Shown: piece by piece, positions 1 through 57,244 of the stretch | Layout of the letters: each line of letters opens with the position of its first letter | Numbering within the stretch: the stretch's first letter is position 1 | NCBI GenBank assembly: GCA_021821045.1 | Contig: JAKACW010000027.1 | Coordinates: forward strand, 1 to 57,244 | Source: Pseudomonadota bacterium | Lineage (GTDB): Bacteria > Pseudomonadota > Gammaproteobacteria > JAADHS01 | DNA length: 57,244 nt | Direction of reading: 5' to 3' | Translations under genes and position numbers: made by a program | The notes under the pieces: generated by a model | Seen by the model: the letters and a program-made list of their open reading frames with translations, nothing else | Databases searched by the model: none | Told to the model about the DNA's origin: nothing

Positions 1-598
1 CGGCTGGGAAGTGACCGGCATAGACAATCTCAACGCCGAGCTGACCGGAAAGCGTTTGGAGTTGCTGCATTCCCTGGTTCCGTCGGTGAGGCGGATTCTC
101 ATTTTGTACTACCCGGACATTCCGCCGTCGCGGATCGGTGTCGAGCAGGCGATCCAGGCCGCGGAGCACCTTGGCTTGACCATTGATGCCCGTGTGGTGC
201 ACTCCCGCGAGGATATTCAGCGCACGATGGCCTCTCTGCGGCGTGGTGAAGTCGACGCCATGCTGACGGTGCCCAATGCGCCTATTGATAACGTGATGTC
301 CGAGTTGATTTTGCCGGCCGCAAAACAGTTGCGGCTGCCGCTCATGGTTCACTCCCGCACGCTGGCCGAAGCGGGGGCCGTCGCGAGCTACGGGGCGACG
401 CTCTTCGGCATTGGCGAGCAGGCGGCGCGTTTGGCGGCCAAGGTTCTTAACGGCGTTGCGGCATCGAAGATTCCGTTCGAGATTCCCAAGCGTTTTATCT
501 ACACCGTCAATGTCACGGCGCTGCGCGATCTAAAAATTGAGCTCAATGCCATGACCAAGAGCCAGGTCCACGACATGTTGGCGTCGGCGGCGATATGA
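1..598 (+). CDS. ABC transporter substrate-binding protein (ABC_sub_bind family), 5' end outside the window
   Basis: The frame is open from the left edge, so only about the last 198 codons of a protein usually near 320 residues are seen. The first visible residues (GWEVTGIDN, then LTGKRLELL) match the middle of the ABC_sub_bind (PF04392) fold, and the end (SYGATLFGIG, AARLAAKVLNG, IPFEIP) is the usual C-terminal hinge and lobe of these periplasmic proteins. The stop overlaps the next start by four bases (ATGA), so it is translationally coupled to a membrane GGDEF-EAL protein. No permease or ATPase follows. From that context I infer that it works as the ligand-sensing partner of the c-di-GMP enzyme rather than in uptake. 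The ligand cannot be told; related proteins bind amino acids or other small organic compounds. Confidence 0.85.
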   Translation, partial: GWEVTGIDNLNAELTGKRLELLHSLVPSVRRILILYYPDIPPSRIGVEQAIQAAEHLGLTIDARVVHSREDIQRTMASLRRGEVDAMLTVPNAPIDNVMSELILPAAKQLRLPLMVHSRTLAEAGAVASYGATLFGIGEQAARLAAKVLNGVAASKIPFEIPKRFIYTVNVTALRDLKIELNAMTKSQVHDMLASAAI

Positions 599-3357
599 AC
601 GTTTCGGTGACCCATGAGTCGCGGCGTATTTCCAACAAGATAGTGTCGCTTGTTCTGTTGTTGGAGCTGATCTCGATCGCTATTTGGGGGACGTTCACCT
701 ATCAGGGTTCCAAGGACGAACTGATCAAGAGCATCAGCAACGAGCTGGCGGAAACCGCCAACCGCTCCCAAACCGAGATCGGCGGGTTCTTTTCGCCGAT
801 CGTGCATTTTGCGGACTTCTTGTCTGGCGCTCGCTATTCCATGGGGCTCGATGATGAGGAGGTCACGCGGCTTCTCTACCTGTTTCTTTCTCAGCGTCCC
901 GAAGTCAAGGAGATCAGTCTGGTCGGCGAGGACGGTCGAGAGTTGGTGCGGTTGTCCCAAATCGAAAGCTTCGGTCCGAGCGAGTTGCGCCAACTGTCCA
1001 CTTACGAGGTGCAAGATGCGCTGCGCGGGTTGGCGAAGATGGGTCCCATTTCATTCTCGCGCTATTTCGAACCCGAAATGACCTATGCCATCCCGCTTGG
1101 CGGCCTCGCGGGGCAGGCGAAGGTGGTGCTTTATGCGACCGTTAGTCTCAAGTGGTTGTGGGACGTTCTGCAGAATCAGTCTTTCGGCGAATCGGGCTAT
1201 GTCTACATCGTGGATGAAAATTTTCAGCTCATTGCGCACCACGATCCCAGCCTGGTTCGATCGCGGCTGCGGATCCCGCGCGACGTCCCGGATGAATTGT
1301 TCGCGGACGATGAGTCGACCGTGTTGCACATTTATCGCAGTTTCGATGGCCAGGAGGTCGCCGGGATCAGCCGGTTCGATGCTCATAATCGCTGGTGGAT
1401 CGTCGCCGAACAACGGGTTGCGGAGCGACTGGCGCCGGTGCACCGAGTCATTCAAAGGTTCATTATGGCGTTCGTTCTTGCGGTGCTGGTGACCATTGCG
1501 CTGGTCGTGATGTTCTCCCGTTTGGCGCTGCGTCCGCTGGCGGCCCTTGAGAAGTGCTTTGCGCGTGTCGCGGCCGGGGAGGAGGGCGTGCAGTTCGACG
1601 CGCCAAGGAGCAGCGACCTGGGCTTTCTCGCGCAAACCTTCAATGCCATGGTTCGCGGTCTCGATCAGCGTGTGCGGGCTCTGGCGGACTCGGAGGCCAA
1701 GTACCGCAAACTCATCGAAACGGCCAGCGATGGGATCGTCATTGCCGACGGTAAATCCATGCGGATCGTCAACGCCAACCAGAAAGCGCAGCAACTTTTG
1801 GAGCGTCCGGCCGTGTCGCTCATCGGCGATAGCATTTTCGCGTTGTGCGTACCGGAACAGCGGGCGCGTTGGGAGATGACGTTGACGGTCGGTTTGCGCG
1901 GCGATCGGCGGATCGAAAGCCAGGAGTTCGAACTGCGGCGCGGCGCGGAGCGGTTGTCCGTCGAGTTGAGCGCCAGCACGGCGGAAGTGGCGGGCAAGCC
2001 GATCGTTCAGGTGATTTTTCGCGATGTGACCGAGCGCAAAACCCACACCGCTGTGTTGCGCTATCAAGCGACCCATGACGCGCTGACCGGGCTGCCCAAT
2101 AGGCAATTTTTGTATTTGCGCATGACGAGAGATCTTCCGCGCCCGCGCGAGAACAGGATGTGCGCGCTGCTGCTTATCGATCTCGATCGGTTTAAGGAGG
2201 TCAACGATACGCTCGGCCATAAGAGCGGCGACCAACTGCTGCGCAAGATTCGCGGACGCTTGAAACCGCTGCTGCGTTCCTGCGATGTATTGGCGCGCTT
2301 GGGCGGGGATGAATTCGCGCTGTTCATGAAGAACATTCCGTCGAGCCGGGATGCACGGCGAATCGCCCAGTTGGTGGTGGATGTCATCAAGCAACCGTTC
2401 AATCTGGATGGATTGAGGGTCCAGATCGGCGCCAGCGTCGGCATCGCGCTGTCCCCGGAGCATGGCATCGATGCCGGCACACTCATGCGCCGCGCCGATA
2501 TCGCGATGTACCATGCCAAGCGCGAAACCGGCGGGGCCGCGCTGTATGAGGCCGAACTGGACTCATTCTCGCGCGATCGCCTGTCGCTGCTGGCGGAGCT
2601 GAACGACGCCATCACGGACAACCAACTGGTGATCTATTATCAGCCCAAGGTGAATATCAACGACGGCAAGATTGTCAGCGTAGAGGCACTGGTGCGCTGG
2701 TGTCATCCCCAGCATGGATTGGTGATGCCGAGCGAGTTCATTCCGCTGGCGGAGCTTGGCGAGCATATTCATCGCATCTCAGCGTGGCTGCTGGATAAAG
2801 CGCTGGCCCAACGGGCGCGCTGGCGGCGCGCCGGCTTCAACTTCAGTGTGGCCGTAAACATGTCGGCGAGGGACTTGCACGACACCCAGTTCGTTGCCCG
2901 CGTCAAAGCGATGCTGGATCGTCACCAGCTTGGTGGATCGGACTTGCACATCGAGATCACCGAGAGCGCCATCATGGTCGACCTGGTGCGTGTGCGGCGC
3001 GCCATCGACGAACTGACGCAGCTTGGCGTTGAAGTATCGATCGACGATTTCGGCACGGGGTATTCGTCACTTGCGCACTTGAAGAATCTCAAAGTTCGCG
3101 AATTGAAGATCGACAAGTCTTTCGTCATCGATATGGTGCGGCAGACCAACGACGAGGCCATTGTGCGTTCCACGATTGACCTTGCCCACCACCTGAAAAT
3201 GCGCGTGGTCGCCGAGGGGGTCGAAAGCCAAGAGTTGTGGGAGCGCCTGCGGGCGGTAGGATGTGACGCCGCGCAAGGCTATTACACCTGTCGTCCGCTG
3301 CCCGTGAAGGAGCTGGAACAGTGGATTTGGCGTGAAAGGCACGTCGCCGTCAGTTGA
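595..3357 (+). CDS. Membrane-bound sensor GGDEF-EAL protein (c-di-GMP synthesis/degradation) with periplasmic sensor, HAMP and PAS
   Basis: This 920-residue inner-membrane protein has a first membrane helix at about 16-34, a periplasmic Cache-like sensor to about 285, a second helix at 289-312, HAMP at about 313-360, PAS at about 365-485, GGDEF at about 490-650 and EAL at about 667-910. The cyclase signature GGDEF lies at 570-574 with an intact inhibitory RxxD (RSCD) five residues before it. The EAL motif is at 697-699. The downstream phosphodiesterase signatures (VNMSARDL, EITESA, DDFGTGYSS, LKIDKSFV, VAEGVE, QGYY) look complete, so both activities are possible. It is coupled by ATGA overlap to the binding protein upstream, which suggests that the periplasmic protein delivers the signal. 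No gene follows closely on the same strand before the cold-shock leader. Confidence 0.93.
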   Translation: MNVSVTHESRRISNKIVSLVLLLELISIAIWGTFTYQGSKDELIKSISNELAETANRSQTEIGGFFSPIVHFADFLSGARYSMGLDDEEVTRLLYLFLSQRPEVKEISLVGEDGRELVRLSQIESFGPSELRQLSTYEVQDALRGLAKMGPISFSRYFEPEMTYAIPLGGLAGQAKVVLYATVSLKWLWDVLQNQSFGESGYVYIVDENFQLIAHHDPSLVRSRLRIPRDVPDELFADDESTVLHIYRSFDGQEVAGISRFDAHNRWWIVAEQRVAERLAPVHRVIQRFIMAFVLAVLVTIALVVMFSRLALRPLAALEKCFARVAAGEEGVQFDAPRSSDLGFLAQTFNAMVRGLDQRVRALADSEAKYRKLIETASDGIVIADGKSMRIVNANQKAQQLLERPAVSLIGDSIFALCVPEQRARWEMTLTVGLRGDRRIESQEFELRRGAERLSVELSASTAEVAGKPIVQVIFRDVTERKTHTAVLRYQATHDALTGLPNRQFLYLRMTRDLPRPRENRMCALLLIDLDRFKEVNDTLGHKSGDQLLRKIRGRLKPLLRSCDVLARLGGDEFALFMKNIPSSRDARRIAQLVVDVIKQPFNLDGLRVQIGASVGIALSPEHGIDAGTLMRRADIAMYHAKRETGGAALYEAELDSFSRDRLSLLAELNDAITDNQLVIYYQPKVNINDGKIVSVEALVRWCHPQHGLVMPSEFIPLAELGEHIHRISAWLLDKALAQRARWRRAGFNFSVAVNMSARDLHDTQFVARVKAMLDRHQLGGSDLHIEITESAIMVDLVRVRRAIDELTQLGVEVSIDDFGTGYSSLAHLKNLKVRELKIDKSFVIDMVRQTNDEAIVRSTIDLAHHLKMRVVAEGVESQELWERLRAVGCDAAQGYYTCRPLPVKELEQWIWRERHVAVS

Positions 3358-3529
3358 ACTGAGAAGCCGATCCGGGTGATGTCGCGCGCCAATTATTTTC
3401 GTTTCGAGACCCTCAGTGAAATCAGGTGATTTCGAAGGAATTTTTAAAAAGCCTAATTTAAACCGATTGTTACAGATTATATTTAGATCTTTTTGCGAGA
3501 GTCGATAACCGGAGCGCGCAACGAAAAAG

Positions 3530-3560
3530 TTGTAGCGTTTGTGAAAAACACGTGTATAGT
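3530..3560 (+). promoter_or_regulatory. Probable promoter of the cold-shock gene, with a long leader
   Basis: A TATAGT -10 element lies at 3555-3560, with a weak -35 candidate TTGTAG at 3530-3535 (19-bp gap) or TAGCGT (16-bp gap). The predicted start near 3567 gives an untranslated leader of about 125 nt before the GTG start codon. Long leaders are known for cspA-type genes, where they act as RNA thermosensors. The gap 3358-3691 is AT-rich and holds no other gene. Confidence 0.45.
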
Positions 3561-3691
3561 ATTGACGTTGCAGTTAAGTTCTTGTAGGTAGATCGGAAGT
3601 TCCTCAGAGTGATTTGGGTGCCCCTCCAGCAGTATCTCACGCAGGACTCAGCTGCATAGTTTGCGTTAATTAATTGAACAGAGGTATTTCC

Positions 3692-3895
3692 GTGATTACA
3701 GGAACAGTAAAGTGGTTTAACGATTCTAAAGGCTTCGGCTTCATCACCCCGCAGGATGGTAGCAAGGATGTATTCGTACATCACTCCGCGATCGTCGGCT
3801 CGGGCTTCAAATCTTTGGCCGAAGGTCAAAAGGTGGAGTTCGATGTGCAGCAGGGTCAGAAAGGTCCGTCAGCCGTAAACGTACGGGCGCTGTAA
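3692..3895 (+). CDS. Cold-shock protein, CspA family
   Basis: This 67-residue single cold-shock domain is an RNA/DNA chaperone of the cytoplasm. It begins [10 protein letters not shown], then RNP1 (KGFGFI, residues 13-18) and RNP2 (VFVHH, residues 27-31), which are the aromatic nucleic-acid-binding strands. It ends at SAVNVRAL, the normal end of the domain. I chose the GTG at 3692 because GAGG lies seven bases upstream and the protein then starts as CspA proteins do; a TTG 18 bases upstream would only add a tail. The gene is monocistronic: a long leader precedes it and a strong terminator follows. Whether it is cold-induced or constitutive cannot be told. Confidence 0.95.
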
Positions 3896-3927
3896 GTCTT
3901 TCGCTCTGCGTATGCAGATTAAGTAAG

Positions 3928-3955
3928 AGCCCCGCGGAAATGCGGGGCTTTTTTT
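3928..3955 (+). terminator. Rho-independent terminator of the cold-shock gene
   Basis: A perfect 8-bp stem AGCCCCGC/GCGGGGCT with loop GGAAAT is followed by a run of T ending at 3955. It lies 33 bases after the stop codon. Confidence 0.95.
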
Positions 3956-4005
3956 ATGGCGCGTCCGGCCCGATGCGTTTACTTGAGCGTGGGGTTTACC
4001 GTTAA

Positions 4006-4473
4006 GTGCGAATTTGGGTGGACGCGGATGCGTGTCCGAAGGTTATCAAAGAAATACTCTTTCGCGCGGCGCAGCGCCAGCAGATCGAACTGGTACTGGT
4101 CGCGAACCATCATTTTCCGACGCCAACCTCGGTGTTCATCAGGGCTGTGCGGGTCGAAGGCGGGTTTGATGTCGCCGACCGTTACATCGCTGAGCACGTT
4201 TCAGCTGGCGATCTCGTAGTAACCGCGGACATCCCCCTGGCCGCCATGGTCATCGAAAAGGACGCGCTGGCGCTGAATCCGCGCGGCGAACTTTACACGG
4301 CAAACGATATTCAGCAACGACTCTCCATCCGCAATTTCATGGAAGAGGTGCGCAGCACCGGCCAAAACATCGGCGGTCCCCCGGCGCTCTCTCAGACGGA
4401 TCGGCGCGAGTTCGCCAATCATCTGGATCGCATATTGGCGCGGCGGCGCAACCTCAACGCAAAAGACGCATGA
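4006..4473 (+). CDS. YaiI/YqxD family protein (DUF188, UPF0178)
   Basis: This 155-residue protein begins with the family signature VDADACP (residues 5-11) and keeps the later TADIPLA block and the polar [12 protein letters not shown] region, so it is full length (E. coli YaiI is about 150). The fold is PIN/NYN-like with acidic residues in the presumed active site, but no reaction is established for the family. The start is GTG; an in-frame ATG would remove the conserved first strand. Its stop overlaps the ATG of the next gene, so the two are translationally coupled. Confidence 0.93.
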
Positions 4474-4733
4474 CTGATCCGGCCGATTCCTCATCCGCGC
4501 TGCGTCCCGACCCGGCCGAATTGCTGAAGCTGATGGAGACGAAGATGCCATTCGGGCGCTACAAAGGACAGGCGTTGATCGATCTGCCCGAGCCGTATCT
4601 TGTTTGGTTTTCCAGCCGCGGCTTTCCGCCCGGCCAACTGGGGCGTCAGTTGCGGACAGTTTATGAGATCAAGCTCAATGGCCTGGAGTATCTGTTCCAA
4701 CCGCTGCGAAGCCGCCCTCGACCGGGTTCATGA
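4470..4733 (+). CDS. DUF3820 family protein
   Basis: This small protein of 87 residues has the DUF3820 core MPFGRYKG (residues 26-33) followed by [12 protein letters not shown] and a basic C-terminal end. The family is widespread in proteobacteria (PF12843, described as a putative quorum-sensing-regulated factor) and its biochemical role is not known. It starts inside the stop of the YaiI-like gene (ATGA), so it depends on that gene for translation. There is no signal peptide or membrane helix, so it is cytoplasmic. Confidence 0.88.
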
Positions 4734-4754
4734 TTGCGCTCGATTCGTTATAAT
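4727..4754 (+). promoter_or_regulatory. Sigma-70-type promoter of ppnP
   Basis: A perfect -10 TATAAT at 4749-4754 is preceded 16 bases upstream by TTCATG (4727-4732) as -35. The transcript would start near 4761, about 30 bases before the ppnP start. Confidence 0.65.
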
Positions 4755-4792
4755 CGTCGGGCCACAAACCCATCACAGAAGAAAGATCCGCC

Positions 4793-5104
4793 ATGAGTTC
4801 GTTCGAAAATGTCTCCGTCGTCAAAAAGGCCAACGTCTATTTCGACGGCAAATGCGTCTCCCACACCGTTAAGTTCCCCGATGGTTCGCGCAAATCGGTC
4901 GGCGTGATTTTTCCCAGTGTGCTCACCTTCAACACCGGCGAGCCTGAAGTGATGGAAATCACCGGCGGCAAGTGCCGGGTGAAGTTGAAGGGCGCGACCG
5001 AGTGGAAAATCTATTCCGCCGGGCAGTCGTTCAGCGTGCCGGCCAACAGCGCCTTTGAGATCGAAGCGCTCGAACCCCTCGATTACGTTTGTCACTTCGG
5101 CTGA
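4793..5104 (+). CDS. ppnP: Pyrimidine/purine nucleoside phosphorylase PpnP (YaiE, DUF1255)
   Basis: This 103-residue single cupin-like barrel matches E. coli PpnP (94 residues) through its length: [13 protein letters not shown], the GVIFP block, EVMEITGG and the end DYVCHFG. The enzyme phosphorolyses a broad set of purine and pyrimidine nucleosides to base and ribose-1-phosphate in the cytoplasm. It has its own consensus promoter and a purine-rich ribosome site (AGAAAGA) before the ATG. No partner gene is next to it. Confidence 0.95.
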
Positions 5105-5174
5105 GGCAGTGCGGGCGCGGCAACGTTCGCGCCGCTGATGCGTTGTCTTTTTCCGTCCGGCGGCGCCTGTAGGG

Positions 5175-5345
5175 GTTACTACCTACCCCGCGCATAGGCC
5201 CGAACCGTCGCCGTAAAACTCCACACTTCCTGCATTGACACTCGGGGGCGCCGAGGGAATAATCCCCGTTCCTACCTAATGGACCTAGGCTCGTCGCAGA
5301 CGGACTGCGAAGTGCACTACGAGAGCCGAGGGTTTTCCCCTCAAT
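5175..5345 (+). promoter_or_regulatory. Leader with two CTACCTA boxes and stacked hairpins upstream of the propeller gene
   Basis: The 331-base gap before the beta-propeller gene has no coding sequence but shows structure. Two near-identical 11-mers, GTTACTACCTA (5175-5185) and GTTCCTACCTA (5268-5278), are 93 bases apart. A folded block follows at 5288-5327: outer stem GGCTCGT with ACGAGAGCC (two-base bulge), inner stem CGCAG/CTGCG, then the self-complementary AGTGCACT. A further hairpin GAGGG/CCCTC lies at 5328-5342. I cannot match this to a known riboswitch. A paired regulator site plus a structured leader is the simplest reading. Confidence 0.4.
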
Positions 5346-5435
5346 CACAGTCGCGCGTTTCCACGGCGTCGGGCAGGCCGCGGTCGTTTCGGCTGGACGT
5401 ACACAAAAAATCTTTTTAATAGGGGTGTAGCAAGA

Positions 5436-7256
5436 ATGAGCTTTTTCCTTTCTCCCAGCTTTTTGAGAGGGCGCGTCATTGTGGCGGCGGTTTCCAGCGC
5501 GTTGACGCTTGTCGCGGGCAGCAGCCACGCATCGGCGCTTGGGTTTGTCGAAACTCAAGACGAAGGCGGCGTCGATGGTGCAAATAATCCGGACAACACG
5601 CTTTTCAGGCCTTCGGGCATCGCGCTGTCGCCTGATGGTAATCACGCTTACTTGGCCGCGGCCGGTGACAACGCCATTACCATTTTCAGTCGGGACTCGG
5701 CGACCGGGCGTCTGACCCGGCAAAGCGCCCTCGTGCAAGACGGCACGACCATTGATGGCCTGATGGCGGCCGACGAAATTATCGTTTCGCCCGACGGCAA
5801 GAACGTTTACGCCATCGGCCAGAAATCGAATACCGTGGCGATGCTTACGGGGTACGTCCGCGACAGCGTGACGGGCGAACTCACCTTCTTGCAGAGCCTG
5901 GACGCCCTCTATCTGGCCTTGCTGCGTGTGCAGTTGTCCAGCAGTCAGGTCAGCATGGCGTTCTCCCCCGATGGCAAGTATCTGCACGTTACCGCGCGCG
6001 CGTCTCAGGCGCTCATCGTGTTCGAGCGCGCCGTGGATGGGACATTGACGTTGAAGGAGTCGTTCACGACCAACGGACTCGGCACGCGGCCGATCGACGC
6101 CATCCGGTTCCCGTGGGACGTCGCCTTGAGTCCCGATGGCCAGAATGTCTACGTGGTGGCCGCCGGCGATACATTCATGGTGAACGGACTGACGGTGTTC
6201 ACCCGCGATCCCGCCAGCGGAAATTTGACCGTGGTTGAAGCGCACCGCAGCGGTGTCGACGGCGTGGAAATGATGACCAATCCCCAAGCCGTTGAAGTCA
6301 GCCCGGATGGCAACTATGTCTATGCCTTGAGCGGCGTCGACGGCACCATTGTCACCTTCGCCCGGGCGGCGGACGGCACCTTGACCTTCGTCGAATCCCA
6401 CCATCACATGGATCCGACGGGAACGTTCAACATTCTGCTGGGCGCGAAGACCCTTACGGTCAGCGCCAATGGCCAGCTTGTTTATGTCGGCGCCGAGTCC
6501 ACCTCGACCATCGCCGTCATGCGGCGCAACACGGCCGACGGCACGTTGAAGCTGATCGGCTACGAGGCCAACGGCATCAACAATCTGGCATTGGGCCGGC
6601 CGCAATCGGTCGCCTTGTCGCCGGGTGAGAAGCAGTTCTATGTCGCAACATCGGGCGCCGTCAACGGCGTGACCGTGTTCGACGCCACCACCGATCTGTC
6701 GATCGTTGTTCAGGACGATGCCGATCAGGCCGCGCCCGGCGCCAATGTGAATTACAGCGTGATAGTCACCAACGGAGGCGCCAGCGACGCGACCAACGTT
6801 GTCGTCAGCGGCACCTTGCCTGCGGGCAGTGCTTTTGTCAGTGCCGCAACCGAGGTGGAGGGCGGCGCTTGTGAATTGGTGGAGTCGACCTATACCTGCG
6901 CGTTTCCGCACATCCCCGCGACGATGGCGGCGGCAGCAACCGTCACCCTCACGATGCCAAACGCCGTCGGCACGGTCAGCTTCGAGGCCAGTGTGAGTGC
7001 CGATCAGATCGACAATGATGCCGCCAACGACGCAGACGTCGAAGAGACCGCTGTTACCGCAGCAGCCAGCGACGGTAACGACACGGCGCCTGAAGTGCCG
7101 GGCGGCGATCCGGTCGACGGCGGCACCGATGCGCCGGCCAATGACGTGCCCGCAGCAGGCAGCTCCGATGGCGGCGGCGGCGCTGCTGGTCCGTGGTGGT
7201 TGCTTGGTCTATTGGGCGCTGCGGCGGGCTGTGTACGTCGCCGCGAATTGATTTAG
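5436..7256 (+). CDS. Secreted YVTN/lactonase-type beta-propeller protein with DUF11-like domain and GlyGly-CTERM-like sorting tail
   Basis: The 606-residue product starts with a signal peptide (cleavage near residue 33, SHASA). It continues with propeller blades carrying the repeated LSPDG..YV pattern and the ..FSRD..TGRLT linkers of 6-phosphogluconolactonase-like proteins (about 35-410). A DUF11-type immunoglobulin-like domain (about 415-535, VNYSVIVTNGG) and a low-complexity Asp/Gly spacer follow. The last 30 residues have a glycine run, a hydrophobic stretch WWLLGLLGAAAG and a basic end VRRRE. This is the layout of GlyGly-CTERM anchors, which rhomboid-type proteases (rhombosortases) process in bacteria with type II secretion. 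I infer a cell-surface or secreted protein. The enzymatic role is unknown, as lactonase activity cannot be assumed for these repeats. Confidence 0.85.
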   Translation: MSFFLSPSFLRGRVIVAAVSSALTLVAGSSHASALGFVETQDEGGVDGANNPDNTLFRPSGIALSPDGNHAYLAAAGDNAITIFSRDSATGRLTRQSALVQDGTTIDGLMAADEIIVSPDGKNVYAIGQKSNTVAMLTGYVRDSVTGELTFLQSLDALYLALLRVQLSSSQVSMAFSPDGKYLHVTARASQALIVFERAVDGTLTLKESFTTNGLGTRPIDAIRFPWDVALSPDGQNVYVVAAGDTFMVNGLTVFTRDPASGNLTVVEAHRSGVDGVEMMTNPQAVEVSPDGNYVYALSGVDGTIVTFARAADGTLTFVESHHHMDPTGTFNILLGAKTLTVSANGQLVYVGAESTSTIAVMRRNTADGTLKLIGYEANGINNLALGRPQSVALSPGEKQFYVATSGAVNGVTVFDATTDLSIVVQDDADQAAPGANVNYSVIVTNGGASDATNVVVSGTLPAGSAFVSAATEVEGGACELVESTYTCAFPHIPATMAAAATVTLTMPNAVGTVSFEASVSADQIDNDAANDADVEETAVTAAASDGNDTAPEVPGGDPVDGGTDAPANDVPAAGSSDGGGGAAGPWWLLGLLGAAAGCVRRRELI

Positions 7257-7275
7257 CCTGGGGGAGGGCGAGATA

Positions 7276-7294
7276 GGGGAGCGTCAAGCTCCCC
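7276..7294. terminator. Hairpin between convergent genes
   Basis: A perfect 7-bp stem GGGGAGC/GCTCCCC with loop GTCAA sits in the 42 bases between two convergent genes. There is no T run on either side, so termination would be weak or need Rho. Confidence 0.45.
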
Positions 7295-7298
7295 CGTC

Positions 7299-7868
7299 TC
7301 ATTCCGTGTTGAAGCGCTGATCCACTACCCGCTTCAAATCGAAAACGACGGTGACCAGCCGGTTCATCTGTGGCGATCGGGACGCGTCGTCCTTGCTTCT
7401 CAGCGAAGTGAACCCCACTTCCGTCGGTTGGTTGCGCTGATTCAAAACGAGGCTGCCTTCCCAGCCCGGATGCAGCGTGGCGCCGTATCCGATGTCGAGT
7501 TTTTGGGCACCCAATACCTTCATGTCCAGCATCGCCAACGACTGGACCAGAAACGCCAGCTCCTCCTGTGACAGAACGCCTTCGAGATCGCGGGAGCGGG
7601 GCGCCGATCCGGGCGTCGTTTCCGCGCGCGTGGCCTTGAATTTACCGTCGTCGGACAATTCCAAATGGGTTGTCGCCGTCTTTTCGCCGGACGGGGAACG
7701 TTGATTCTCCGCCAGATGAAACACCAGGGACCAGGGTGACGCGAGGGTGTTGACGTTCGGCGCGGGCGGGCTTTCGGCATTGGCGCCGCCGGACAGCGCG
7801 AGAAAGATCAGAACAGGCCAGGCGGCAAAGAAGGTGCGCGCCGGCCGTTTACACAAGATGCTTATCAT
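7299..7868 (-). CDS. Hypothetical secreted protein
   Basis: I do not recognise this 189-residue protein. It begins with a basic segment and a hydrophobic core ending ANA (about residue 31), a signal peptide, so it is probably periplasmic. The rest is soluble and polar, with beta-rich segments (ATTHLELSDDGKFKAT, GWEGSLVLNQ) and an acidic helix LSQEELAFLVQSLAML. No cysteine remains after the signal except one in the leader itself, so there is no lipobox. It ends 42 bases from the convergent propeller gene and its 5' end faces a divergent DUF4336-like gene. Function is unknown. Confidence 0.7.
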   Translation of the reverse strand: MISILCKRPARTFFAAWPVLIFLALSGGANAESPPAPNVNTLASPWSLVFHLAENQRSPSGEKTATTHLELSDDGKFKATRAETTPGSAPRSRDLEGVLSQEELAFLVQSLAMLDMKVLGAQKLDIGYGATLHPGWEGSLVLNQRNQPTEVGFTSLRSKDDASRSPQMNRLVTVVFDLKRVVDQRFNTE

Positions 7869-8037
7869 GGCTGCGGAAGATCCATCTTCAACGGTTGCTT
7901 GCCTGACCCAAAACTTGACCGCCCGTACTATAACACGCTTTATCGAGCGCTCATGGCCACGGGCGACGTTTGCCTTGGCCGATTCTCGTCAGGATAATAG
8001 CGGGTTTGCGAGATTCGGTCGGGTGAAGCAAACGGAC

Positions 8038-8721
8038 ATGTTGCAGGCGCTGGGAAACAACATTTGGGTGGTTGCGCGCCCGTTCCAATTCATGGGTTTG
8101 GAAACCGGCACTCGCATGACGGTGATGCGGCTGGCGAACGGTGAACTTGTGCTGCATTCGCCGGTGCAGTTGAACCAAGAACTCAATCTGCAGTTGAAGG
8201 CGCTGGGCCGGCCCGCCTACATCCTGGCGCCCAATCGATTCCACCATCTAGGAGTGGGCGACTATCTTACGGCCTTTCCCGACATTCGTGTGTTCCTCGC
8301 GCCGGGATTGGATAAGAAGCGCGGCGATTTGCCCTGCCATGGCATTCTTCCCAAAGACCAACCGCCGCAGTGGCAAGGCGAAATCGAGCTGGAACTATTC
8401 GGCGGCGCGCCGCTGGTGAGCGAAGTCATCGTGTTTCACGCGCCCAGCCGAACGCTGATCTTGACCGACCTGGCATTCAATTTTCGCCATCCGCAGGGGT
8501 TCGGGCTACGCATGTACCTGCGCATGAACAGCGCGCTGGGACGGGTGGCCACGCCTTGGTTGATGCGTCGTCTGACGCGGGATAAAGCGGCGGCGCGGGC
8601 CTCGCTGCAACGGGTGCTCAAATGGGATTTTCAGCGCATCGTTGTTTCCCATGGTGAAGTCGTCGAGGAGCATGCCCGTCTGATTTTCGAAGATACATTT
8701 AGTTGGGCGTTGACCGGCTGA
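8038..8721 (+). CDS. DUF4336 family protein (metallo-beta-lactamase-like fold)
   Basis: This 227-residue protein has the order of motifs seen in DUF4336: MTVMRLANGELVLHSP, then APNRFHHLG, then the strand HAPSRTLILTDLAFN, and near the end VVSHGEVV. The His residues fall where metallo-beta-lactamase relatives place metal ligands, but the standard HxHxDH is absent, so catalytic activity is doubtful. The ATG at 8038 begins at the conserved first strand. The frame is open further upstream to 7747 but that part overlaps the divergent gene and looks non-coding; a GTG at 8023 is the alternative. A REP pair separates it from the convergent cyclophilin gene. Confidence 0.8.
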   Translation: MLQALGNNIWVVARPFQFMGLETGTRMTVMRLANGELVLHSPVQLNQELNLQLKALGRPAYILAPNRFHHLGVGDYLTAFPDIRVFLAPGLDKKRGDLPCHGILPKDQPPQWQGEIELELFGGAPLVSEVIVFHAPSRTLILTDLAFNFRHPQGFGLRMYLRMNSALGRVATPWLMRRLTRDKAAARASLQRVLKWDFQRIVVSHGEVVEEHARLIFEDTFSWALTG

Positions 8722-8733
8722 GCAGCATCTTCA

Positions 8734-8795
8734 TCGCGGTAGGAAACCGCTCCCACACCGCTGCATTGCTCGTTCGGTGGGAGCGGACTACCGAT
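8734..8795. repeat. REP element pair (inverted) between convergent genes
   Basis: One unit reads TCGCGGTAGGAAACCGC then TCCCAC (8734-8756). A second, degenerate unit reads GTGGGAGCGGACTACCGAT (8777-8795) in the opposite orientation. The second unit supplies the stop codon of the cyclophilin gene, so it has slightly recut that protein's C-terminus. Confidence 0.8.
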
Positions 8796-9699
8796 TCTCG
8801 AAGCGGCTCATCAGTTTGAACAAGCCGAACATCCCGAAGAAAATCGCCACCGACAGCCAGGTGTAATGCTGGGTGAGGGGTAGCGAAACAATGATCAATC
8901 CGAAGCCGCTGACTAATGTGATCAGCATCAACAAGGATAAAAGATGCCGGTTGGTCAGCCGCGGATAGAGAAAATAGCCCGTCAGGCTGATGGCCAACAC
9001 CGCCAATAAGATGAAATTCAGCGCGCGAGAGGTTGATGCATCGAGCGAATCCGCGGTGTCGATTGCCGTTGAGTGGTCCGTCACGGGCGCCACCGGGTCG
9101 CGCGGATTTAGCGCGTAATACGCGTCGATATTGTCCTCCACCCGTGCCCGATGAACCGTAATGCGCTTGGTGGGTGCGGTGTCGCGGCGGGGAACGTCGA
9201 GCATGGATTGGAGCACTGAGCCGCCGCTTTCCAGATGACCAAAGATCGTGTACTGACCGTCGAGATGGGGCGCGTTGCCCAACATGATGGAGAACGAACT
9301 GCGGGCGCTGTTCGGATCTTCCCAGCGGGCCATGGACAAGCTGCCCAGTTGATGGCGCAGGGTCGTGGAGAATTCCGCCGGCAACGCCTTCTCTGCTTCC
9401 GCCTGTTCCCGCGTCAGCAGCAATTGTCGGTCTTGGATGTGGGACAGTTGAATGATGAATCCCGGCTCGATACGAAAAAATCGCGTGGTGTCGTAAGCGC
9501 CCAAGCGCACCAGATTGATGATTTGCTCGACGTGCCGCGGCGCCACATCGGGATAAAGCGCGAGCACCAGATCGCCGTGGTTCGTGCTGAATACGATGCG
9601 TTCCTTAGCCACGCGCGGCGTCGTCGCGCCATCGTCGGCCCGGCTAATTGCTGTCCACGCCAGCGTCAGCGCGATGATGGTCACCCATGCGCGCATCAT
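8788..9699 (-). CDS. Cyclophilin-type peptidyl-prolyl isomerase with C-terminal membrane helices
   Basis: The 303-residue product starts MMRAW, chosen because this ATG overlaps the stop of the upstream gene (ATGA). A signal-like hydrophobic stretch ends near residue 22. The cyclophilin domain (about 30-190) has TNHGDLVLALYPDVAPRHV, TRFFRIEPGFIIQ, SMARW, SSFSIMLGNAPHLDGQYTIFG and the closing segment. The catalytic Arg-Phe and the SFSIML/LDGQYTIFG signatures are recognisable. Unusually, three membrane helices follow at about 228-244, 254-272 and 281-297. I infer an isomerase facing the periplasm and tethered by its C-terminus. It is coupled to a polytopic membrane protein that may be its client. 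Confidence 0.85.
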   Translation of the reverse strand: MMRAWVTIIALTLAWTAISRADDGATTPRVAKERIVFSTNHGDLVLALYPDVAPRHVEQIINLVRLGAYDTTRFFRIEPGFIIQLSHIQDRQLLLTREQAEAEKALPAEFSTTLRHQLGSLSMARWEDPNSARSSFSIMLGNAPHLDGQYTIFGHLESGGSVLQSMLDVPRRDTAPTKRITVHRARVEDNIDAYYALNPRDPVAPVTDHSTAIDTADSLDASTSRALNFILLAVLAISLTGYFLYPRLTNRHLLSLLMLITLVSGFGLIIVSLPLTQHYTWLSVAIFFGMFGLFKLMSRFENR

Positions 9700-10781
9700 A
9701 CCGATATTCGCTCCGGTTCTTTTGGTCCGCCCGCCACATCGCGCAAGCGCATCATCAACGGATGGGACACCGATTCGTGGCGCAGCTTCCAAATCACACC
9801 ATCGACGAAGAAATGATGGATCTGCACGGCGGCGATGATCACTCCTTCGGCGAATAGAGGCGGGTATCCGGCGGACGCGCCGATGGTCGGAAGCATATAG
9901 AACAATGCGGCGCCGCCCGCCAGGTTGATCACTCCCCAGCGGCTCGTTTCGGCGATTACAAAACGCTTCGACGGTTGGAGCCGCTTGGTGTCCAGTTTTA
10001 TTTTTAACTGTATGCTCCAGGCGATCAGGATGTATTGCAGACTATGGAACATCGGGACGAACTCCTGAAACGACGGCATGTAGATCGATTGCACAAACCA
10101 AATATACTGGGTAATGGCCGGCAGTATGACGATCACCGGCATCACCCGCTTGTGGCGAATGCACCAGGCAACGACCAACCCGGCGAAAATCACCGCCGCG
10201 GCCCAGAACCAGTATTCCGTCAGTGTGACCGCCCACTCCGGCACGCCGAAGGTCGGGTAGTGCACGCCGTAGTAGTCATAACCTTCGCGGCTGACTTCGG
10301 CGCGAATGCTCGACAGCAAAAACGTGCCGTAAACGAACGCATTGAGCGCGCGCCGTTCCCAGGTTCCCAGTGTCACGCCGCAGCGCCGGGCGTAGATCAT
10401 GGTGATGCCGATGGTCTGGCCGCTGAAATGGTAAGGCGACCACAACAGAAACAGCTTCACGAAGTAGGGCGCGATCTGTTCCGGATAGGCAAACGACAGC
10501 ACGACCCCGCCGAGCACAATCCACGGAATCACATAGGCCGTGAATGGGAACTGGCGCAGGTGACTTTTCGATTGGTACAGCCGGTAGGTCGACATGGAAA
10601 AGTGCGGCCAGTTGATGACCCACATCAAAAACACGCCCAGACTGATGACTTCGGGGGTGCGCTGGTCCGTGTAAAATAAAGACATCAACACGAACGCCAC
10701 GATGGATGCGCCGCCGACGAACAGGAAGTCGACAGGGCCGTTTACAAAGTAGGGCGAGGTGGACTGGGCGGGTTGAGCCAT
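9696..10781 (-). CDS. Polytopic membrane protein with conserved-looking histidine motifs, unknown function
   Basis: This 361-residue protein has about eight hydrophobic segments. Histidine-bearing motifs at membrane borders stand out: WPHFSM, YHFSGQTIG, HSLQY and near the end QIHHFFVDGVIWKLR. Such paired histidines in a membrane protein could bind metal or haem, but I cannot place it in a characterised family. The gene overlaps the start of the membrane cyclophilin by four bases, so the two are made together. Its 5' end faces a divergent gene across about 180 bases. There is no signal peptide; the first helix starts near residue 18. Confidence 0.75.
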   Translation of the reverse strand: MAQPAQSTSPYFVNGPVDFLFVGGASIVAFVLMSLFYTDQRTPEVISLGVFLMWVINWPHFSMSTYRLYQSKSHLRQFPFTAYVIPWIVLGGVVLSFAYPEQIAPYFVKLFLLWSPYHFSGQTIGITMIYARRCGVTLGTWERRALNAFVYGTFLLSSIRAEVSREGYDYYGVHYPTFGVPEWAVTLTEYWFWAAAVIFAGLVVAWCIRHKRVMPVIVILPAITQYIWFVQSIYMPSFQEFVPMFHSLQYILIAWSIQLKIKLDTKRLQPSKRFVIAETSRWGVINLAGGAALFYMLPTIGASAGYPPLFAEGVIIAAVQIHHFFVDGVIWKLRHESVSHPLMMRLRDVAGGPKEPERISV

Positions 10782-10962
10782 GGGTATACGTTAATGCGAA
10801 TAGTCTACGTCGGGATGTTCGACCATGGCGAAATGTTAGCGTTATCCCCGTGGGCGTGTAATAGTGGCTCTTGCGAGGGATGGGATTGTACTTACCCGTG
10901 CCGCGGCGTTTTCTTAGGCAGTGTGCAACCTGTAATTGACGGCCAGTTGGGGATTCGACATC

Positions 10963-11535
10963 GTGGCGGACATTCATCGAGCCTACCATCGCGAAGGTGA
11001 TCGCTACCTTATCGAGGTCAATCTCACCGATCCGCGTCAGTTGTTCAACTCGCTGGATCCGGCGCCGTTTGTCGAGAAGGATCTGGACGACGACGCCGAG
11101 GCGTATATCGTCGATTCGGTGAAAGAGTTTCATTTGGATACGCCGTTGGCCTTGGTGATCCACCTGCCGGCGGAAGCGAAGTCTGCGTTGACCGACGCCA
11201 TCCCCGCTGCGATCCGCAACTATTTTTCCTATCGCGCCGCAACGACCCAACGCAAGATGGGTTTTGTGATACGCAAAGGGCGGTTGGCTTTTCTGTTTGG
11301 ATTCACCGCGCTGTTTGCCTGTCTGACGGCCAGCGAGATGATCGGAAAACTGGGCGACAGCACGTTCATCAGAATCATGTCCGAGGGCTTGCTGATCGGC
11401 GGCTGGGTGGCTATGTGGCGCCCCATGGAAGTGTTGTTCTACGACTGGTGGCCCATGCGCTGGGAGCGGCGGGTGTTTCGCAAAATCGAAGCCATGCCCA
11501 TGGAGGTGCGGTATCGGGGCGCAGGGCCAGCTTAA
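10963..11535 (+). CDS. Hypothetical membrane protein with soluble N-terminal domain
   Basis: The product is about 190 residues and unknown to me. The N-terminal 105 residues are soluble and acidic (VDSVKEFHLDTPLALVIHLP, EAKSALTDAIPAAIRNYF). Two membrane helices follow (GRLAFLFGFTALFACLTA and ISEGLLIGGWVAMW-type), then a conserved-looking PMEVLFYDWWPMRWERRVF segment that would sit at the cytoplasmic face. The GTG at 10963 has a purine-rich TTGGGGA eight bases upstream; a TTG at 10936 is the alternative. The stop codon lies inside the first of the phased repeats of the next promoter. Confidence 0.65.
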   Translation: MADIHRAYHREGDRYLIEVNLTDPRQLFNSLDPAPFVEKDLDDDAEAYIVDSVKEFHLDTPLALVIHLPAEAKSALTDAIPAAIRNYFSYRAATTQRKMGFVIRKGRLAFLFGFTALFACLTASEMIGKLGDSTFIRIMSEGLLIGGWVAMWRPMEVLFYDWWPMRWERRVFRKIEAMPMEVRYRGAGPA

Positions 11536-11597
11536 GAAAAATTTAGGCTTTCCTTAGCGCCAATTTAGGAACCCCCCATTTTACGGCGGATTAATAT
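11532..11597 (+). promoter_or_regulatory. Four 11-bp-phased TTA(A/G)G repeats and -10 box upstream of the cytochrome c gene
   Basis: TTAAG at 11532, TTAGG at 11543, TTAGC at 11554 and TTAGG at 11565 are each exactly 11 bp apart, with the longer identity AATTTAGG in the second and fourth. A -10-like TAATAT lies at 11592-11597 and no good -35 is seen. Direct repeats on one face of the helix ending next to the -35 position are typical of OmpR/PhoB-family activators. The regulator is not in the window. Confidence 0.5.
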
Positions 11598-11633
11598 CTC
11601 TCCAACCCATCACCCACCCATAAAGGAGAGACC

Positions 11634-12131
11634 ATGAAAACCATCGCTTTATCACTTGGATTGGCCGCGGCGTTCGCCGCCGGGATTGCGGTCGCGGCCG
11701 ATGACGCCAAGCTTGTCGAGCAGGGGCGTTACATTATCCGCATCGCCGGCTGCAACGACTGCCATACCGTTAACTACCCCGAGAGCGGCGGCACGGTCGC
11801 CGAAGCGGAGTGGCTGACCGGCAATCCTGTCGGGTTTAGCGGGCCATGGGGCACCACCTACCCGGCGAACTTGCGTCTGTTGTTTGCCTCGATGAGCGAG
11901 ATGGAGTGGATGGAGCGCGCCCGCAAGCCGTTGCGTCCGCCCATGCCGTACTTCAACTTGCAGGCCATGAGCGATCAGGACCTGCGGGCCGTTTACGCTT
12001 TTATCCGTTCCTTGGGACCGAAAGGTCAACCGGCGCCGGCCTATGTTTCCCCGGATGTTGCGGTTACGACGCCATACATCGAGTTCGTGCCAAAGAATCT
12101 GCCGGCGGCTCACGCGATGAAAGGCAAGTAG
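11634..12131 (+). CDS. Periplasmic mono-haem cytochrome c
   Basis: This 165-residue protein has a signal peptide cleaved near AVAA/DD (about residue 21). One haem-binding motif CNDCH lies at about residues 40-44, in the context YIIRIAGCNDCHT that is usual for class I cytochromes. A later methionine in PPMPYFNLQAM can serve as sixth ligand, followed by the final helix DQDLRAVYAFIRSL. It resembles the small cytochrome subunits that accept electrons from dehydrogenases, but no dehydrogenase is adjacent. AAAGGAGAG lies just before the ATG. Its promoter carries the phased repeats. Confidence 0.9.
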   Translation: MKTIALSLGLAAAFAAGIAVAADDAKLVEQGRYIIRIAGCNDCHTVNYPESGGTVAEAEWLTGNPVGFSGPWGTTYPANLRLLFASMSEMEWMERARKPLRPPMPYFNLQAMSDQDLRAVYAFIRSLGPKGQPAPAYVSPDVAVTTPYIEFVPKNLPAAHAMKGK

Positions 12132-12162
12132 CATCGACCCCTTCGACGCGACTCGTTGCTGT

Positions 12163-12224
12163 TGTGGGAGCGGATCATTCCGCGATTGACTCGACAAGAA
12201 GTCGCGGTAGGAAACCGCTCCCAC
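12163..12224. repeat. REP element pair (inverted)
   Basis: A TGTGGGAG foot with hairpin GCGGATCATTCCGC (12163-12187) faces the mirror-image unit TCGCGGTAGGAAACCGC then TCCCAC (12202-12224). The pair lies between two convergent genes and fills most of the gap. Confidence 0.9.
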
Positions 12225-12233
12225 GGTGGGTCA

Positions 12234-13568
12234 CTATCGCTCGAGCAGACGGACCGGGCGTTCCACGTCCAGCCGGAACCGCCCCCGTCCCGTCTTGGTG
12301 ATATGCAAAAAGGGGCATTTTTCGGTCAGGCGCTTTTGCAGCAAGATGAGTCGCGCTTCCAGGTTGTCGCTCAAGTCGGGCAGGCCGAGGGACGGATCGA
12401 GCCGCAGCTCGCGGTTGGAAAATTCGCAGCGCTGGTCTTTGACGTGGTCGTGTAGCACTTTCCAGAAGATGGCGCCGGCGACACCTTTGATGAGGTACTC
12501 GTCGCCTATGAAAATGCTGTGGTTGGCCGCGTAGTGGCTGATCGACACCGGTGCGCCTGCGGTGACCGCGCGGCCGCTGATTTGAACCGGTTGGCACGTG
12601 GCGTCGGCGGCGCACTGGTTGAAGTCGATGGCGATAGCCAATTGATTGGCGATGGCCGTCAACGCGTCTTCGTCTTCGTGGGTAAAGCGCATGTCGTCGT
12701 CGCTTTCGACGTACAAGACGCCCAGCGTCTCGTTGCCGCGTACGATGGGCACCGCCAACTGGCTGCGCGGTGCGGGCAAGCCGGGAAAGGGGATCTGAGT
12801 CTCGAACGCCAGAGCGGGGTCGCCCTCGGCCAGACTCTTGCGCACCGCCAAGTTATAGGTGAATTCACTGGCCAGGTGGCCGATGCGAATGGGCGTGCGC
12901 TCGCGCGCCGCGACGCCAATCAGGCCCGCGCCGAGGGGTACTTCCGATCCGACGCCGGAGCGTTCATAGCCGCGGCTGGCGACGGTGAACAACCGCCCGC
13001 CTTGTTTGTCGAGCATGAGCAGCATGCTGTGGTCGAAGCCGAAATGGGTTTCGAGGCCTTCCAGCGCGTTGGTCAGCAATTCGTCCAAGTCTATGGCGCC
13101 GTTGATCAAGGCGCTGCTGCGGCGCAACGCCGTCAAGCGATTGCGCTGTGATTTGTTGAACAGGGGCGCCCCGGTGGGAACGACTTCCACACCCAGCACC
13201 CGGTAGATGTCCGAACCCAGCAGTTTGAACACCTTGCTCATGCCGGTGTGGGAGGCGATGGCGGCGAGTTTCGCGCGCATGCTTTCGAACACCGGCCCTT
13301 CCGTCTCGGTGCGCAGGTACTGCAGCGATAATCGGAAGTGCGCGCCGTTGTCGGGATGGACGAGCTGAACTTCGGCGAACGGGTTGGCCAGAATGTTGGC
13401 GCGGGTCTTGTTGAAGAATTGAAACGACAATGCGACGTGGTTTTCGTCAAGATAATGCACATGTGACAGCAGCGCGATATTGGGCGTACCGTCGACGGCG
13501 CAGGTGGCGATGGCTGAGGGAATGCAGCCTTCGAAGCAGTCGCGAATGGAGTCGAGGCGAATCGTCAC
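12234..13568 (-). CDS. Split-barrel (pyridoxamine oxidase-like) - GAF - winged-helix-like sensor protein
   Basis: This 444-residue cytoplasmic protein has three parts. Residues 1-135 form an FMN-binding split-barrel of the pyridoxamine phosphate oxidase type (AIATCAVDGTPNIALLSHVHYLDENHVAL, NPFAEVQLVHP). Residues about 160-320 are a GAF domain (LEGLETHFGFDHSMLLMLD, VPLGAGLIGVAARERTPIRIG, QLAVPIVRGNETLGVLYVES). The C-terminal 100 residues contain a helix-rich module ending LHITKTGRGRFRLDVERPVRLLER that resembles a winged-helix DNA-binding end. The start is GTG, one base after the stop of the upstream split-barrel gene. I infer a redox- or flavin-responsive regulator; no target is known. Confidence 0.75.
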   Translation of the reverse strand: MTIRLDSIRDCFEGCIPSAIATCAVDGTPNIALLSHVHYLDENHVALSFQFFNKTRANILANPFAEVQLVHPDNGAHFRLSLQYLRTETEGPVFESMRAKLAAIASHTGMSKVFKLLGSDIYRVLGVEVVPTGAPLFNKSQRNRLTALRRSSALINGAIDLDELLTNALEGLETHFGFDHSMLLMLDKQGGRLFTVASRGYERSGVGSEVPLGAGLIGVAARERTPIRIGHLASEFTYNLAVRKSLAEGDPALAFETQIPFPGLPAPRSQLAVPIVRGNETLGVLYVESDDDMRFTHEDEDALTAIANQLAIAIDFNQCAADATCQPVQISGRAVTAGAPVSISHYAANHSIFIGDEYLIKGVAGAIFWKVLHDHVKDQRCEFSNRELRLDPSLGLPDLSDNLEARLILLQKRLTEKCPFLHITKTGRGRFRLDVERPVRLLER

Positions 13569-13569
13569 G

Positions 13570-14079
13570 TCAACGTCCCAGCTGGCGGCCCGCGTCCGGC
13601 CCCGGGGTTTGGGAGAACGCGCTGCTTGGCGTGAAGGTGATGGCGACCAGTTGGCTGTCCGGCGGCAGCATCATGGCGCGGGCGAACGCGCTGTCATAAC
13701 CGAGGCTGATCAGTTCGTCGGCAAATGCGGCTTGGTACGCGCTTGCCAAGTCGTGGTCGCTCGGGGCGATGGGGGTTTCTCGCCCATCGGAACCCTTGAG
13801 CTGGATCGTCTCGTGAGTCGTGGGACGGCTGAACACCACGGCGATGGCGCCGTTGTCGGCGATGGCCCCGCGCAGGCGCGCGCTTTGCGCCGCATAGAGT
13901 AGCACCGTGACCTGGCGCATGTCCTGCGAGATGCGGCAGCCGAAGCCTCGGCATACCACGGGCAAGTTTTGGGTGGACCGCCCCGCGACATTGATGGACA
14001 CCGGTCCCCGGATAAATTCGGCGTGCTGGCCGTCGAGTACTTGGTCCGCGAGTGTGGAATTTGCCATGGCGCGCATCAT
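13570..14079 (-). CDS. Pyridoxamine 5'-phosphate oxidase-like FMN-binding protein
   Basis: This protein of 169 residues (165 if the ATG at 14067 is used) is a single split-barrel domain: HAEFIRGPVSINVAGR, the strand QVTVLLYAAQSARL, and AIADNGAIAVVFSRPTTHETIQLKG, where the Thr-His-Glu-Thr run would contact the flavin. The last third is helical. The family includes flavin- or haem-binding oxidoreductases and many of unknown substrate. The gene directly precedes the split-barrel-GAF regulator (one base between stop and start), so the two are one transcription unit and likely one system. Confidence 0.75.
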   Translation of the reverse strand: MMRAMANSTLADQVLDGQHAEFIRGPVSINVAGRSTQNLPVVCRGFGCRISQDMRQVTVLLYAAQSARLRGAIADNGAIAVVFSRPTTHETIQLKGSDGRETPIAPSDHDLASAYQAAFADELISLGYDSAFARAMMLPPDSQLVAITFTPSSAFSQTPGPDAGRQLGR

Positions 14080-14193
14080 AGCAAATTATTTGGGGATAAA
14101 GTTAGGGGTGGGGGCTACTGAAGCAATTTCCCGCCGCGCCGAAAACCTGTGCAGCAATTCAGCTGGCGGAACGCCGATGTGAAAGGAGCCCTC

Positions 14194-14493
14194 ATGGCGC
14201 AATTCGACGAAGTAAAAGCGGAAGATTTCACTCGCATCGGCGGCGGTCCGCCGCCTCACCTCAAGATCGAACAGGCCCTGATCCAAATCGGCGGCGCGGG
14301 CAAAGTCGGCATGGATTTCAAACAGCAAGCCCTCAAAGCGGCCGGCTGGAAGTACGACCGGTTGACCGGCTATGCCAAGAATCCCGCCCTCGCGGCCACC
14401 GCGTTCAATCGGATTCGCGACGCGCTGGGCTCGACGACGGACAAGAATAAGCTGCTGGCGGCGCTGACCGAACTGGCTGACGTCGCGCAGTAA
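14194..14493 (+). CDS. Hypothetical small protein
   Basis: I do not recognise this 99-residue protein. It starts MAQFDEVKAEDF with a good ribosome site (GAAAGGAG six bases upstream), which is why I prefer this ATG over the longer frame. It is soluble, glycine-rich near PPPHLKIEQALIQIGG, with helices in the second half (NPALAATAFNRIRDAL, NKLLAALTELADVAQ). There is no signal peptide. It stands alone between divergent and convergent neighbours. Confidence 0.65.
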   Translation: MAQFDEVKAEDFTRIGGGPPPHLKIEQALIQIGGAGKVGMDFKQQALKAAGWKYDRLTGYAKNPALAATAFNRIRDALGSTTDKNKLLAALTELADVAQ

Positions 14494-14542
14494 AGTGGGC
14501 TCGGACGGCGCCGCACGCAACCGGTCGCCGCCCGTCTCTCTC

Positions 14543-15154
14543 TCACGCGCCCTTGGCGGCGGTGGCTTTGAAGCTGGGTCGGGCTTTCATCTTGCCGAAC
14601 CAGTCGCTGATGCGCGGATAGGCGCTCAAGTCGAAGCGGCACATATCCAGATACGCCATCGTCGAGGCGATCGCGAGGTCGGCCAGGGTCGGATTTTCGC
14701 TGGCGACGTACGGCTGGCGGGCCAGCGCGTTTTCCATCACGGGCAGAATCTTCGCCAGGCCGCTTTTGGCATCTTCGATGGCTTGAGGGCTGGCCTTGGC
14801 GCCCAGAAACAGCGTATGCATGGCGAGCTTGCCGACCTCGGGGGCTAATCGGGACTGATGCCAGTCCAGCCATTGTTCCACGGCCGCGCGTTTCTTCAGA
14901 TTGGTGGGGTACCACGTCGCGGCGCCGTGCTTTACTGCCAGATAACGCAATATTGCTTGCGATTCCCATAGAACAAAACCGTTGTCGTCGAGCGCCGGCA
15001 CTTTGCCGTTGGGATTCAGCTTGAGATACTCCGGACGGTATTGCTCGCCTTTGGACAAGTCCACCTTGCGGTACTCGTAAGGAATCTTCAGCTCCTCGCA
15101 CAACATTTGCACGCGACGGGTGTTGCTGGAAAGCGGATGTCCGTACAACTTCAT
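14543..15154 (-). CDS. Glutathione S-transferase family protein
   Basis: The 203-residue cytosolic enzyme has a thioredoxin-like N-terminal domain: MKLYGHPLSSNTRRV places the catalytic Ser after the first strand, NGKVPALDD holds the cis-proline, and WESQAILRYLA binds the glutathione gamma-glutamyl group. The all-helical C-terminal domain contains PTLADLAIAS, the N-capping box. Length is normal for bacterial theta/beta-like GSTs. I start at MKLYG because AGGAAGG lies upstream and an 11-residue extension would be unusual. The substrate cannot be told. It shares strand with efpL upstream but is 76 bases from it. Confidence 0.93.
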   Translation of the reverse strand: MKLYGHPLSSNTRRVQMLCEELKIPYEYRKVDLSKGEQYRPEYLKLNPNGKVPALDDNGFVLWESQAILRYLAVKHGAATWYPTNLKKRAAVEQWLDWHQSRLAPEVGKLAMHTLFLGAKASPQAIEDAKSGLAKILPVMENALARQPYVASENPTLADLAIASTMAYLDMCRFDLSAYPRISDWFGKMKARPSFKATAAKGA

Positions 15155-15230
15155 TCGATTACCTTCCTGTAAGACGTCCACACCCATGGGGAGCGGCTTG
15201 TAGCGGTGATTGCTTGAGCAAACCGAATCG

Positions 15231-15794
15231 TCAGGCGCGTGACATGAACTCGCCGGTTTCAGTGTTGATCTTCACTTTTTCGCCGGTGGTGATGTATTCG
15301 GGCACCTGAACGACCAGGCCGGAGCTGAGCGTTGCCGGTTTGGTGCGGGCCGAGGCCGACGCGGCTTTCATTCCCGGCGCGGTTTCCGTGACTTCCATAA
15401 CAATGGTTGCAGGCAGTTCGATGCCTAGCACGGCGCCGTCGACGGTCAGCGCATTGACGCCTTCCAAGCCGTCCACTAGATAGGGCGCTTCGTCCTCGAC
15501 GCCGCCGGGGGCCAATGTATGCTGCTCGTAGGTTTCCTGGTCCATGAAGGTGTAGCCGTCGGCATCTAGGAACAGGAATTGGACCGGGCGGCGCTCGAAA
15601 TCGACTTCCTGCAGTACCTCGTCGCCCTTAAAGCTCTTGTCGAATTTTTGTTTGGTCGCCACATCGCGGCCGCGGATCTTGTAGAGCGTGTTGCCGCTGC
15701 GCGAGGAGGCGGTTTGGACTTGGACTTCTTTGATCAGGACCGGACGGCCGTCGACTTGGATGACCAAGCCGCGTTTGAGTTCGCTGGCTTTCAT
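15231..15794 (-). CDS. efpL: Elongation factor P-like protein EfpL (YeiP)
   Basis: This 187-residue three-domain OB/KOW protein is closer to E. coli YeiP/EfpL than to EF-P: it has the same TLYKIRGRDV block after the tip, YTFMDQETYEQHT, and the C-terminal signature GMKAASASARTKPATLSSGLVVQVPEY-type region. The tip loop of domain I reads SSRSGN, with Arg in place of the modified Lys of EF-P, as in EfpL. These factors enter the ribosomal E site and relieve stalling at polyproline-like sequences. No lysine-modification gene (epmA, epmB, earP) is nearby, which fits an unmodified tip. It is likely monocistronic. Confidence 0.92.
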   Translation of the reverse strand: MKASELKRGLVIQVDGRPVLIKEVQVQTASSRSGNTLYKIRGRDVATKQKFDKSFKGDEVLQEVDFERRPVQFLFLDADGYTFMDQETYEQHTLAPGGVEDEAPYLVDGLEGVNALTVDGAVLGIELPATIVMEVTETAPGMKAASASARTKPATLSSGLVVQVPEYITTGEKVKINTETGEFMSRA

Positions 15795-15894
15795 TGTGCT
15801 ATCCGCAGGGGTGTAGGCGCACTATTTTAGACATTGCGCGTCGAGGAGGAAAGCGCGAGGGGCGCGCAATATCGGAAACTATGACCGCGGCCCC

Positions 15895-15918
15895 ATGTGG
15901 GAGTGGATTGTTCCGCGA
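15895..15918 (+). repeat. Single degenerate REP unit
   Basis: ATGTGGGAG with hairpin region TGGATTGTTCCGCGATT is one unit with a damaged 5' arm. It lies upstream of efpL, in a 237-base gap with no gene. Confidence 0.7.
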
Positions 15919-15996
15919 TTCTCGTCCGGTCTCGTCGCCAGCGTCATTTCAAATGTGTGTTCTACCGCACCTGGCCGAACGAATTTAGGCGAGGTT

Positions 15997-16022
15997 CCCC
16001 GATGCACGCTTGTGCACCGGGG
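15997..16022 (-). terminator. Hairpin after the sulfide:quinone oxidoreductase gene
   Basis: An 11-bp stem with one mismatch (CCCCGATGCAC with GTGCACCGGGG, loop GCTT) lies 10 bases after the stop of the minus-strand gene. There is no T run, so it may protect the 3' end or act with Rho. Confidence 0.4.
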
Positions 16023-16031
16023 CGCCGCATA

Positions 16032-17282
16032 CTAGGTTGCACTTCCGGCCAAGTAGGGCTGCCCTTTGGCTTCCGAATGCGAGATATCGAACTCCAGCCC
16101 CTTAAGCATCTGCCAGTACAGCAGCGGAAAGCCGACTTTCTTACCCCACCACCAGAGCTGGCGTTCGACGAACGGATTGAGCGGGAACGTCGGCGTTACT
16201 TTGCCGCCGTAGATGAACTCCGCCAGCATGACGGTGTTGAGCGACGTGGTCAGTGGGCAGGAGCCATAGCCGTCATACACGGCGTCCAGTTTCTCGCTTT
16301 TCATTGCCGACAGAAGGTTCTTAACGAGCACCGGTGCCTGCTTGCGGATGGCGGCGGCGGTTTTGCTGTTGGGTGTGGAACACGCATCGCCCAGCGCGAA
16401 CACGTTTTCGTAGCGAACGTGACGCAGAGTGGACTGGTTGACTTCGATGAAGCCCGCGCTGTTGGCCAGCGGCGATTGCTTGACGAAGGCGGGCGTGGTT
16501 TCCGGCGGCGTGACGTGCAGCATCCCATAGTCGTACGTTACCAGTTCTTTGGTGTCGCCTTGGACTTTTTCGAACGTGGCGGTTTTTTTGTCGCCGTCCA
16601 CGGCTACCAGGTTGTGGAAGAAGTGCGGCTTGATGCCGTAGCGGGCGACCACCTTGTCCAACGCCGCGGAGAAGGGTGCTACGCCGAACATGGCGCCGGC
16701 GGCGGTCATGAAATGCATGTCGCACTTGTCGAGGAATCCGCGTTGACGCCAGCGGTCCGCCGCCAAGTAGGCAATTTTTTGTGGCGCGCCGGGGCATTTG
16801 ATGGGCATAGGCGGTTGGGTGAAGATCGCCGGGCCGCCCTTGAAACCGTCGATGAGTTTCCAAGTGTAATTCACGTAGTCGGGACTGTAGTTGGAGCACA
16901 CGCCGTTCTTGCCGACGGTGTCGAGCAGGCCCGCCACTTTGTTCCAGTCGTTGCTCAATCCGGGGCAGGCGACGAGCCAGCGATATTGCAGACGTTCGCC
17001 GTTGTCCAGCGCGACTTCGTTTTTGTCGGGGTCGAGTTCGGTTGCTTTAGCTTGGATCCACTTCGCACCGGCAGGAATGAGGTCGCGTGTTCGGCGCTTG
17101 GTTTTTTCCAACGAATACTCGCCGCCGCCGACGATGGTGAAGCCCGGCTGGTAATAGTGAACATCCGACGGGTCGACGAGCGTAACGGACAGTTCCGGTC
17201 GCTTCTTGCGCAGCAGCGCGGCGGTGTAGATGCCTGCGGTTCCCGCGCCAACAATGACGATGTCGTGGGTTGGTGAAGCCAT
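16032..17282 (-). CDS. Sulfide:quinone oxidoreductase-like FAD flavoprotein
   Basis: This 416-residue protein of the disulfide reductase fold has an N-terminal dinucleotide site IVIVGAGTAGIYTA, then YYQPGFT typical of SQR, the PPMPIKCPGAPQKI block and the second FAD site VFALGDACSTPNSKTAA. Three cysteines at about 128 (GVCSNYS), 160 (KCPGAP) and 346 (GSCPLTT) match the pattern of SQRs that need two redox Cys plus one near the flavin. The C-terminal amphipathic part (FPLNPFVERQLWWWGKKVGFPLLYW) would bind the membrane. The enzyme oxidises sulfide and passes electrons to quinone. Related flavoproteins without this role exist, so the substrate is inferred. A weak -10 (TATAAC) lies upstream on the minus strand. 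Confidence 0.85.
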   Translation of the reverse strand: MASPTHDIVIVGAGTAGIYTAALLRKKRPELSVTLVDPSDVHYYQPGFTIVGGGEYSLEKTKRRTRDLIPAGAKWIQAKATELDPDKNEVALDNGERLQYRWLVACPGLSNDWNKVAGLLDTVGKNGVCSNYSPDYVNYTWKLIDGFKGGPAIFTQPPMPIKCPGAPQKIAYLAADRWRQRGFLDKCDMHFMTAAGAMFGVAPFSAALDKVVARYGIKPHFFHNLVAVDGDKKTATFEKVQGDTKELVTYDYGMLHVTPPETTPAFVKQSPLANSAGFIEVNQSTLRHVRYENVFALGDACSTPNSKTAAAIRKQAPVLVKNLLSAMKSEKLDAVYDGYGSCPLTTSLNTVMLAEFIYGGKVTPTFPLNPFVERQLWWWGKKVGFPLLYWQMLKGLEFDISHSEAKGQPYLAGSAT

Positions 17283-17492
17283 GGTAATCCCCCCTTCTTT
17301 TGTTTTGGTCCGACCGCAGGCGACAGTTATAAGAGCAACTGCGGCGGGAAGTCCAGCGGGTAGAGCGCAATGCTGAGTAGGTAAAGTCCGCGGAGGCGGC
17401 CTGTTCGTTGATACCTTGAGGGGTGTTTGGGCAGCGGCCGCCCGTGGGAAGGTGGCCGCTGTTGCCCGGTGTTCGTCGTCTACGGGGTCGAG

Positions 17493-17684
17493 CTATTGAA
17501 AATCCCGATCTTTGACGGTCTTGCGCTTGTCGTTGCGGGCGTTTTCGATGGCTTGATCGCACATGGCCCGAATTTTGTCGGAAAGGATTTCAAAAACGTT
17601 CGCCGAGGTATTCATTTCAGACTTTTCGCGAATGTAGTTTTTGATTTTCGAAGCAACGACCAAGACTTCCTTTTCGTCGGACAT
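17493..17684 (-). CDS. Bacterial histone-fold protein (DUF1931-like, minimal histone)
   Basis: The 63-residue product reads as a single histone fold. Helix 1 is VVASKIKNYIREK (about 9-21), the long helix 2 is SANVFEILSDKIRAM to about residue 51, and the second loop carries RKTVKDRD at 54-61. This keeps the RxTxxxxD motif of archaeal histones (Arg54, Thr56, Asp61), the Arg-Asp clamp of the fold. The chain stops two residues later, so helix 3 is almost absent, as in short bacterial histones such as that of Bdellovibrio. The ATG at 17684 has GGAG seven bases upstream; a longer frame lacks one. I infer a DNA-binding dimer. It is monocistronic. Confidence 0.82.
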   Translation of the reverse strand: MSDEKEVLVVASKIKNYIREKSEMNTSANVFEILSDKIRAMCDQAIENARNDKRKTVKDRDFQ

Positions 17685-17750
17685 TTTGTTCTCCAAATTT
17701 GTAGCGAAAATAACCCGGCAAGCTGGTACACGCCCGAAGGCGCGACTACG

Positions 17751-17769
17751 ATAGCACACCGTATAGCAC
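17751..17769. promoter_or_regulatory. Direct repeat ATAGCAC in the histone/membrane-protein intergenic region
   Basis: ATAGCAC occurs at 17751-17757 and again at 17763-17769, 12 bp apart, about 70 bases before the histone start. The 309-base divergent gap shows no gene. The repeat may be a regulator site; no convincing -35/-10 pair was found for the histone. Confidence 0.3.
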
Positions 17770-17993
17770 GTAGAAAGCCTGCGCCGAGACCTTTATGCAG
17801 CGCGGTGTCTGTGGAATTGATGCTATCGCATCCGAGGCCGAGTGAGAACGCCGTCACAGGACTTCCGGGAGCGGGTGCTCACAATGCGCCGGTCCGCTGC
17901 CGCCGTCGGTCAATTTGTGACGCGCGCCGTCATTCTGCGGGGCTAAGTTCGCGATAATCCTCCCCGTCACGGAATGTTGACCGAGGAGGATGT

Positions 17994-18398
17994 ATGAAGA
18001 ACGTACCCAGCGCCGTTGCGATTCTTGGGTTGAGTCTGGCGGCGGTGATCAGCATCGATGAACCTGCTGCGACCAAAGTGTGGTTCGTGTCGTTCGCGTG
18101 CTTTCTGATCTTGGTCGGATTGGCCCAAGCCGATGCGCGAAATTGGGTGGGATTGGGCGTGTCGCGTTGGTTCCCGGCCGTCACGTTCGCCTGCTATATC
18201 GGCGCCGTAGGCTTGAACATGGCGTTGCTGCAGGATTACTTCGCGGTCTACATCGCGCTGTACGCCGCGATGGTGTGCGTCGCGCTGGCCGACTATGCCG
18301 GCCAACTGATCGTCGGAACACACATCATCATGCTAATGGGCCGCAACCATCTGGGCCGTCCCGGCCAACTGAAGCGGGAAAGTCAATACCATTACTAG
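17994..18398 (+). CDS. Small inner-membrane protein, unknown function
   Basis: This 134-residue protein has four hydrophobic segments: about 6-22, 28-46, 60-80 and 82-112. A short basic tail follows (GRNHLGRPGQLKRESQYHY), which by the positive-inside rule puts the C-terminus in the cytoplasm. The ribosome site GAGGAGG is strong. I do not recognise the family; the size and topology fit many small integral proteins. It is transcribed away from the histone gene and convergent with the histidine kinase. Confidence 0.75.
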   Translation: MKNVPSAVAILGLSLAAVISIDEPAATKVWFVSFACFLILVGLAQADARNWVGLGVSRWFPAVTFACYIGAVGLNMALLQDYFAVYIALYAAMVCVALADYAGQLIVGTHIIMLMGRNHLGRPGQLKRESQYHY

Positions 18399-18439
18399 CA
18401 GCTTGATGGCGGGCCGTCCCGGGCGGGAACGGATGGCAC

Positions 18440-19945
18440 CTACGCCTTCCCTTCCTTTTCCGGTGCGCGAACTTGCGATTCTTCTGCATTAACTTCGCGG
18501 GGCAGCCAGAAGGCGAATGTCGATCCCCGGCCCGGTTCGCTTACCGCATTGATTTCGCCGCCCAACAGCCGGCACAGGCGACGGCAAAGCGCCAATCCCA
18601 GTCCCGTGCCTTCGAATTTACGGGTGGACGAGGAGTCAGCCTGAACGAAGGCTTCGAATAGTTTGTCGAGGTCAGTCTTGGCGATGCCGATGCCGGTGTC
18701 GGTAACCTCGAAGCGTATGTATTCCCGTGATTGACTGCTCTGACTGCTCACCCGCACGAAAATCGCGCCGTTGGCGGTGAATTTGGCGGCGTTGCTCAGC
18801 AGGTTGATGAGCACTTGCTTGATTTTCAACGGATCGGAATACATCTCACCGATGCTGCGTGAGCACTGAACTTCCAGTCGGTTGGCATTCTTGCGCACCA
18901 TCGGGTCGATAGTCGTCGCGGCCTCTTGGACCAACATGGCAATGGAGAAGCGGTCGAGGTCGAATTTCATCTTGCCGGCCTCAATCTTGGACAGGTCAAG
19001 CACGTCATTGATGAGGCAGAGCAGGTGCTTGCCGGCGGCGCGAATTTTGTTCAAATCCGCGGCCTGCTCGTTCATCCCGTTGTCGGCCGCGTCCTCCGCA
19101 AGCATTTCGCTGTAGCCGATGATGGCATTGAGCGGGGTGCGCAATTCATGACTCATATTGGCCAGGAACGTGCTCTTTGCCCGGTTGGCGGATTCGGCGG
19201 TGAGCTTCGCCTGTAACGCCTTTTGAACTTCTCTGTGTTCCTCGAGGATCTCGCGCTCGCGCTTTTCCAGGCGATGCAGCAACATGTCCACGGCCGTCCA
19301 CAACTGATGAATTTCAATGCTGGCCTTTGCGGGGGCGGCGGGTAGTGATAACGCGGTAAGCGAGTCGATTTCGTCAACCGCGCGCGAAAGCGTGGTCAGG
19401 GGCCGCAGCCACGCCACTACGATCCGCTGAACGATGAGCAGAACGGCGAACACTACGACGATGTTTAGGAGCACGCGCTGGCCGCCGGCGTGCATGAGGC
19501 GCTGATACGGTTCGCCGTTGTAAACCAAGCGTACGGCGCCTGCCAGCATTTGAGTCGCTTGCGAGAACAGCGCCGTTTCGACGACGAATCCGTCCGTTAC
19601 ATCATCGCCCCGGTTCGCGCGCGTGTAGACTCGTCCGTCAATCAGCTCGACGGTCACCGACTTGACCATCTTGCGCGGCGCGTCCCCGTGCGCGCCGCGT
19701 TGTTCGAGCAGCACCAGCTGGTTAAGAATGTTCTCCAGTTCCTTGGTGTTGCCTTCTTCGAGCGCCCGCTGGAGGATGAGCGCGTAAGGGCTGATTAGCA
19801 AGTCGGCCTTGGTCTGTTCGCTTTGCTTGATTTCGGGCGCGATATGAAAGAACCACTCATAGGTCATGCCGCCGATGCCGACAATCATCAAGAATACGAT
19901 GACGGCCGTGAAGCGCGTGGTTAGCTTTGCGGATATCCTATTCAT
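18440..19945 (-). CDS. Membrane sensor histidine kinase, partner of a YfiR-like protein
   Basis: The 501-residue protein has membrane helices at about 11-29 and 157-178 around a periplasmic region of some 125 residues, then a HAMP-like linker and a coiled coil rich in Lys/Glu. The dimerisation helix has FLANMSHELRTPLNAIIGY with phospho-acceptor His266. The ATPase domain carries the N box (QVLINLLSNAAKF), G1 (DTGIGI), F (FEAFVQAD) and G2 (GTGLGLAL). There is no receiver domain, and no response regulator is next to it, so the output is unknown. The ATG at 19945 overlaps the end of the yfiR-like gene by eight bases; the longer frame would run through that gene. Confidence 0.92.
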   Translation of the reverse strand: MNRISAKLTTRFTAVIVFLMIVGIGGMTYEWFFHIAPEIKQSEQTKADLLISPYALILQRALEEGNTKELENILNQLVLLEQRGAHGDAPRKMVKSVTVELIDGRVYTRANRGDDVTDGFVVETALFSQATQMLAGAVRLVYNGEPYQRLMHAGGQRVLLNIVVVFAVLLIVQRIVVAWLRPLTTLSRAVDEIDSLTALSLPAAPAKASIEIHQLWTAVDMLLHRLEKREREILEEHREVQKALQAKLTAESANRAKSTFLANMSHELRTPLNAIIGYSEMLAEDAADNGMNEQAADLNKIRAAGKHLLCLINDVLDLSKIEAGKMKFDLDRFSIAMLVQEAATTIDPMVRKNANRLEVQCSRSIGEMYSDPLKIKQVLINLLSNAAKFTANGAIFVRVSSQSSQSREYIRFEVTDTGIGIAKTDLDKLFEAFVQADSSSTRKFEGTGLGLALCRRLCRLLGGEINAVSEPGRGSTFAFWLPREVNAEESQVRAPEKEGKA

Positions 19946-20513
19946 ACTGTTTGGACATCCGTAGCAGTAGCGGATTGATCTCGACCTTCGCCTCGCGCAG
20001 CGAGCGCGTGTTGAAGTAGGGTTTGATCTGACTGCCCACCGAGATGCCGGCCATTGCTCCGCGTTCGACGTCGCCGGCAAAGGGCGAGAAGATCACCAAG
20101 TGATTGCGCTTTGCTTCTGCAAGCAGGTCGGCAAGCTGCTTGTCGGAGAGCTTCTCCGTGATGAAGAGCCCGCCAAGAGGGACGTTGTACCACTGGGGCA
20201 GATCCGACAGGGGCAATGCATGGGCATGTACCGGTCGGCCGGCAATGTTCGGCACGGCTTGGGTCAGTTTGGCCAGTTGGTCGGCGGCAAAGCTTTCGTC
20301 GGACGTGTAGACCAATGCAAGATGGAGCACGCCCTTGATGTCGACCTTGTTTGCGATGTTGGTGTCGACTGCGACGATGCGCGGAAAGATTCCCAAGGAT
20401 GCGGTTACGCGGCGGGCCTCCGCTTCATCGGCCGCGTCGCCCGCGCGAGGGGCCGTTAGCGCAAGTAAGATCAACGCTAGATACAGCGTCGCGGGTCGCA
20501 GAAGGCGCGTCAT
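19938..20513 (-). CDS. YfiR-like periplasmic protein (DUF4154)
   Basis: The 191-residue product has a signal peptide (cleavage near AGDA/AD, residue 27). The mature domain resembles YfiR: LHLALVYTSDESFAADQL, later LVIFSPFAGDVERGAMAGISVG, and the C-terminal EAKVEINPLLLRMSKQYE that matches the ..INLKLLKLAK end of the family. YfiR proteins are periplasmic inhibitors or signal carriers for inner-membrane output proteins. Here the output is a histidine kinase instead of a diguanylate cyclase. The gene sits between a TonB receptor and the kinase, all on one strand with close spacing. Confidence 0.8.
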   Translation of the reverse strand: MTRLLRPATLYLALILLALTAPRAGDAADEAEARRVTASLGIFPRIVAVDTNIANKVDIKGVLHLALVYTSDESFAADQLAKLTQAVPNIAGRPVHAHALPLSDLPQWYNVPLGGLFITEKLSDKQLADLLAEAKRNHLVIFSPFAGDVERGAMAGISVGSQIKPYFNTRSLREAKVEINPLLLRMSKQYE

Positions 20514-20549
20514 GAGATCGAATGTCCCTTGGCCTTTACCGATCGGTCA

Positions 20550-22670
20550 TCAGAAGTCGACGCCGACGGAGCCCCACCAGACCCGTCCGGGCCGAGGATA
20601 GTCATCGGGGTACGTGTTTACCGGCGCCGCAAAGTAAACGTCCTCATCGAATGCATTCTTGACGCCAAGGCGCAAGGTTATGCCCTGGCTCGGCACGCGA
20701 AACGCGCTGAAGGTGAGATCGACCGTTTGGTAGCCCTCCAGGTCGTCGCGCGAGTCCGTGGCGTCGCGGCTGCGGTCGCCCACATAGCGGTACTGCATCA
20801 CAAAGGAGTAGTGCGTGCTGGGCTGATAGAACAGGGCCAAATTGCTGAGCGTGTCGGCAACGCCTTCCAACGGATCGCTCGTTTCCTTGTCCTCGGCGTG
20901 CAGGACAGTGGCGTTGAAATCCAATTTCCAGCGTTTGGCGAGGGGACGCACGTATTCGAGTTCCAAGCCGTAGGACTTGACGGTGTTTTGCTTGTTCTCG
21001 TAACGCCGCGTGGCGGTGTCCTGAACGATAAGGTTGTCCAGCTCGGAGTAGAACAGCGTGCCGCGGAAGATCTGGATGTTGTTGTTGAAGATGTAGGCAC
21101 CTTCGATCATCTGGATTTCTTCCGGCTCGATATCGGGGTTGCCGGCCAGCACGGGGTTGTTTTTCGCAGTTCGTTCAAGAAATGTGGGCGGGCGGAAGGC
21201 CTCGGAATACTGCAGCTTCAGGATGCTCTCTTCGGCCAGGCTGTACACACCCGCGATGCGCGGTGAGGTGCGGCTGCCCACGTCGCTGTAAGAGTCATGG
21301 CGCAGACCGAGCGTGAGGCGCAGGCGCTCGCTGGCTGTCATCTCGTCCTGCATGACCACGGACGTCAGACGCCGTTGCTGGTTCTCGCCCATCCAGTTGT
21401 CGTCGCCGGAGAAGCGTTGGAACGGAATCTGCGACAGTTCGCCGGGCAGGGTGTTCAGCGTGTTGGGATCGAAGTTGCGTTCTTGATAGGTCTCGCCTTG
21501 TTGGGTGTCGGAGTACTCCAATCCCAACAGCATCATGTGCCTCGCATTCAGTTTATGGGTGGCTTCAAGGTTGAGGTAGTACTTGTCCTCTTCGTAATGC
21601 GGCGCGCCGATAACGCCGTTGGGATAGGCGACGGTCGGGTTGAGCGGATTGTCGCGAAAGCGCGGCGGAAAGAGCGTTTGACCGGAGGTCGCCAAGTCGA
21701 AGGTCAGCCAACCCAGGGTGACGCCGGTGGTGGTGGCGTCGGAGATCGTCCAATCCTTCTCAAGCTGCACGCCGGTCGTCGTTCGCGTGCGCACCAGTTG
21801 CTGTTCCGGCGGCGGCAGGGCGTTGTTGACGCCAAAGAAATCGCCGTGCTCATAGTTCAAATACTGCAGGGAGGCGCGGTACCCTCTGTAGTCGACGGTT
21901 AGTATGGCGCTTTCCAATTGCTCCTTCTCGTTGCTCGGGCCGGGCGACAGGGAAACGCCGTTGGCATTGGCACTTTCGATAAAGTCCTCTCCTGCCTGCA
22001 CTTCACCGCCATCGGAAAAATTACCGGCGAGATTTAGGCTGATGCCGAATTCGTTGTCGGCGGAGCGATGCGATACGACGCCGCCGGCGGTGCCCCACCC
22101 GGCGTCGCTGGCGCGGGCGTACACATCCCGGCCGTCCTTGCGCGAGATGACGTTGAGCACGCCCGCGTAGGCGTACTCGCCGTAAACAGCAGCGCCGGGG
22201 CCGCGAACGAACTCGATGCGTTCGACCTGTTCGATGGGCATGATGGCGTAATTCGGAACGCCGACGATGGCGGTGTTCAGGGAAACACCGTCCAGCAGAA
22301 TTTTTAACTTGCCGGAGGCGAATGTTTTGCCGATGCCGCGCACCAGAAATTGACGTTGGCCATCGGTGGCGATCGAAACTTCGACCCCTGGAATGAGTTC
22401 CATGGCCTCGGTGACGCTGCGCACGCCGCGGCCGAGCAGATCCTTGCCGTGAAGCACCGTGACCATGCCGGGCACGAAGTCGACATTCATTTTCGTTTTC
22501 GTCGCCAGTTCCGTTTCGGCTTCGAGCACTTGCAGCAATTCGAACAGTGCGGGATCGAGTTCGCTGCCGGCGGTTTTATCCGCGCTGGCGCCTTCGTCGG
22601 CGATCGCGGCCGTCGCCGCGACAGACCACAGCACTAGCGCTGCGAAAAAACGAATTCCTATCAATCCCAT
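20550..22670 (-). CDS. TonB-dependent outer-membrane receptor
   Basis: This 706-residue protein has a signal peptide (MGLIGIRFFAALVLW, cleavage after AIA) and a plug domain (GKDLLGRGVRSVTEAMELIPGVEV-type, then RQFLVRGIGKTFASGKLKILLDG and VERIEFVRGPGAAVYGEYAYAGVLNVI). A 22-strand barrel follows, ending in phenylalanine (GVDF) as outer-membrane barrels do. I start at MGLIG since a signal peptide then begins at once. It is first in a unit with the yfiR-like gene and the kinase. The 303 bases upstream hold no gene except the start of the tRNA promoter. The ligand is unknown. The unit suggests that ligand binding is signalled inward via the YfiR-like protein. Confidence 0.92.
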   Translation of the reverse strand: MGLIGIRFFAALVLWSVAATAAIADEGASADKTAGSELDPALFELLQVLEAETELATKTKMNVDFVPGMVTVLHGKDLLGRGVRSVTEAMELIPGVEVSIATDGQRQFLVRGIGKTFASGKLKILLDGVSLNTAIVGVPNYAIMPIEQVERIEFVRGPGAAVYGEYAYAGVLNVISRKDGRDVYARASDAGWGTAGGVVSHRSADNEFGISLNLAGNFSDGGEVQAGEDFIESANANGVSLSPGPSNEKEQLESAILTVDYRGYRASLQYLNYEHGDFFGVNNALPPPEQQLVRTRTTTGVQLEKDWTISDATTTGVTLGWLTFDLATSGQTLFPPRFRDNPLNPTVAYPNGVIGAPHYEEDKYYLNLEATHKLNARHMMLLGLEYSDTQQGETYQERNFDPNTLNTLPGELSQIPFQRFSGDDNWMGENQQRRLTSVVMQDEMTASERLRLTLGLRHDSYSDVGSRTSPRIAGVYSLAEESILKLQYSEAFRPPTFLERTAKNNPVLAGNPDIEPEEIQMIEGAYIFNNNIQIFRGTLFYSELDNLIVQDTATRRYENKQNTVKSYGLELEYVRPLAKRWKLDFNATVLHAEDKETSDPLEGVADTLSNLALFYQPSTHYSFVMQYRYVGDRSRDATDSRDDLEGYQTVDLTFSAFRVPSQGITLRLGVKNAFDEDVYFAAPVNTYPDDYPRPGRVWWGSVGVDF

Positions 22671-22933
22671 GATGCGACTTTCCGTAATAATTTGGCGTTG
22701 CATCCAACGCGGTCGGCGCGATGCATTGAAGCGCGTGAACGATGCATGCCGCATTTCCGGGTGGCCCCTGAGAAATAACGGCTAAAAACTTGGCAGTTCA
22801 AGTCGGGGCGAATTGCGTCGCGTTCAAATTGAGCGGGTTGCACGCGCTTTAGGTGTGGAATATGGCGCTGCCCGAAAGGGAAGAGGCGTTGTTGCGCCGC
22901 GCCGGAGGCGACTCACGGCGTTCATGTTCGTGG

Positions 22934-22962
22934 CTGACGGGCAGTGGGTATTTGGTTACAAT
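22934..22962 (+). promoter_or_regulatory. Promoter of tRNA-Ser
   Basis: -35 CTGACG (22934-22939), a 17-bp spacer and -10 TACAAT (22957-22962) place the start about ten bases before the tRNA. Confidence 0.65.
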
Positions 22963-22973
22963 ACCGCTCCCGT

Positions 22974-23065
22974 GGAGAGGTGCCTGAGCGGTCGAAAGGG
23001 CTTGACTCGAAATCAAGTGACTCCTTTATTGGGGTCCCAGGGTTCGAATCCCTGCCTCTCCGCCA
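22974..23065 (+). tRNA. tRNA-Ser(CGA)
   Basis: The acceptor stem GGAGAGG pairs with CCTCTCC. The anticodon stem CTTGA/TCAAG encloses loop CTCGAAA, giving anticodon CGA (codon UCG). The long variable arm (GACTCC/GGGGTC) is that of a serine tRNA, the T arm contains GGTTCGAATCC, and the discriminator G and CCA are encoded. The last 16 bases including two after the CCA recur at 23893-23908, on the far side of the toxin-antitoxin pair. Confidence 0.98.
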
Positions 23066-23192
23066 TTATGGATTGCGTGCCTCGATTTGTTCCACTTGTT
23101 TCCGCAAGCCCTCCCGTAAAAGCAGTCGATTGCCGGGTATTTTTTAGACTCTTAAGGGAAAACCGTCGGCACTTGCGGCGCTTCCCTGGGCC

Positions 23193-23208
23193 GTACCAAA
23201 AATGGTAC
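23193..23208. promoter_or_regulatory. Palindromic operator before higB
   Basis: A perfect inverted repeat GTACCA-AAAA-TGGTAC lies 11 bases upstream of the toxin start. Antitoxins of the HigA type bind such palindromes to repress their own operon; binding here is inferred. Confidence 0.6.
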
Positions 23209-23219
23209 AGTTTCCCGCA

Positions 23220-23558
23220 ATGACGCCGATACTCCAAGTGCGCTTCTTTCGTACCACTCAAGGTAGCGAACCGGTTCGTGAGTGGCTTAGGTCGCTTGGT
23301 GTCTCGGATCGAAAGATCATCGGCGAAGATATCAAGACTGTGCAGTTCGGGTGGCCACTGGGTATGCCAGTCGTGCGTAAACTGGGGCCGAACCTTTGGG
23401 AAGTGCGCAGCCATACGACGGACGGAATTGCACGCACGCTGTTTACCGTGCTTGACCATGCGATGGTGCTCTTGCACGGATTTGTGAAAAAGAGCCAAAA
23501 GACTCCAGCCACCGAGTTAGATACCGCAAAGCGGCGATTAAAACAGTTGAGGAGCTAG
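23220..23558 (+). CDS. higB: HigB-like toxin (Gp49/RelE superfamily)
   Basis: The 112-residue product has the Gp49-like (PF05973) pattern: EPVREWLRSLGVSDR, the helix IGEDIKTVQFGWPLG, then LWEVRSHTTDGIARTLFTV and MVLLHGFVKKSQKTP. The Arg, Lys and His residues of the last strands are those used by RelE-fold mRNA endonucleases on the ribosome. The ATG at 23220 follows a palindromic operator; the earlier ATG at 23202 lies inside it. The antitoxin starts three bases after the stop, in the reversed toxin-first order that marks higBA systems. Confidence 0.9.
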   Translation: MTPILQVRFFRTTQGSEPVREWLRSLGVSDRKIIGEDIKTVQFGWPLGMPVVRKLGPNLWEVRSHTTDGIARTLFTVLDHAMVLLHGFVKKSQKTPATELDTAKRRLKQLRS

Positions 23559-23561
23559 ATT

Positions 23562-23852
23562 ATGGCGAAACGACATCTCGGAAGCGATTTCGACGCTTTT
23601 TTGTCCGATGAGGGCTTACTGGAAGATGCGATCGCGATCGCAGTGAAGCGTGTAATCGCCTGGCAATTGGCCGAAGAAATGAAAGCACAGCACCTTACCA
23701 AGCAAGCGATGGCGAACAAGATGCACACGAGCCGCGTGGCATTGAATCGGCTGCTCGACGAAACGGATACAAGCGTAACCTTGACCACATTGGCGCGCGC
23801 AGCGTCAGTCCTTGGCAAAAGAATCAGTTTTCAGCTTGAAGACGCCGCCTGA
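23562..23852 (+). CDS. higA: HigA-like antitoxin, helix-turn-helix (XRE family)
   Basis: This 96-residue protein has a helix-turn-helix of the XRE/Cro type in its second half: MKAQHLTKQAMANKMHTSRVALNRLL, then TVTLTTLARAASVLGKRISFQL-type sequence, the usual end of HigA antitoxins of phage-like Gp49 pairs. It neutralises HigB and represses the operon through the upstream palindrome (inference from the family). It is coupled to the toxin gene by a three-base gap. The 347 bases after it hold the tRNA-end repeat and a CRP-like site but no gene. Confidence 0.9.
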   Translation: MAKRHLGSDFDAFLSDEGLLEDAIAIAVKRVIAWQLAEEMKAQHLTKQAMANKMHTSRVALNRLLDETDTSVTLTTLARAASVLGKRISFQLEDAA

Positions 23853-24019
23853 GCACGGCGGCGGCTGCCAGACTTTATTTTGTGCGCGCGGACTGCCTCT
23901 CCGCCATTCCGTAGCACGCTTGTTGGATTGATGCTCCCCTGCAATCTGTTGATTCTCGCGCGCCGCACCCAGCAAATGCCTGGATTCTCTTAGGGCAAAA
24001 TCCCCGATCGCCGCGAAAG

Positions 24020-24035
24020 TGTGAACTGGGTCACG
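24020..24035. promoter_or_regulatory. Near-consensus CRP/Vfr-like site
   Basis: TGTGA-ACTGGG-TCACG differs from the TGTGA-N6-TCACA consensus by one base. It lies in the gap between higA and the membrane-protein gene that starts at 24200. No clear promoter could be paired with it. Confidence 0.4.
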
Positions 24036-24199
24036 AAATTCGCCCTGTCGACTCCATCACGTTTCGCCGAAACCCTGTCACGGTTGTAAACAAAGTGTTT
24101 CATCGTCTTTTGCCGGGTATGCGAATAAAAGGGACAGGGTCAACAGGGATCGACCAGGCATCGACACACTGACCACCGGAAATGCGGAGGGCATGTCGG

Positions 24200-25780
24200 A
24201 TGCAAGACAAAATTCTGAGCCTGCTGGGTCTGGCAATATTCCTGCTGGGTATCGGGGCTGTGTTTGGCTTGATGGACAACGGCCACAGCATCAACGGATT
24301 TCCGGGCGTGTTTTTCGTTCAATCGGCGCTGACGGTCGCGGTGTGCGGGGTGTTTGTCGCCTGGCGTTATGGCGCCCGCGTCGTCCAGTCCTTGCGGGCG
24401 GAATACCTAAAGCGGAGCTTTCCGAATCAACCCTGGATGTGGCGTTTGGATTGGTCGCGGCGGGTAAGCGCGGTTCCCAAGTCGACTAAGAATGTCACCG
24501 CTTGGCTTGCCGCAAGTTGGAATCTTCTGGTCACGCCGCTCGCGGTCGCGGTGCTCTACAACACAACGCCGGCGCACATTGGTTTTTATAGTTGTTGGGC
24601 GCTGGTTGCTGCGGGCATCATTCTGTTCCTGTACGCGCTGTACCGTGTGTGGTATCGCGTGCGATTGGACTATCCGGAGTTGCGGCTGCACACCAACCCG
24701 GGCCGTTTGGGTCGCGGCTTCGAGTGCACTCTCGGCGTTCCCGGTTTGGGTGACGGCGTGCGCTGGAGTTCGGAGATGGTGTGTATCTATTCACGTATCG
24801 AAAGCGTGAAGGTGCAAGCGCGGTATTTCACGCAACCGGTCGCGGAAGAGCTATGGAAGCAGTCGTTTTCACCTTTGGCGGCGCGGTCTCGACGAGGGGC
24901 GGCCTTGGCGCTGCGCTATTTGATACCGTCGAATGCGCCGGTCAGCGGGCCTTACAAACAAGGTCAGGTGCGTTGGGTGGTGCGGGTGCAAGGGCGCAAC
25001 AAGACGGGTGTTTTGCGCTTTTCCCATGAGTACGATATTCCCGTCTACCGCAATGCGCTGGAACCCGTGCGCGCAGTCCAAACTACGTCGGCGACCGTTA
25101 AAGGGCTCGCGCTGCAGCAAGACACATCGCTGAATGCGCCGGGGCGCAAGGCGGCGGCGTCGCCTGCGCCACAAGCGGGAGTCGCCTACGCCGCGAACGT
25201 TGATGTTCCGAAAATGCTCGGCGCACTCAAGGCCTCGGGCATTCGTTTCACCAAGGGTGGCGTGATTTATCCCGATGCCCTGTGGGACCACGAGCCGCTG
25301 ATTCGCCTGCACGACAAGATCAACAAGACGTGCTGGCGAGCGTTGTGCGGCGCGCTTGCGGCGACGGCGCTGCCGTTGATGTTTGCGCCCTGGTATTGGT
25401 CGGTGCCGGGTGTTCTGGTCGCGCTCGCCGCGGGAGTTGGATATGCCGTTGCGTTTTATATCAGACACCATCGTTACAGCGTGATTTTCGGCACGGATGG
25501 CATTACGCGCCGCAGCCGCTTGTTGTCTCGGCAGTGGGAGAAAACCGTGCCATGGAGCAAGATTCAAACCGTGGTTTGGAAGGTTTCGGTTGGACGCGAA
25601 GGTGCACAAAAGCTCGGCGGCTTCCGTCAACTGATCATCAACCCGGATGACCAAAAAACCCGCATGGTCTTATCGCCGGCCATTGGCAACCACGATGCCG
25701 CGGAGGCGCTCGTCAAGTTGACCGACAGCATGGCGCGGCAATTTGCCGCGCCGCCGCCGACCGCGCGCCGTTCCTCTTAG
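24200..25780 (+). CDS. Large hypothetical membrane protein
   Basis: I do not recognise this 526-residue protein. It has two helices near the N-terminus (about 4-22 and 35-55), another pair at about 110-150, a soluble middle of some 200 residues rich in beta strands, and a further pair near 380-425. It ends in a soluble domain (RYSVIFGTDGITRRSRLLSRQW, then VPWSKIQTVVWKV) that looks like a bacterial PH-type domain, an inference from pattern only. CGGAGG lies nine bases before the chosen ATG. It may be under the CRP-like site upstream. Confidence 0.7.
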   Translation: MQDKILSLLGLAIFLLGIGAVFGLMDNGHSINGFPGVFFVQSALTVAVCGVFVAWRYGARVVQSLRAEYLKRSFPNQPWMWRLDWSRRVSAVPKSTKNVTAWLAASWNLLVTPLAVAVLYNTTPAHIGFYSCWALVAAGIILFLYALYRVWYRVRLDYPELRLHTNPGRLGRGFECTLGVPGLGDGVRWSSEMVCIYSRIESVKVQARYFTQPVAEELWKQSFSPLAARSRRGAALALRYLIPSNAPVSGPYKQGQVRWVVRVQGRNKTGVLRFSHEYDIPVYRNALEPVRAVQTTSATVKGLALQQDTSLNAPGRKAAASPAPQAGVAYAANVDVPKMLGALKASGIRFTKGGVIYPDALWDHEPLIRLHDKINKTCWRALCGALAATALPLMFAPWYWSVPGVLVALAAGVGYAVAFYIRHHRYSVIFGTDGITRRSRLLSRQWEKTVPWSKIQTVVWKVSVGREGAQKLGGFRQLIINPDDQKTRMVLSPAIGNHDAAEALVKLTDSMARQFAAPPPTARRSS

Positions 25781-25807
25781 AGCAACGCGCGGCCGGCGCG
25801 CACAGGT

Positions 25808-26389
25808 TTACTTCATCATTCCGTGCGGACCCATGCCTCTCGAATAGACCCCGGGGTAGCCGCTAGAGAGCTTCTCCCGTTGCTCTTCGGTAAGCAGGTC
25901 GCGGATCTTGTTCTGGGTTTCGATCGATTGCTCGATCATTTGCTGTTTTAGCGCAAACAGCTTGCCGTAGATCGCCGCGGTTTTCTTCGGATCGGGTTTG
26001 TCTTGGTCATGAGCTTCCTCCAGCTCATCCCAAATCGCCATCCGTTGTTCGGCCATGTCGAAGTGCTTGCTGCGTTGCTCGCGCATGATCTGGCGAATCT
26101 TGTCGCGCTGCTCCTTCGATAGATCCAAGCCCCATAACGATCCCATCATATGAGGTCCGAACCCCATCAGTCCCATCGGACCCATCATTCCCATCATGTC
26201 ATCGTCCATCATGCCGCGGCACATGCCCATGGGGCCCTGCATCATGCCCCAGCCGCGCATGCCGTACTCGTCCATGTCCATCATCATGCCGGGCTGAGCG
26301 TTGGTCGTGCCGACGCTGAACAGTAACGTTGCGCCGAGCAGCCAACTACCGGTTGCGCGCGTGCCTTTTGTTGTCATCGCTGATTTCAT
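25808..26389 (-). CDS. Spy/CpxP-like periplasmic protein with a methionine-rich N-terminal region
   Basis: The 193-residue product has a signal peptide (cleavage near TNA/QP). A striking methionine-rich stretch follows (about 35-85, blocks such as GMMMDMDEYGM and MMDDDMMGMMG). After it come four-helix LTxxQ repeats: DLSKEQRDKIRQIMREQRSK and LLTEEQREKL, the signatures of the Spy/CpxP family of ATP-independent periplasmic chaperones and metal-stress sensors. Methionine clusters are known copper(I)/silver ligands, so I infer a metal-binding role. The ATG at 26389 has GAGG upstream. It is divergent from a tripartite RND pump, which may share its regulation. Confidence 0.85.
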   Translation of the reverse strand: MKSAMTTKGTRATGSWLLGATLLFSVGTTNAQPGMMMDMDEYGMRGWGMMQGPMGMCRGMMDDDMMGMMGPMGLMGFGPHMMGSLWGLDLSKEQRDKIRQIMREQRSKHFDMAEQRMAIWDELEEAHDQDKPDPKKTAAIYGKLFALKQQMIEQSIETQNKIRDLLTEEQREKLSSGYPGVYSRGMGPHGMMK

Positions 26390-26534
26390 GGGTAGCCTCA
26401 TTGCTGTTGTTATCCGAACGGAGTCAATGCTGCCCGAAGGTAAGGCAAACAGCCGGCTTTGACAATTCACAGAATCGGGGTGGAAATTTTCGCCGCGTTT
26501 GCGCCATCGTCGGACTCTTCACGATTGTGCCTCT

Positions 26535-26559
26535 CGCCAAAAAAGAGTAGTCTTTGGCG
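26535..26559. promoter_or_regulatory. Inverted repeat in the spy-like/RND divergent region
   Basis: CGCCAAA (26535-26541) and TTTGGCG (26553-26559) form a perfect 7-bp inverted repeat with an 11-bp spacer, in the 305-base gap between the two divergent units. This could be the operator of a regulator of the TetR or MarR kind; none is encoded nearby. Confidence 0.4.
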
Positions 26560-26694
26560 CTCTCGCGTATCCATGAATCCGCTATTGATTTCGTTACCTT
26601 ACTTCGCATCGATATTTTGCGGCGCGCGCGTAACGACGACCAGCGTACGGTTCGACCGAGAAGACCAAATAAGAAAGGGGGAGCCGAGGTTCCT

Positions 26695-27870
26695 ATGTGC
26701 CCAATTCGATCTGCTCTGCGCTCGCGTTTTTTTGTCGCCGTCGTTGCTGCGGGTGTTGCACTGAGCGGCTGCGGCGACAACGCGCCGCAAGAGGGCGCCG
26801 GCGGCGGCATGTTCGGCGGACCGGTGCCTGTTTCGACGGTGACCGTGCAGCCGGAACGAATTCCATTGAACCTCGAATACGCCGCGCAGACCTTGGGCTC
26901 GCGGGAAATCGAAGTGCGCGCCCGTGTTGCCGGGATATTGATCAAACGCAATTTCGAAGAGGGCGCCCCGGTCAAGGCCGGCGAGTCGTTGTTTACCATC
27001 GATCCGGCGCCGTTCGAGCTGGCGCTGGAGCGGGCCAATGCGGATTTGGCGGCGGCGGAAGCCCGTTCGGACCAAGCGCGGCGGGAGGCGACGCGGCTCA
27101 AGCCGTTGTTCGATGCGACCGTGGTGAGTCAGCAGGAGTACGACACCGCGGTGTCGAGTCAGACCATCGCAGCCGCCGACGTGCTGGCCGCCAAGGCCCG
27201 CGTCAAGGAAGCCAAGTTGAATCTCGAATGGACGCGGGTGGAGTCGCCCATCAAAGGCGTCACCAGTCGCGCCATCAAGTCGGAGGGGTCGCTGGTCTCC
27301 GGCCCCGATGTGTTGTTGACGACGGTTACTCAAGTCGACCCGATTCACGTGTTGTTCGGTATCTCGGACAACGAACGGCTGAAGCTCAATCGCGAAGTGC
27401 AAGAGGGCCGCTTGCAGTGGCCGCCCGGCGGTCGCTTCGAAGTGACGGTGACGCTGGCCGACGGCAGCGAGTATCCGCACAAGGGCGTGGTCAACTTCAC
27501 CGACGCGCGGGTCAACGTCAGCACCGGAACCAGCGAGGCGCGGGCCGAGCTGCCGAACCCGGATGTGATTCTGCGCGCGGGCCAGTTCGTGCGCGTCAAA
27601 CTCAGCGGCGCGGTGCGACCCGCGGCGTACAAGATTCCTCAACGCGCCGTGCTTGAAGGGCCGCAAGGCAAGTTTGTCTACGTCGTGGACGGCGAAGGCA
27701 AAGCGGCCATTCGTCCAGTCGACGTGGGCGAATGGACCGGTGAGTATTGGGTGGTGACCAAGGGTCTTGCCGCCGGCGATGCGGTGATCGTCGACGGCGT
27801 GCTCAAGCTCGGCCCGGGTGTGCCGGTTGTGGCGGGCGATCCGGCCGCGGCGCCGCCGGCTCAACCTTAA
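26695..27870 (+). CDS. RND efflux membrane-fusion lipoprotein (AcrA/MexA family)
   Basis: The 391-residue protein has a lipoprotein signal with lipobox LSGC (Cys26). The domain order follows AcrA: beta-barrel start PVSTVTVQPERIPLNLEYA, lipoyl half EVRARVAGILIKRNFEEG, a helical hairpin (about 100-165, ANADLAAAEARSDQARREATR), second lipoyl half (NLEWTRVESPIKGVTSR) and the C-terminal barrel (VVTKGLAAGDAVIVDG). It joins the inner-membrane RND pump to the outer-membrane channel. The next two genes encode both of these, 18 bases and 8-base overlap apart, so the operon is complete. Confidence 0.95.
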   Translation: MCPIRSALRSRFFVAVVAAGVALSGCGDNAPQEGAGGGMFGGPVPVSTVTVQPERIPLNLEYAAQTLGSREIEVRARVAGILIKRNFEEGAPVKAGESLFTIDPAPFELALERANADLAAAEARSDQARREATRLKPLFDATVVSQQEYDTAVSSQTIAAADVLAAKARVKEAKLNLEWTRVESPIKGVTSRAIKSEGSLVSGPDVLLTTVTQVDPIHVLFGISDNERLKLNREVQEGRLQWPPGGRFEVTVTLADGSEYPHKGVVNFTDARVNVSTGTSEARAELPNPDVILRAGQFVRVKLSGAVRPAAYKIPQRAVLEGPQGKFVYVVDGEGKAAIRPVDVGEWTGEYWVVTKGLAAGDAVIVDGVLKLGPGVPVVAGDPAAAPPAQP

Positions 27871-27888
27871 AGCTAAGGAACGCCGTCC

Positions 27889-30800
27889 ATGTTCTCCCGG
27901 TTTTTTATCGACCGACCGATTTTCGCCGCGGTGATGTCCTTGTTCGTGGTTATCGCCGGTCTTGCGGCGATGCGGATTCTGCCCGTCGCTCAGTACCCCG
28001 AAATCGCGCCACCCGTTGTTACGGTGGTGGCGAACTATCCCGGCGCGTCGGCCGACGTGTTGGAAAAAACCGTTGCTGCGCCGTTGGAGACCCAGATCAA
28101 CGGCGTGGAGAACATGCTCTATATGAGTTCCACGGCGGCGTCCAACGGCCGGGTCGAAATCTACGTCACCTTCGAAATCGGTGCCGACGTCGATCAAGGC
28201 GTGGTCGATGTCAACAATCGCGTCAAACAAGCGGAAGCGCGCTTGCCGCAGGAGGTGCGCCGCCAGGGCATCAGCGTCGAGAAAGGTTCGTCGGCGTTTT
28301 TGCAAGTGTTGGCGTTTCTCTCGCCTGACGGCCGTTACGACGATCTGTTCACCAGCAACTACGTGACCCTCAACGTGCTGGACGTGCTCAAGCGCGTGCC
28401 CGGCACCACCAGCGTGCAGATCTTCGGCGCCAAAGACTACGCCATGCGGATCTGGATCAAACCCGATCGCATGGCCCAACTGCGCGTGACCACTGACGAT
28501 CTGGTGCGCGCGATCAACGAACAGAACGCTCAGTTCGCCGTGGGGCGCATCGGTCAGCCGCCCACCGGCGGCGGACAAGAGTTGGCGCTCACTGTGAACA
28601 CGCGCGGCCGCTTGGCCGATGCCAGCGAGTTTGCGGAGATCGTTGTCCGCGCCGAATCCGACGGTTCGCTGCTGCGGCTTAAAGACGTGGCCCGCGTGGA
28701 ACTGGCGTCCAAAGACTATGACTTCATCGGCCGGCAGAACGGTCAACCGGCGACGCTGGTGGGGATCTTTCTCAAACCCGGCGCCAATGCGCTGAGCGTG
28801 GCGGGGGAGGTCAAACGCACCGTTGCCGAATTGGCCACCCGCTTTCCCGCCGGGCTGACCTATGAGATTCCCTACGACACCACGCAGTTCGTCGAAGTCT
28901 CGATTCGCGAGGTGCTGAAAACGCTGGCGGAGGCCATGCTGCTGGTGTTCATCGTGGTGTTTGTGTTCCTGCAGAATTGGCGCGCCACGTTGATCCCGAC
29001 CCTGGCCGTGCCTGTCTCGCTGATCGGCACGTTCGCCGGCCTGCACATGTTGGACTACTCCATCAACACGCTGACCTTATTCGGCATGGTGCTGGCCATC
29101 GGGATCGTCGTCGACGATGCCATCGTGGTGCTGGAGAACGTCGAGCGCATCATGCACGAGGAAGGGCGCAATCCACGGGAGGCCGCCATCCAAGCCATGC
29201 AGGAGGTCACCGGACCGGTGGTGGCCATCGTGCTGGTGCTATGCGCTGTGTTCGTGCCCATCGCATTTTTGGGTGGTTTGGCGGGCGAACTCTATCGCCA
29301 GTTCGCGGTGACTTTGTCCATTGCGGTGATCATCTCGGGGATTGTCGCCCTGACACTGACGCCGGCATTGTGCGCCCTGGTTCTGAAACCCGAACACAAG
29401 AACGTCGCCGCGCCGTTTCGGCTGTTCAATCGATTTTTTGCCCGCGTGACCCGCGGCTATACCGGCGGCGTGGCCTGGTTGATCCGGCGCGGCGTGGTCG
29501 GGATCGTGCTGTTTAGCGGCATGGTTGTGCTGGCGGCGGGGCTCTGGAAAGTCACCCCGGGAAGTTTGGTGCCGGATGAGGACCAGGGCTTCTATATTGC
29601 GGCCGTCTACTTGCCCGACGGCGCATCCCTGGAGCGAACGGATAAAATCGTAAAGCAGGTGGACGAACTGGCCCGTAGCAACCCGGCCATCAAATTTTCG
29701 ACGGCGTTTACCGGTTTCGATTTCATCGGCGGCGGGTTCAAGAACAATGCGGCGACCATTTTCGTGGTGCCGCACCATTGGGACGAGCGCAGCGTAACGG
29801 CGCCGGAGTTGGTTGGCGAGCTGTTCATGAAAGCGTCCGGCATTAAGGAAGCCTTGGTGCTGGCGTTCAATCCGCCGGCCATTTTCGGACTGGGCACGGC
29901 GGGCGGTTTCGAGATGTATATCCAGAATCGCGGCGAGGGCGATGCCAAGCGCATGGCCGAAGTGAGTCAACAATTCCTCGGCGCGCTGCATCAGGATCCC
30001 ATGTTCGTGTTCGTGTCCAGTCTATGGCGGCCCAACGTGCCTCAGTTGTTTGTCGATGTGGATCGGGAAAAGGCCAAGACGCTCGGCGTTCCGATCGATT
30101 CGATTTTCAACACGCTGTCGGCGACTCTCGGCTCGTTTTACGTCAACGATTTCAATAAATACGGGCGGGCATGGCAGGTGTTGATGTCGGCCGAGCCCCA
30201 GTACCGCACCAATCCCAGCGACATCGCCGGCATGTACGTGCGCTCCGAGCGCGGCGAGATGGTGCCGTTGGCGGCGCTGGCGCAGATTCGTTACAGCGCC
30301 GGGCCGGAAACCTTGGAACGATTCAACAACCTTCCGGCGGTAAAGATTCTCGGCTCGACGGCGCCGGGCATCAGTTCGGGGCAGGCGTTGGAGCGGGTCG
30401 AGCAAATCGCCAAGCAAGTGCTGCCGCCGGATTTCAGTTTCGAGTGGAGCGGGGCGTCGTTCCAAGAGAAACGGGCCGGGGGCACGTCGAGCATCGCGCT
30501 GATCTTGGGTGCCTTGATGGTGTTTTTGATTCTTGCCGCGCAATACGAGCGCTGGTCCTTGCCGTTCGCCGTCCTGTTGGCCTTGCCTTTCGGGACATTT
30601 GGCGCCCTGGCGGCTGTCTGGCTGCGCGACATGACCAACGATGTGTACTTCCAGATCGGTTTGGTGACGCTGCTCGGTTTGGCGGCGAAGAACGCCATCC
30701 TGATCGTGGAGTACGCCATCTACAAACATCAGGAAGGGATGACCGCGGCGGCGGCGGCGGTGGAAGCGGCGCGACTGCGTTTTCGCCCGATCCTGATGAC

Positions 30801-31065
30801 CTCGTTGGCGTTTATTCTCGGCGTCGCGCCGTTGGCGTTTTCCACCGGCGCCGGCGCCGGCGCCCGCTTGGCGGTGGGCACGGGCGTTATGGGCGGCATG
30901 CTGGCGGCGACGTTCCTCGCCATTTTCTTCGTGCCGTTGTTTTTCCGGTTGATCATGGATCGCAAGCTGAGCGAGTCGCGCAGCGTCGAAGATCTCTACG
31001 CCGAAGCAAGACTGGCCCATGACAAGGCGCGCCAACAGCAAGCGAGCGGTGTTCACGATGCGTAA
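27889..31065 (+). CDS. RND multidrug efflux pump, HAE1 family (AcrB/MexB-like)
   Basis: This 1058-residue protein is of normal length for AcrB-type pumps, with twelve membrane helices in two halves and two large periplasmic loops. The start FSRFFIDRPIFAAVMSLFVVI and the proton-relay pair Asp409-Asp410 in GIVVDDAIVVLENV are diagnostic of hydrophobe/amphiphile (HAE1) exporters and unlike metal (CzcA) pumps, which have DGA.V. The loop LPDGASLERTDKIVKQVDEL and the second-half helix QIGLVTLLGLAAKNAILIVEYA complete the pattern. It uses proton flow to export toxic compounds. Substrates cannot be predicted. It is the middle gene of a three-gene operon. Confidence 0.97.
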   Translation: MFSRFFIDRPIFAAVMSLFVVIAGLAAMRILPVAQYPEIAPPVVTVVANYPGASADVLEKTVAAPLETQINGVENMLYMSSTAASNGRVEIYVTFEIGADVDQGVVDVNNRVKQAEARLPQEVRRQGISVEKGSSAFLQVLAFLSPDGRYDDLFTSNYVTLNVLDVLKRVPGTTSVQIFGAKDYAMRIWIKPDRMAQLRVTTDDLVRAINEQNAQFAVGRIGQPPTGGGQELALTVNTRGRLADASEFAEIVVRAESDGSLLRLKDVARVELASKDYDFIGRQNGQPATLVGIFLKPGANALSVAGEVKRTVAELATRFPAGLTYEIPYDTTQFVEVSIREVLKTLAEAMLLVFIVVFVFLQNWRATLIPTLAVPVSLIGTFAGLHMLDYSINTLTLFGMVLAIGIVVDDAIVVLENVERIMHEEGRNPREAAIQAMQEVTGPVVAIVLVLCAVFVPIAFLGGLAGELYRQFAVTLSIAVIISGIVALTLTPALCALVLKPEHKNVAAPFRLFNRFFARVTRGYTGGVAWLIRRGVVGIVLFSGMVVLAAGLWKVTPGSLVPDEDQGFYIAAVYLPDGASLERTDKIVKQVDELARSNPAIKFSTAFTGFDFIGGGFKNNAATIFVVPHHWDERSVTAPELVGELFMKASGIKEALVLAFNPPAIFGLGTAGGFEMYIQNRGEGDAKRMAEVSQQFLGALHQDPMFVFVSSLWRPNVPQLFVDVDREKAKTLGVPIDSIFNTLSATLGSFYVNDFNKYGRAWQVLMSAEPQYRTNPSDIAGMYVRSERGEMVPLAALAQIRYSAGPETLERFNNLPAVKILGSTAPGISSGQALERVEQIAKQVLPPDFSFEWSGASFQEKRAGGTSSIALILGALMVFLILAAQYERWSLPFAVLLALPFGTFGALAAVWLRDMTNDVYFQIGLVTLLGLAAKNAILIVEYAIYKHQEGMTAAAAAVEAARLRFRPILMTSLAFILGVAPLAFSTGAGAGARLAVGTGVMGGMLAATFLAIFFVPLFFRLIMDRKLSESRSVEDLYAEARLAHDKARQQQASGVHDA

Positions 31066-32494
31066 CATCATGGCCGCTTCCGTGTTCGCGCTGCTCGCCG
31101 GTTGCGCCGTGGGGCCGGACTATGAGCGACCGCAGGTGGATCTGCCGCAGACTTGGCCGACCAAGGCGGGCATCGATCAATCGACCGCGGCGGTCAGCGA
31201 TCGCTGGTGGACCGTGTTCGGCGATCCGCAGTTGGACATGTTGGTTGAAGAGGCGCTGGCGCACAATCGTGACTTGTTGAGCGCCGGGCAGCGAGTGCTT
31301 GAAGCGCGCGCGCAAGCCCGTGTCGCCGACACTTATTTGATGCCGGTGGTGAGCGGAAACGTGTCGGCGGATAAGTCCAAGTCCAGCCTGGCGGGCAGTT
31401 TTCCGCCGCCTCCCGGGGTGGCCCGCACGACCAACAATTACCGCGCCACGCTCGATGTGAGTTGGGAAATCGATTTGTTTGGGCGTTATCGCCGGGACAG
31501 TGAGTCCGCGCTGGCGCGGTTTTTCGAACAAGAGGCCGCCCAGGAGGCGCTGCGCTTGTCGTTGGCGGCTCAAGTGTGCGAGCAGTATTTCGCCTTGTTG
31601 GCCCTGGACGAGCGAGAAGCGGTGACTCGCCGCACGCTGGAAAGCCGGCGTGAAACCGTGGAGTTGTTCCGCAAGCGTTTGGCGGCGGGGGTGATTCCGT
31701 CATATGTGCTGTATCAGGCGCAAGCGGAAGAGGCGGTGGTGCGGTCACAGTTGGCGCAGATCCGTCAAGCCCGTGAGTTGCAAGAGTCGGCCTTGGCGGT
31801 TTTGCTGGGGCGCTCGCCGCGGCATATCCTCGAAGGCGCCGTGGCTCGCGGTTCGCCCGCGGGAACGGCCGACATTACAGTGCCCGCCGGAATCCCCTCG
31901 GAGTTGCTTTTGCGCCGCCCCGATTTGCGCCAGGCGGAACAGAACTTGATTGCGGCTAACGCGCAAATTGGCGCCGTCAAGGCGCAGATATTTCCGGCAA
32001 TTACGCTGACCGGGTTCTACGGCAGCGAAAGCACGGCGCTGTCCCAATTGTTTACCGGTCCGGCCGGTGTGTACCAGTTCGCCGCCGCTATCGCCCAACC
32101 GATATTTACCGGCGGGCGCAATATCTACGGCGTGCACGCCGCCGAGGCGCGCCAGCAGCTGAGTTTGTTGAGTTACCAGAACGCCGTGGCCAGCGCGTTT
32201 CGCGAAGTGCGCGACGCGTTGTCTATCTACGGCGGGAGCCGGGAGATACTCGATGCCGAGTCGCAACGTCTTGGCGCCCTGGAGACGACTTATAACGAAA
32301 TCACTAAGCGCTACGAAGGCGGTGTGGCCAATCGGTTGGAGGTGTTGGACACGGAGCGCCAGCTCTTGGAAGCGCAGCTCAATCGCGTCGACGCCCAGCG
32401 CAACAGCCGCACCGCGGTGGCCGGTTTGTTCAAGGCACTGGGGGGCGGTTGGACGCCACCGCCCGCGGAGGAAAACGCGGCCGCCACCCAGTAA
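31058..32494 (+). CDS. Outer-membrane efflux lipoprotein (OprM/NodT family)
   Basis: The 478-residue channel protein has a lipobox LLAGC (Cys16) followed by AVGPDYERPQV, the typical NodT/OprM start. Two TolC-like repeats follow, each with the long alpha-helical hairpins (VLEARAQARVADTYLMPVVSG and LIAANAQIGAVKAQIFPAITLTG). Its ATG at 31058 lies inside the stop region of the pump gene (8-base overlap), so translation is coupled; an earlier in-frame start would run far into that gene. It completes the tripartite system across both membranes. Confidence 0.95.
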   Translation: MRNIMAASVFALLAGCAVGPDYERPQVDLPQTWPTKAGIDQSTAAVSDRWWTVFGDPQLDMLVEEALAHNRDLLSAGQRVLEARAQARVADTYLMPVVSGNVSADKSKSSLAGSFPPPPGVARTTNNYRATLDVSWEIDLFGRYRRDSESALARFFEQEAAQEALRLSLAAQVCEQYFALLALDEREAVTRRTLESRRETVELFRKRLAAGVIPSYVLYQAQAEEAVVRSQLAQIRQARELQESALAVLLGRSPRHILEGAVARGSPAGTADITVPAGIPSELLLRRPDLRQAEQNLIAANAQIGAVKAQIFPAITLTGFYGSESTALSQLFTGPAGVYQFAAAIAQPIFTGGRNIYGVHAAEARQQLSLLSYQNAVASAFREVRDALSIYGGSREILDAESQRLGALETTYNEITKRYEGGVANRLEVLDTERQLLEAQLNRVDAQRNSRTAVAGLFKALGGGWTPPPAEENAAATQ

Positions 32495-32593
32495 GCCGTC
32501 GCGACCCGCGCGCCGATCTCTCGTTGGTATCTTTGATAAACGGAAATTGCTAGAATTGCCCGCTTGTTAGAGTTGAGCAAGCCAAGTTTTGGA

Positions 32594-32625
32594 GCAAACG
32601 CCGTGATGTTTCGTCAGGCGTTTGC
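32594..32625 (+). other. Perfect inverted repeat upstream of 4.5S RNA
   Basis: GCAAACGCC and GGCGTTTGC form a 9-bp stem around a 14-base loop, followed by no T run. An extended -10 TGC-TAGAAT lies upstream at 32548-32556, so this hairpin is probably within the precursor of the 4.5S RNA, where it could guide 5' processing. The alternative is a weak end for the efflux operon. Confidence 0.4.
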
Positions 32626-32635
32626 CGACCGGTTT

Positions 32636-32747
32636 GGCGGCTCACGTTGGTCTCCCAGCAACGTTATGTTGTGAACCCCGTCAGGTCCGGAAGGAAGCAG
32701 CGGTAGCAGCGGATACGGGTGCTGGGGTTAGGCGGGCGTGGGTCGCC
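32636..32747 (+). ncRNA. ffs: Signal recognition particle RNA (4.5S RNA)
   Basis: The conserved SRP core GTCAGGTCCGGAAGGAAGCAGC lies at 32680-32701, with the GGAA tetraloop and the symmetric loop that binds Ffh. The ends pair: GGCGGCTCACG near the 5' end with CGTGGGTCGCC at the 3' end (with G-U pairs), and CCCAGCA with TGCTGGG inside. The length of about 112 nt is that of the small bacterial type without Alu domain. The exact ends are inferred from pairing. Confidence 0.93.
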
Positions 32748-32861
32748 TCTATTAATAATCTGTTCTTAAACGATAATTTCCCGTGATACGCCTTCTCAGC
32801 CGCGTTCCCGCCGCAACGCCAATTATGTTATGGTGAAGCTCGGAAAATTAGGTCGGTAAGG

Positions 32862-34511
32862 ATGAGCTACCAAGTTCTCGCACGCAAATGGCGTCCGCGG
32901 CGATTCGAAGACGTCGTCGGTCAGGAGCACGTTCTCAAGGCATTGGTCAATGCCCTGACTCATCAGCGATTGCACCACGCCTATTTATTCACCGGAACTC
33001 GCGGCGTGGGGAAAACCACCTTGGCGCGCATTTTCGCCAAGGCCCTGAATTGCCAAACCGGGATCACCGCCACCCCCTGCGGAACGTGCGCGGCGTGCAC
33101 CGAAATCGATAGCGGGCGGTTCGTCGATTTGATCGAAGTCGACGCCGCCTCCCGCACCAAGGTGGAAGACACCCGCGATCTGCTGGACAACGTCCAATAC
33201 GCGCCGACCGCCGGACGTTTCAAGGTTTATCTCATCGACGAAGTGCACATGCTGTCCACCAACAGCTTCAACGCCCTGTTGAAGACGCTGGAGGAGCCGC
33301 CGCCCCACGTCAAATTTTTACTGGCGACGACCGATCCCCAAAAACTTCCGGTGACGGTGCTGTCGCGTTGCCTGCAGTTCAACCTCAAACGTTTGTCGAG
33401 CGAAGCCATCGCCGCCCATCTGGCGCGAGTGCTGGACGCCGAGACGGTGGCGTACGACGCGGCCGCGCTGCGCCTTATCTCCCGGGCAGCCGACGGTAGC
33501 GTGCGCGATGCCTTGAGTCTATTGGACCAGGCCATCGCTTACGGCGCGGGCGCGGTGAAGGAAGCGGAAGTCAACGCCATGCTCGGCACCCTTGAGCGGG
33601 GCGAGGTTTACGGCGTGTTGGAGGCGTTGGCGGCCCAGGACGGCGCGGCGTTGCTCAATGCAGTGGAACGGCTGTCCCAGGGAACGGCGGATTTCAAACA
33701 AGTCCTGGAAACCCTGCTCAGCGCCTTGCATCACATGGCCGTTCTGCAAACCGTGGGCGAGGGTTTCGGCGATGACGACGAGACGCTGCAAGTGCTGGCC
33801 AGGCGTATCCCGGCCGAAGACATTCAACTCTATTATCAGATCGGCGTGTTGGGCGCGCGGGATTTGCCCTATTCGCCTGACGGCCGCACGGCGCTGGAGA
33901 TGACGTTGCTGCGCATGCTCGCGTTTCGACCCGGCGCCGCGGTGCGTCAGTCGCCGTCTGCTCGAATGGTGGACTCGAAACTGAACGAACCGCCGCGAGC
34001 GGAGTTCAAGCCTTCCGGATTCCGGCCGGAGAAGCACACTATCGCGGAGCCAAAAACGCCGCCACCGGTGACCGTCGCGCCGACCGCTGCGTCTCAAGCG
34101 CCGGCCGCCACGGTACCGCTAAAAGCGACCACCAGCGATTGGCCGACCATCGTCCGCTTGTTGAAGCTGGATGGCTTTGCGCGCCAATTGGCGTCCAATT
34201 GCGCGGCGGAGCAATGCTCGGCCGCGGGGGTCAAGTTAACGTTGGCCACTGCCCACGCCTCGTTTCATAGTCAGAAGCTCGAACAGCGGCTGAAGGAGGC
34301 GCTGAGCGACTACTTCGGGACGCCCGTTCCGTTGTCCATTCGAGTGGGCGAGCCGGCGGCGGAAACGCCGGCGGAGCAGCAAACCCGGGCCGCCCAGCAA
34401 CGCCAAGCCGCCGCGCAACAAGAAATCGAAAGCGACGGCACGGTACGCGCGATGTTAGATACCTTCAACGGCCGCATCGTACCCGATTCAGTGCGGCCTA
34501 TAGACGGCTGA
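32862..34511 (+). CDS. dnaX: DNA polymerase III subunit tau/gamma
   Basis: This 549-residue clamp-loader ATPase has Walker A GTRGVGKT (44-51), four zinc cysteines at 63, 72, 75 and 78, Walker B as [10 protein letters not shown], the arginine-finger/SRC region [12 protein letters not shown] and domain III helices. A Pro/Ala-rich linker (about 345-435) leads to a C-terminal tau domain shorter than in E. coli (643 residues). No A7-type slippery heptamer was found where E. coli makes gamma. It heads dnaX-ybaB-recR, the usual order in proteobacteria, with ffs just upstream. Confidence 0.97.
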
Positions 34512-34551
34512 GCAATTTGATTTTCTATATTACGATCACGAGGAATCATCC

Positions 34552-34875
34552 ATGAAAAATCCCTTGGGCCAAATCATGCAGCAAGCGCAAAAAATGCAGG
34601 AGAAAATGCAGAAAGCGCAGGCCGAGATCGCCAATATCGAGGTGATGGGGCAGGCCGCGGGCGGGTTGGTGTCGGTGGTGATGACCGGGCGCCATGACGT
34701 ACGCCGCGTCGCCATCGATGACAGCGTTATGAAAGAAGACAAAGAAATGCTGGAAGATCTTCTCGCCGCCGCGGTTAACGATGCGGTGCTCAAGGTCGAG
34801 AAGGCCACGCAAGAGCACATGTCCAGCGTCACGGCCGGCATGCCGCTGCCCCCGGGATTCAAGTTGCCGTTTTAG
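34552..34875 (+). CDS. ybaB: Nucleoid-associated protein YbaB/EbfC
   Basis: This 107-residue protein has the N-terminal helix [20 protein letters not shown], the central strands [19 protein letters not shown] and the C-terminal helix [23 protein letters not shown] with the glycine/proline end of the family. It forms tweezer-like dimers that bind DNA. It lies 40 bases after dnaX and 5 bases before recR, the conserved three-gene unit. Confidence 0.95.
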
Positions 34876-34880
34876 GTCCG

Positions 34881-35486
34881 ATGAACGTCGTCGTAACCAG
34901 TCCGTTGTTGCGCAAGCTGATCGAAGCGCTACGCTGTTTGCCGGGCGTGGGGCCCAAGAGCGCGCAACGCATGGCGTTTCATTTGCTGGAACGGGATCGT
35001 GATGGCGCGCGCCATCTGGCGGATATGCTGCGCCAGGCGGCGGATCACATCGGACGCTGCGAGCGCTGTCGAACGTTTTCCGAGACGCCGGTGTGCGGGT
35101 TGTGCGCGAGCCCGCAGCGCAACATGAATCAGTTGTGCGTGGTGGAAACGCCGGGCGACGTGCAAGCCATCGAGCATGCCGCGGCCTATAGCGGCATGTA
35201 TTTCGTCTTGGGCGGTCATCTCTCGCCGTTGGATGGCATCGGGCCGGAAGATCTGGGACTGGATGTGCTGCAGAACCGCTTGGGTGAGGGTGAGGTGCGG
35301 GAAGTGATTCTCGCCACCAATTCCACCGTCGAGGGCGAGGCCACGGCCCATTTTGTCGCCGAAATGGCCCGCCGCTACGGCGTGCGCAGCAGTCGCATCG
35401 CCCAAGGCGTGCCGCTGGGCGGCGAATTGGAGTTTCTCGACGGCAGCACGCTGGCCCATGCCTTGAGCGGCCGCAGAGAGCTATAA
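34881..35486 (+). CDS. recR: Recombination protein RecR
   Basis: This 201-residue protein of the RecFOR pathway helps load RecA at gaps. It starts with the helix-hairpin-helix [17 protein letters not shown], then a zinc finger with cysteines 60, 63, 72 and 75, a Toprim domain ([14 protein letters not shown], where E and the following acidic residues replace the metal site) and the C-terminal Walker-like [11 protein letters not shown]. Length equals E. coli RecR. The next gene is separated by a REP pair. Confidence 0.97.
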
Positions 35487-35574
35487 GTCGTACTTTAAGA
35501 GCCGACTTGCGGACGACCGCGGCAGCGGATACTGCCGCGATGGAATCGGCACCGGCGTATCGTCGGACGAAGAA

Positions 35575-35637
35575 TCGCGGTAGGAAACCGCTCCCACGGG
35601 GAATGCCGCTTCCTGTGGGAGCGGATCATTCCGCGAT
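35575..35637. repeat. REP element pair (inverted)
   Basis: TCGCGGTAGGAAACCGC-TCCCAC (35575-35597) faces TGTGGGAG with hairpin GCGGATCATTCCGC (35614-35637). A more eroded relative (GCAGCGGATACTGCCGCGAT) lies just upstream near 35520-35540. The 253-base gap holds nothing else visible. Confidence 0.9.
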
Positions 35638-35739
35638 GGGAAGCCGCGCCGAAGGGTGAGAATGCGCCAGACTAGCGCCCGAGATCGCATTCGCCGCTGT
35701 TCGCTTACGAGAGGTTGGCAAAACCAGGGAATGCTCGCC

Positions 35740-36918
35740 ATGATACGTCACCGTCTTGTTTGGGCCGCTGGGTTAGTCTCAATTGTATTGACAGGCCATG
35801 CCGCGGCAACGGCGCCCTGTGCGCAAGACGTCGACCGCCTTCCTCCCGCCGTGACCTTACATCATGTGGTCGATGGTCTCGATATGCCCGTCTATCTCAC
35901 TCATGCGAGTGACGGCAGCGGCCGGCTCTATGTGGTGGAGCAGCCCGGCGTCATACGCATTATCGACAACGGCCGCTTGCTGCGCGAACCGTTTCTCGAT
36001 ATTCGCGACCGGGTGAAAAGTGGCGGCGAGAAAGGCTTGCTGAGTGTCGCCTTCGCGCCGGACTTTGCCGAGTCAAAATTATTTTTTGTCAATTACACCG
36101 CGGACGCGGGCGGGCTGCACACGCGCATCGCGCGGTATCGAGCCGTTTCTGCTCTGCAAGCCGAGCAGCGCAGTGAAGTCGTCTTGCTGCGGGTGGATCA
36201 GCCCTACGGCAATCACAACGGGGGGCAAATCCAGTTCGGCCCGGACGCTATGCTGTATATCGGCATGGGCGATGGCGGCTGGGCCAACGATCCGAAACGC
36301 AACGGCCAGGATCTTGGTACGCTGCTGGGTTCACTTTTGCGCATCGATGTGCTGAATCCGCCGTCCGGCCGCGCCTACGGCATTCCGCAAGACAATCCAT
36401 TCGTGGGGCGTTCGGGCGCCCGTGCAGAAGCGTGGGCATACGGTTTGCGCAATCCATGGCGCTTCAGCTTCGACAAGGGCACGGGGCAGTTATGGCTGGC
36501 CGACGTAGGTCAGAACGCACAGGAAGAAATCGATATCGTGCGCAAAGGCGGCAACTACGGCTGGAACATTATGGAAGGGGAGATCTGCACGCCCGGGGTC
36601 GACCGCCATTGCGACAAAGCCGGGTTGGATCTTCCCGTTTGGGTCTATGGGCGCGACCAAGGCAAAGCAGTCACCGGCGGCTATGTCTATCGCGGCGCCC
36701 AATTGTCCCAGTTGTGCGGCGCCTATCTGTTCGGCGACTACGTGAGCGGCACGGTCTGGGGACTGATCTATCGGGATGGGGCGGTGAAAGAGGTGCGCAA
36801 ACTGGCCGAGCTCGACGACAGCCTGTCTAGCTTCGGGGAAGACGAGCAACTGAATCTCTACGTGCTGGCCTATGGCGCGGGCAAGGTGTTGCGCGTCGCG
36901 GCCGACGGGGAGCAATGA
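35740..36918 (+). CDS. Periplasmic PQQ-dependent sugar dehydrogenase-like protein (GSDH/Ylii type)
   Basis: The 392-residue protein has a signal peptide (LVSIVLTGHAAA) and a six-bladed propeller of the soluble aldose dehydrogenase type: LYVVEQPGVIRIID, GGEKGLLSVAFAPDF, YGNHNGGQIQFGPD (with the catalytic-region His), GLRNPWRFSFD, LWLADVGQNAQEEID and the end TGGYVYRGAQLS. These enzymes oxidise aldoses with PQQ and pass electrons onward. PQQ biosynthesis genes are not in the window. The ATG at 35740 has AGGGA nine bases upstream; an earlier ATG at 35731 abuts it. It overlaps the next gene by ATGA. Confidence 0.88.
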   Translation: MIRHRLVWAAGLVSIVLTGHAAATAPCAQDVDRLPPAVTLHHVVDGLDMPVYLTHASDGSGRLYVVEQPGVIRIIDNGRLLREPFLDIRDRVKSGGEKGLLSVAFAPDFAESKLFFVNYTADAGGLHTRIARYRAVSALQAEQRSEVVLLRVDQPYGNHNGGQIQFGPDAMLYIGMGDGGWANDPKRNGQDLGTLLGSLLRIDVLNPPSGRAYGIPQDNPFVGRSGARAEAWAYGLRNPWRFSFDKGTGQLWLADVGQNAQEEIDIVRKGGNYGWNIMEGEICTPGVDRHCDKAGLDLPVWVYGRDQGKAVTGGYVYRGAQLSQLCGAYLFGDYVSGTVWGLIYRDGAVKEVRKLAELDDSLSSFGEDEQLNLYVLAYGAGKVLRVAADGEQ

Positions 36919-37337
36919 GCGCCGTGACCGAAGGCGTTATCAGCATCCTCGTTACGCTTGCCACCTACGTGCTGATGTTGGTGGCGTTTCGCCTGCACGC
37001 CGTGCGCGGATTTCATATGCCGGTCATGGTCGCGATCATCGTTTACGACATCTGTTTTCCGGTCTATCTGGTGCTCAATCGCGATTTCTACGGCCGGCTC
37101 ATCGAACACGAGGAAATTCTTTCCTTTGGCGTTTGGATGCACTTGATGGTGGTGGTCGTGCTGTATTTCCTCTATGTTGTCCAGGTCCGTTCCGCGTTGG
37201 TTCTGAAGCGGGACAGGGGCGCGGTGGAAGCGAGGCAGGCCCATCACAGTCAGGCCAAGGGAATACTTATCGTGCGGGCGCTGGTGATTTTCACCGGCTT
37301 CTTGTTGTACGATCCCCAATATATCAAGGGTGAGTGA
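36915..37337 (+). CDS. Small four-helix membrane protein between sugar dehydrogenase and nsrR
   Basis: This 140-residue protein has four hydrophobic helices at about 6-26, 34-53, 68-91 and 118-134. Histidines sit near the ends of the first three (RLHAVRGFH, LIEHEE, WMHLMV). The His pattern and size recall DUF420-like or haem-handling membrane proteins, but I cannot assign a family. It is coupled to the sugar dehydrogenase (ATGA) and lies six bases before nsrR, so the three form one transcript. A role in passing electrons from the dehydrogenase is only an inference. Confidence 0.75.
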   Translation: MSAVTEGVISILVTLATYVLMLVAFRLHAVRGFHMPVMVAIIVYDICFPVYLVLNRDFYGRLIEHEEILSFGVWMHLMVVVVLYFLYVVQVRSALVLKRDRGAVEARQAHHSQAKGILIVRALVIFTGFLLYDPQYIKGE

Positions 37338-37343
37338 AACCGA

Positions 37344-37793
37344 ATGCAGTTGACCCTTTACACGGACTACGCTTTGCGCGTGTTGCTCTACCTGGGGCTT
37401 AAATCCGGCGAGCGGGGCACCATCACCGAGATATCCCGCAGCTACGGCATTTCTCGCAATCACCTAGTCAAAGTCGTGCACCAGTTAGGTCTGCTGGGGT
37501 ACTTGGACAATCTGCGCGGCCGCGCCGGCGGTTTGGCACTGGCGATGCCGCCGGAGAAAATCAATATCGGCGAAGTGGTGCGTAAGACCGAGCCGAATTT
37601 CAAGTTGGTCGAGTGTTTCGACATGAGGACCAACACCTGCCCCATCGCGCCGGTGTGCGCACTCAAGGGTGCGTTGTACGAAGCGCAGAAACAATTTCTC
37701 GACGTGTTGGATCGTTACACGCTGGCCGATGTGTTGGGCAATGCGCGTGACTTGAAGATGCTGCTGCGGGTGCCGGATTCACCGCCGGACTAA
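37344..37793 (+). CDS. nsrR: Nitric-oxide-sensing transcriptional repressor NsrR (Rrf2 family)
   Basis: This 149-residue protein starts MQLTLYTDYALRVLLYL as NsrR proteins do, with a winged helix whose recognition helix is YGISRNHLVKVVHQL. The iron-sulfur cysteines are at 91, 99 and 105 in ECFDMRTNTCPIAPVCALK, a spacing that fits NsrR more than IscR. The cluster is destroyed by nitric oxide, releasing promoters of NO-detoxifying genes. No such gene (hmp, ytfE, norB) is next to it. It is the last gene of its operon. Confidence 0.9.
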   Translation: MQLTLYTDYALRVLLYLGLKSGERGTITEISRSYGISRNHLVKVVHQLGLLGYLDNLRGRAGGLALAMPPEKINIGEVVRKTEPNFKLVECFDMRTNTCPIAPVCALKGALYEAQKQFLDVLDRYTLADVLGNARDLKMLLRVPDSPPD

Positions 37794-37812
37794 GCGGCTC
37801 CGCTTGCTTTTT

Positions 37813-37835
37813 TGTGGGAGCAGATCATTCCGCGA
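37813..37835 (+). repeat. Single REP unit
   Basis: TTGTGGGAG with hairpin region CAGATCATTCCGCGA has one mismatch in the 5' arm. It lies between the convergent nsrR and rsgA genes. Confidence 0.8.
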
Positions 37836-37885
37836 AACTCTCTCCGCCCACACGGGTTTCATCATTTTCCAATCGCCGGATCTTA

Positions 37886-38809
37886 TCAGCCGGATGTAAC
37901 CATCTCGTGCGCCAACCGCACGTAGCTGCCATAGCGCACTTTATCGATTGATCCCGCATCGACCGCCGCGCGTACGGCGCATTGCGGCTCATTGAAGTGG
38001 CGGCAGTCATTGAAACGACACTCTCCGTTCAACGCCCGGATCTCGACGAATGCGTCCGCCAGGTCAGCGATGGGCAGGACCCCTAGATCGTATTCCCGCA
38101 CTCCGGGGGAGTCGATCAAGTCGGCGCCACCGCCGAGGTGGTACAACGTCGTCGCCGTGGTGGTATGGCGCCCCAAACCGGTCTGCTCGGAGACGGCGCC
38201 GGTGCGCACCTCGTCGGGCACCAGCGTGTTGATCAAGGACGATTTGCCGACGCCGGATTCGCCGACGAAAATGCTGGTGCGGCCGTGGACGTGTTGGCGC
38301 ACAAGATCGAGGCCGGCGCCGGTTTTCGTGCTGGTGGCCAGCACCGAATAATCAAGGCGACGGTATTTTTCCAATATCTGCAGGGCGTGGGCGCGCTGTC
38401 GGTCGTCGAGCTTGTCGATTTTGTTGAGCACGATCAGCGGAGTCATGCCGTGAAAAACCGCCGCCACCACGTAGCGGTCAATGGGGTAGCAAAACGCGGG
38501 TTCCGGATCCGCTTCGTCGAACGACATCGCGGTGGACGCGGCGACGATAATCAATTGATCCACATTCGCCGCAAACAGTTGGCGCTGGCCCCGCTTGTCG
38601 ATGCGGGTGAGTTCCGTGCGCCGCGGAAGGACATCCTCGATCCGCCCTTGGTTGTCGGCTTGTGCAATCCATTGCACCCGATCGCCGCACACCACGGGCG
38701 CGATCTTCTTGCGTACGCTGCACTTGGCGATCCGTCCGTCGGATCCCTCGACGTCAACGTTGCCGCCCCGGCTGCAGACGACTAGGCCCTCGAGAAGCGG
38801 ATTACTCAT
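37886..38809 (-). CDS. rsgA: Small ribosomal subunit biogenesis GTPase RsgA
   Basis: This 307-residue protein with an N-terminal OB domain has circularly permuted GTPase motifs: G4 NKIDKL precedes the P-loop GESGVGKSSL and the switch segment DSPGVREYDLG. The C-terminal zinc finger ECRFNDCRHFNEPQC closes the protein. It checks late maturation of the 30S subunit. The neighbour arrangement with orn (divergent, near) is typical of gammaproteobacteria. Between rsgA and orn lies one cytochrome gene. Confidence 0.96.
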   Translation of the reverse strand: MSNPLLEGLVVCSRGGNVDVEGSDGRIAKCSVRKKIAPVVCGDRVQWIAQADNQGRIEDVLPRRTELTRIDKRGQRQLFAANVDQLIIVAASTAMSFDEADPEPAFCYPIDRYVVAAVFHGMTPLIVLNKIDKLDDRQRAHALQILEKYRRLDYSVLATSTKTGAGLDLVRQHVHGRTSIFVGESGVGKSSLINTLVPDEVRTGAVSEQTGLGRHTTTATTLYHLGGGADLIDSPGVREYDLGVLPIADLADAFVEIRALNGECRFNDCRHFNEPQCAVRAAVDAGSIDKVRYGSYVRLAHEMVTSG

Positions 38810-38875
38810 GCATGGGAATGTGACGCCGAGCGATGCGCAATACAGCGCGCGGCGTGGTCGTGTCGAATGCGTGCA

Positions 38876-39166
38876 TCAATCGTCGTACTTGTAGAACTCC
38901 GAGTTAAGCCACTCGGTGACGTCGGTGAGATCCTGCGCGGAAAAATTGCTGCCCGCATTGGCATCGCAAAACTCGACGCGTTTGCGCAGCGCTTTCTTGG
39001 AAAAGATGATGATGTCCGGGCGGGTATGAATGCCGGTGTCATGGCATTGCAGGCAGTTGTCCATGTAAAGTTTTTTGCCGCGTTCCGCGTCGCCTCGCGC
39101 ATGGGCGGTGGTGGCGATGGCGAGGCCGATGGCCAGGGTGCCCAGGGCACGGAAAGATCGTCGCAT
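38876..39166 (-). CDS. Small periplasmic cytochrome c without an obvious methionine ligand
   Basis: The 96-residue precursor has a signal peptide (cleavage AHA/RG) and one haem motif CLQCH (about residues 38-42). A free cysteine follows in VEFCDANAGSNFS, and the final helix is DLTDVTEWLNSEFYKYDD. No methionine occurs after the haem motif, so the sixth ligand cannot be Met. His in TGIHTR or an open site is possible. Comparable short cytochromes with the GIHTR..NAG..YK pattern exist in proteobacteria; the partner is unknown. The gene is 66 bases upstream of rsgA on the same strand. Confidence 0.88.
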   Translation of the reverse strand: MRRSFRALGTLAIGLAIATTAHARGDAERGKKLYMDNCLQCHDTGIHTRPDIIIFSKKALRKRVEFCDANAGSNFSAQDLTDVTEWLNSEFYKYDD

Positions 39167-39295
39167 TGTGTTCCTCCTTGATGAAATCGACCGCCATTTT
39201 AGCAGCAGGCTAATTCAAATAGACAACCGAAATAATTGTTTATTCCGCGATGATTGCCCATTAAAATCGAGGATCAATCAACGAAAGGATCCAGC

Positions 39296-39850
39296 ATGCC
39301 GCAAGACGCCACCCGCTTGATATGGATCGATTTAGAAATGACCGGATTGGATCCGTCCCGTGATGTGATCATAGAGATCGCAACCATAGTCACGACTTCT
39401 AACCTGGAAATAGTCGCTGAGGGGCCGGTCATTGCGATCCATCAGCCCGATGACATCATGGCGCGCATGGATGAGTGGAACACGCGGCAACATGGCGGCT
39501 CCGGATTGACGGCGCGGGTCAAAGAGAGCGCTGTGACCATCGAGCAGGCGGAGCAAGCGACACTGGCCTTTTTGCGCGAGCATGTGCCGGCCGGTAAATC
39601 TCCGATGTGCGGCAACAGCATCTGCCAGGATCGGCGCTTCATGGCCCGGCTGATGCCCAAATTGGAGGCCTTTTTCCATTACCGCAATCTGGATGTAAGC
39701 ACGGTGAAGGAGCTGTGCAATCGCTGGGCGCCGAAAATCGCCGAGGGGTTCAACAAAGAGAGCGCCCATCTGGCGTTGGCGGATATCCGCGATTCCATCC
39801 GGGAATTGCAGTACTACCGGGAGCACTTCATTAAACTGCCGGGCGCGTAG
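39296..39850 (+). CDS. orn: Oligoribonuclease
   Basis: This 184-residue 3'-5' exoribonuclease of the DEDDh type degrades di- to pentanucleotides, including the pGpG made from c-di-GMP. Motif ExoI is [13 protein letters not shown], Exo[12 protein letters not shown], and Exo[16 protein letters not shown] with the catalytic His. The start at MPQDA has AAGGA upstream; the longer frame lacks a ribosome site. With two GGDEF-EAL proteins in the window, it would be the last step of c-di-GMP breakdown. Confidence 0.97.
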
Positions 39851-39867
39851 CGCGACGGATGGAAATT

Positions 39868-40080
39868 CTGTGGGAGTGGTTGCTGATGCACATGGATGTG
39901 CGAATGTCGCGGGAGGGCAGGATGCCCGTAGCGACTACCGCGCGTCTTCGTTGAGTCAATCGCGGAATGATCCGCTCCCACAACGAAAATCGTGTCTCTT
40001 GTGGGAGCGGTTTCTTACCGCGATTCTTCGCCCGACTTGGCGACACCGCCCGATTCGATCGCGGAACGATCCGCTCCCAC
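39868..40080. repeat. Cluster of four REP units
   Basis: A half unit TGTGGGAGTGG at 39868 is followed by three good units: ATCGCGGAATGATCCGC-TCCCAC (39959-39981), TGTGGGAGCGG with TTTCTTACCGCGAT (40000-40024) and ATCGCGGAACGATCCGC-TCCCAC (40058-40080). Orientation alternates. The cluster fills the gap between orn and queG. Confidence 0.9.
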
Positions 40081-40102
40081 GGTGAGACCGGATTCCGCAA
40101 GC

Positions 40103-41161
40103 TCAATGTCCATGCTGTGTTAGCGCCCACTGCACATGTTCGCGCACCAATTCCGAAGGGTCATCCAGGCGCGTTTGCAATGCGTCGATCACGGCTTCGG
40201 ATGTCGGCGCATTGCCCAGCGCCACGGCGATATTGCGCGACCAGCAGGCGAAGCCGATGCGGCGTATGGCCGAGCCTTCCGTGCGGCGTAGGAATTCGTC
40301 CTCGCTCCAGGCGAACACATCGATGAGTTGCGGCGCGTCCAATTCGTCGCGCGTCTGAAAGTCCTTCTCCGCGCTGGTTCGGGCAAAACGGTTCCACGGA
40401 CACACCAGCTGGCAGTCGTCGCAGCCATAGATGCGATTGCCGATGAGCGGGCGCAATTCGATTGGAATGGAGCCGCGCAATTCGATGGTGAGATAAGAAA
40501 TGCAGCGCCGCGCGTCCAACACGAACGGGGCAACGATGGCTTGAGTGGGGCAAACGTCGATGCACGCCGCGCAGGTGCCGCAGTGCGCGCCGGTGGGCAC
40601 GTCCGCCGGCAACGGCAGGTCGGTATAGATTTCCCCGAGAAAAAACCACGACCCGGCCTCGCGATGGAGGAGATTGGTATGTTTGCCGATCCAGCCTAGT
40701 CCGGCCTGTTCCGCCAGCGCCTTTTCCAATACCGGCGCGCTATCGACGAAGGCGCGATAGTTGAACGGCTGGACGTGTTCCGCGATGCGATCCGCCAAAC
40801 GCTGCAAGCGGTGGCGCATGACTTTGTGATAGTCCCGTCCAAGGGCGTAACGCGAGACATAGCCTAATGCGGGATCGTTCAAGACCGACCACGGTTCACG
40901 CGCATCCGGCGGCAAATAATCCATGCGCACTGATATAACCCGCGCCGTCCCCGCCACAAGTTCCGCCGGCCGGCTGCGTTTGGTGCCGTGGCGTTCCATG
41001 TAACTCATTTCGCCATGGCGGCTCTTGGCGAGCCAGTTCAGCAGGTGCGCTTCCGCTTCGGCGAGTTCCGTTGTCGCAATGCCCACTTGCTGAAAGCCCA
41101 GTTGCTGGCCCCAGGTTTTGATTTCGTCGCGCAGGTGGTGGAGCTGTGTCTCGGATAGCAT
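40103..41161 (-). CDS. queG: Epoxyqueuosine reductase
   Basis: This 352-residue cobalamin-dependent iron-sulfur enzyme makes the last step of queuosine synthesis in tRNA. Its two [4Fe-4S] sites are CGTCAACIDVCP and CDDCQLVCPWN, and the N-terminal active-site region reads FVDSAPVLEKALAEQAGLGWIGKH. The C-terminal HEAT-like helices end in LVREHVQWALTQH. Length is normal. It is divergent from nnr (start codons about 90 bases apart), an arrangement seen in other gammaproteobacteria. Confidence 0.97.
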   Translation of the reverse strand: MLSETQLHHLRDEIKTWGQQLGFQQVGIATTELAEAEAHLLNWLAKSRHGEMSYMERHGTKRSRPAELVAGTARVISVRMDYLPPDAREPWSVLNDPALGYVSRYALGRDYHKVMRHRLQRLADRIAEHVQPFNYRAFVDSAPVLEKALAEQAGLGWIGKHTNLLHREAGSWFFLGEIYTDLPLPADVPTGAHCGTCAACIDVCPTQAIVAPFVLDARRCISYLTIELRGSIPIELRPLIGNRIYGCDDCQLVCPWNRFARTSAEKDFQTRDELDAPQLIDVFAWSEDEFLRRTEGSAIRRIGFACWSRNIAVALGNAPTSEAVIDALQTRLDDPSELVREHVQWALTQHGH

Positions 41162-41249
41162 GGTCGCTTACAACGGCGGCGGTGGCGGGTTATTATACCG
41201 CGGCCGACGGTTCCAACGTGGAAGCCCGATCAATGCAATTGGCAGTGAA

Positions 41250-42755
41250 ATGAATATAAAGGTTGTCTCCGGATCAACATTGCCGACAGCGCTCTTCGGC
41301 GCCGCGGAGGTGCGCGAGTTCGATCGGCGCGCCATCGAGGAACAGGGCATTGCCGGCTACAAGCTGATGACCCGCGCCGGCGAGGCGGCGTTTGCCGTGT
41401 TGCGCGAGCGCTGGCCGAGCGCCAAGCGCGTCGCCGTCTGTTGCGGTGTGGGCAACAACGCCGGCGACGGCTACGTGGTGGCGCGGCTGGCGCGGCAAGC
41501 GGGGTTCGATGTTCTGGTGTTCGCGGTGGGCGACCCCGCGGCATTGAAGGGCGACGCTGCGACCGCGCGGGATGATGCCCGCATCGCCGGGATTGTTGAG
41601 CAATCGTTCGATGCCGGCGCCTTGCACGATGTCGATGTGGTGGTCGACGCCTTGTTCGGTACGGGATTGGACCGTCCCTTAAGCGGTCACTTCGCCGCGG
41701 CGGTCAATGCGCTCAACGGCGCCGGCCGGCCCGTTCTCGCGTTGGATATTCCGTCAGGCTTGCACGCCGACACTGGCGCGGTTTGGGGTTGTGCCGTGCG
41801 AGCCGAAGCGACCGTCAGCTTCATCGGACTGAAACGCGGCCTGTTTACCCACGAGGGTCCCAGCCACGGCGGCGCCATTTATTTTAGCGACCTTGGCGTG
41901 CCTCGCGATGTTTTCAGCGGCATTGTGGCCAGCGCCAGGCGCATCGACTATGAGGGAGTGAAGGTTTTCTTGGGCCCGCGGCCGCGCGCCGCCCACAAAG
42001 GCCGGTTCGGTCACGTGCTGGTGGTGGGTGGCGCGCCGGGCATGTCCGGCGCGGCGCGTATGGCGGCGGACGCGGCGGCGCGGGTCGGCGCCGGATTGGT
42101 CAGCGTGGCGACTCATCCGCAACACACCGCGTTCATGAATATCGACCGCCCCGAACTGATGGTTCACGCCGTGTCCGATGGGCGCGCGGTGCGGGACTTA
42201 TTGCCGCGAGCCAATTGCGTGGTCATCGGTCCCGGCTTGGGACAGGCGCGCTGGGGGAACGAGTGCTTGGGCGCGGTGCTGGATTCCGATTTGCCGTTAG
42301 TGGTCGACGCGGACGGCTTGAATTTGCTGGCACAAGAGTCCCGTAAACGGGAGAACTGGGTATTGACGCCCCATCCCGGCGAGGCCGCGCGCGTGTTGGG
42401 CTGTTCAGCGGCCGAGATCAACAACGATCGCTTCGACGCGGCGCGTACCCTGGCCGAGCGACGCGGCGGCGTGATCGTGCTCAAAGGCGCCGGCAGTCTC
42501 GTGTGCGACAGCCCCACGGCGCCCGTCAGCGTCTGTGTCGAAGGCAACCCAGGCATGGCCAGCGGCGGTATGGGCGATGTTTTGAGCGGCGTAATCGGCG
42601 GTTTGATCGCGCAGGGCTTTACGCTCGAAGCGGCGGCGCGCATCGGTGTTTGCTTGCACGGCGAGGCGGGGGACCGCGCGGCCATGGACGGCGAGCGGGG
42701 CATGCTGGCGAGCGATTTGTTGCCTCATCTCCGGCGCGTGAGTAATCCGCAATGA
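41250..42755 (+). CDS. nnr: Bifunctional NAD(P)H-hydrate epimerase / ADP-dependent dehydratase
   Basis: The 501-residue protein is a fusion. The N-terminal epimerase (YjeF_N, about 1-215) has AAEVREFDRRAIEEQGIAGYKLM, CGVGNNAGDGYVVARLA and DALFGTGLDRPL. The C-terminal ribokinase-fold dehydratase (about 225-495) has AHKGRFGHVLVVGGAPGMSGAA, VIGPGLG, WVLTPHPGEAARVLG and GNPGMASGGMGDVLSG. It repairs hydrated nicotinamide nucleotides. The ATG was chosen because the family begins with this first helix. It leads nnr-tsaE-amiB-mutL. Confidence 0.97.
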   Translation: MNIKVVSGSTLPTALFGAAEVREFDRRAIEEQGIAGYKLMTRAGEAAFAVLRERWPSAKRVAVCCGVGNNAGDGYVVARLARQAGFDVLVFAVGDPAALKGDAATARDDARIAGIVEQSFDAGALHDVDVVVDALFGTGLDRPLSGHFAAAVNALNGAGRPVLALDIPSGLHADTGAVWGCAVRAEATVSFIGLKRGLFTHEGPSHGGAIYFSDLGVPRDVFSGIVASARRIDYEGVKVFLGPRPRAAHKGRFGHVLVVGGAPGMSGAARMAADAAARVGAGLVSVATHPQHTAFMNIDRPELMVHAVSDGRAVRDLLPRANCVVIGPGLGQARWGNECLGAVLDSDLPLVVDADGLNLLAQESRKRENWVLTPHPGEAARVLGCSAAEINNDRFDAARTLAERRGGVIVLKGAGSLVCDSPTAPVSVCVEGNPGMASGGMGDVLSGVIGGLIAQGFTLEAAARIGVCLHGEAGDRAAMDGERGMLASDLLPHLRRVSNPQ

Positions 42756-42793
42756 AATCAAGCGATGGCATTTGATAACGAATCGATTCCGAG

Positions 42794-43282
42794 ATGGCGC
42801 AGCCGGACGCCCTAGAGCGCATCCTCCCCGACGCGCAGGCCACGGAAAGCTGCGGTGCGGCGCTGGCGCCGTACTGTTACGGCGCGGTGATTTACCTCGA
42901 GGGCGACCTGGGTGCCGGCAAGACCACGCTTAGTCGCGGCTTGTTGCGGGCGCTGGGCATCAGCGGCGCGGTCAAGAGCCCGACATTTTCCATTGTCGAA
43001 ATCTACGCGCTGCCGTGCGTCACCGTATTTCACCTCGACTTATATCGCTTATCCGATCCCGAGGAAGTGATGTATCTGGGCATCGAAGATCAGCGCGGCG
43101 CGGACGACGTGCTGCTGATCGAGTGGCCTGATCACGGCCGCGGCGCGCTGCCGCCCGCGGATCTGATCATCGAACTGTCCCATCGCGGCGACCGACGCCT
43201 GCTCAGGGCGACGGCAATGACAGCGAAGGGCGGCGAATTGCTGGGCGCGATCCGATCAGCGAGCGAGCCGCGCTCCGGTTGA
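42794..43282 (+). CDS. tsaE: tRNA threonylcarbamoyladenosine ATPase TsaE
   Basis: The 162-residue protein has the P-loop GDLGAGKTT (37-45), then FSIVEIYALP, HLDLYRLSDPEEVMYLGIED and the Walker-B-like LLIEWPDH, all as in TsaE (YjeE). It drives the TsaB-TsaD complex that makes t6A37 on ANN-decoding tRNAs. It starts 38 bases after nnr, the classic pair in gammaproteobacteria. Confidence 0.96.
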   Translation: MAQPDALERILPDAQATESCGAALAPYCYGAVIYLEGDLGAGKTTLSRGLLRALGISGAVKSPTFSIVEIYALPCVTVFHLDLYRLSDPEEVMYLGIEDQRGADDVLLIEWPDHGRGALPPADLIIELSHRGDRRLLRATAMTAKGGELLGAIRSASEPRSG

Positions 43283-43335
43283 TTCCCTAGCGGCAGAGAC
43301 GAATTCGTGCTGCGGCGTGATTTCACAATTTAATA

Positions 43336-43364
43336 TTGTCTTATAGGCGATTGTTTTCTATAGT
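43336..43364 (+). promoter_or_regulatory. Sigma-70-type promoter of amiB
   Basis: -35 TTGTCT (43336-43341), a 17-bp spacer and -10 TATAGT (43359-43364) lie in an AT-rich patch after tsaE. The start near 43371 gives a 90-base leader for amiB. Confidence 0.65.
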
Positions 43365-43460
43365 TAACACTCTAATCAGCCGGCGTGCTTTTGGGGAATT
43401 CCACCGCGGAGTCGCTTGATGCTCCCGGCGCGCCATCGTCAATCAAGGGAATGCGCGATT

Positions 43461-44762
43461 GTGAGACGGACGCTTCCGATCATTGTTTTGCTTGCCGCGG
43501 TGTTCAGTGTGCCGGTGCTGGCCGAGCAAGGGCGTGTATTGGGCGCGCGCTTGTGGCAAGGTCCAGAAGGGACGCGGCTGGTGTTCGATGTCAGCCGCGA
43601 GCTGAGTCACAACGTGTTCACGCTGCAGAACCCGGATCGCGTAGTAATCGATCTCAAAGACACTCGGCTTGCTACGGAACTGAATCACGTTAACGTCGGC
43701 GGCAGCGCAATCAAAGCCATCCGCGCCGGCCTGCGCGGCGCCAAGGACCTGCGCATTGTGTTGGACGTCGGGGGCAAAGTGTCACCGACAACCATGTTGC
43801 TCAAACCGAACCGCGAGTACGGCTACCGCGTCGTGGTGGATCTGAGCGGCAGCGCCCGCCCCGCGCCGACTCCGCCACGCATCGTCAAGCAAGCGCCAAC
43901 GGACAAACGCGATATCGTTATCGCGGTGGACGCGGGGCACGGTGGCGAAGACTCCGGCGCCCGCGGCAAACGCGGCACATTGGAAAAGCACGTGGTGCTG
44001 CAGATTGCGCGGCGGCTGGCGGAGTACATCAACAATCAGCGCGGCATGCGGGCTGTTTTGATCCGCGACGGCGACTACTACATCGGATTGCGCAAACGCA
44101 TGAACAAGGCCCGTCAAGCGCAGGCGGATCTGTTCGTGTCGATTCACGCCGATGCGTTTCGCGATCCGCGGGCGCAAGGGTCGTCGGTGTTTACGTTGTC
44201 CGCACGCGGGGCAACTTCGGAAGCCGCGCGCTGGCTGGCCGATCGCGAGAACGCGTCCGACTTGGTGGGCGGCGTTACGTTGGACGACAAGGACGGCATG
44301 CTGGCCTCGGTGTTACTCGATCTGGCCCAAACCGCCAGCAGCGACGCCAGCGCACGTGTAGCGAACTATGTGCTTTACGGCTTGAAGCGGGTTGGTCACG
44401 TGCATTCATCCTCGGTACAGCAGGCCGGGTTCGCGGTGCTCAAATCGCCCGACGTGCCGTCCATTTTGGTTGAAACGGCGTTCATCTCCAACCCGGGGGA
44501 AGAGGCCAAACTGCGCAATCCCAAGCATCAAGACGCCATTGCGCGGGCCGTGTTCGATGGCATAAAAACCTACTTCGAGCGCTTCCCGCCTGCCGGCACA
44601 CTCGTGGCGGCGTCGCGTCGCCATATCATCGGCCGCGGCGAGACGCTCAGCGAAATCGCCAAACGTTACCAGGTCAGCATCGACCAACTGCGGCTGGTGA
44701 ACAACATCAACGGCGACAGTATCTTCCCGGGTCAAGTGCTGAGGATTCCCGGCGAAGGCTAG
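43461..44762 (+). CDS. amiB: N-acetylmuramoyl-L-alanine amidase AmiB/AmiC type with AMIN and LysM domains
   Basis: The product is about 433 residues with a signal peptide (VRRTLPIIVLLAAVFSVPVLA). I start at GTG 43461 because AAGGGA precedes it; an ATG at 43419 would add 14 residues. The AMIN domain (about 25-120, GTRLVFDVSRELSHNVFTL) targets septal peptidoglycan. The zinc amidase domain (about 150-380) has VDAGHGGEDSGA, SIHADAF and VETAFISN. A LysM repeat closes the protein (GRGETLSEIAKRYQVSIDQL). It splits daughter-cell peptidoglycan at division. The tsaE-amiB-mutL order and the C-terminal LysM match Pseudomonas AmiB. Confidence 0.94.
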   Translation: MRRTLPIIVLLAAVFSVPVLAEQGRVLGARLWQGPEGTRLVFDVSRELSHNVFTLQNPDRVVIDLKDTRLATELNHVNVGGSAIKAIRAGLRGAKDLRIVLDVGGKVSPTTMLLKPNREYGYRVVVDLSGSARPAPTPPRIVKQAPTDKRDIVIAVDAGHGGEDSGARGKRGTLEKHVVLQIARRLAEYINNQRGMRAVLIRDGDYYIGLRKRMNKARQAQADLFVSIHADAFRDPRAQGSSVFTLSARGATSEAARWLADRENASDLVGGVTLDDKDGMLASVLLDLAQTASSDASARVANYVLYGLKRVGHVHSSSVQQAGFAVLKSPDVPSILVETAFISNPGEEAKLRNPKHQDAIARAVFDGIKTYFERFPPAGTLVAASRRHIIGRGETLSEIAKRYQVSIDQLRLVNNINGDSIFPGQVLRIPGEG

Positions 44763-44803
44763 GGGGCTGTTTTCCACCGATGTTGCGCAGGCCGGGCGAC
44801 GGA

Positions 44804-44829
44804 TTGTGGGAGCGGTTTTCTACCGCGAT
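44804..44829 (+). repeat. Single REP unit
   Basis: TTGTGGGAG with hairpin GCGGTTTTCTACCGC lies between amiB and mutL, in the mutL leader. Confidence 0.85.
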
Positions 44830-44937
44830 TCTTTCTCTATTTGGGCGATTTTCCATGATGCGGTTGCACTTCGCGAAATGATTCGCGTTGGTGCGCATGC
44901 TAGACTAACGGCCAGCCGTTGAGCCAAGGACTGCCGC

Positions 44938-46767
44938 ATGCGCATTCAGACTCTCTCTCCCCAATTAGCCAATCAAATCGCCGCCGGCGAGGTCGTCGAA
45001 CGGCCGGCGTCCGTGGTCAAGGAATTGGTGGAGAACAGCCTCGACGCGGGCGCCCAGCGCATCCAAATCGATTTGGAGGAGGGCGGCGCCAAGCTCATCC
45101 GGGTGCGCGACGACGGCGGCGGGATTCACCGCGACGATTTGGTGCTGGCGCTGAGCCGCCACGCCACGAGCAAGATTCGCGAATTCGATGACTTGGTCGC
45201 CGTGGCCACGTTGGGTTTTCGCGGTGAGGCCTTGCCCAGCATCGGCTCGGTGTCACGCACGACCTTGAGTTCGCGCCAAGCCGATTCGGACACCGGTTGG
45301 ACCTTGCGCTGCGAGGGCGACGAGCCCAGCGCAGCGCCGGAGCCGTGTCCGCACCCTGTGGGCACCACGGTTGAGGTGCGGGATTTGTTTTTCAACACGC
45401 CCGCGCGGCGCAAATTCATGCGCACGGAAAAAACCGAATACAGTCACGTCGAAGAACTGCTGCGCCGAGTTGCGCTAAGCCGCCTCAGTATGGAGCTGAC
45501 CTTGCGTCACAACGGCAAAGTGACGCAGCATTGGCCGGCGGCCGGCGCACCGGAGCTGTGGGAAAAGCGGCTGGAAAAAATCTGCGGCGAGCACTTTGTC
45601 AGCAACGCCCTCTATGTTGATTGGGAGGCATCGGGCATGCGGCTGTGGGGCTGGGTAGGTTTGCCCGCGGTGGCGCGTTCGCAAGGGGATTTGCAGTATT
45701 TCTACGTAAATGGCCGCATGGTGCGCGATAAGCTCATCAGCGCCGCCGTGCGCCGCGGCTATCAGGATGTGATGTACCAGGGCCGTCAGCCTGCCTTCGT
45801 GCTGTTTCTTGAAATGGCACCGCAGGACGTGGACGTCAACGTTCACCCGACCAAACATGAAGTGCGCTTTCGCGAATCGCGCATGGTGCACGATTTCTTG
45901 TTTCGCAGTTTGTACAAAGCACTCGCGGATCAGCGGCAGGGTTTCGCGCCCGTCATCGGCGCGGGTGCGTCGTCGACCATGCCTCGGGAGGAGCGTGCGC
46001 CTCAAGGGGTGGTCGGGCCGGTCGAGCAAACCGCGTTCAATCTTGGCTGGACCACGGGAGAGTCGCGTTCGGCGTATGTGACGCCGCGCCCGGAGATCTT
46101 CGAGACGCGACCGCGCGCCGAAACGCCGGAGTTATCCGGCACGGTCGCACCGCCTGCTGCAACGCCGTCGGGCGCGGCGGAATCGCCGCTGCTCGGTTTT
46201 GCACTGGGGCAGCTGCACGGCGTTTACATTTTGGCGCAGAACGCCAGCGGCCTGGTGCTGGTGGATATGCACGCCGCCCATGAGCGGATCACCTACGAAC
46301 GCATGAAGGCGTCCTGGCTGGGCGAGGGGATCGCCGCTCAGATGTTGCTGCTGCCGGTCAGCGTTCGCGTATCGGAGAGCGAAGCTCAACTCGCCGAAGA
46401 GCATGACGCCATGCTCAATGCCCTGGGTTTCGAGTGTTCGCCGCTTGGGCCCGACACATTGGTCGTGCGGCAAGTGCCGGCGCTGCTGCAGGACGCCGAC
46501 GCCGCCGCGCTGCTGCGGGACGTGCTGGCCGATCTGCGCATGTACGGCGGCAGCGATCGATTGCGGGAAAGCATCAACGATGTCTTGGCCAACATGGCCT
46601 GTCATTGCTCGGTGCGCGCCAACCGTCAACTGACGCTGGGCGAGATGAATGAGTTGCTGCGCGACATGGAGCGCACGGAACGCAGCGGCCAGTGCAATCA
46701 CGGCCGGCCGACCTGGGTTCAGCTCAGCATGGAGCAATTGGACAAGTTATTCTTGCGCGGGCGATAA
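44938..46767 (+). CDS. mutL: DNA mismatch repair protein MutL, with endonuclease-type motif
   Basis: The 609-residue protein has the GHKL ATPase motifs: [23 protein letters not shown] and [13 protein letters not shown]. The middle domain has [11 protein letters not shown], and the C-terminal dimer domain includes [12 protein letters not shown]. This fits the endonuclease signature D-x-HA-x2-E-x4-E, and the partner motif near the end reads CHCSVRA, then NHGRPT. E. coli MutL lacks these but Pseudomonas MutL has them, so this MutL probably nicks DNA itself. The usual miaA-hfq genes do not follow; REP units and an unrelated minus-strand pair do. Confidence 0.97.
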
Positions 46768-46776
46768 GGCCAAGAA

Positions 46777-46918
46777 TCGCGGAATAATCCGCTCCCACAG
46801 TGGAACAGCGTACGATGTGGGAGCGGTTTCCTACCGCGAATCTTCGCCGAGTCAATCGCGGAATAATCCGCTCCCACACGCGTGTCGCTCGAGATGTGGG
46901 AGCGGATCATTCCGCGAT
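46777..46918. repeat. Cluster of four REP units in two 79-bp periods
   Basis: TCGCGGAATAATCCGC-TCCCAC starts at 46777 and again at 46856. The mirror units starting TGTGGGAGCGG are at 46816 and 46895. Both shifts are exactly 79 bases, yet the linkers differ strongly, so the tandem copy is old or the hairpins were converted. The cluster separates convergent genes. Confidence 0.92.
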
Positions 46919-46928
46919 TGCCCGCCTG

Positions 46929-47732
46929 TCATTGCACCGCGGCGTGAATGCGCAGCACCAGAGACTCATTGCCCCGCGATTGGGTACGGTGAACGATGCC
47001 GCTGCCGCTGGATTGAAACGCTTCCTCCGACGCGCCCAGGGTCACCCATTGGTTCAAGGGGATGCGCAGCGAGGTTTCCATGTTCTGGGTGCGAATGCTG
47101 TGCGGTGCGGCGGGATCCGGCGATTCGCCTCGAACGCGAATGGTCAACTGTACCGTGTCATCGGGCAGCAGCTGCGGCGTGACATGAAACCCCGTGGCCA
47201 GATCGATCCAACCGCTGGATTCCTCGAATATCACGCCGGCCCCCGGTGCGAAGCGCAGTCGCGTGCCTTCGGGAATACGCTGGCCGAACTGGATGTATCC
47301 CGATGAACCTTCGCTTACCATCACTTGCTGACGTACCGAGCCGCCGTCGCGCTCGCCGGTTTTCGCGCCGCGGATCGTTACCGTTCCGCTTGCGCCGCCA
47401 TTGTTGATTACGACTCGGCCGTCGGCGCCCAGCTCGTCCCGCGCGCGATTGTCGTCGTTGACTTGCTCGACCGAAATGATGAAGCGCCGCGCCGGTTGAT
47501 CCAGTTGCCGCACGACGTTTTTGATGTCCTCGATTTGGGCGTCCGTCGCCCGCAGAATCAGCACGTAGCCCTGGCCGCTGACCCCGCCGTCCTTGCCCAC
47601 CAAGGGCCGCACCAACGGAATCATCTCTTGCGCGCTGCGATTTTGGAGCTGAATCTGTTCGATGCGTGTCGCGTCGGCGACGGCGCATATCGGCCACACA
47701 AATGCGAGCGCAACGACAATAAATCTGATCAT
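46929..47732 (-). CDS. Periplasmic protein with a secretin N-type (NolW/short STN) domain
   Basis: The 267-residue protein has a signal peptide (MIRFIVVALAFVWPICAVA). Its first domain, RIEQIQLQNRSAQEMIPLVRPLV followed by GQGYVLILRATDAQIEDIKNVVRQLD, is the secretin N-domain pattern that binds periplasmic partners. The rest is beta-rich (GSSGYIQFGQRIPEGTRLRF, GFHVTPQLLPDDTVQLTIRV), resembling the start of a secretin core, but no pore-forming gate region is present. I infer a secretin-like relative, not a channel. Its ATG overlaps the stop of the upstream gene (ATGA). The REP cluster abuts its end. Confidence 0.7.
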   Translation of the reverse strand: MIRFIVVALAFVWPICAVADATRIEQIQLQNRSAQEMIPLVRPLVGKDGGVSGQGYVLILRATDAQIEDIKNVVRQLDQPARRFIISVEQVNDDNRARDELGADGRVVINNGGASGTVTIRGAKTGERDGGSVRQQVMVSEGSSGYIQFGQRIPEGTRLRFAPGAGVIFEESSGWIDLATGFHVTPQLLPDDTVQLTIRVRGESPDPAAPHSIRTQNMETSLRIPLNQWVTLGASEEAFQSSGSGIVHRTQSRGNESLVLRIHAAVQ

Positions 47733-48238
47733 ATATCCAAGCGCCGAATGTTCGGGTCCGGCTGACTGTGTTCCCACACGCGATCGAAATATTGCCTCAA
47801 CTCCGCGACCCGCGCCGGATCGTTGAAACAGGCCGTGCCCTCGAAGCGATCGCCGTGGGGGCGATGAATGTAACCCCGATCATCGGCGAGCAGGAACGCT
47901 TGGTTGAAGTCCTTGAACATCTCGTCCGGGCGGCGAATCTTGATGAAGGAGGTCAGTTGGTAGGCGAGTTGGATCAAGCGATGTCCTCTTTGCACAACCG
48001 GACCGGAATCCTGCACCAGAATGCGCACCTCGGCCCGGCGGCTGGAGCGGGCCAATTTGCCCACCGCGTCGATAAAGTCTTGCGCGTCATAGATCGCCGG
48101 ATCCAAATTGCGCGTGTGGATCAGCAGACTGCGTTGCGCTTGCTCCGCCATACGCCGTGCGGCGAGGCGGTGCTCCTCGGACGTGGACAGATCGATTCTG
48201 GTGATGGTTTCACCCAGAACGGCGGTTTCCAAGCTCAT
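47729..48238 (-). CDS. DUF7931-like (phospholipase D-related) protein
   Basis: This 169-residue soluble protein has LSTSEEHRLAARRMAEQAQRSLLIHTRNLDPAIYD, a pattern like that of a PLD-fold half. Later segments are VRILVQDSGPVVQRGHRLIQLAYQL, the strand FLLADDRGYIHRPHGDRFEGTACF and a helix to the end. The HxK catalytic motif of PLD is not seen. In related bacteria such genes stand beside acetyltransferases; here the partner is the secretin-N protein, coupled by ATGA overlap. The ATG at 48238 has GGGG upstream. Function is unknown. Confidence 0.7.
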   Translation of the reverse strand: MSLETAVLGETITRIDLSTSEEHRLAARRMAEQAQRSLLIHTRNLDPAIYDAQDFIDAVGKLARSSRRAEVRILVQDSGPVVQRGHRLIQLAYQLTSFIKIRRPDEMFKDFNQAFLLADDRGYIHRPHGDRFEGTACFNDPARVAELRQYFDRVWEHSQPDPNIRRLDI

Positions 48239-48351
48239 GATCAACCCCTGGCTAGTTCGTCCATTCTAATCAGAACGCTCTGTATATCACCAATGTCGGC
48301 TCGCGGGAGCGATGCATGTATGCCGGGGCGATCGCGTGCAGGAAAGTCGAG

Positions 48352-48467
48352 GGCAAAAAAAAACCCGAACTGCGGAAGGGGGGAAGCAGTTCGGGTTGAA
48401 GTATCCGGTAGTCGCCGACGAATTAGGGGCTGGGGGGGAAGGAAGGAAGATCCGCCGCCGTCTACCG
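48352..48467 (-). ncRNA. Candidate small RNA with C-rich loops
   Basis: On the minus strand, a -10-like TACATT (48478-48473) would start a transcript near 48466. It ends at a strong terminator whose T run is at 48363-48355, giving about 115 nt. No protein gene on that strand leads into the terminator. The RNA is rich in CU: ATCTTCCTTCCTTCCCC, then the terminator loop TTCCCCCCTTCC, both complementary to purine-rich ribosome sites. A consensus CRP-type site lies about 43 bases before the predicted start. Transcription is inferred, not seen. Confidence 0.55.
48355..48397 (-). terminator. Orphan Rho-independent terminator
   Basis: A perfect 12-bp stem (AACCCGAACTGC with GCAGTTCGGGTT) with a 12-base loop is followed, on the minus strand, by nine T. 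It is the best terminator in the window, yet no minus-strand gene precedes it. Confidence 0.88.
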
Positions 48468-48501
48468 TACACAATGTATCGGCCGGCCCCCGCCCCGGGA
48501 G

Positions 48502-48517
48502 TGTGACGGGGTTCACA
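48502..48517. promoter_or_regulatory. Consensus CRP/Vfr-type site
   Basis: TGTGA-CGGGGT-TCACA is an exact match to the CRP half-sites with the required 6-bp spacer, within the 18-bp palindrome GTGTGA..TCACAC. It stands between the candidate small RNA (centre about -43 from its start) and a plus-strand promoter (centre about -80). Confidence 0.65.
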
Positions 48518-48553
48518 CTTTGCCGAGAAAGGCCCGGCGACAAATCCCGGGTG

Positions 48554-48582
48554 TTGACGGTACGTTATGTAAAATCAATGAT
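48554..48582 (+). promoter_or_regulatory. Plus-strand promoter for the conserved hypothetical gene
   Basis: TTGACG (48554-48559), a 17-bp spacer and AATGAT (48577-48582) predict a start near 48589, some 170 bases upstream of the gene at 48757. The rest of this gap shows no gene. Confidence 0.5.
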
Positions 48583-48756
48583 TTATGATCTCGCTGCGCC
48601 GCGACCTTCGTTGCGGACTCGTATCGGGGCACAGCCGCGGGCGTGAGGCCGCACCCGGGCGTGACGCTGTGGCCTTGGCTTGGGGAGGGATCGCAAGCGG
48701 CGCGGCCGCGGGCTAATATGGATCAACGTCCGGAACCGATTTTTGGGCTCGCCTCC

Positions 48757-49299
48757 ATGACGCGGAAATCGCCGACTCGACACACGATCAAGATCAACCG
48801 CGCCCCTGTTCTTACTTTGTGGGCGGCGGTCGTGGCCGAACGCCTGGGCTTTGAACATGGCGAGGCATTGACCCTTGGTCGCTCGGTAGCGGGCTTGAAT
48901 GCCTATTCGAAGGGGGTATCACTCGGTCTTTTCACGCCGACGCCTGCCGAGGTCAAGGACAAGCGCAAAAAGCTGCGGCCGAAGGAAACCATCACCGTGT
49001 CGCTGCTGCACCGTGCGGTGCCGGCCGTTCACACTACCGACGGCGTGCGGGCGTTGTCGAAAGATCGGCCGATCGACCCCGCGTCTGTCGAGCGCTATTT
49101 ACAGAGCAAGTTCGGGGCTGGGTTGGGAGACGCCTGGAGCGCCATGACGGAATTGGCCGCCGCGTTCAAACCGAACGAACTCGCCGAGCGGGCCTACGCA
49201 TTGTACGAGGTTTTTCGGCCCACTGTGCCGTCGGGTGCCAAAGGGTGGGGCGCGGCGGGTGAATTGAACCTTGATCAAATCCGTCGTCTCGCGGAGTAG
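48757..49299 (+). CDS. Conserved hypothetical protein, partner of the DUF504 gene
   Basis: This is a 180-residue soluble protein of unknown function. The pattern INRAPVLTLWAAVVAERLGF, then EALTLGRSVAGLNAYSKGVSLGLF, ALSKDRPIDPASVERYLQSKFG and FRPTVPSGAKGWGAAGELNL looks strongly constrained, and I recall similar proteins annotated only as hypothetical. A DNA- or nucleotide-binding role is possible but not shown. The start is uncertain: ATG 48757 or ATG 48718, neither with a clear ribosome site. It ends seven bases before the DUF504 gene, so the two form a unit. Confidence 0.7.
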   Translation: MTRKSPTRHTIKINRAPVLTLWAAVVAERLGFEHGEALTLGRSVAGLNAYSKGVSLGLFTPTPAEVKDKRKKLRPKETITVSLLHRAVPAVHTTDGVRALSKDRPIDPASVERYLQSKFGAGLGDAWSAMTELAAAFKPNELAERAYALYEVFRPTVPSGAKGWGAAGELNLDQIRRLAE

Positions 49300-49306
49300 G
49301 GAGTGC

Positions 49307-49561
49307 ATGGAGCCGATCCAAGATCTTTTGAGTCGCATTCGCTGGGACAGAGCGTTCGGCGCCGGTCGGTTCAGTATTGGCTACTTTGACCGCGTATCCC
49401 ACGCGGTGGTCGTGGTGCCCTTGACCGAGCTGCATTTTTCAAAAGACGACGACTTCGCGTTTGAGTTTCTCGACGATGAAGGGGAGACCCATCACGTGCC
49501 GCTGCATCGCATCCGTGATGTTTACCGCGACGGCCACGTCATCTGGCATCGCAACGGCTAG
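49307..49561 (+). CDS. DUF504 (MJ1316-type RNA cyclic end recognition) protein
   Basis: The 84-residue product is a complete DUF504 domain: MEPIQDLLSRIRWDRAFG, FSIGYFDR, VVVVPLTELHF and the end HHVPLHRIRDVYRDGHVIWHR. The domain is best known from archaea (MJ1316), where it is predicted to recognise RNA ends in repair, often fused to RNA ligases or poly(A) polymerases. Here it stands alone, seven bases after a conserved hypothetical gene. AGGGAG precedes the ATG. Its stop overlaps the end of the convergent histidine kinase by four bases. Confidence 0.85.
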   Translation: MEPIQDLLSRIRWDRAFGAGRFSIGYFDRVSHAVVVVPLTELHFSKDDDFAFEFLDDEGETHHVPLHRIRDVYRDGHVIWHRNG

Positions 49562-51810
49562 CCCGGCAATGTGAAGTAAAATGTCGCGCCTTTGCCTAAG
49601 GCGGCGTCGGTCCAGATCCGACCGCCGTGTTTCTGGATAATGCGGCTGACAATGGACAGCCCGATGCCGGTTCCGGGAAACTCATCGCCGCTGTGCAGCC
49701 GTTGAAACGGGATGAACAGTTTGTTGGCATACGCCATATCGAAGCCGGCGCCGTTGTCTCTGACGAAAAACGCCGGCGTGCCGTCGATCACTTCGCGGCC
49801 GAATTCGATGGCGGCATCGGGGCGCTTAGACGTGAATTTCCAGGCGTTGGAAAGAATGTTTTCGAGGGCGATGCGCAACAGGCGCCGATCGCCGTGGGCT
49901 GTGAGGTTGGGCGCGATCTTGAGACGGACGGCGCGTGATGATCCATTGCCAGCCAGTTCTTTTAGGATGTCGGCGGCGACGGCGGAGAGGTCTACCGGTT
50001 CCTTTCGTAGCTCCATTCGCCCGATGCGGGATAAGCGCAACAAGTCTTCGATGAGTTGGTTCATGCGGCCGACGCCGGCCTTGATGCGCGCAGCGTGATT
50101 GCGCGCTGCATCGCTCATTTCACGCGCGTGGTCTTCCAGCAACGCTTGGGTGAACCCGTCCACCGAGCGCAGCGGCGCCCGCAGATCGTGGGAGACGGAC
50201 CGGGCAAAAGCGTCCAACTCGCGATTAAGCGATTCGAGCTCCGTATTGCGTGATTGCAGCGTGCGGTTGAGTTCGCGAACTTGGCGTTCCGCCGCTTTTT
50301 GTTCGGATACGTCACGGACGCAGCTGAACACCAACAGGCCGTCGTCCGTTTCAATGGGGCTCAGGCTGATGGCGGCGGGAAACTCGCTGCCGTCTTTGCG
50401 CCGCGCCGATAGTTCGCGGCGCTCCGCCATCGGACGCACGGTGGGGTGCTGAATGAACTTTTTACGATGTTCGGCGTGCAATCTCGCGACTCTCTCGGGA
50501 ACCAGTACGTCGATGGATTTGCCGAGCAGTTCGCTTTCCCGGTAACCGAACATGCGTTCCGTTTGTTCGTTGATCAAACGGATGACTCCCTGCGCGTCCG
50601 AGACCACTACCGCATCCGGCGCGGCCATGATCAAACATTGGAAGCGCTGTTCGCTTTGCTTGAAGTGCTGCAGCGCGGTTTGTTTGTCTCGGTAATAAAA
50701 TGCCGCGAGCCAGGCGATCCCCGTTAGCATCAGCGCGATGAAGCCGTAGGCGGCGGCGAGGCGGGCCGCAATGGGAGATGTCAGTTCGTCGATCGTCGAC
50801 TGAGGCAGATGCCCAACAACATAGAGCGTCTGCTCCAAAGTAGGCGCGAGCGCCACTTTTTCGTTCGTGCCGTCTGTCGCGATTTCGACCGCCGGGGTGA
50901 CGCGTGCATAAGTGTAAAGGGCCTCGCCAGTCGCAAGTCGACCACTTTCGGCACCGGCTCGCATCGCCGGCCACAACAACGGGTGATCGTTGCTCAGTTT
51001 CTTGTCCGAGCGTTCCGCTAAGACCATCCCCCATTCGTCGGCGGCCGTGGGGCCGAGTATCCAGTGTCCCTGCCCATTTGCCAGCCACAGCGTGCTGGGG
51101 CCGTCGCTGGCGAGGGATCGGACCCTGCTCAGTAGGCGATCGGCCAGATAATTCAAGACGAAAACGCCGCGTCGCTGTCCCGCGCTATCTACTACCGGTG
51201 TCGCAATTCTCAGCGTGGGGCGCAAGGGCACTTGAATTTGCTCGTGTTCGACATTCAAGTCCAGGGGCGAGACGTAAAGCGCGTTAGGATCGAGGGACGC
51301 CGCGGCCTTGAAGTAGTAGCGCTGGGATTTGTCCTGCAGCAGCGGCGGCGCAACAATGCCGGGCTGACCGGTTTCCCGGCTGACGCGGACCTGTTCCTGG
51401 CCGATGTTGTCGATGAATCGGACTTGATCATAATCGCCGTGGTAACTGGCGAATGCCAGCCAATCCTGTTCGAGTCGACGTCGCGCCATATCGTCATTGG
51501 TGTCCAACCAATGCCGCAGGAGCGAGTGGCGCGCCAAGTACATGACATCGGTGCCCATGGCAGAAAAATTTGCGTTGGCGTATTGCTGTGCCGTGGCGAC
51601 GGTTCGCCATTGTTGGTCATGCAGGGCATTGCGTACATTGCGAATTTCGACAAGGTAGAGAATGTAGATCACCGCGGCGGAGAACAGATACAGCGGCAAC
51701 GCGATCAATCCGGCGAGAATGCCCACATTGGGCAATGCGCCTGTGGTCTTGGGGGGTTGAGTGTTGTCGTGATGACGGGGCGGATCGTGTGTCGCGAGAG
51801 TGGCGCTCAT
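49558..51810 (-). CDS. Membrane sensor histidine kinase with Cache-like sensor and PAS
   Basis: The 750-residue protein has helices at about 30-54 and 350-371 around a large periplasmic sensor of the double-Cache kind (RFIDNIGQEQVRVSRETGQP, DKSQRYYFKAAASL). A cytoplasmic PAS follows (about 385-500, LIMAAPDAVVVSDAQGVIRLINEQTERMFGY) with a PAC end, then the dimerisation helix with His541 in SVSHDLRAPLRSVDGF. The ATPase domain has N box ALENILSNAWKF, G1 DNGAGFD and G2 GTGIGLSIV. No receiver domain or regulator gene is adjacent. Phytochrome-like kinases share this HisKA type (SHDLRAPL). Confidence 0.93.
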   Translation of the reverse strand: MSATLATHDPPRHHDNTQPPKTTGALPNVGILAGLIALPLYLFSAAVIYILYLVEIRNVRNALHDQQWRTVATAQQYANANFSAMGTDVMYLARHSLLRHWLDTNDDMARRRLEQDWLAFASYHGDYDQVRFIDNIGQEQVRVSRETGQPGIVAPPLLQDKSQRYYFKAAASLDPNALYVSPLDLNVEHEQIQVPLRPTLRIATPVVDSAGQRRGVFVLNYLADRLLSRVRSLASDGPSTLWLANGQGHWILGPTAADEWGMVLAERSDKKLSNDHPLLWPAMRAGAESGRLATGEALYTYARVTPAVEIATDGTNEKVALAPTLEQTLYVVGHLPQSTIDELTSPIAARLAAAYGFIALMLTGIAWLAAFYYRDKQTALQHFKQSEQRFQCLIMAAPDAVVVSDAQGVIRLINEQTERMFGYRESELLGKSIDVLVPERVARLHAEHRKKFIQHPTVRPMAERRELSARRKDGSEFPAAISLSPIETDDGLLVFSCVRDVSEQKAAERQVRELNRTLQSRNTELESLNRELDAFARSVSHDLRAPLRSVDGFTQALLEDHAREMSDAARNHAARIKAGVGRMNQLIEDLLRLSRIGRMELRKEPVDLSAVAADILKELAGNGSSRAVRLKIAPNLTAHGDRRLLRIALENILSNAWKFTSKRPDAAIEFGREVIDGTPAFFVRDNGAGFDMAYANKLFIPFQRLHSGDEFPGTGIGLSIVSRIIQKHGGRIWTDAALGKGATFYFTLPG

Positions 51811-52237
51811 GGGGATCGCTTTCTTGAATCAGCGGTGGTGGTGGCCCCGAAATGCCGAGATCGGAGCGGGATTCAGTGCCGATCATACGCCCGCCATTGA
51901 CGACAAAACTACGTCAATAAATTTGAGACAAAGACGGCAAACGGACGCTGATCAAAAATTCAGAAATTGACAACGACAAGGTGTGGTCGACGGCGTAAAG
52001 GCATGGGCGGGAAGTGGACAAAAGCGAACATGAGACGGTTGTTTACCGCACCCCGCTTTGATTGTCTCAATACGAGGTTGATCCCACGTGGCCGTGGATC
52101 TAATGTTTTAATTGTACGGTCAACGCGCTTGCGGTTTTCCCCTCTCGCCGGTGCGTACTTTGCGGGCGCATGGCGCGATATTGTCGCCAAACAATCGGTT
52201 TGATCGCAACCGTCTCGGAGCGTGGGCGCTGCGTGTG
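51811..52237. other. Divergent intergenic region, no gene seen
   Basis: These 427 bases lie between the start of the histidine kinase (minus) and the GGDEF-EAL gene (plus). A TTGACA occurs at 51967-51972 but no -10 follows at a useful distance. Short AT-rich stretches near 51905-51965 are the likely promoter area. No repeat or structured RNA was recognised. Confidence 0.4.
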
Positions 52238-54871
52238 ATGAACTCCATGGTCAATATACCCGCCGTCAATTTTTCTCACGCCAGCCTGTTGTCTATTCTG
52301 GACGGGCTCGAGGCCATCGTCTATGTCACAGACATGCAGACAAATCAGGTGCTGTTCGCCAACCGCTATGTGCGCGACGTGCTGGGCGATGTCACCGGGA
52401 AAACATGCTGGCAGGCGATTCAGGTCGGTCAAGACGGGCCCTGCGCGTTTTGCACCAACAGGTTTTTGCTGGATGAGCGCGGCGAGCCGAAGGGTGTGCA
52501 CGCTTGGGAGTTTCAGAACACCCGCAACAAGCACTGGTACGCGATTCGCGACCGGGCGGTGCGCTGGGTGGATGGCCGGATCGTGCGCCTGGAAATCGCG
52601 TTCGACATCACCGAGCGCAAGGCGGGTGAGAAGCAACTGCAAGACGCCGTGCGCGCCGGGAAACGTTTCAGCGCCGACTTGAAGGCGCTGCATCGCCTGA
52701 CTTTGGCCAGTTACAATCGCATCGAAGAGTCGTTCGAGGATTACCTGGCGACAGGTTGCGGGATATTCGGTCTGGACACGGCCATTCTCAGCCGTTTCGA
52801 AGGCGACGATTATGTCGTTGTCGCGGCGATTTCTTCGGGCAATGCCGTTTCCGCGGGCGACAGTTTTCCGATATCGCGGACCTATTGCTCGTTGGTCAGG
52901 GAATCGGGGGCAACTGTTGCGTTTGGCTCCGAGTCGATTACCCCGCAAATCAAAGCTCACCCGGCGTTTGCCGCATTTCCCGCCACAGCCTATATTGCCG
53001 CGCCGGTGTACATGGACCGAGAGATGGTCGGCACATTGAACTTCTCCGCAGCCCGTTCGGACCGCCGCGATTTCGATGCCCATGAACGCGAGGTGATCGA
53101 GATCATGGCGCAAGTCATCGGCAGTCTGCTGGAGAAGGAACGGGCGTCGAGTCAGCGGCGCGACATGACGCAGGCGATCCAGCGCGAGAAAGAGTTGGCG
53201 CAGGTGACCCTCGGTTCCATCGGCGACGCGGTGATTCGCACCGACAGTCAGGGCCGTGTCGACTACCTCAATCCGACCGCCGAGCGGATGCTCCACGTCA
53301 GCGCGGCGCAGGCCATTGGAGCGCCGATCGGATCGCTGGTGAACTGGCCTCGCTCCGCCGCATCGGACGACCCGCTGACACTGGTTCGCAATGTATCCAG
53401 CCAAGGCAAACGCATCGATTTGCCTGAGCCGGTGGTGCTGCTGGCGCCGGATGACACGCGCGGCGCGGTGGAAATCAGCGCCACGCCGTTTTCCACCCAG
53501 GATGGGGCCGGCTGCGGGGTTGTGCTCGTGCTGCGCGACGTGTCGCAGACCCGACGGCTGGCGATTCAGTTGTCCCATCAAGCCGCCCACGATCCACTGA
53601 CGGGACTGGTCAATCGACGCGAGTTCGACCGCCGGCTGGCCGACGTGTGCGAGAGTGCGGGCGGTCGGGACAGCACCCATGCATTGCTGTTCATCGATCT
53701 GGATCGATTCAAAGTCGTCAACGATACCTGCGGCCACGGCGCGGGCGACGAGTTGCTGAAGCAGTTGGCGTCGCTGCTGCAAAAGCGAATGCGCCAGTCC
53801 GACACTCTGGCGCGGTTGGGCGGCGACGAGTTCGGCGTACTGCTGTGCGGCTGCGCACTGGCCGATGCGGTTAACATCGCGGGGGACTTGCAGCGCGCCA
53901 TCGACAGTTATCGTTTCGCGTGGGATGGACGCCAATTCGCGGTCGGTTCCAGCATCGGTGTGGTGCCGTTTGATGCCCGCGGCGGCATGCCGGAGGAATT
54001 GCTGAGTTCCGCCGATCGCGCTTGCTACGCGGCCAAGGAGCGGGGCGGCAACCGCGTTTACGTTTATCAATCCAATGATGCGTCACTCGCCAAACGTTCG
54101 GGCGAGGTGCGGTGGGTGGCGAAGCTGCCCGATGCGCTGGATGCCGGGCGCTTTCGACTTCTTGCCCAAGCGATCGTGCCACTGTCCAGCGCTGCGGCGG
54201 ATACGCACTACGAGATTCTGGTGCGCATGGTTCAGGAAGACGGCAGCCTCGCGCTGCCCGGGGCGTTCATTCCCGCCGCGGAGCGTTTCGGCCTCATGCC
54301 GCGGGTGGACCGTTGGGTGGTCGATCAAGCGCTGGCGTTTCACGCGGGGATGGGTGAACCGGACAACGTGCCAGTGTTTTTCATCAACCTATCCGGAACG
54401 TCCCTCGGCAGCGACGCCTTCGTGGATTTTCTAACCCAACGTCTCGCCGATCACGGCGCCTACGCCCGACGGTTGTGCTTTGAGATTACCGAAACCGCGG
54501 CGATCGCCAATTTGGCCCATGCGGCGGAGCTGATCGAGTCGCTCGGGCGATTCGGCTGCCGGTTCGCGTTGGATGATTTCGGGGCCGGAATGTCCTCGTT
54601 CCCGTATCTGAAAAATCTTCCGGTGGCGTTTCTGAAAATCGAGGGCAGCTTCGTGCGCGCCATCAAGCCCGATTCGATGGATCACGCCTTGGTGGATGCC
54701 ATCAATCGCGTCGCCCATCACGTCGGCGTGGTGACGATCGCCGAGCATGTCGAGGACGGCGAAACGCTGGAGTTGCTGCGTTCGCTGGGCGTGGACTACG
54801 CCCAGGGTTATGCGTTGGGCAGGCCGGCATTAATGTCGGAAGCGTTTCGCGCTGTCAAAGCGGCGCACTAA
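52238..54871 (+). CDS. PAS-GAF-PAS-GGDEF-EAL c-di-GMP protein, EAL motif changed to EIL
   Basis: The 877-residue cytoplasmic protein has no membrane helix. It has a first PAS (about 15-130, with AIVYVTDMQTNQVLFANRYV), a GAF domain (about 150-300), a second PAS (about 320-440), GGDEF at 528-532 and an EAL domain to the end. The inhibitory RxxD (RQSD) precedes GGDEF by five residues, so cyclase activity is likely and product-inhibited. In the EAL domain the signature is EIL at 659-661. The metal-binding Glu is kept, as are NLSGTSL, EITETA, DDFGAGMSS, LKIEGSFV, IAEHVE and AQGYALG. Phosphodiesterase activity is plausible. ATG 52238 is chosen at the first PAS. Confidence 0.92.
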   Translation: MNSMVNIPAVNFSHASLLSILDGLEAIVYVTDMQTNQVLFANRYVRDVLGDVTGKTCWQAIQVGQDGPCAFCTNRFLLDERGEPKGVHAWEFQNTRNKHWYAIRDRAVRWVDGRIVRLEIAFDITERKAGEKQLQDAVRAGKRFSADLKALHRLTLASYNRIEESFEDYLATGCGIFGLDTAILSRFEGDDYVVVAAISSGNAVSAGDSFPISRTYCSLVRESGATVAFGSESITPQIKAHPAFAAFPATAYIAAPVYMDREMVGTLNFSAARSDRRDFDAHEREVIEIMAQVIGSLLEKERASSQRRDMTQAIQREKELAQVTLGSIGDAVIRTDSQGRVDYLNPTAERMLHVSAAQAIGAPIGSLVNWPRSAASDDPLTLVRNVSSQGKRIDLPEPVVLLAPDDTRGAVEISATPFSTQDGAGCGVVLVLRDVSQTRRLAIQLSHQAAHDPLTGLVNRREFDRRLADVCESAGGRDSTHALLFIDLDRFKVVNDTCGHGAGDELLKQLASLLQKRMRQSDTLARLGGDEFGVLLCGCALADAVNIAGDLQRAIDSYRFAWDGRQFAVGSSIGVVPFDARGGMPEELLSSADRACYAAKERGGNRVYVYQSNDASLAKRSGEVRWVAKLPDALDAGRFRLLAQAIVPLSSAAADTHYEILVRMVQEDGSLALPGAFIPAAERFGLMPRVDRWVVDQALAFHAGMGEPDNVPVFFINLSGTSLGSDAFVDFLTQRLADHGAYARRLCFEITETAAIANLAHAAELIESLGRFGCRFALDDFGAGMSSFPYLKNLPVAFLKIEGSFVRAIKPDSMDHALVDAINRVAHHVGVVTIAEHVEDGETLELLRSLGVDYAQGYALGRPALMSEAFRAVKAAH

Positions 54872-54878
54872 TGAGGGA

Positions 54879-54941
54879 TGTGGGAGCGAACCGTTTCGCG
54901 ATCCGAATCGGCGAACAATCGCGGTAGGAAACCGCTCCCAC
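54879..54941. repeat. REP element pair (inverted)
   Basis: TGTGGGAGCGAACCGTTTCGCGAT (split as foot TGTGGGAG and a changed hairpin CGAACCGTTTCG, 54879-54902) faces TCGCGGTAGGAAACCGC-TCCCAC (54919-54941). The pair lies between the GGDEF-EAL gene and the convergent porin-like gene. Confidence 0.85.
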
Positions 54942-54962
54942 AATGTGACTCCGAAACGATTT

Positions 54963-56024
54963 TTAAAACGTGGCTACAAACTCCACTTGCACGACATCGC
55001 CGTCGCCGATGATGCCACCGCCGTTGACACCGTCGGTGTCGTTGGCGTCATCGTGGCTGCGCCATTCCAATATCGCCGACAGGTTCTTCGCAATGGCGTA
55101 GCTGCCCGCCACGGTGACCGTCGTGGTGTCTTTGACCGCCGCATAGGGATCTTGGTAGGTAACTTCATCGTAGCGCGCCGTCAGTCCGAAGCCTCCGGCG
55201 AAGCTGTAGTTGGCGTAAACCGCGTAAGCGGCGTCCACCACCTTGTCGGCGCTGAAATACTCCGCCGCGACGAGCAGTTCCTTCCAGCGATAAGTGGCGT
55301 TTATGTCCCACCAATCCTCGGCGCTGCCGATTCCTGTGCTGTTCGCGCCGAAGCCATACGTCCCTGATCCGGCGGAATCCTGTCGGCTTGCTTGAGTGAC
55401 GAATCCGGCTTCGATATCTAGGTTGTCGATGGGCGTCGCGTTGACGGCAAGGGCGACGGAGTTCTCCTCGCTTGATTGCTGCAGATCATTGAGTAGACCG
55501 ATGGTCACGGTGGCTTTGCCCAAGTTGATGGCGCCCGCCACACCGGCGACATTGTTGCCGTGCAATGCGGTTTGACCGTCCATGATGGCCCAAATCTGAC
55601 CGTGAGTGGTTTGATACATGTCCGGCGCGTCTTCCTTCTCCCAGCCGATGGGGTTGTTGAACACGCCGCCGAGCAGAGTGAACTTGTCCGTGGCGGCGAA
55701 GGCGAATGACGCCTGCTCGATGCGGCCGGAGTCGGAGCTCGCCACGTTGGCGCCGCCGTTGGTGACCAAATCGAGATCGGCATCGACCCGCACGGTTACG
55801 TTGTCCGCCAGCTTGCCGACGAAATCCACTTCCGCGCTGGCGCCGAATTTGCCCTCGGTGGGACTCTTGTTGTTGGCGTCTTTGGGCGTGGTGTCATCGG
55901 TGACCATGTAGGTGATGTCGCCGAAACCCGAGATCTCCAGCTTGTCGCTGACGGCCTGCGCCGCGCCCGAGGCTAATGCGGCCATGACCGCCATGGACAC
56001 AACACTGCGCTGATGCTTCTGCAT
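54963..56024 (-). CDS. Outer-membrane porin-like beta-barrel
   Basis: The 353-residue protein has a signal peptide (MAVMAALASGAAQA) and begins its mature part with KLEISGFGDITYM. Amphipathic strands follow in a regular pattern (VTVRVDADLDLV, RIEQASFAFAA, KATVTIGLLND, FGLTARYDEVTY) and the last residues are VQVEFVATF, with the terminal Phe required for BAM assembly. I infer a general or specific porin of about 16 strands. The family cannot be fixed. GGGGGAAGG lies just before the ATG. An AT-rich stretch upstream (near 56100-56150) probably holds its promoter. Confidence 0.85.
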   Translation of the reverse strand: MQKHQRSVVSMAVMAALASGAAQAVSDKLEISGFGDITYMVTDDTTPKDANNKSPTEGKFGASAEVDFVGKLADNVTVRVDADLDLVTNGGANVASSDSGRIEQASFAFAATDKFTLLGGVFNNPIGWEKEDAPDMYQTTHGQIWAIMDGQTALHGNNVAGVAGAINLGKATVTIGLLNDLQQSSEENSVALAVNATPIDNLDIEAGFVTQASRQDSAGSGTYGFGANSTGIGSAEDWWDINATYRWKELLVAAEYFSADKVVDAAYAVYANYSFAGGFGLTARYDEVTYQDPYAAVKDTTTVTVAGSYAIAKNLSAILEWRSHDDANDTDGVNGGGIIGDGDVVQVEFVATF

Positions 56025-56202
56025 ACCTTCCCCCTGTGCTTGTTTTTGGTCCTTGTCGCGTTGTCAGATCGACTTCGCAATTCCCGGCACACTTTACAGG
56101 GGCATTACGTAGAAAGCAAGTAACTAATTGGTTTTAAAATAAAAACTGACGGCTATGGTAGGACATTTAGACGACTGCAGGCGTCGGAATTGGTGTGGGC
56201 GG

Positions 56203-57244
56203 TTAGGCGCACTGTTTGACGACCGATTGCAGCTTGCCGGCGACTTTGAGCAATGTGTCGCTCATGTGCGCCGCTTGACCGGCGGAGTTCGCGGTGCGGT
56301 CGGCGGTGCTGTTGATCTTCTGAATACTTTCGCTAATTTCCCGCGCGACGGCGCTCTGTTGTTCGGAGGCCGTGGCGATTTGCGCCGCCATGTCATCGAT
56401 CGTCGTGATGGCTTCCACGATTTCCGACAGCGAATTCATCGCGGTTTTCACCCGACCGACGCTGTCATTGGCGCCTGCTTCCGCTTCATGCATGACCGAC
56501 ACCGTTTGCTGAGTCGATTGTTGCAAGGAGCGGATCATCGATTGAATCTCTTCGGTCGCCTCGGCGGTGCGCAACGACAGTCGGCGCACTTCGTCGGCGA
56601 CCACGGCGAAACCGCGGCCTGTCTCGCCGGCACGGGCGGCTTCGATGGCGGCATTCAACGCCAGTAAATTGGTTTGATCGGCGATCTCGCGTATGACGGT
56701 GATGACGTTGCTGATATTCTTGCTGCTTTCTTCGAGTCTTGCCAACGTCTCGCAGGCGTTATGCACATAGGCTTCGAGCGAACTGATGGAGTGCACCGTT
56801 TCATCGGCAACCTCGCCGATGCGGGTGGAGCGCTTGTTCGCGTCATCGGCGGCGGCCGCGGTGGCAACGGTGCTGCGGGCCACTTCTTCGACGCTGGCGG
56901 CCATCTCGGTGATGGCGGTGGCGATCTGCTCCACTTCGGCGCGTTGCATTTCGAGCGCAGAGTTGGTTTCCTCCACGGCTGTCGCCGTTCGTTGCGCGGA
57001 AACCAGCAGGTCGTCGCTGACATCTTTGGCCCGGCCCAGCAACGTCCGGATGCGCGACTTTTGCAGCCGCGCCGCGAGAATCACGCTGCCCACTTCGTCG
57101 TGGCGGCCGGAGAAAATATAGCGCGCGATCGGATTCGAGAACGTGCGTTCCGCTTCCGCGGCGGCGAAACGCAGATCGCGGGTCAACCACGTTATCAGGC
57201 CGAATACGGCGGCCAACGTGAGCAAAAGTCCGGCGAGCAATGTC
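56203..57244 (-). CDS. Methyl-accepting chemotaxis protein, N-terminal end outside the window
   Basis: The frame is open to the right edge; about 347 C-terminal residues are visible. They begin with a membrane helix ([18 protein letters not shown]) and a short HAMP-like linker that lacks a clear periplasmic part. The long signalling coiled coil follows, with the hairpin tip [23 protein letters not shown] and its flanks [19 protein letters not shown]. This is the CheA/CheW contact region, intact. No CheR/CheB-binding pentapeptide is at the end (VVKQCA). The HAMP area and lack of a visible sensor resemble energy-taxis (Aer-like) receptors, but the sensor lies outside the window. Confidence 0.92.

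Follow-up and report, generated by a model that had tools for sequence, protein, structure and literature searches.

To our knowledge, Bdellovibrio and Leptospira are the only bacteria whose histones have been studied in depth. The alpha3 histones, in which helix 3 spans just 3-4 residues and helix 2 is shortened, are divided into "bacterial dimers" of the HBb type and face-to-face (FtF) tetramers (Schwab et al., PMC11390915). HBb (Bd0055) of Bdellovibrio bacteriovorus, whose DNA-contact residues have been described, bends DNA by 84 degrees over 36 bp in simulations (PMC11317129), and HLp of Leptospira perolatii is a tetramer formed through R49, S52, N53 and R55 (PMC12701072). The HBb-type histone is already known and has been described mainly outside the Gammaproteobacteria; less known are its presence in this class and a fused doublet in a related order, both of which are described here. 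A literature search of limited coverage for gammaproteobacterial histones found none, a result that is no proof of novelty.

The window analysed here (the whole stretch of 57,244 nucleotides) carries a histone gene of 63 codons plus a stop codon on the minus strand, with its ATG at 17684 and its stop at 17493-17495: MSDEKEVLVVASKIKNYIREKSEMNTSANVFEILSDKIRAMCDQAIENARNDKRKTVKDRDFQ. The first-pass annotation had described a 63-residue histone at this position without stating the strand; the frame is real, and its strand is minus. Reading the same interval on the + strand gives an unrelated frame (LLKIPIFDG...) with no histone, which was rejected. A longer in-frame GTG start (88 aa) is less likely, as the ATG has the better ribosome-binding site, agreeing with the good site claimed earlier, and the starts of relatives lie at about the same place. 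The description of the gene as standing alone is roughly right: the upstream neighbour is a divergent membrane-protein-like gene, and a Pyr_redox_2 flavoprotein gene on the same strand starts 210 bp downstream. A G+C-rich hairpin between the histone and flavoprotein genes may mark the point where the transcript ends or is processed; no terminator was detected on the histone strand in a scan. The histone gene is present in a single copy in its genome, which also contains three HU/IHF-family genes. The coordinates of the features are collected in Table 1.

Table 1. Features of the window histone gene and of the fused histone doublets found in a related order.
Feature	Location	Strand	Basis or remarks
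Histone gene (bacterial-dimer / HBb-type alpha3 histone)	17493..17684	-	Sequence, profile and structure matches
Ribosome-binding site GGAG, 6 bases 5' of ATG	17691..17694	-	TTTGGAGAACAAAATG
Helix 1, residues 2-22	17619..17681	-	Model; carries S12, K13, K15, R19
Helix 2, residues 28-51 (24 residues)	17532..17603	-	Model; dimer-interface equivalents L34, I38, M41
Loop 2 RKTVKDRD, residues 54-61	17502..17525	-	R54-D61 clamp; alignment
One-turn helix 3, residues 59-62	17499..17510	-	Model
G+C-rich hairpin 3' of histone stop, no T run	17432..17461	-	Stable fold, z -1.9
Histone doublet, 126 aa, linker about NSDTGSHDP	L010 1303-1680	-	Sequence
Histone doublet, 126 aa, linker about NSDTGSHDP	L011 1306-1683	-	Sequence

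Elsewhere in the window, a tRNA-Ser (cga) is closely followed by a HigB-like / HTH pair (23202-23558 and 23562-23852, both +; whole region 22974-23852), which, judged by eye from the translations, looks like a putative toxin-antitoxin pair beside a tRNA. Rfam matches in the window are a cspA thermoregulator leader at 3556-3955 (just above the cut-off) and a small SRP RNA at 32645-32741. Positions 12234-13568 (-) encode a 444-residue chain whose N-terminus weakly resembles PNPOx and which also contains a GAF domain.

The gene is real and conserved to a degree beyond chance. Comparison with eight relatives gave pN/pS values of 0.13-0.23, indicating purifying selection on the protein, and relatives with 71-82% identity occur in other families of the same class. 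In 39 aligned sequences, R54, K55, T56, R60 and D61 are invariant.

When the PDB was searched by phmmer with the single sequence, the best match was HBb/Bd0055 (8cmp, 8fvx; E-value: 5e-13), followed by Leptospira HLp (9qt0; 5e-9) and the archaeal FtF histone HTkC (9f2c; 3e-4), with other archaeal histones matching weakly. A 39-sequence profile gave E-values of 4.7e-25 for HBb, 4.8e-13 for HLp, 6.4e-10 for HTkC and 0.006 for archaeal HMfB, and its 12 best matches were all histones. The AlphaFold2 model made from 39 aligned sequences has a pLDDT of 90 and three helices (Table 1); following Foldseek comparison, HBb structures ranked first (TM 0.80-0.83, 48-49% identity), then HLp (TM 0.79-0.80), HTkC and other histones. 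These results bear out the histone fold proposed in the first-pass annotation, the intact RxTxxxxD (RD) clamp, in which R54, T56 and D61 do not vary, and the near-absence of helix 3, reduced to a single turn in the model. When a non-histone fold and a coiled-coil family were considered, the evidence pointed to neither. The DUF1931 (PF09123) profile did not match the window protein, which has a single domain and not two folds, and a search of PHROGs gave a best E-value of only 0.09. PF00808 is the commonest weak match in the family (35/39). The window protein scores 18.1 bits with this model (cut-off 21.4) and 24.3 with NCBIfam NF043032 (cut-off 50), such that annotation by these models would miss it.

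In addition to the three-helix fold with its one-turn helix 3 and a helix 2 of 24 residues, the protein has the RKTxxxxD motif (as RKTVKDRD) and the helix-1 lysines, with K13 and K15 invariant and position 19 occupied by R or K in 39/39 sequences. Eight of the ten DNA contacts of HBb (PMC11317129) are identical (S12, K13, K15, N25, S27, K55, T56 and R60) and two are altered (T8 to A and K16 to R). Specifically, S12, K13, K15 and R19 of helix 1 correspond to S9, K10, K12 and K16 of HBb, while K55, T56 and R60 correspond to its K52, T53 and R57; the clamp residues R54 and D61 and the supporting D52 are also kept. Because these contacts and the clamp are retained and the tetramer residues of HLp are absent, the window protein belongs to the published "bacterial dimer" group of alpha3-truncated histones, typified by HBb; this group was defined by sequence clustering (a CLANS map), and membership here means that HBb is the best match in both PDB sequence searches. 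The short helix 3 is the defining trait of the alpha3 family and no peculiarity of this protein, which is no new type of minimal histone.

By analogy with HBb, the protein probably acts as a homodimer that bends DNA non-specifically beside HU/IHF, and the sequence, profile and structure comparisons agree with the non-wrapping dimer suggested in the first-pass annotation. Two chains would pair head-to-tail through helix 2, and, at the minor grooves, the dimer would clasp the DNA backbone by means of its two L1-L2 loop ends (N25, S27, K55, T56 and R60), with the start of helix 1 (S12, K13, K15 and R19) adding to this grip. The result would be a bend without sequence preference. As helix 3 is only one turn long, it should not provide the four-helix bundle needed for hypernucleosome stacking, and the histone would serve as one nucleoid protein among others, together with HU/IHF. 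HBb's behaviour may carry over incompletely, however, since the window protein is nearer to a second Bdellovibrio histone (60% identity) than to Bd0055 (51%).

Three other readings were weighed against this dimer. A tetrameric FtF histone wrapping about 60 bp of DNA, as in Leptospira, would suit the rank of HLp as the second-best solved relative by both sequence and fold, and the helix 3 of HLp is equally short (PMC12701072). Nonetheless, R49 and N53, which are conserved in FtF tetramers (PMC12701072), are replaced by N48 and D52 in the window protein (with D or E at the latter position in 39/39 sequences), and HBb scores about 38 bits above HLp in the 39-sequence profile search, leaving a tetramer very unlikely. 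It is also unlikely, if a little less so, that the protein has kept the histone fold while no longer organising DNA, and instead mediates protein-protein interactions, as has been suggested for DUF1931 double histones. The charge of the protein is near neutral (13 K+R and 12 D+E; pI 7.9, compared to 9.3 for HBb) and its N-terminus is acidic, both of which would fit a role away from DNA, and the genome already has its three HU/IHF genes; yet most of HBb's DNA contacts are identical, K13, K15, K55, T56 and R60 are invariant in the 39 sequences and DUF1931 is not matched. The acidity of the N-terminus noted earlier is present but mild, and the segment is partly helical in the model. Given the lower net charge, DNA affinity may be weaker than that of HBb.

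The third reading, in which the frame is open by chance or encodes an unrelated protein of coiled-coil type, has next to no probability. It could draw on an AlphaFold model made from the single sequence without an alignment, which is a helical hairpin of low pTM (0.42), but that model was discarded as under-informed, and this reading is already refuted by the homology, by the purifying selection and by the model built on the alignment.

Among 84,980 genomes in a species-level collection, at least 294 relatives were found, and the best 80 of these include members of the Gammaproteobacteria, Bdellovibrionota, Myxococcota, Planctomycetota, Nitrospirota and Latescibacterota and one Spirochaeta MAG. 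Within the class, 11/369 sampled genomes carry the histone, representing six families including the window's own, and in one gammaproteobacterial order the histone is found in 15/20 genomes. The genes beside the singlet histones of this order are, as we take them from sequence to be, fabA and fabB. They lie there across genera of the order (L100-L106, L014, L016, L017, L018 and L024) with no obvious functional link.

In the window genome, the fabA of this order is on a different contig from the histone, indicating that the histone sits elsewhere in the genome. Both of the same-family genomes searched (2/2) lack the histone. GC3 of the gene is 0.60, compared to 0.75-0.80 in its neighbours, and a tree of 90 short sequences, which is mostly unresolved, groups the window protein, at weak support (83/88), with histones from the fabA-linked order. 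HBb forms a divergent branch in the histone tree. Based on the different location, the absence from two same-family genomes, the GC3 and the tree grouping, horizontal gain from a relative of the fabA-linked order is favoured and may be the origin of the gene; loss elsewhere combined with relocation is a possible alternative. A phage or plasmid origin is without support, as no relative turned up in searches of plasmids, phages or IMG/VR viral contigs. It was not possible to draw an empty site, because the neighbouring P0003 is unmatched in genomes G001-G003 and G002 matches the flavoprotein at no more than 44%.

In one genus of the fabA-linked gammaproteobacterial order, two HBb-type domains are joined in one chain, with RRKTVMDRD in each half. 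Both domains lie in one open frame in seven genomes (L010, L011, L107, L108, L109, L110 and L111). The first domain of L111 (genome G383) is without the usual start, and the halves in L112 (genome G380) are in different frames, which may reflect a broken gene or an assembly frameshift. The doublet matches PF00808 and HBb but not DUF1931. In its available text, a review of double histones names only DUF1931-type bacterial doublets, which are without DNA-binding residues (PMC13088155, 2026); the doublet described here, unlike those, appears to keep these residues in both halves. On balance, we lean towards the view that HBb-type histones are established in some gammaproteobacterial nucleoids beside HU/IHF and that one genus has evolved a tandem that retains its DNA residues. 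With such a natural single-chain doublet, the dimer model could be tested without further engineering. The presence of a plain histone type in several gammaproteobacterial families, and its persistence in one order, places histones beside HU/IHF in the best-studied bacterial class, where the contribution of a histone to a nucleoid that already has the classical proteins can be addressed directly.

Among known histones, archaeal nucleosomal HMfB shares the RxTxxxxD motif and the fold (TM 0.65; E = 1 by single-sequence search), but its helix 3 is of full length, and the window protein has neither this helix nor a score above the archaeal profile cut-off. The ZZ histones of Proteobacteria (PMC11390915) carry an N-terminal ZZ zinc finger, which is absent from the 63 residues of the window protein with their single cysteine. 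HLp (FtF; PDB 9QT0-9QT2) has the same fold, RD clamp and one-turn helix 3, with 41% identity, but differs in being a tetramer. HBb (PDB 8CMP, 8FVX, 9EZZ and 9F0E) shares the single histone fold, shortened helix 2 and one-turn helix 3, the RD clamp with its extra Asp and the S-K motif at the start of helix 1, and both proteins are without FtF tetramerisation residues; the window protein differs in its lower pI, the two altered contacts, a three-residue acidic N-terminal extension and its gammaproteobacterial host. Closer still is the second Bdellovibrio histone, compared here from the Bdellovibrio bacteriovorus kdesi genome (L086/L118) and probably Bd3044 of PMC10627809. This little-studied protein extends further at the N-terminus, giving a total length of up to about 91 residues, and has the SK-K-YI and DGRKTV-DRDF blocks in common with the window protein.

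Follow-up and report, generated by a model that had tools for sequence, protein, structure and literature searches.

Does a strong terminator facing the minus strand, with a CRP-like palindrome upstream of it, mark the gene of a small regulatory RNA, and if so, what would such an RNA do? This question is raised by positions 48,352–48,517 of a 57,244-nt contig (JAKACW010000027.1) of a gammaproteobacterium, the whole of which was analyzed and is called the window here. The original prediction proposed a CRP-controlled small RNA (sRNA) with C-rich loops of the anti-Shine-Dalgarno type. Our analysis indicates that the minus-strand segment 48355–48468 is very probably a real regulatory RNA gene, switched by CRP and made to mask the ribosome-binding sites of mRNAs. 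The following features were assigned to the locus.

48502–48517, minus strand: CRP box TGTGAACCCCGTCACA, an exact palindrome centered about 41.5 nt upstream of the predicted start (class II)
48475–48480, minus strand: −10 element GATACA, against GATAAT in the family consensus, at 37 nt from where the CRP box starts, assigned from an alignment of 32 promoters
48355–48468, minus strand: predicted small RNA of about 114 nt, assigned from promoter geometry and the terminator, with a fold of −42.2 kcal/mol
48406–48467, minus strand: 5′ hairpin that closes the 5′ end, about 16 bp long and interrupted by two small internal loops, assigned from unconstrained folds and compensatory changes in homologues
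48424–48449, minus strand: C-rich apical loop of 26 nt, CUUCCUUCCUUCCCCCCCAGCCCCUA, the proposed target-binding region, assigned from conservation of the loop core
48355–48397, minus strand: intrinsic terminator hairpin with the loop UUCCCCCCUUCC and a U run, assigned from folding and a hairpin scan
47729–48238, minus strand: DUF7931 gene, the downstream neighbor (Pfam PF25559, E = 5e-49), starting about 115 nt past the terminator

Read along the minus strand, the CRP box is followed by the −10 element, a start near 48468, the 5′ hairpin, and the terminator hairpin that ends near 48355. The 115-nt segment alone folds with a z-score of −3.7 relative to its shuffled versions. No ATG, GTG, or TTG occurs in any frame of the 114-nt RNA, which excludes a small coding gene. 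The terminator consists of a 12-bp stem (AACCCGAACTGC/GCAGTTCGGGTT) and the loop TTCCCCCCTTCC, after which a T run follows on the minus strand; the CCCCCC that had been predicted for its loop is present. It had also been described as the strongest terminator in the window; it comes fourth by energy among the 61 hairpins that precede runs of at least five T in the window. Among the three hairpins ranked above it, a T run of at least seven is found only in the cspA terminator at 3949 (+). A standard terminator scan does not list the present hairpin because its 12-nt loop exceeds the 8-nt limit of the tool. The cspA thermoregulator itself was detected at 3556–3955 (+), with an Rfam score of 79.7 against a cut-off of 78 and a strong terminator at 3949.

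The exact TGTGA-N6-TCACA motif that had been predicted upstream on the minus strand lies at 48517–48502 and is the single exact match in the whole window. About one box with at most one mismatch is expected there by chance, so that the box of the window taken alone is weak evidence. When 32 promoters of the family described below were aligned on their CRP boxes, a GATAAT-like −10 element began 36–37 nt from where the box starts in most of them, and this offset puts the box center near −41.5, as expected for class II promoters. A −10-like element is indeed present in the window, though not exactly at the TACATT first pointed out; the hexamer that fits the family is GATACA at 48480–48475, which overlaps TACATT and gives A48468 as the predicted start.

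It is through comparison with other genomes that the candidate gained strong support as an RNA gene. When 94 genomes were searched at the nucleotide level, the segment was located in both genomes of the same family, with one copy each, and a second copy was revealed on another contig of the own genome; this second copy stands behind purB and has an exact CRP box as well. In G002 and in genomes further removed, the copies likewise lie immediately behind purB, each with a CRP box of its own. A first covariance model was built from four close copies and a second one, R2, from the copies found by the first. The covariance search proposed earlier for related genomes yielded further copies across Gammaproteobacteria. 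In a class sample of 369 genomes, R2 matched 44 at E = 1e-3 or better, some of them through a separate C-rich RNA linked to polA. Among the carriers are Cycloclasticus and a metagenome-assembled genome of Piscirickettsiaceae. When R2 was applied to 78 named PurB loci, 11 matches were obtained, nine of which were on the purB strand within about 450 nt of the purB end, one of these (L047) apparently being the same contig as a training sequence. The RNA is present in only a minority of the 80 loci retrieved with PurB queries.

The 37 matches for which sequence was in hand were examined for a CRP box and for their neighbors, neither of which enters into R2. A CRP box with at most two mismatches was found 25–85 nt upstream in 32 of the 37 (background 1.05%), one with at most one mismatch in 23 (background 0.24%), and an exact one in nine (background 0.2%); L132, L133, and L137, which are polA-type or unassigned, were left among the 37 and lower these proportions. 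A good box is missing in a few copies, namely the middle copies of L004 and L016, the first copy of L024, and L038. The RNA very probably belongs to a family that is spread over many gammaproteobacteria and absent from the Rfam library searched. A search of the open-access literature gave no sRNA described at purB.

The typical order across Gammaproteobacteria is purB, one to three copies of the RNA, and DUF7931; purB lies upstream in 26 of the 37 matches and DUF7931 downstream in 16, in every case on the strand of the RNA. In some genomes the RNA is present as a tandem of two or three between the two genes. Three copies are found at L004:1449–1908 and L016:1501–1957, where the CRP boxes of the outer copies are good and that of the middle copy is degenerate, as if the siblings were being rewired. 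The order is purB, RNA, mutL in G002, and RNA, DUF7931, a secretin-like gene, mutL in the window, with purB and the second copy on another contig. Most simply, the window copy seems to be the old locus (the side of RNA, DUF7931, and mutL) after a duplication or the splitting of a tandem. The gene between DUF7931 and mutL (46929–47777, minus strand) encodes a short secretin-domain protein of 282 amino acids (Secretin_N and Secretin).

Such a neighborhood raises the alternative that the segment is a 5′ leader or attenuator, in which CRP drives DUF7931 and the terminator decides on read-through. DUF7931 is on the same strand and begins about 57–140 nt past the last RNA copy in several genomes, and about 115 nt past the RNA in the window. 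A leader would always stand upstream of DUF7931, however, and this RNA does not: the second copy of the own genome is followed by a convergent histidine kinase instead, and an adjacent DUF7931 is absent in G001, G002, G131, and others. Every copy of a tandem has its own full terminator, no sign of an alternative antiterminator pairing was observed for the RNA, and the conservation of the C-rich loop also speaks against a leader. We therefore consider this alternative very unlikely. Nor do the homologues keep the terminator solely as the tail of some longer mRNA, the finding by which the original prediction was to be refuted.

The CU-rich single strand proposed earlier exists as a pyrimidine-rich unpaired stretch, but it is located in the 26-nt apical loop of the long 5′ hairpin. 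The loop core UUCCCCCC(C)AGCCCCUWA is kept in all four close-family copies, while the stem sequences vary and still pair. In the alignment fitted to the model, which is biased towards the structure, 93.7% of cells were paired compared with 73.4% in shuffles, both-sided changes were found in 16 of 18 pairs, including all six counted pairs of hairpin 1, and sliding the partner by 1–3 columns reduced pairing to about 36–43%. The unconstrained folds agree. For 34 copies folded from their promoter-predicted starts, the 5′ part gave a mean z-score of −3.0, the 5′ hairpin usually closed at or near the first bases, and it usually carried a C-rich loop of up to about 30 nt, with the terminator next. 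Promoter spacing and RNA structure are two separate lines that lead to the same 5′ end. Comparison across genomes supports that this is an RNA gene, that the RNA folds into two hairpins, and that the gene is linked to a CRP box.

C-rich unpaired loops complementary to GGAGG-type sites were predicted in nearly all of the 34 copies. Their sequence varies by lineage, with C runs in some and CUCC repeats in others, so that the orthology of the distant copies rests on locus, promoter, and terminator. At L055, L065, and L084, behind purB, the loop is made up of CUCC/UCC repeats (CCUCCUCCUCUUCCUCCUCCUCC), which amount to an extended anti-Shine-Dalgarno sequence. An RNA that titrates another sRNA or an RNA-binding protein, as a sponge or decoy, instead of pairing with mRNAs could also account for the unusual length of the pyrimidine loop and the presence of several copies per genome. 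Against this, the loops show complementarity to Shine-Dalgarno sequences, the GGA loop motifs that CsrA decoys carry are absent from them, and the C-rich loops of sX13 act through antisense pairing to G-rich motifs (PMC3771888). A sponge thus appears hardly probable to us. It is scarcely credible that a strong terminator and a chance CRP-like palindrome merely coincide, or that the box serves the divergent plus-strand pair at 48643–49561, since box, −10 element, and both hairpins are kept together at the purB locus of other genomes, away from these divergent genes, even though finding one exact box in 57 kb is no great improbability and 48554–48582 contains a promoter-like site on the plus strand. 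This site (TTGACG-17-AATGAT) faces the plus-strand genes, which encode a 218-amino-acid unknown ORF and an MJ1316 domain protein; the CRP box lies at about −80 from it, and a second, divergent role of the box is possible.

A putative mRNA-pairing sRNA of this kind has to be placed among the known C-rich and CRP-dependent RNAs. Searches against Rfam at gathering and relaxed thresholds gave no family at threshold for the RNA in the window or for 20 loci of its family. CyaR (RyeE, RF00112) of enterobacteria is CRP-dependent and pairs with the Shine-Dalgarno region of ompX, using a seed together with a conserved terminator loop (PMC11795201). The resemblance to CyaR noted in the original prediction holds as an analogy of control and architecture, but not as membership. 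The window RNA has another sequence and another 5′ hairpin, and a CRP box at class II spacing is conserved in its family. It gives no match at the covariance cut-off, CyaR is absent from the Rfam matches of the window and the family loci, and the RF00112 model matched none of the 369 class-sample genomes, including the own one, while the E. coli control was matched. The sX13 RNA of Xanthomonas was the second likeness named; in form the likeness is limited to C-rich apical loops, one of them in the terminator. The sX13 RNA is located downstream of polA, has three stems, is reported only from Xanthomonadaceae, and acts with its C-rich loops on G-rich motifs near translation starts (PMC3771888). 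Membership was rejected because the present family lies at the purB/DUF7931 and not the polA locus, and because the RNA forms two stem-loops, C-rich in both loops, not three each with a 4C/5C loop; the CRP box is a further difference.

ErsA/Pseudomon-1 (RF01719) likewise has the stem-loops SL1 and SL2 and a C-rich terminator loop. It was rejected because the window scores 26 bits against a gathering score of 50; in the reverse direction the cross-match is also weak, with R2 at about 35 bits on Pseudomon-1-type loci. ErsA also differs in lying at the polA-engB locus (PMC8575079), and no CRP box precedes the copies examined. The best Rfam match to the window was anti-hemB of Burkholderia (RF02837), which is C-rich and has a similar terminator. 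This candidate was also rejected, as 28.1 bits is far below the curated cut-off of 49.5 and the alignment extends over both the CRP box and the promoter, which means that the two layouts are not equivalent. The R2 hits at polA-engB (L015, L020, L021, L026, L030, L036, and L037) were excluded from the family as a weaker, different C-rich RNA. These loci (about 1501–1610), from several other gammaproteobacterial genomes, contain a polA-linked C-rich multi-hairpin RNA with a strong terminator, mostly in the polA-engB gap, where ErsA and sX13 also reside, and gave no Rfam match at threshold; this RNA may be an sX13/ErsA counterpart beyond the described lineages. In another class of the same phylum, L145:1501–1590 and L146:1501–1587 carry a two-hairpin RNA that has a strong terminator and whose C-rich loops read CCCCUCCCCCUC and CCCCUCCCCUCCC; no CRP box was found at either.

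The reading preferred here, a trans-acting sRNA that is activated by CRP from a class II site and represses translation through C-rich loops, is in our judgement highly likely as a whole. Class II boxes, covarying hairpins, the second copy, and stand-alone copies elsewhere all favor the CRP-controlled, C-rich sRNA originally predicted. The own genome encodes one Hfq and a CRP orthologue with 61% identity to E. coli CRP and the recognition helix SREMVGR (CSREMVGRVLKNLE), from which TGTGA specificity is expected according to established knowledge of CRP. CRP is a carbon-starvation regulator, and G-rich ribosome sites match any C-rich loop. With rising cAMP, CRP bound at about −41.5 would act as a class II activator and bring RNA polymerase to a promoter that, judging from the spacing, has no recognizable −35 element. 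The resulting RNA of about 114 nt would expose the long C-rich loop on its 5′-terminal hairpin and a second C-rich loop on the terminator hairpin. By analogy with CyaR and sX13, we infer that these loops, aided by Hfq or not, would base-pair with target mRNAs at G-rich Shine-Dalgarno or translation-enhancer regions, so that translation of these mRNAs would drop under carbon limitation. Transcription itself, the direction of CRP control, the use of Hfq, the targets, and repression are all inferred.

Riboregulation that depends on CRP and uses an anti-Shine-Dalgarno sRNA is known chiefly from enterics, where CyaR provides the example. The apparently undescribed family at the purB-DUF7931 locus, with its class II CRP box and often in tandem, is likely a carbon-status riboregulator in many non-enteric gammaproteobacteria and a functional counterpart of CyaR, in which the long C-rich loop of the 5′ hairpin is kept while its surroundings drift. 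If this is true, the coupling of cAMP-CRP to translational repression via C-rich RNA would have arisen or persisted more broadly, and there would be an RNA family that can be clearly delimited, carries a constant promoter signature, and can be tested in relatives amenable to culture, such as Cycloclasticus.
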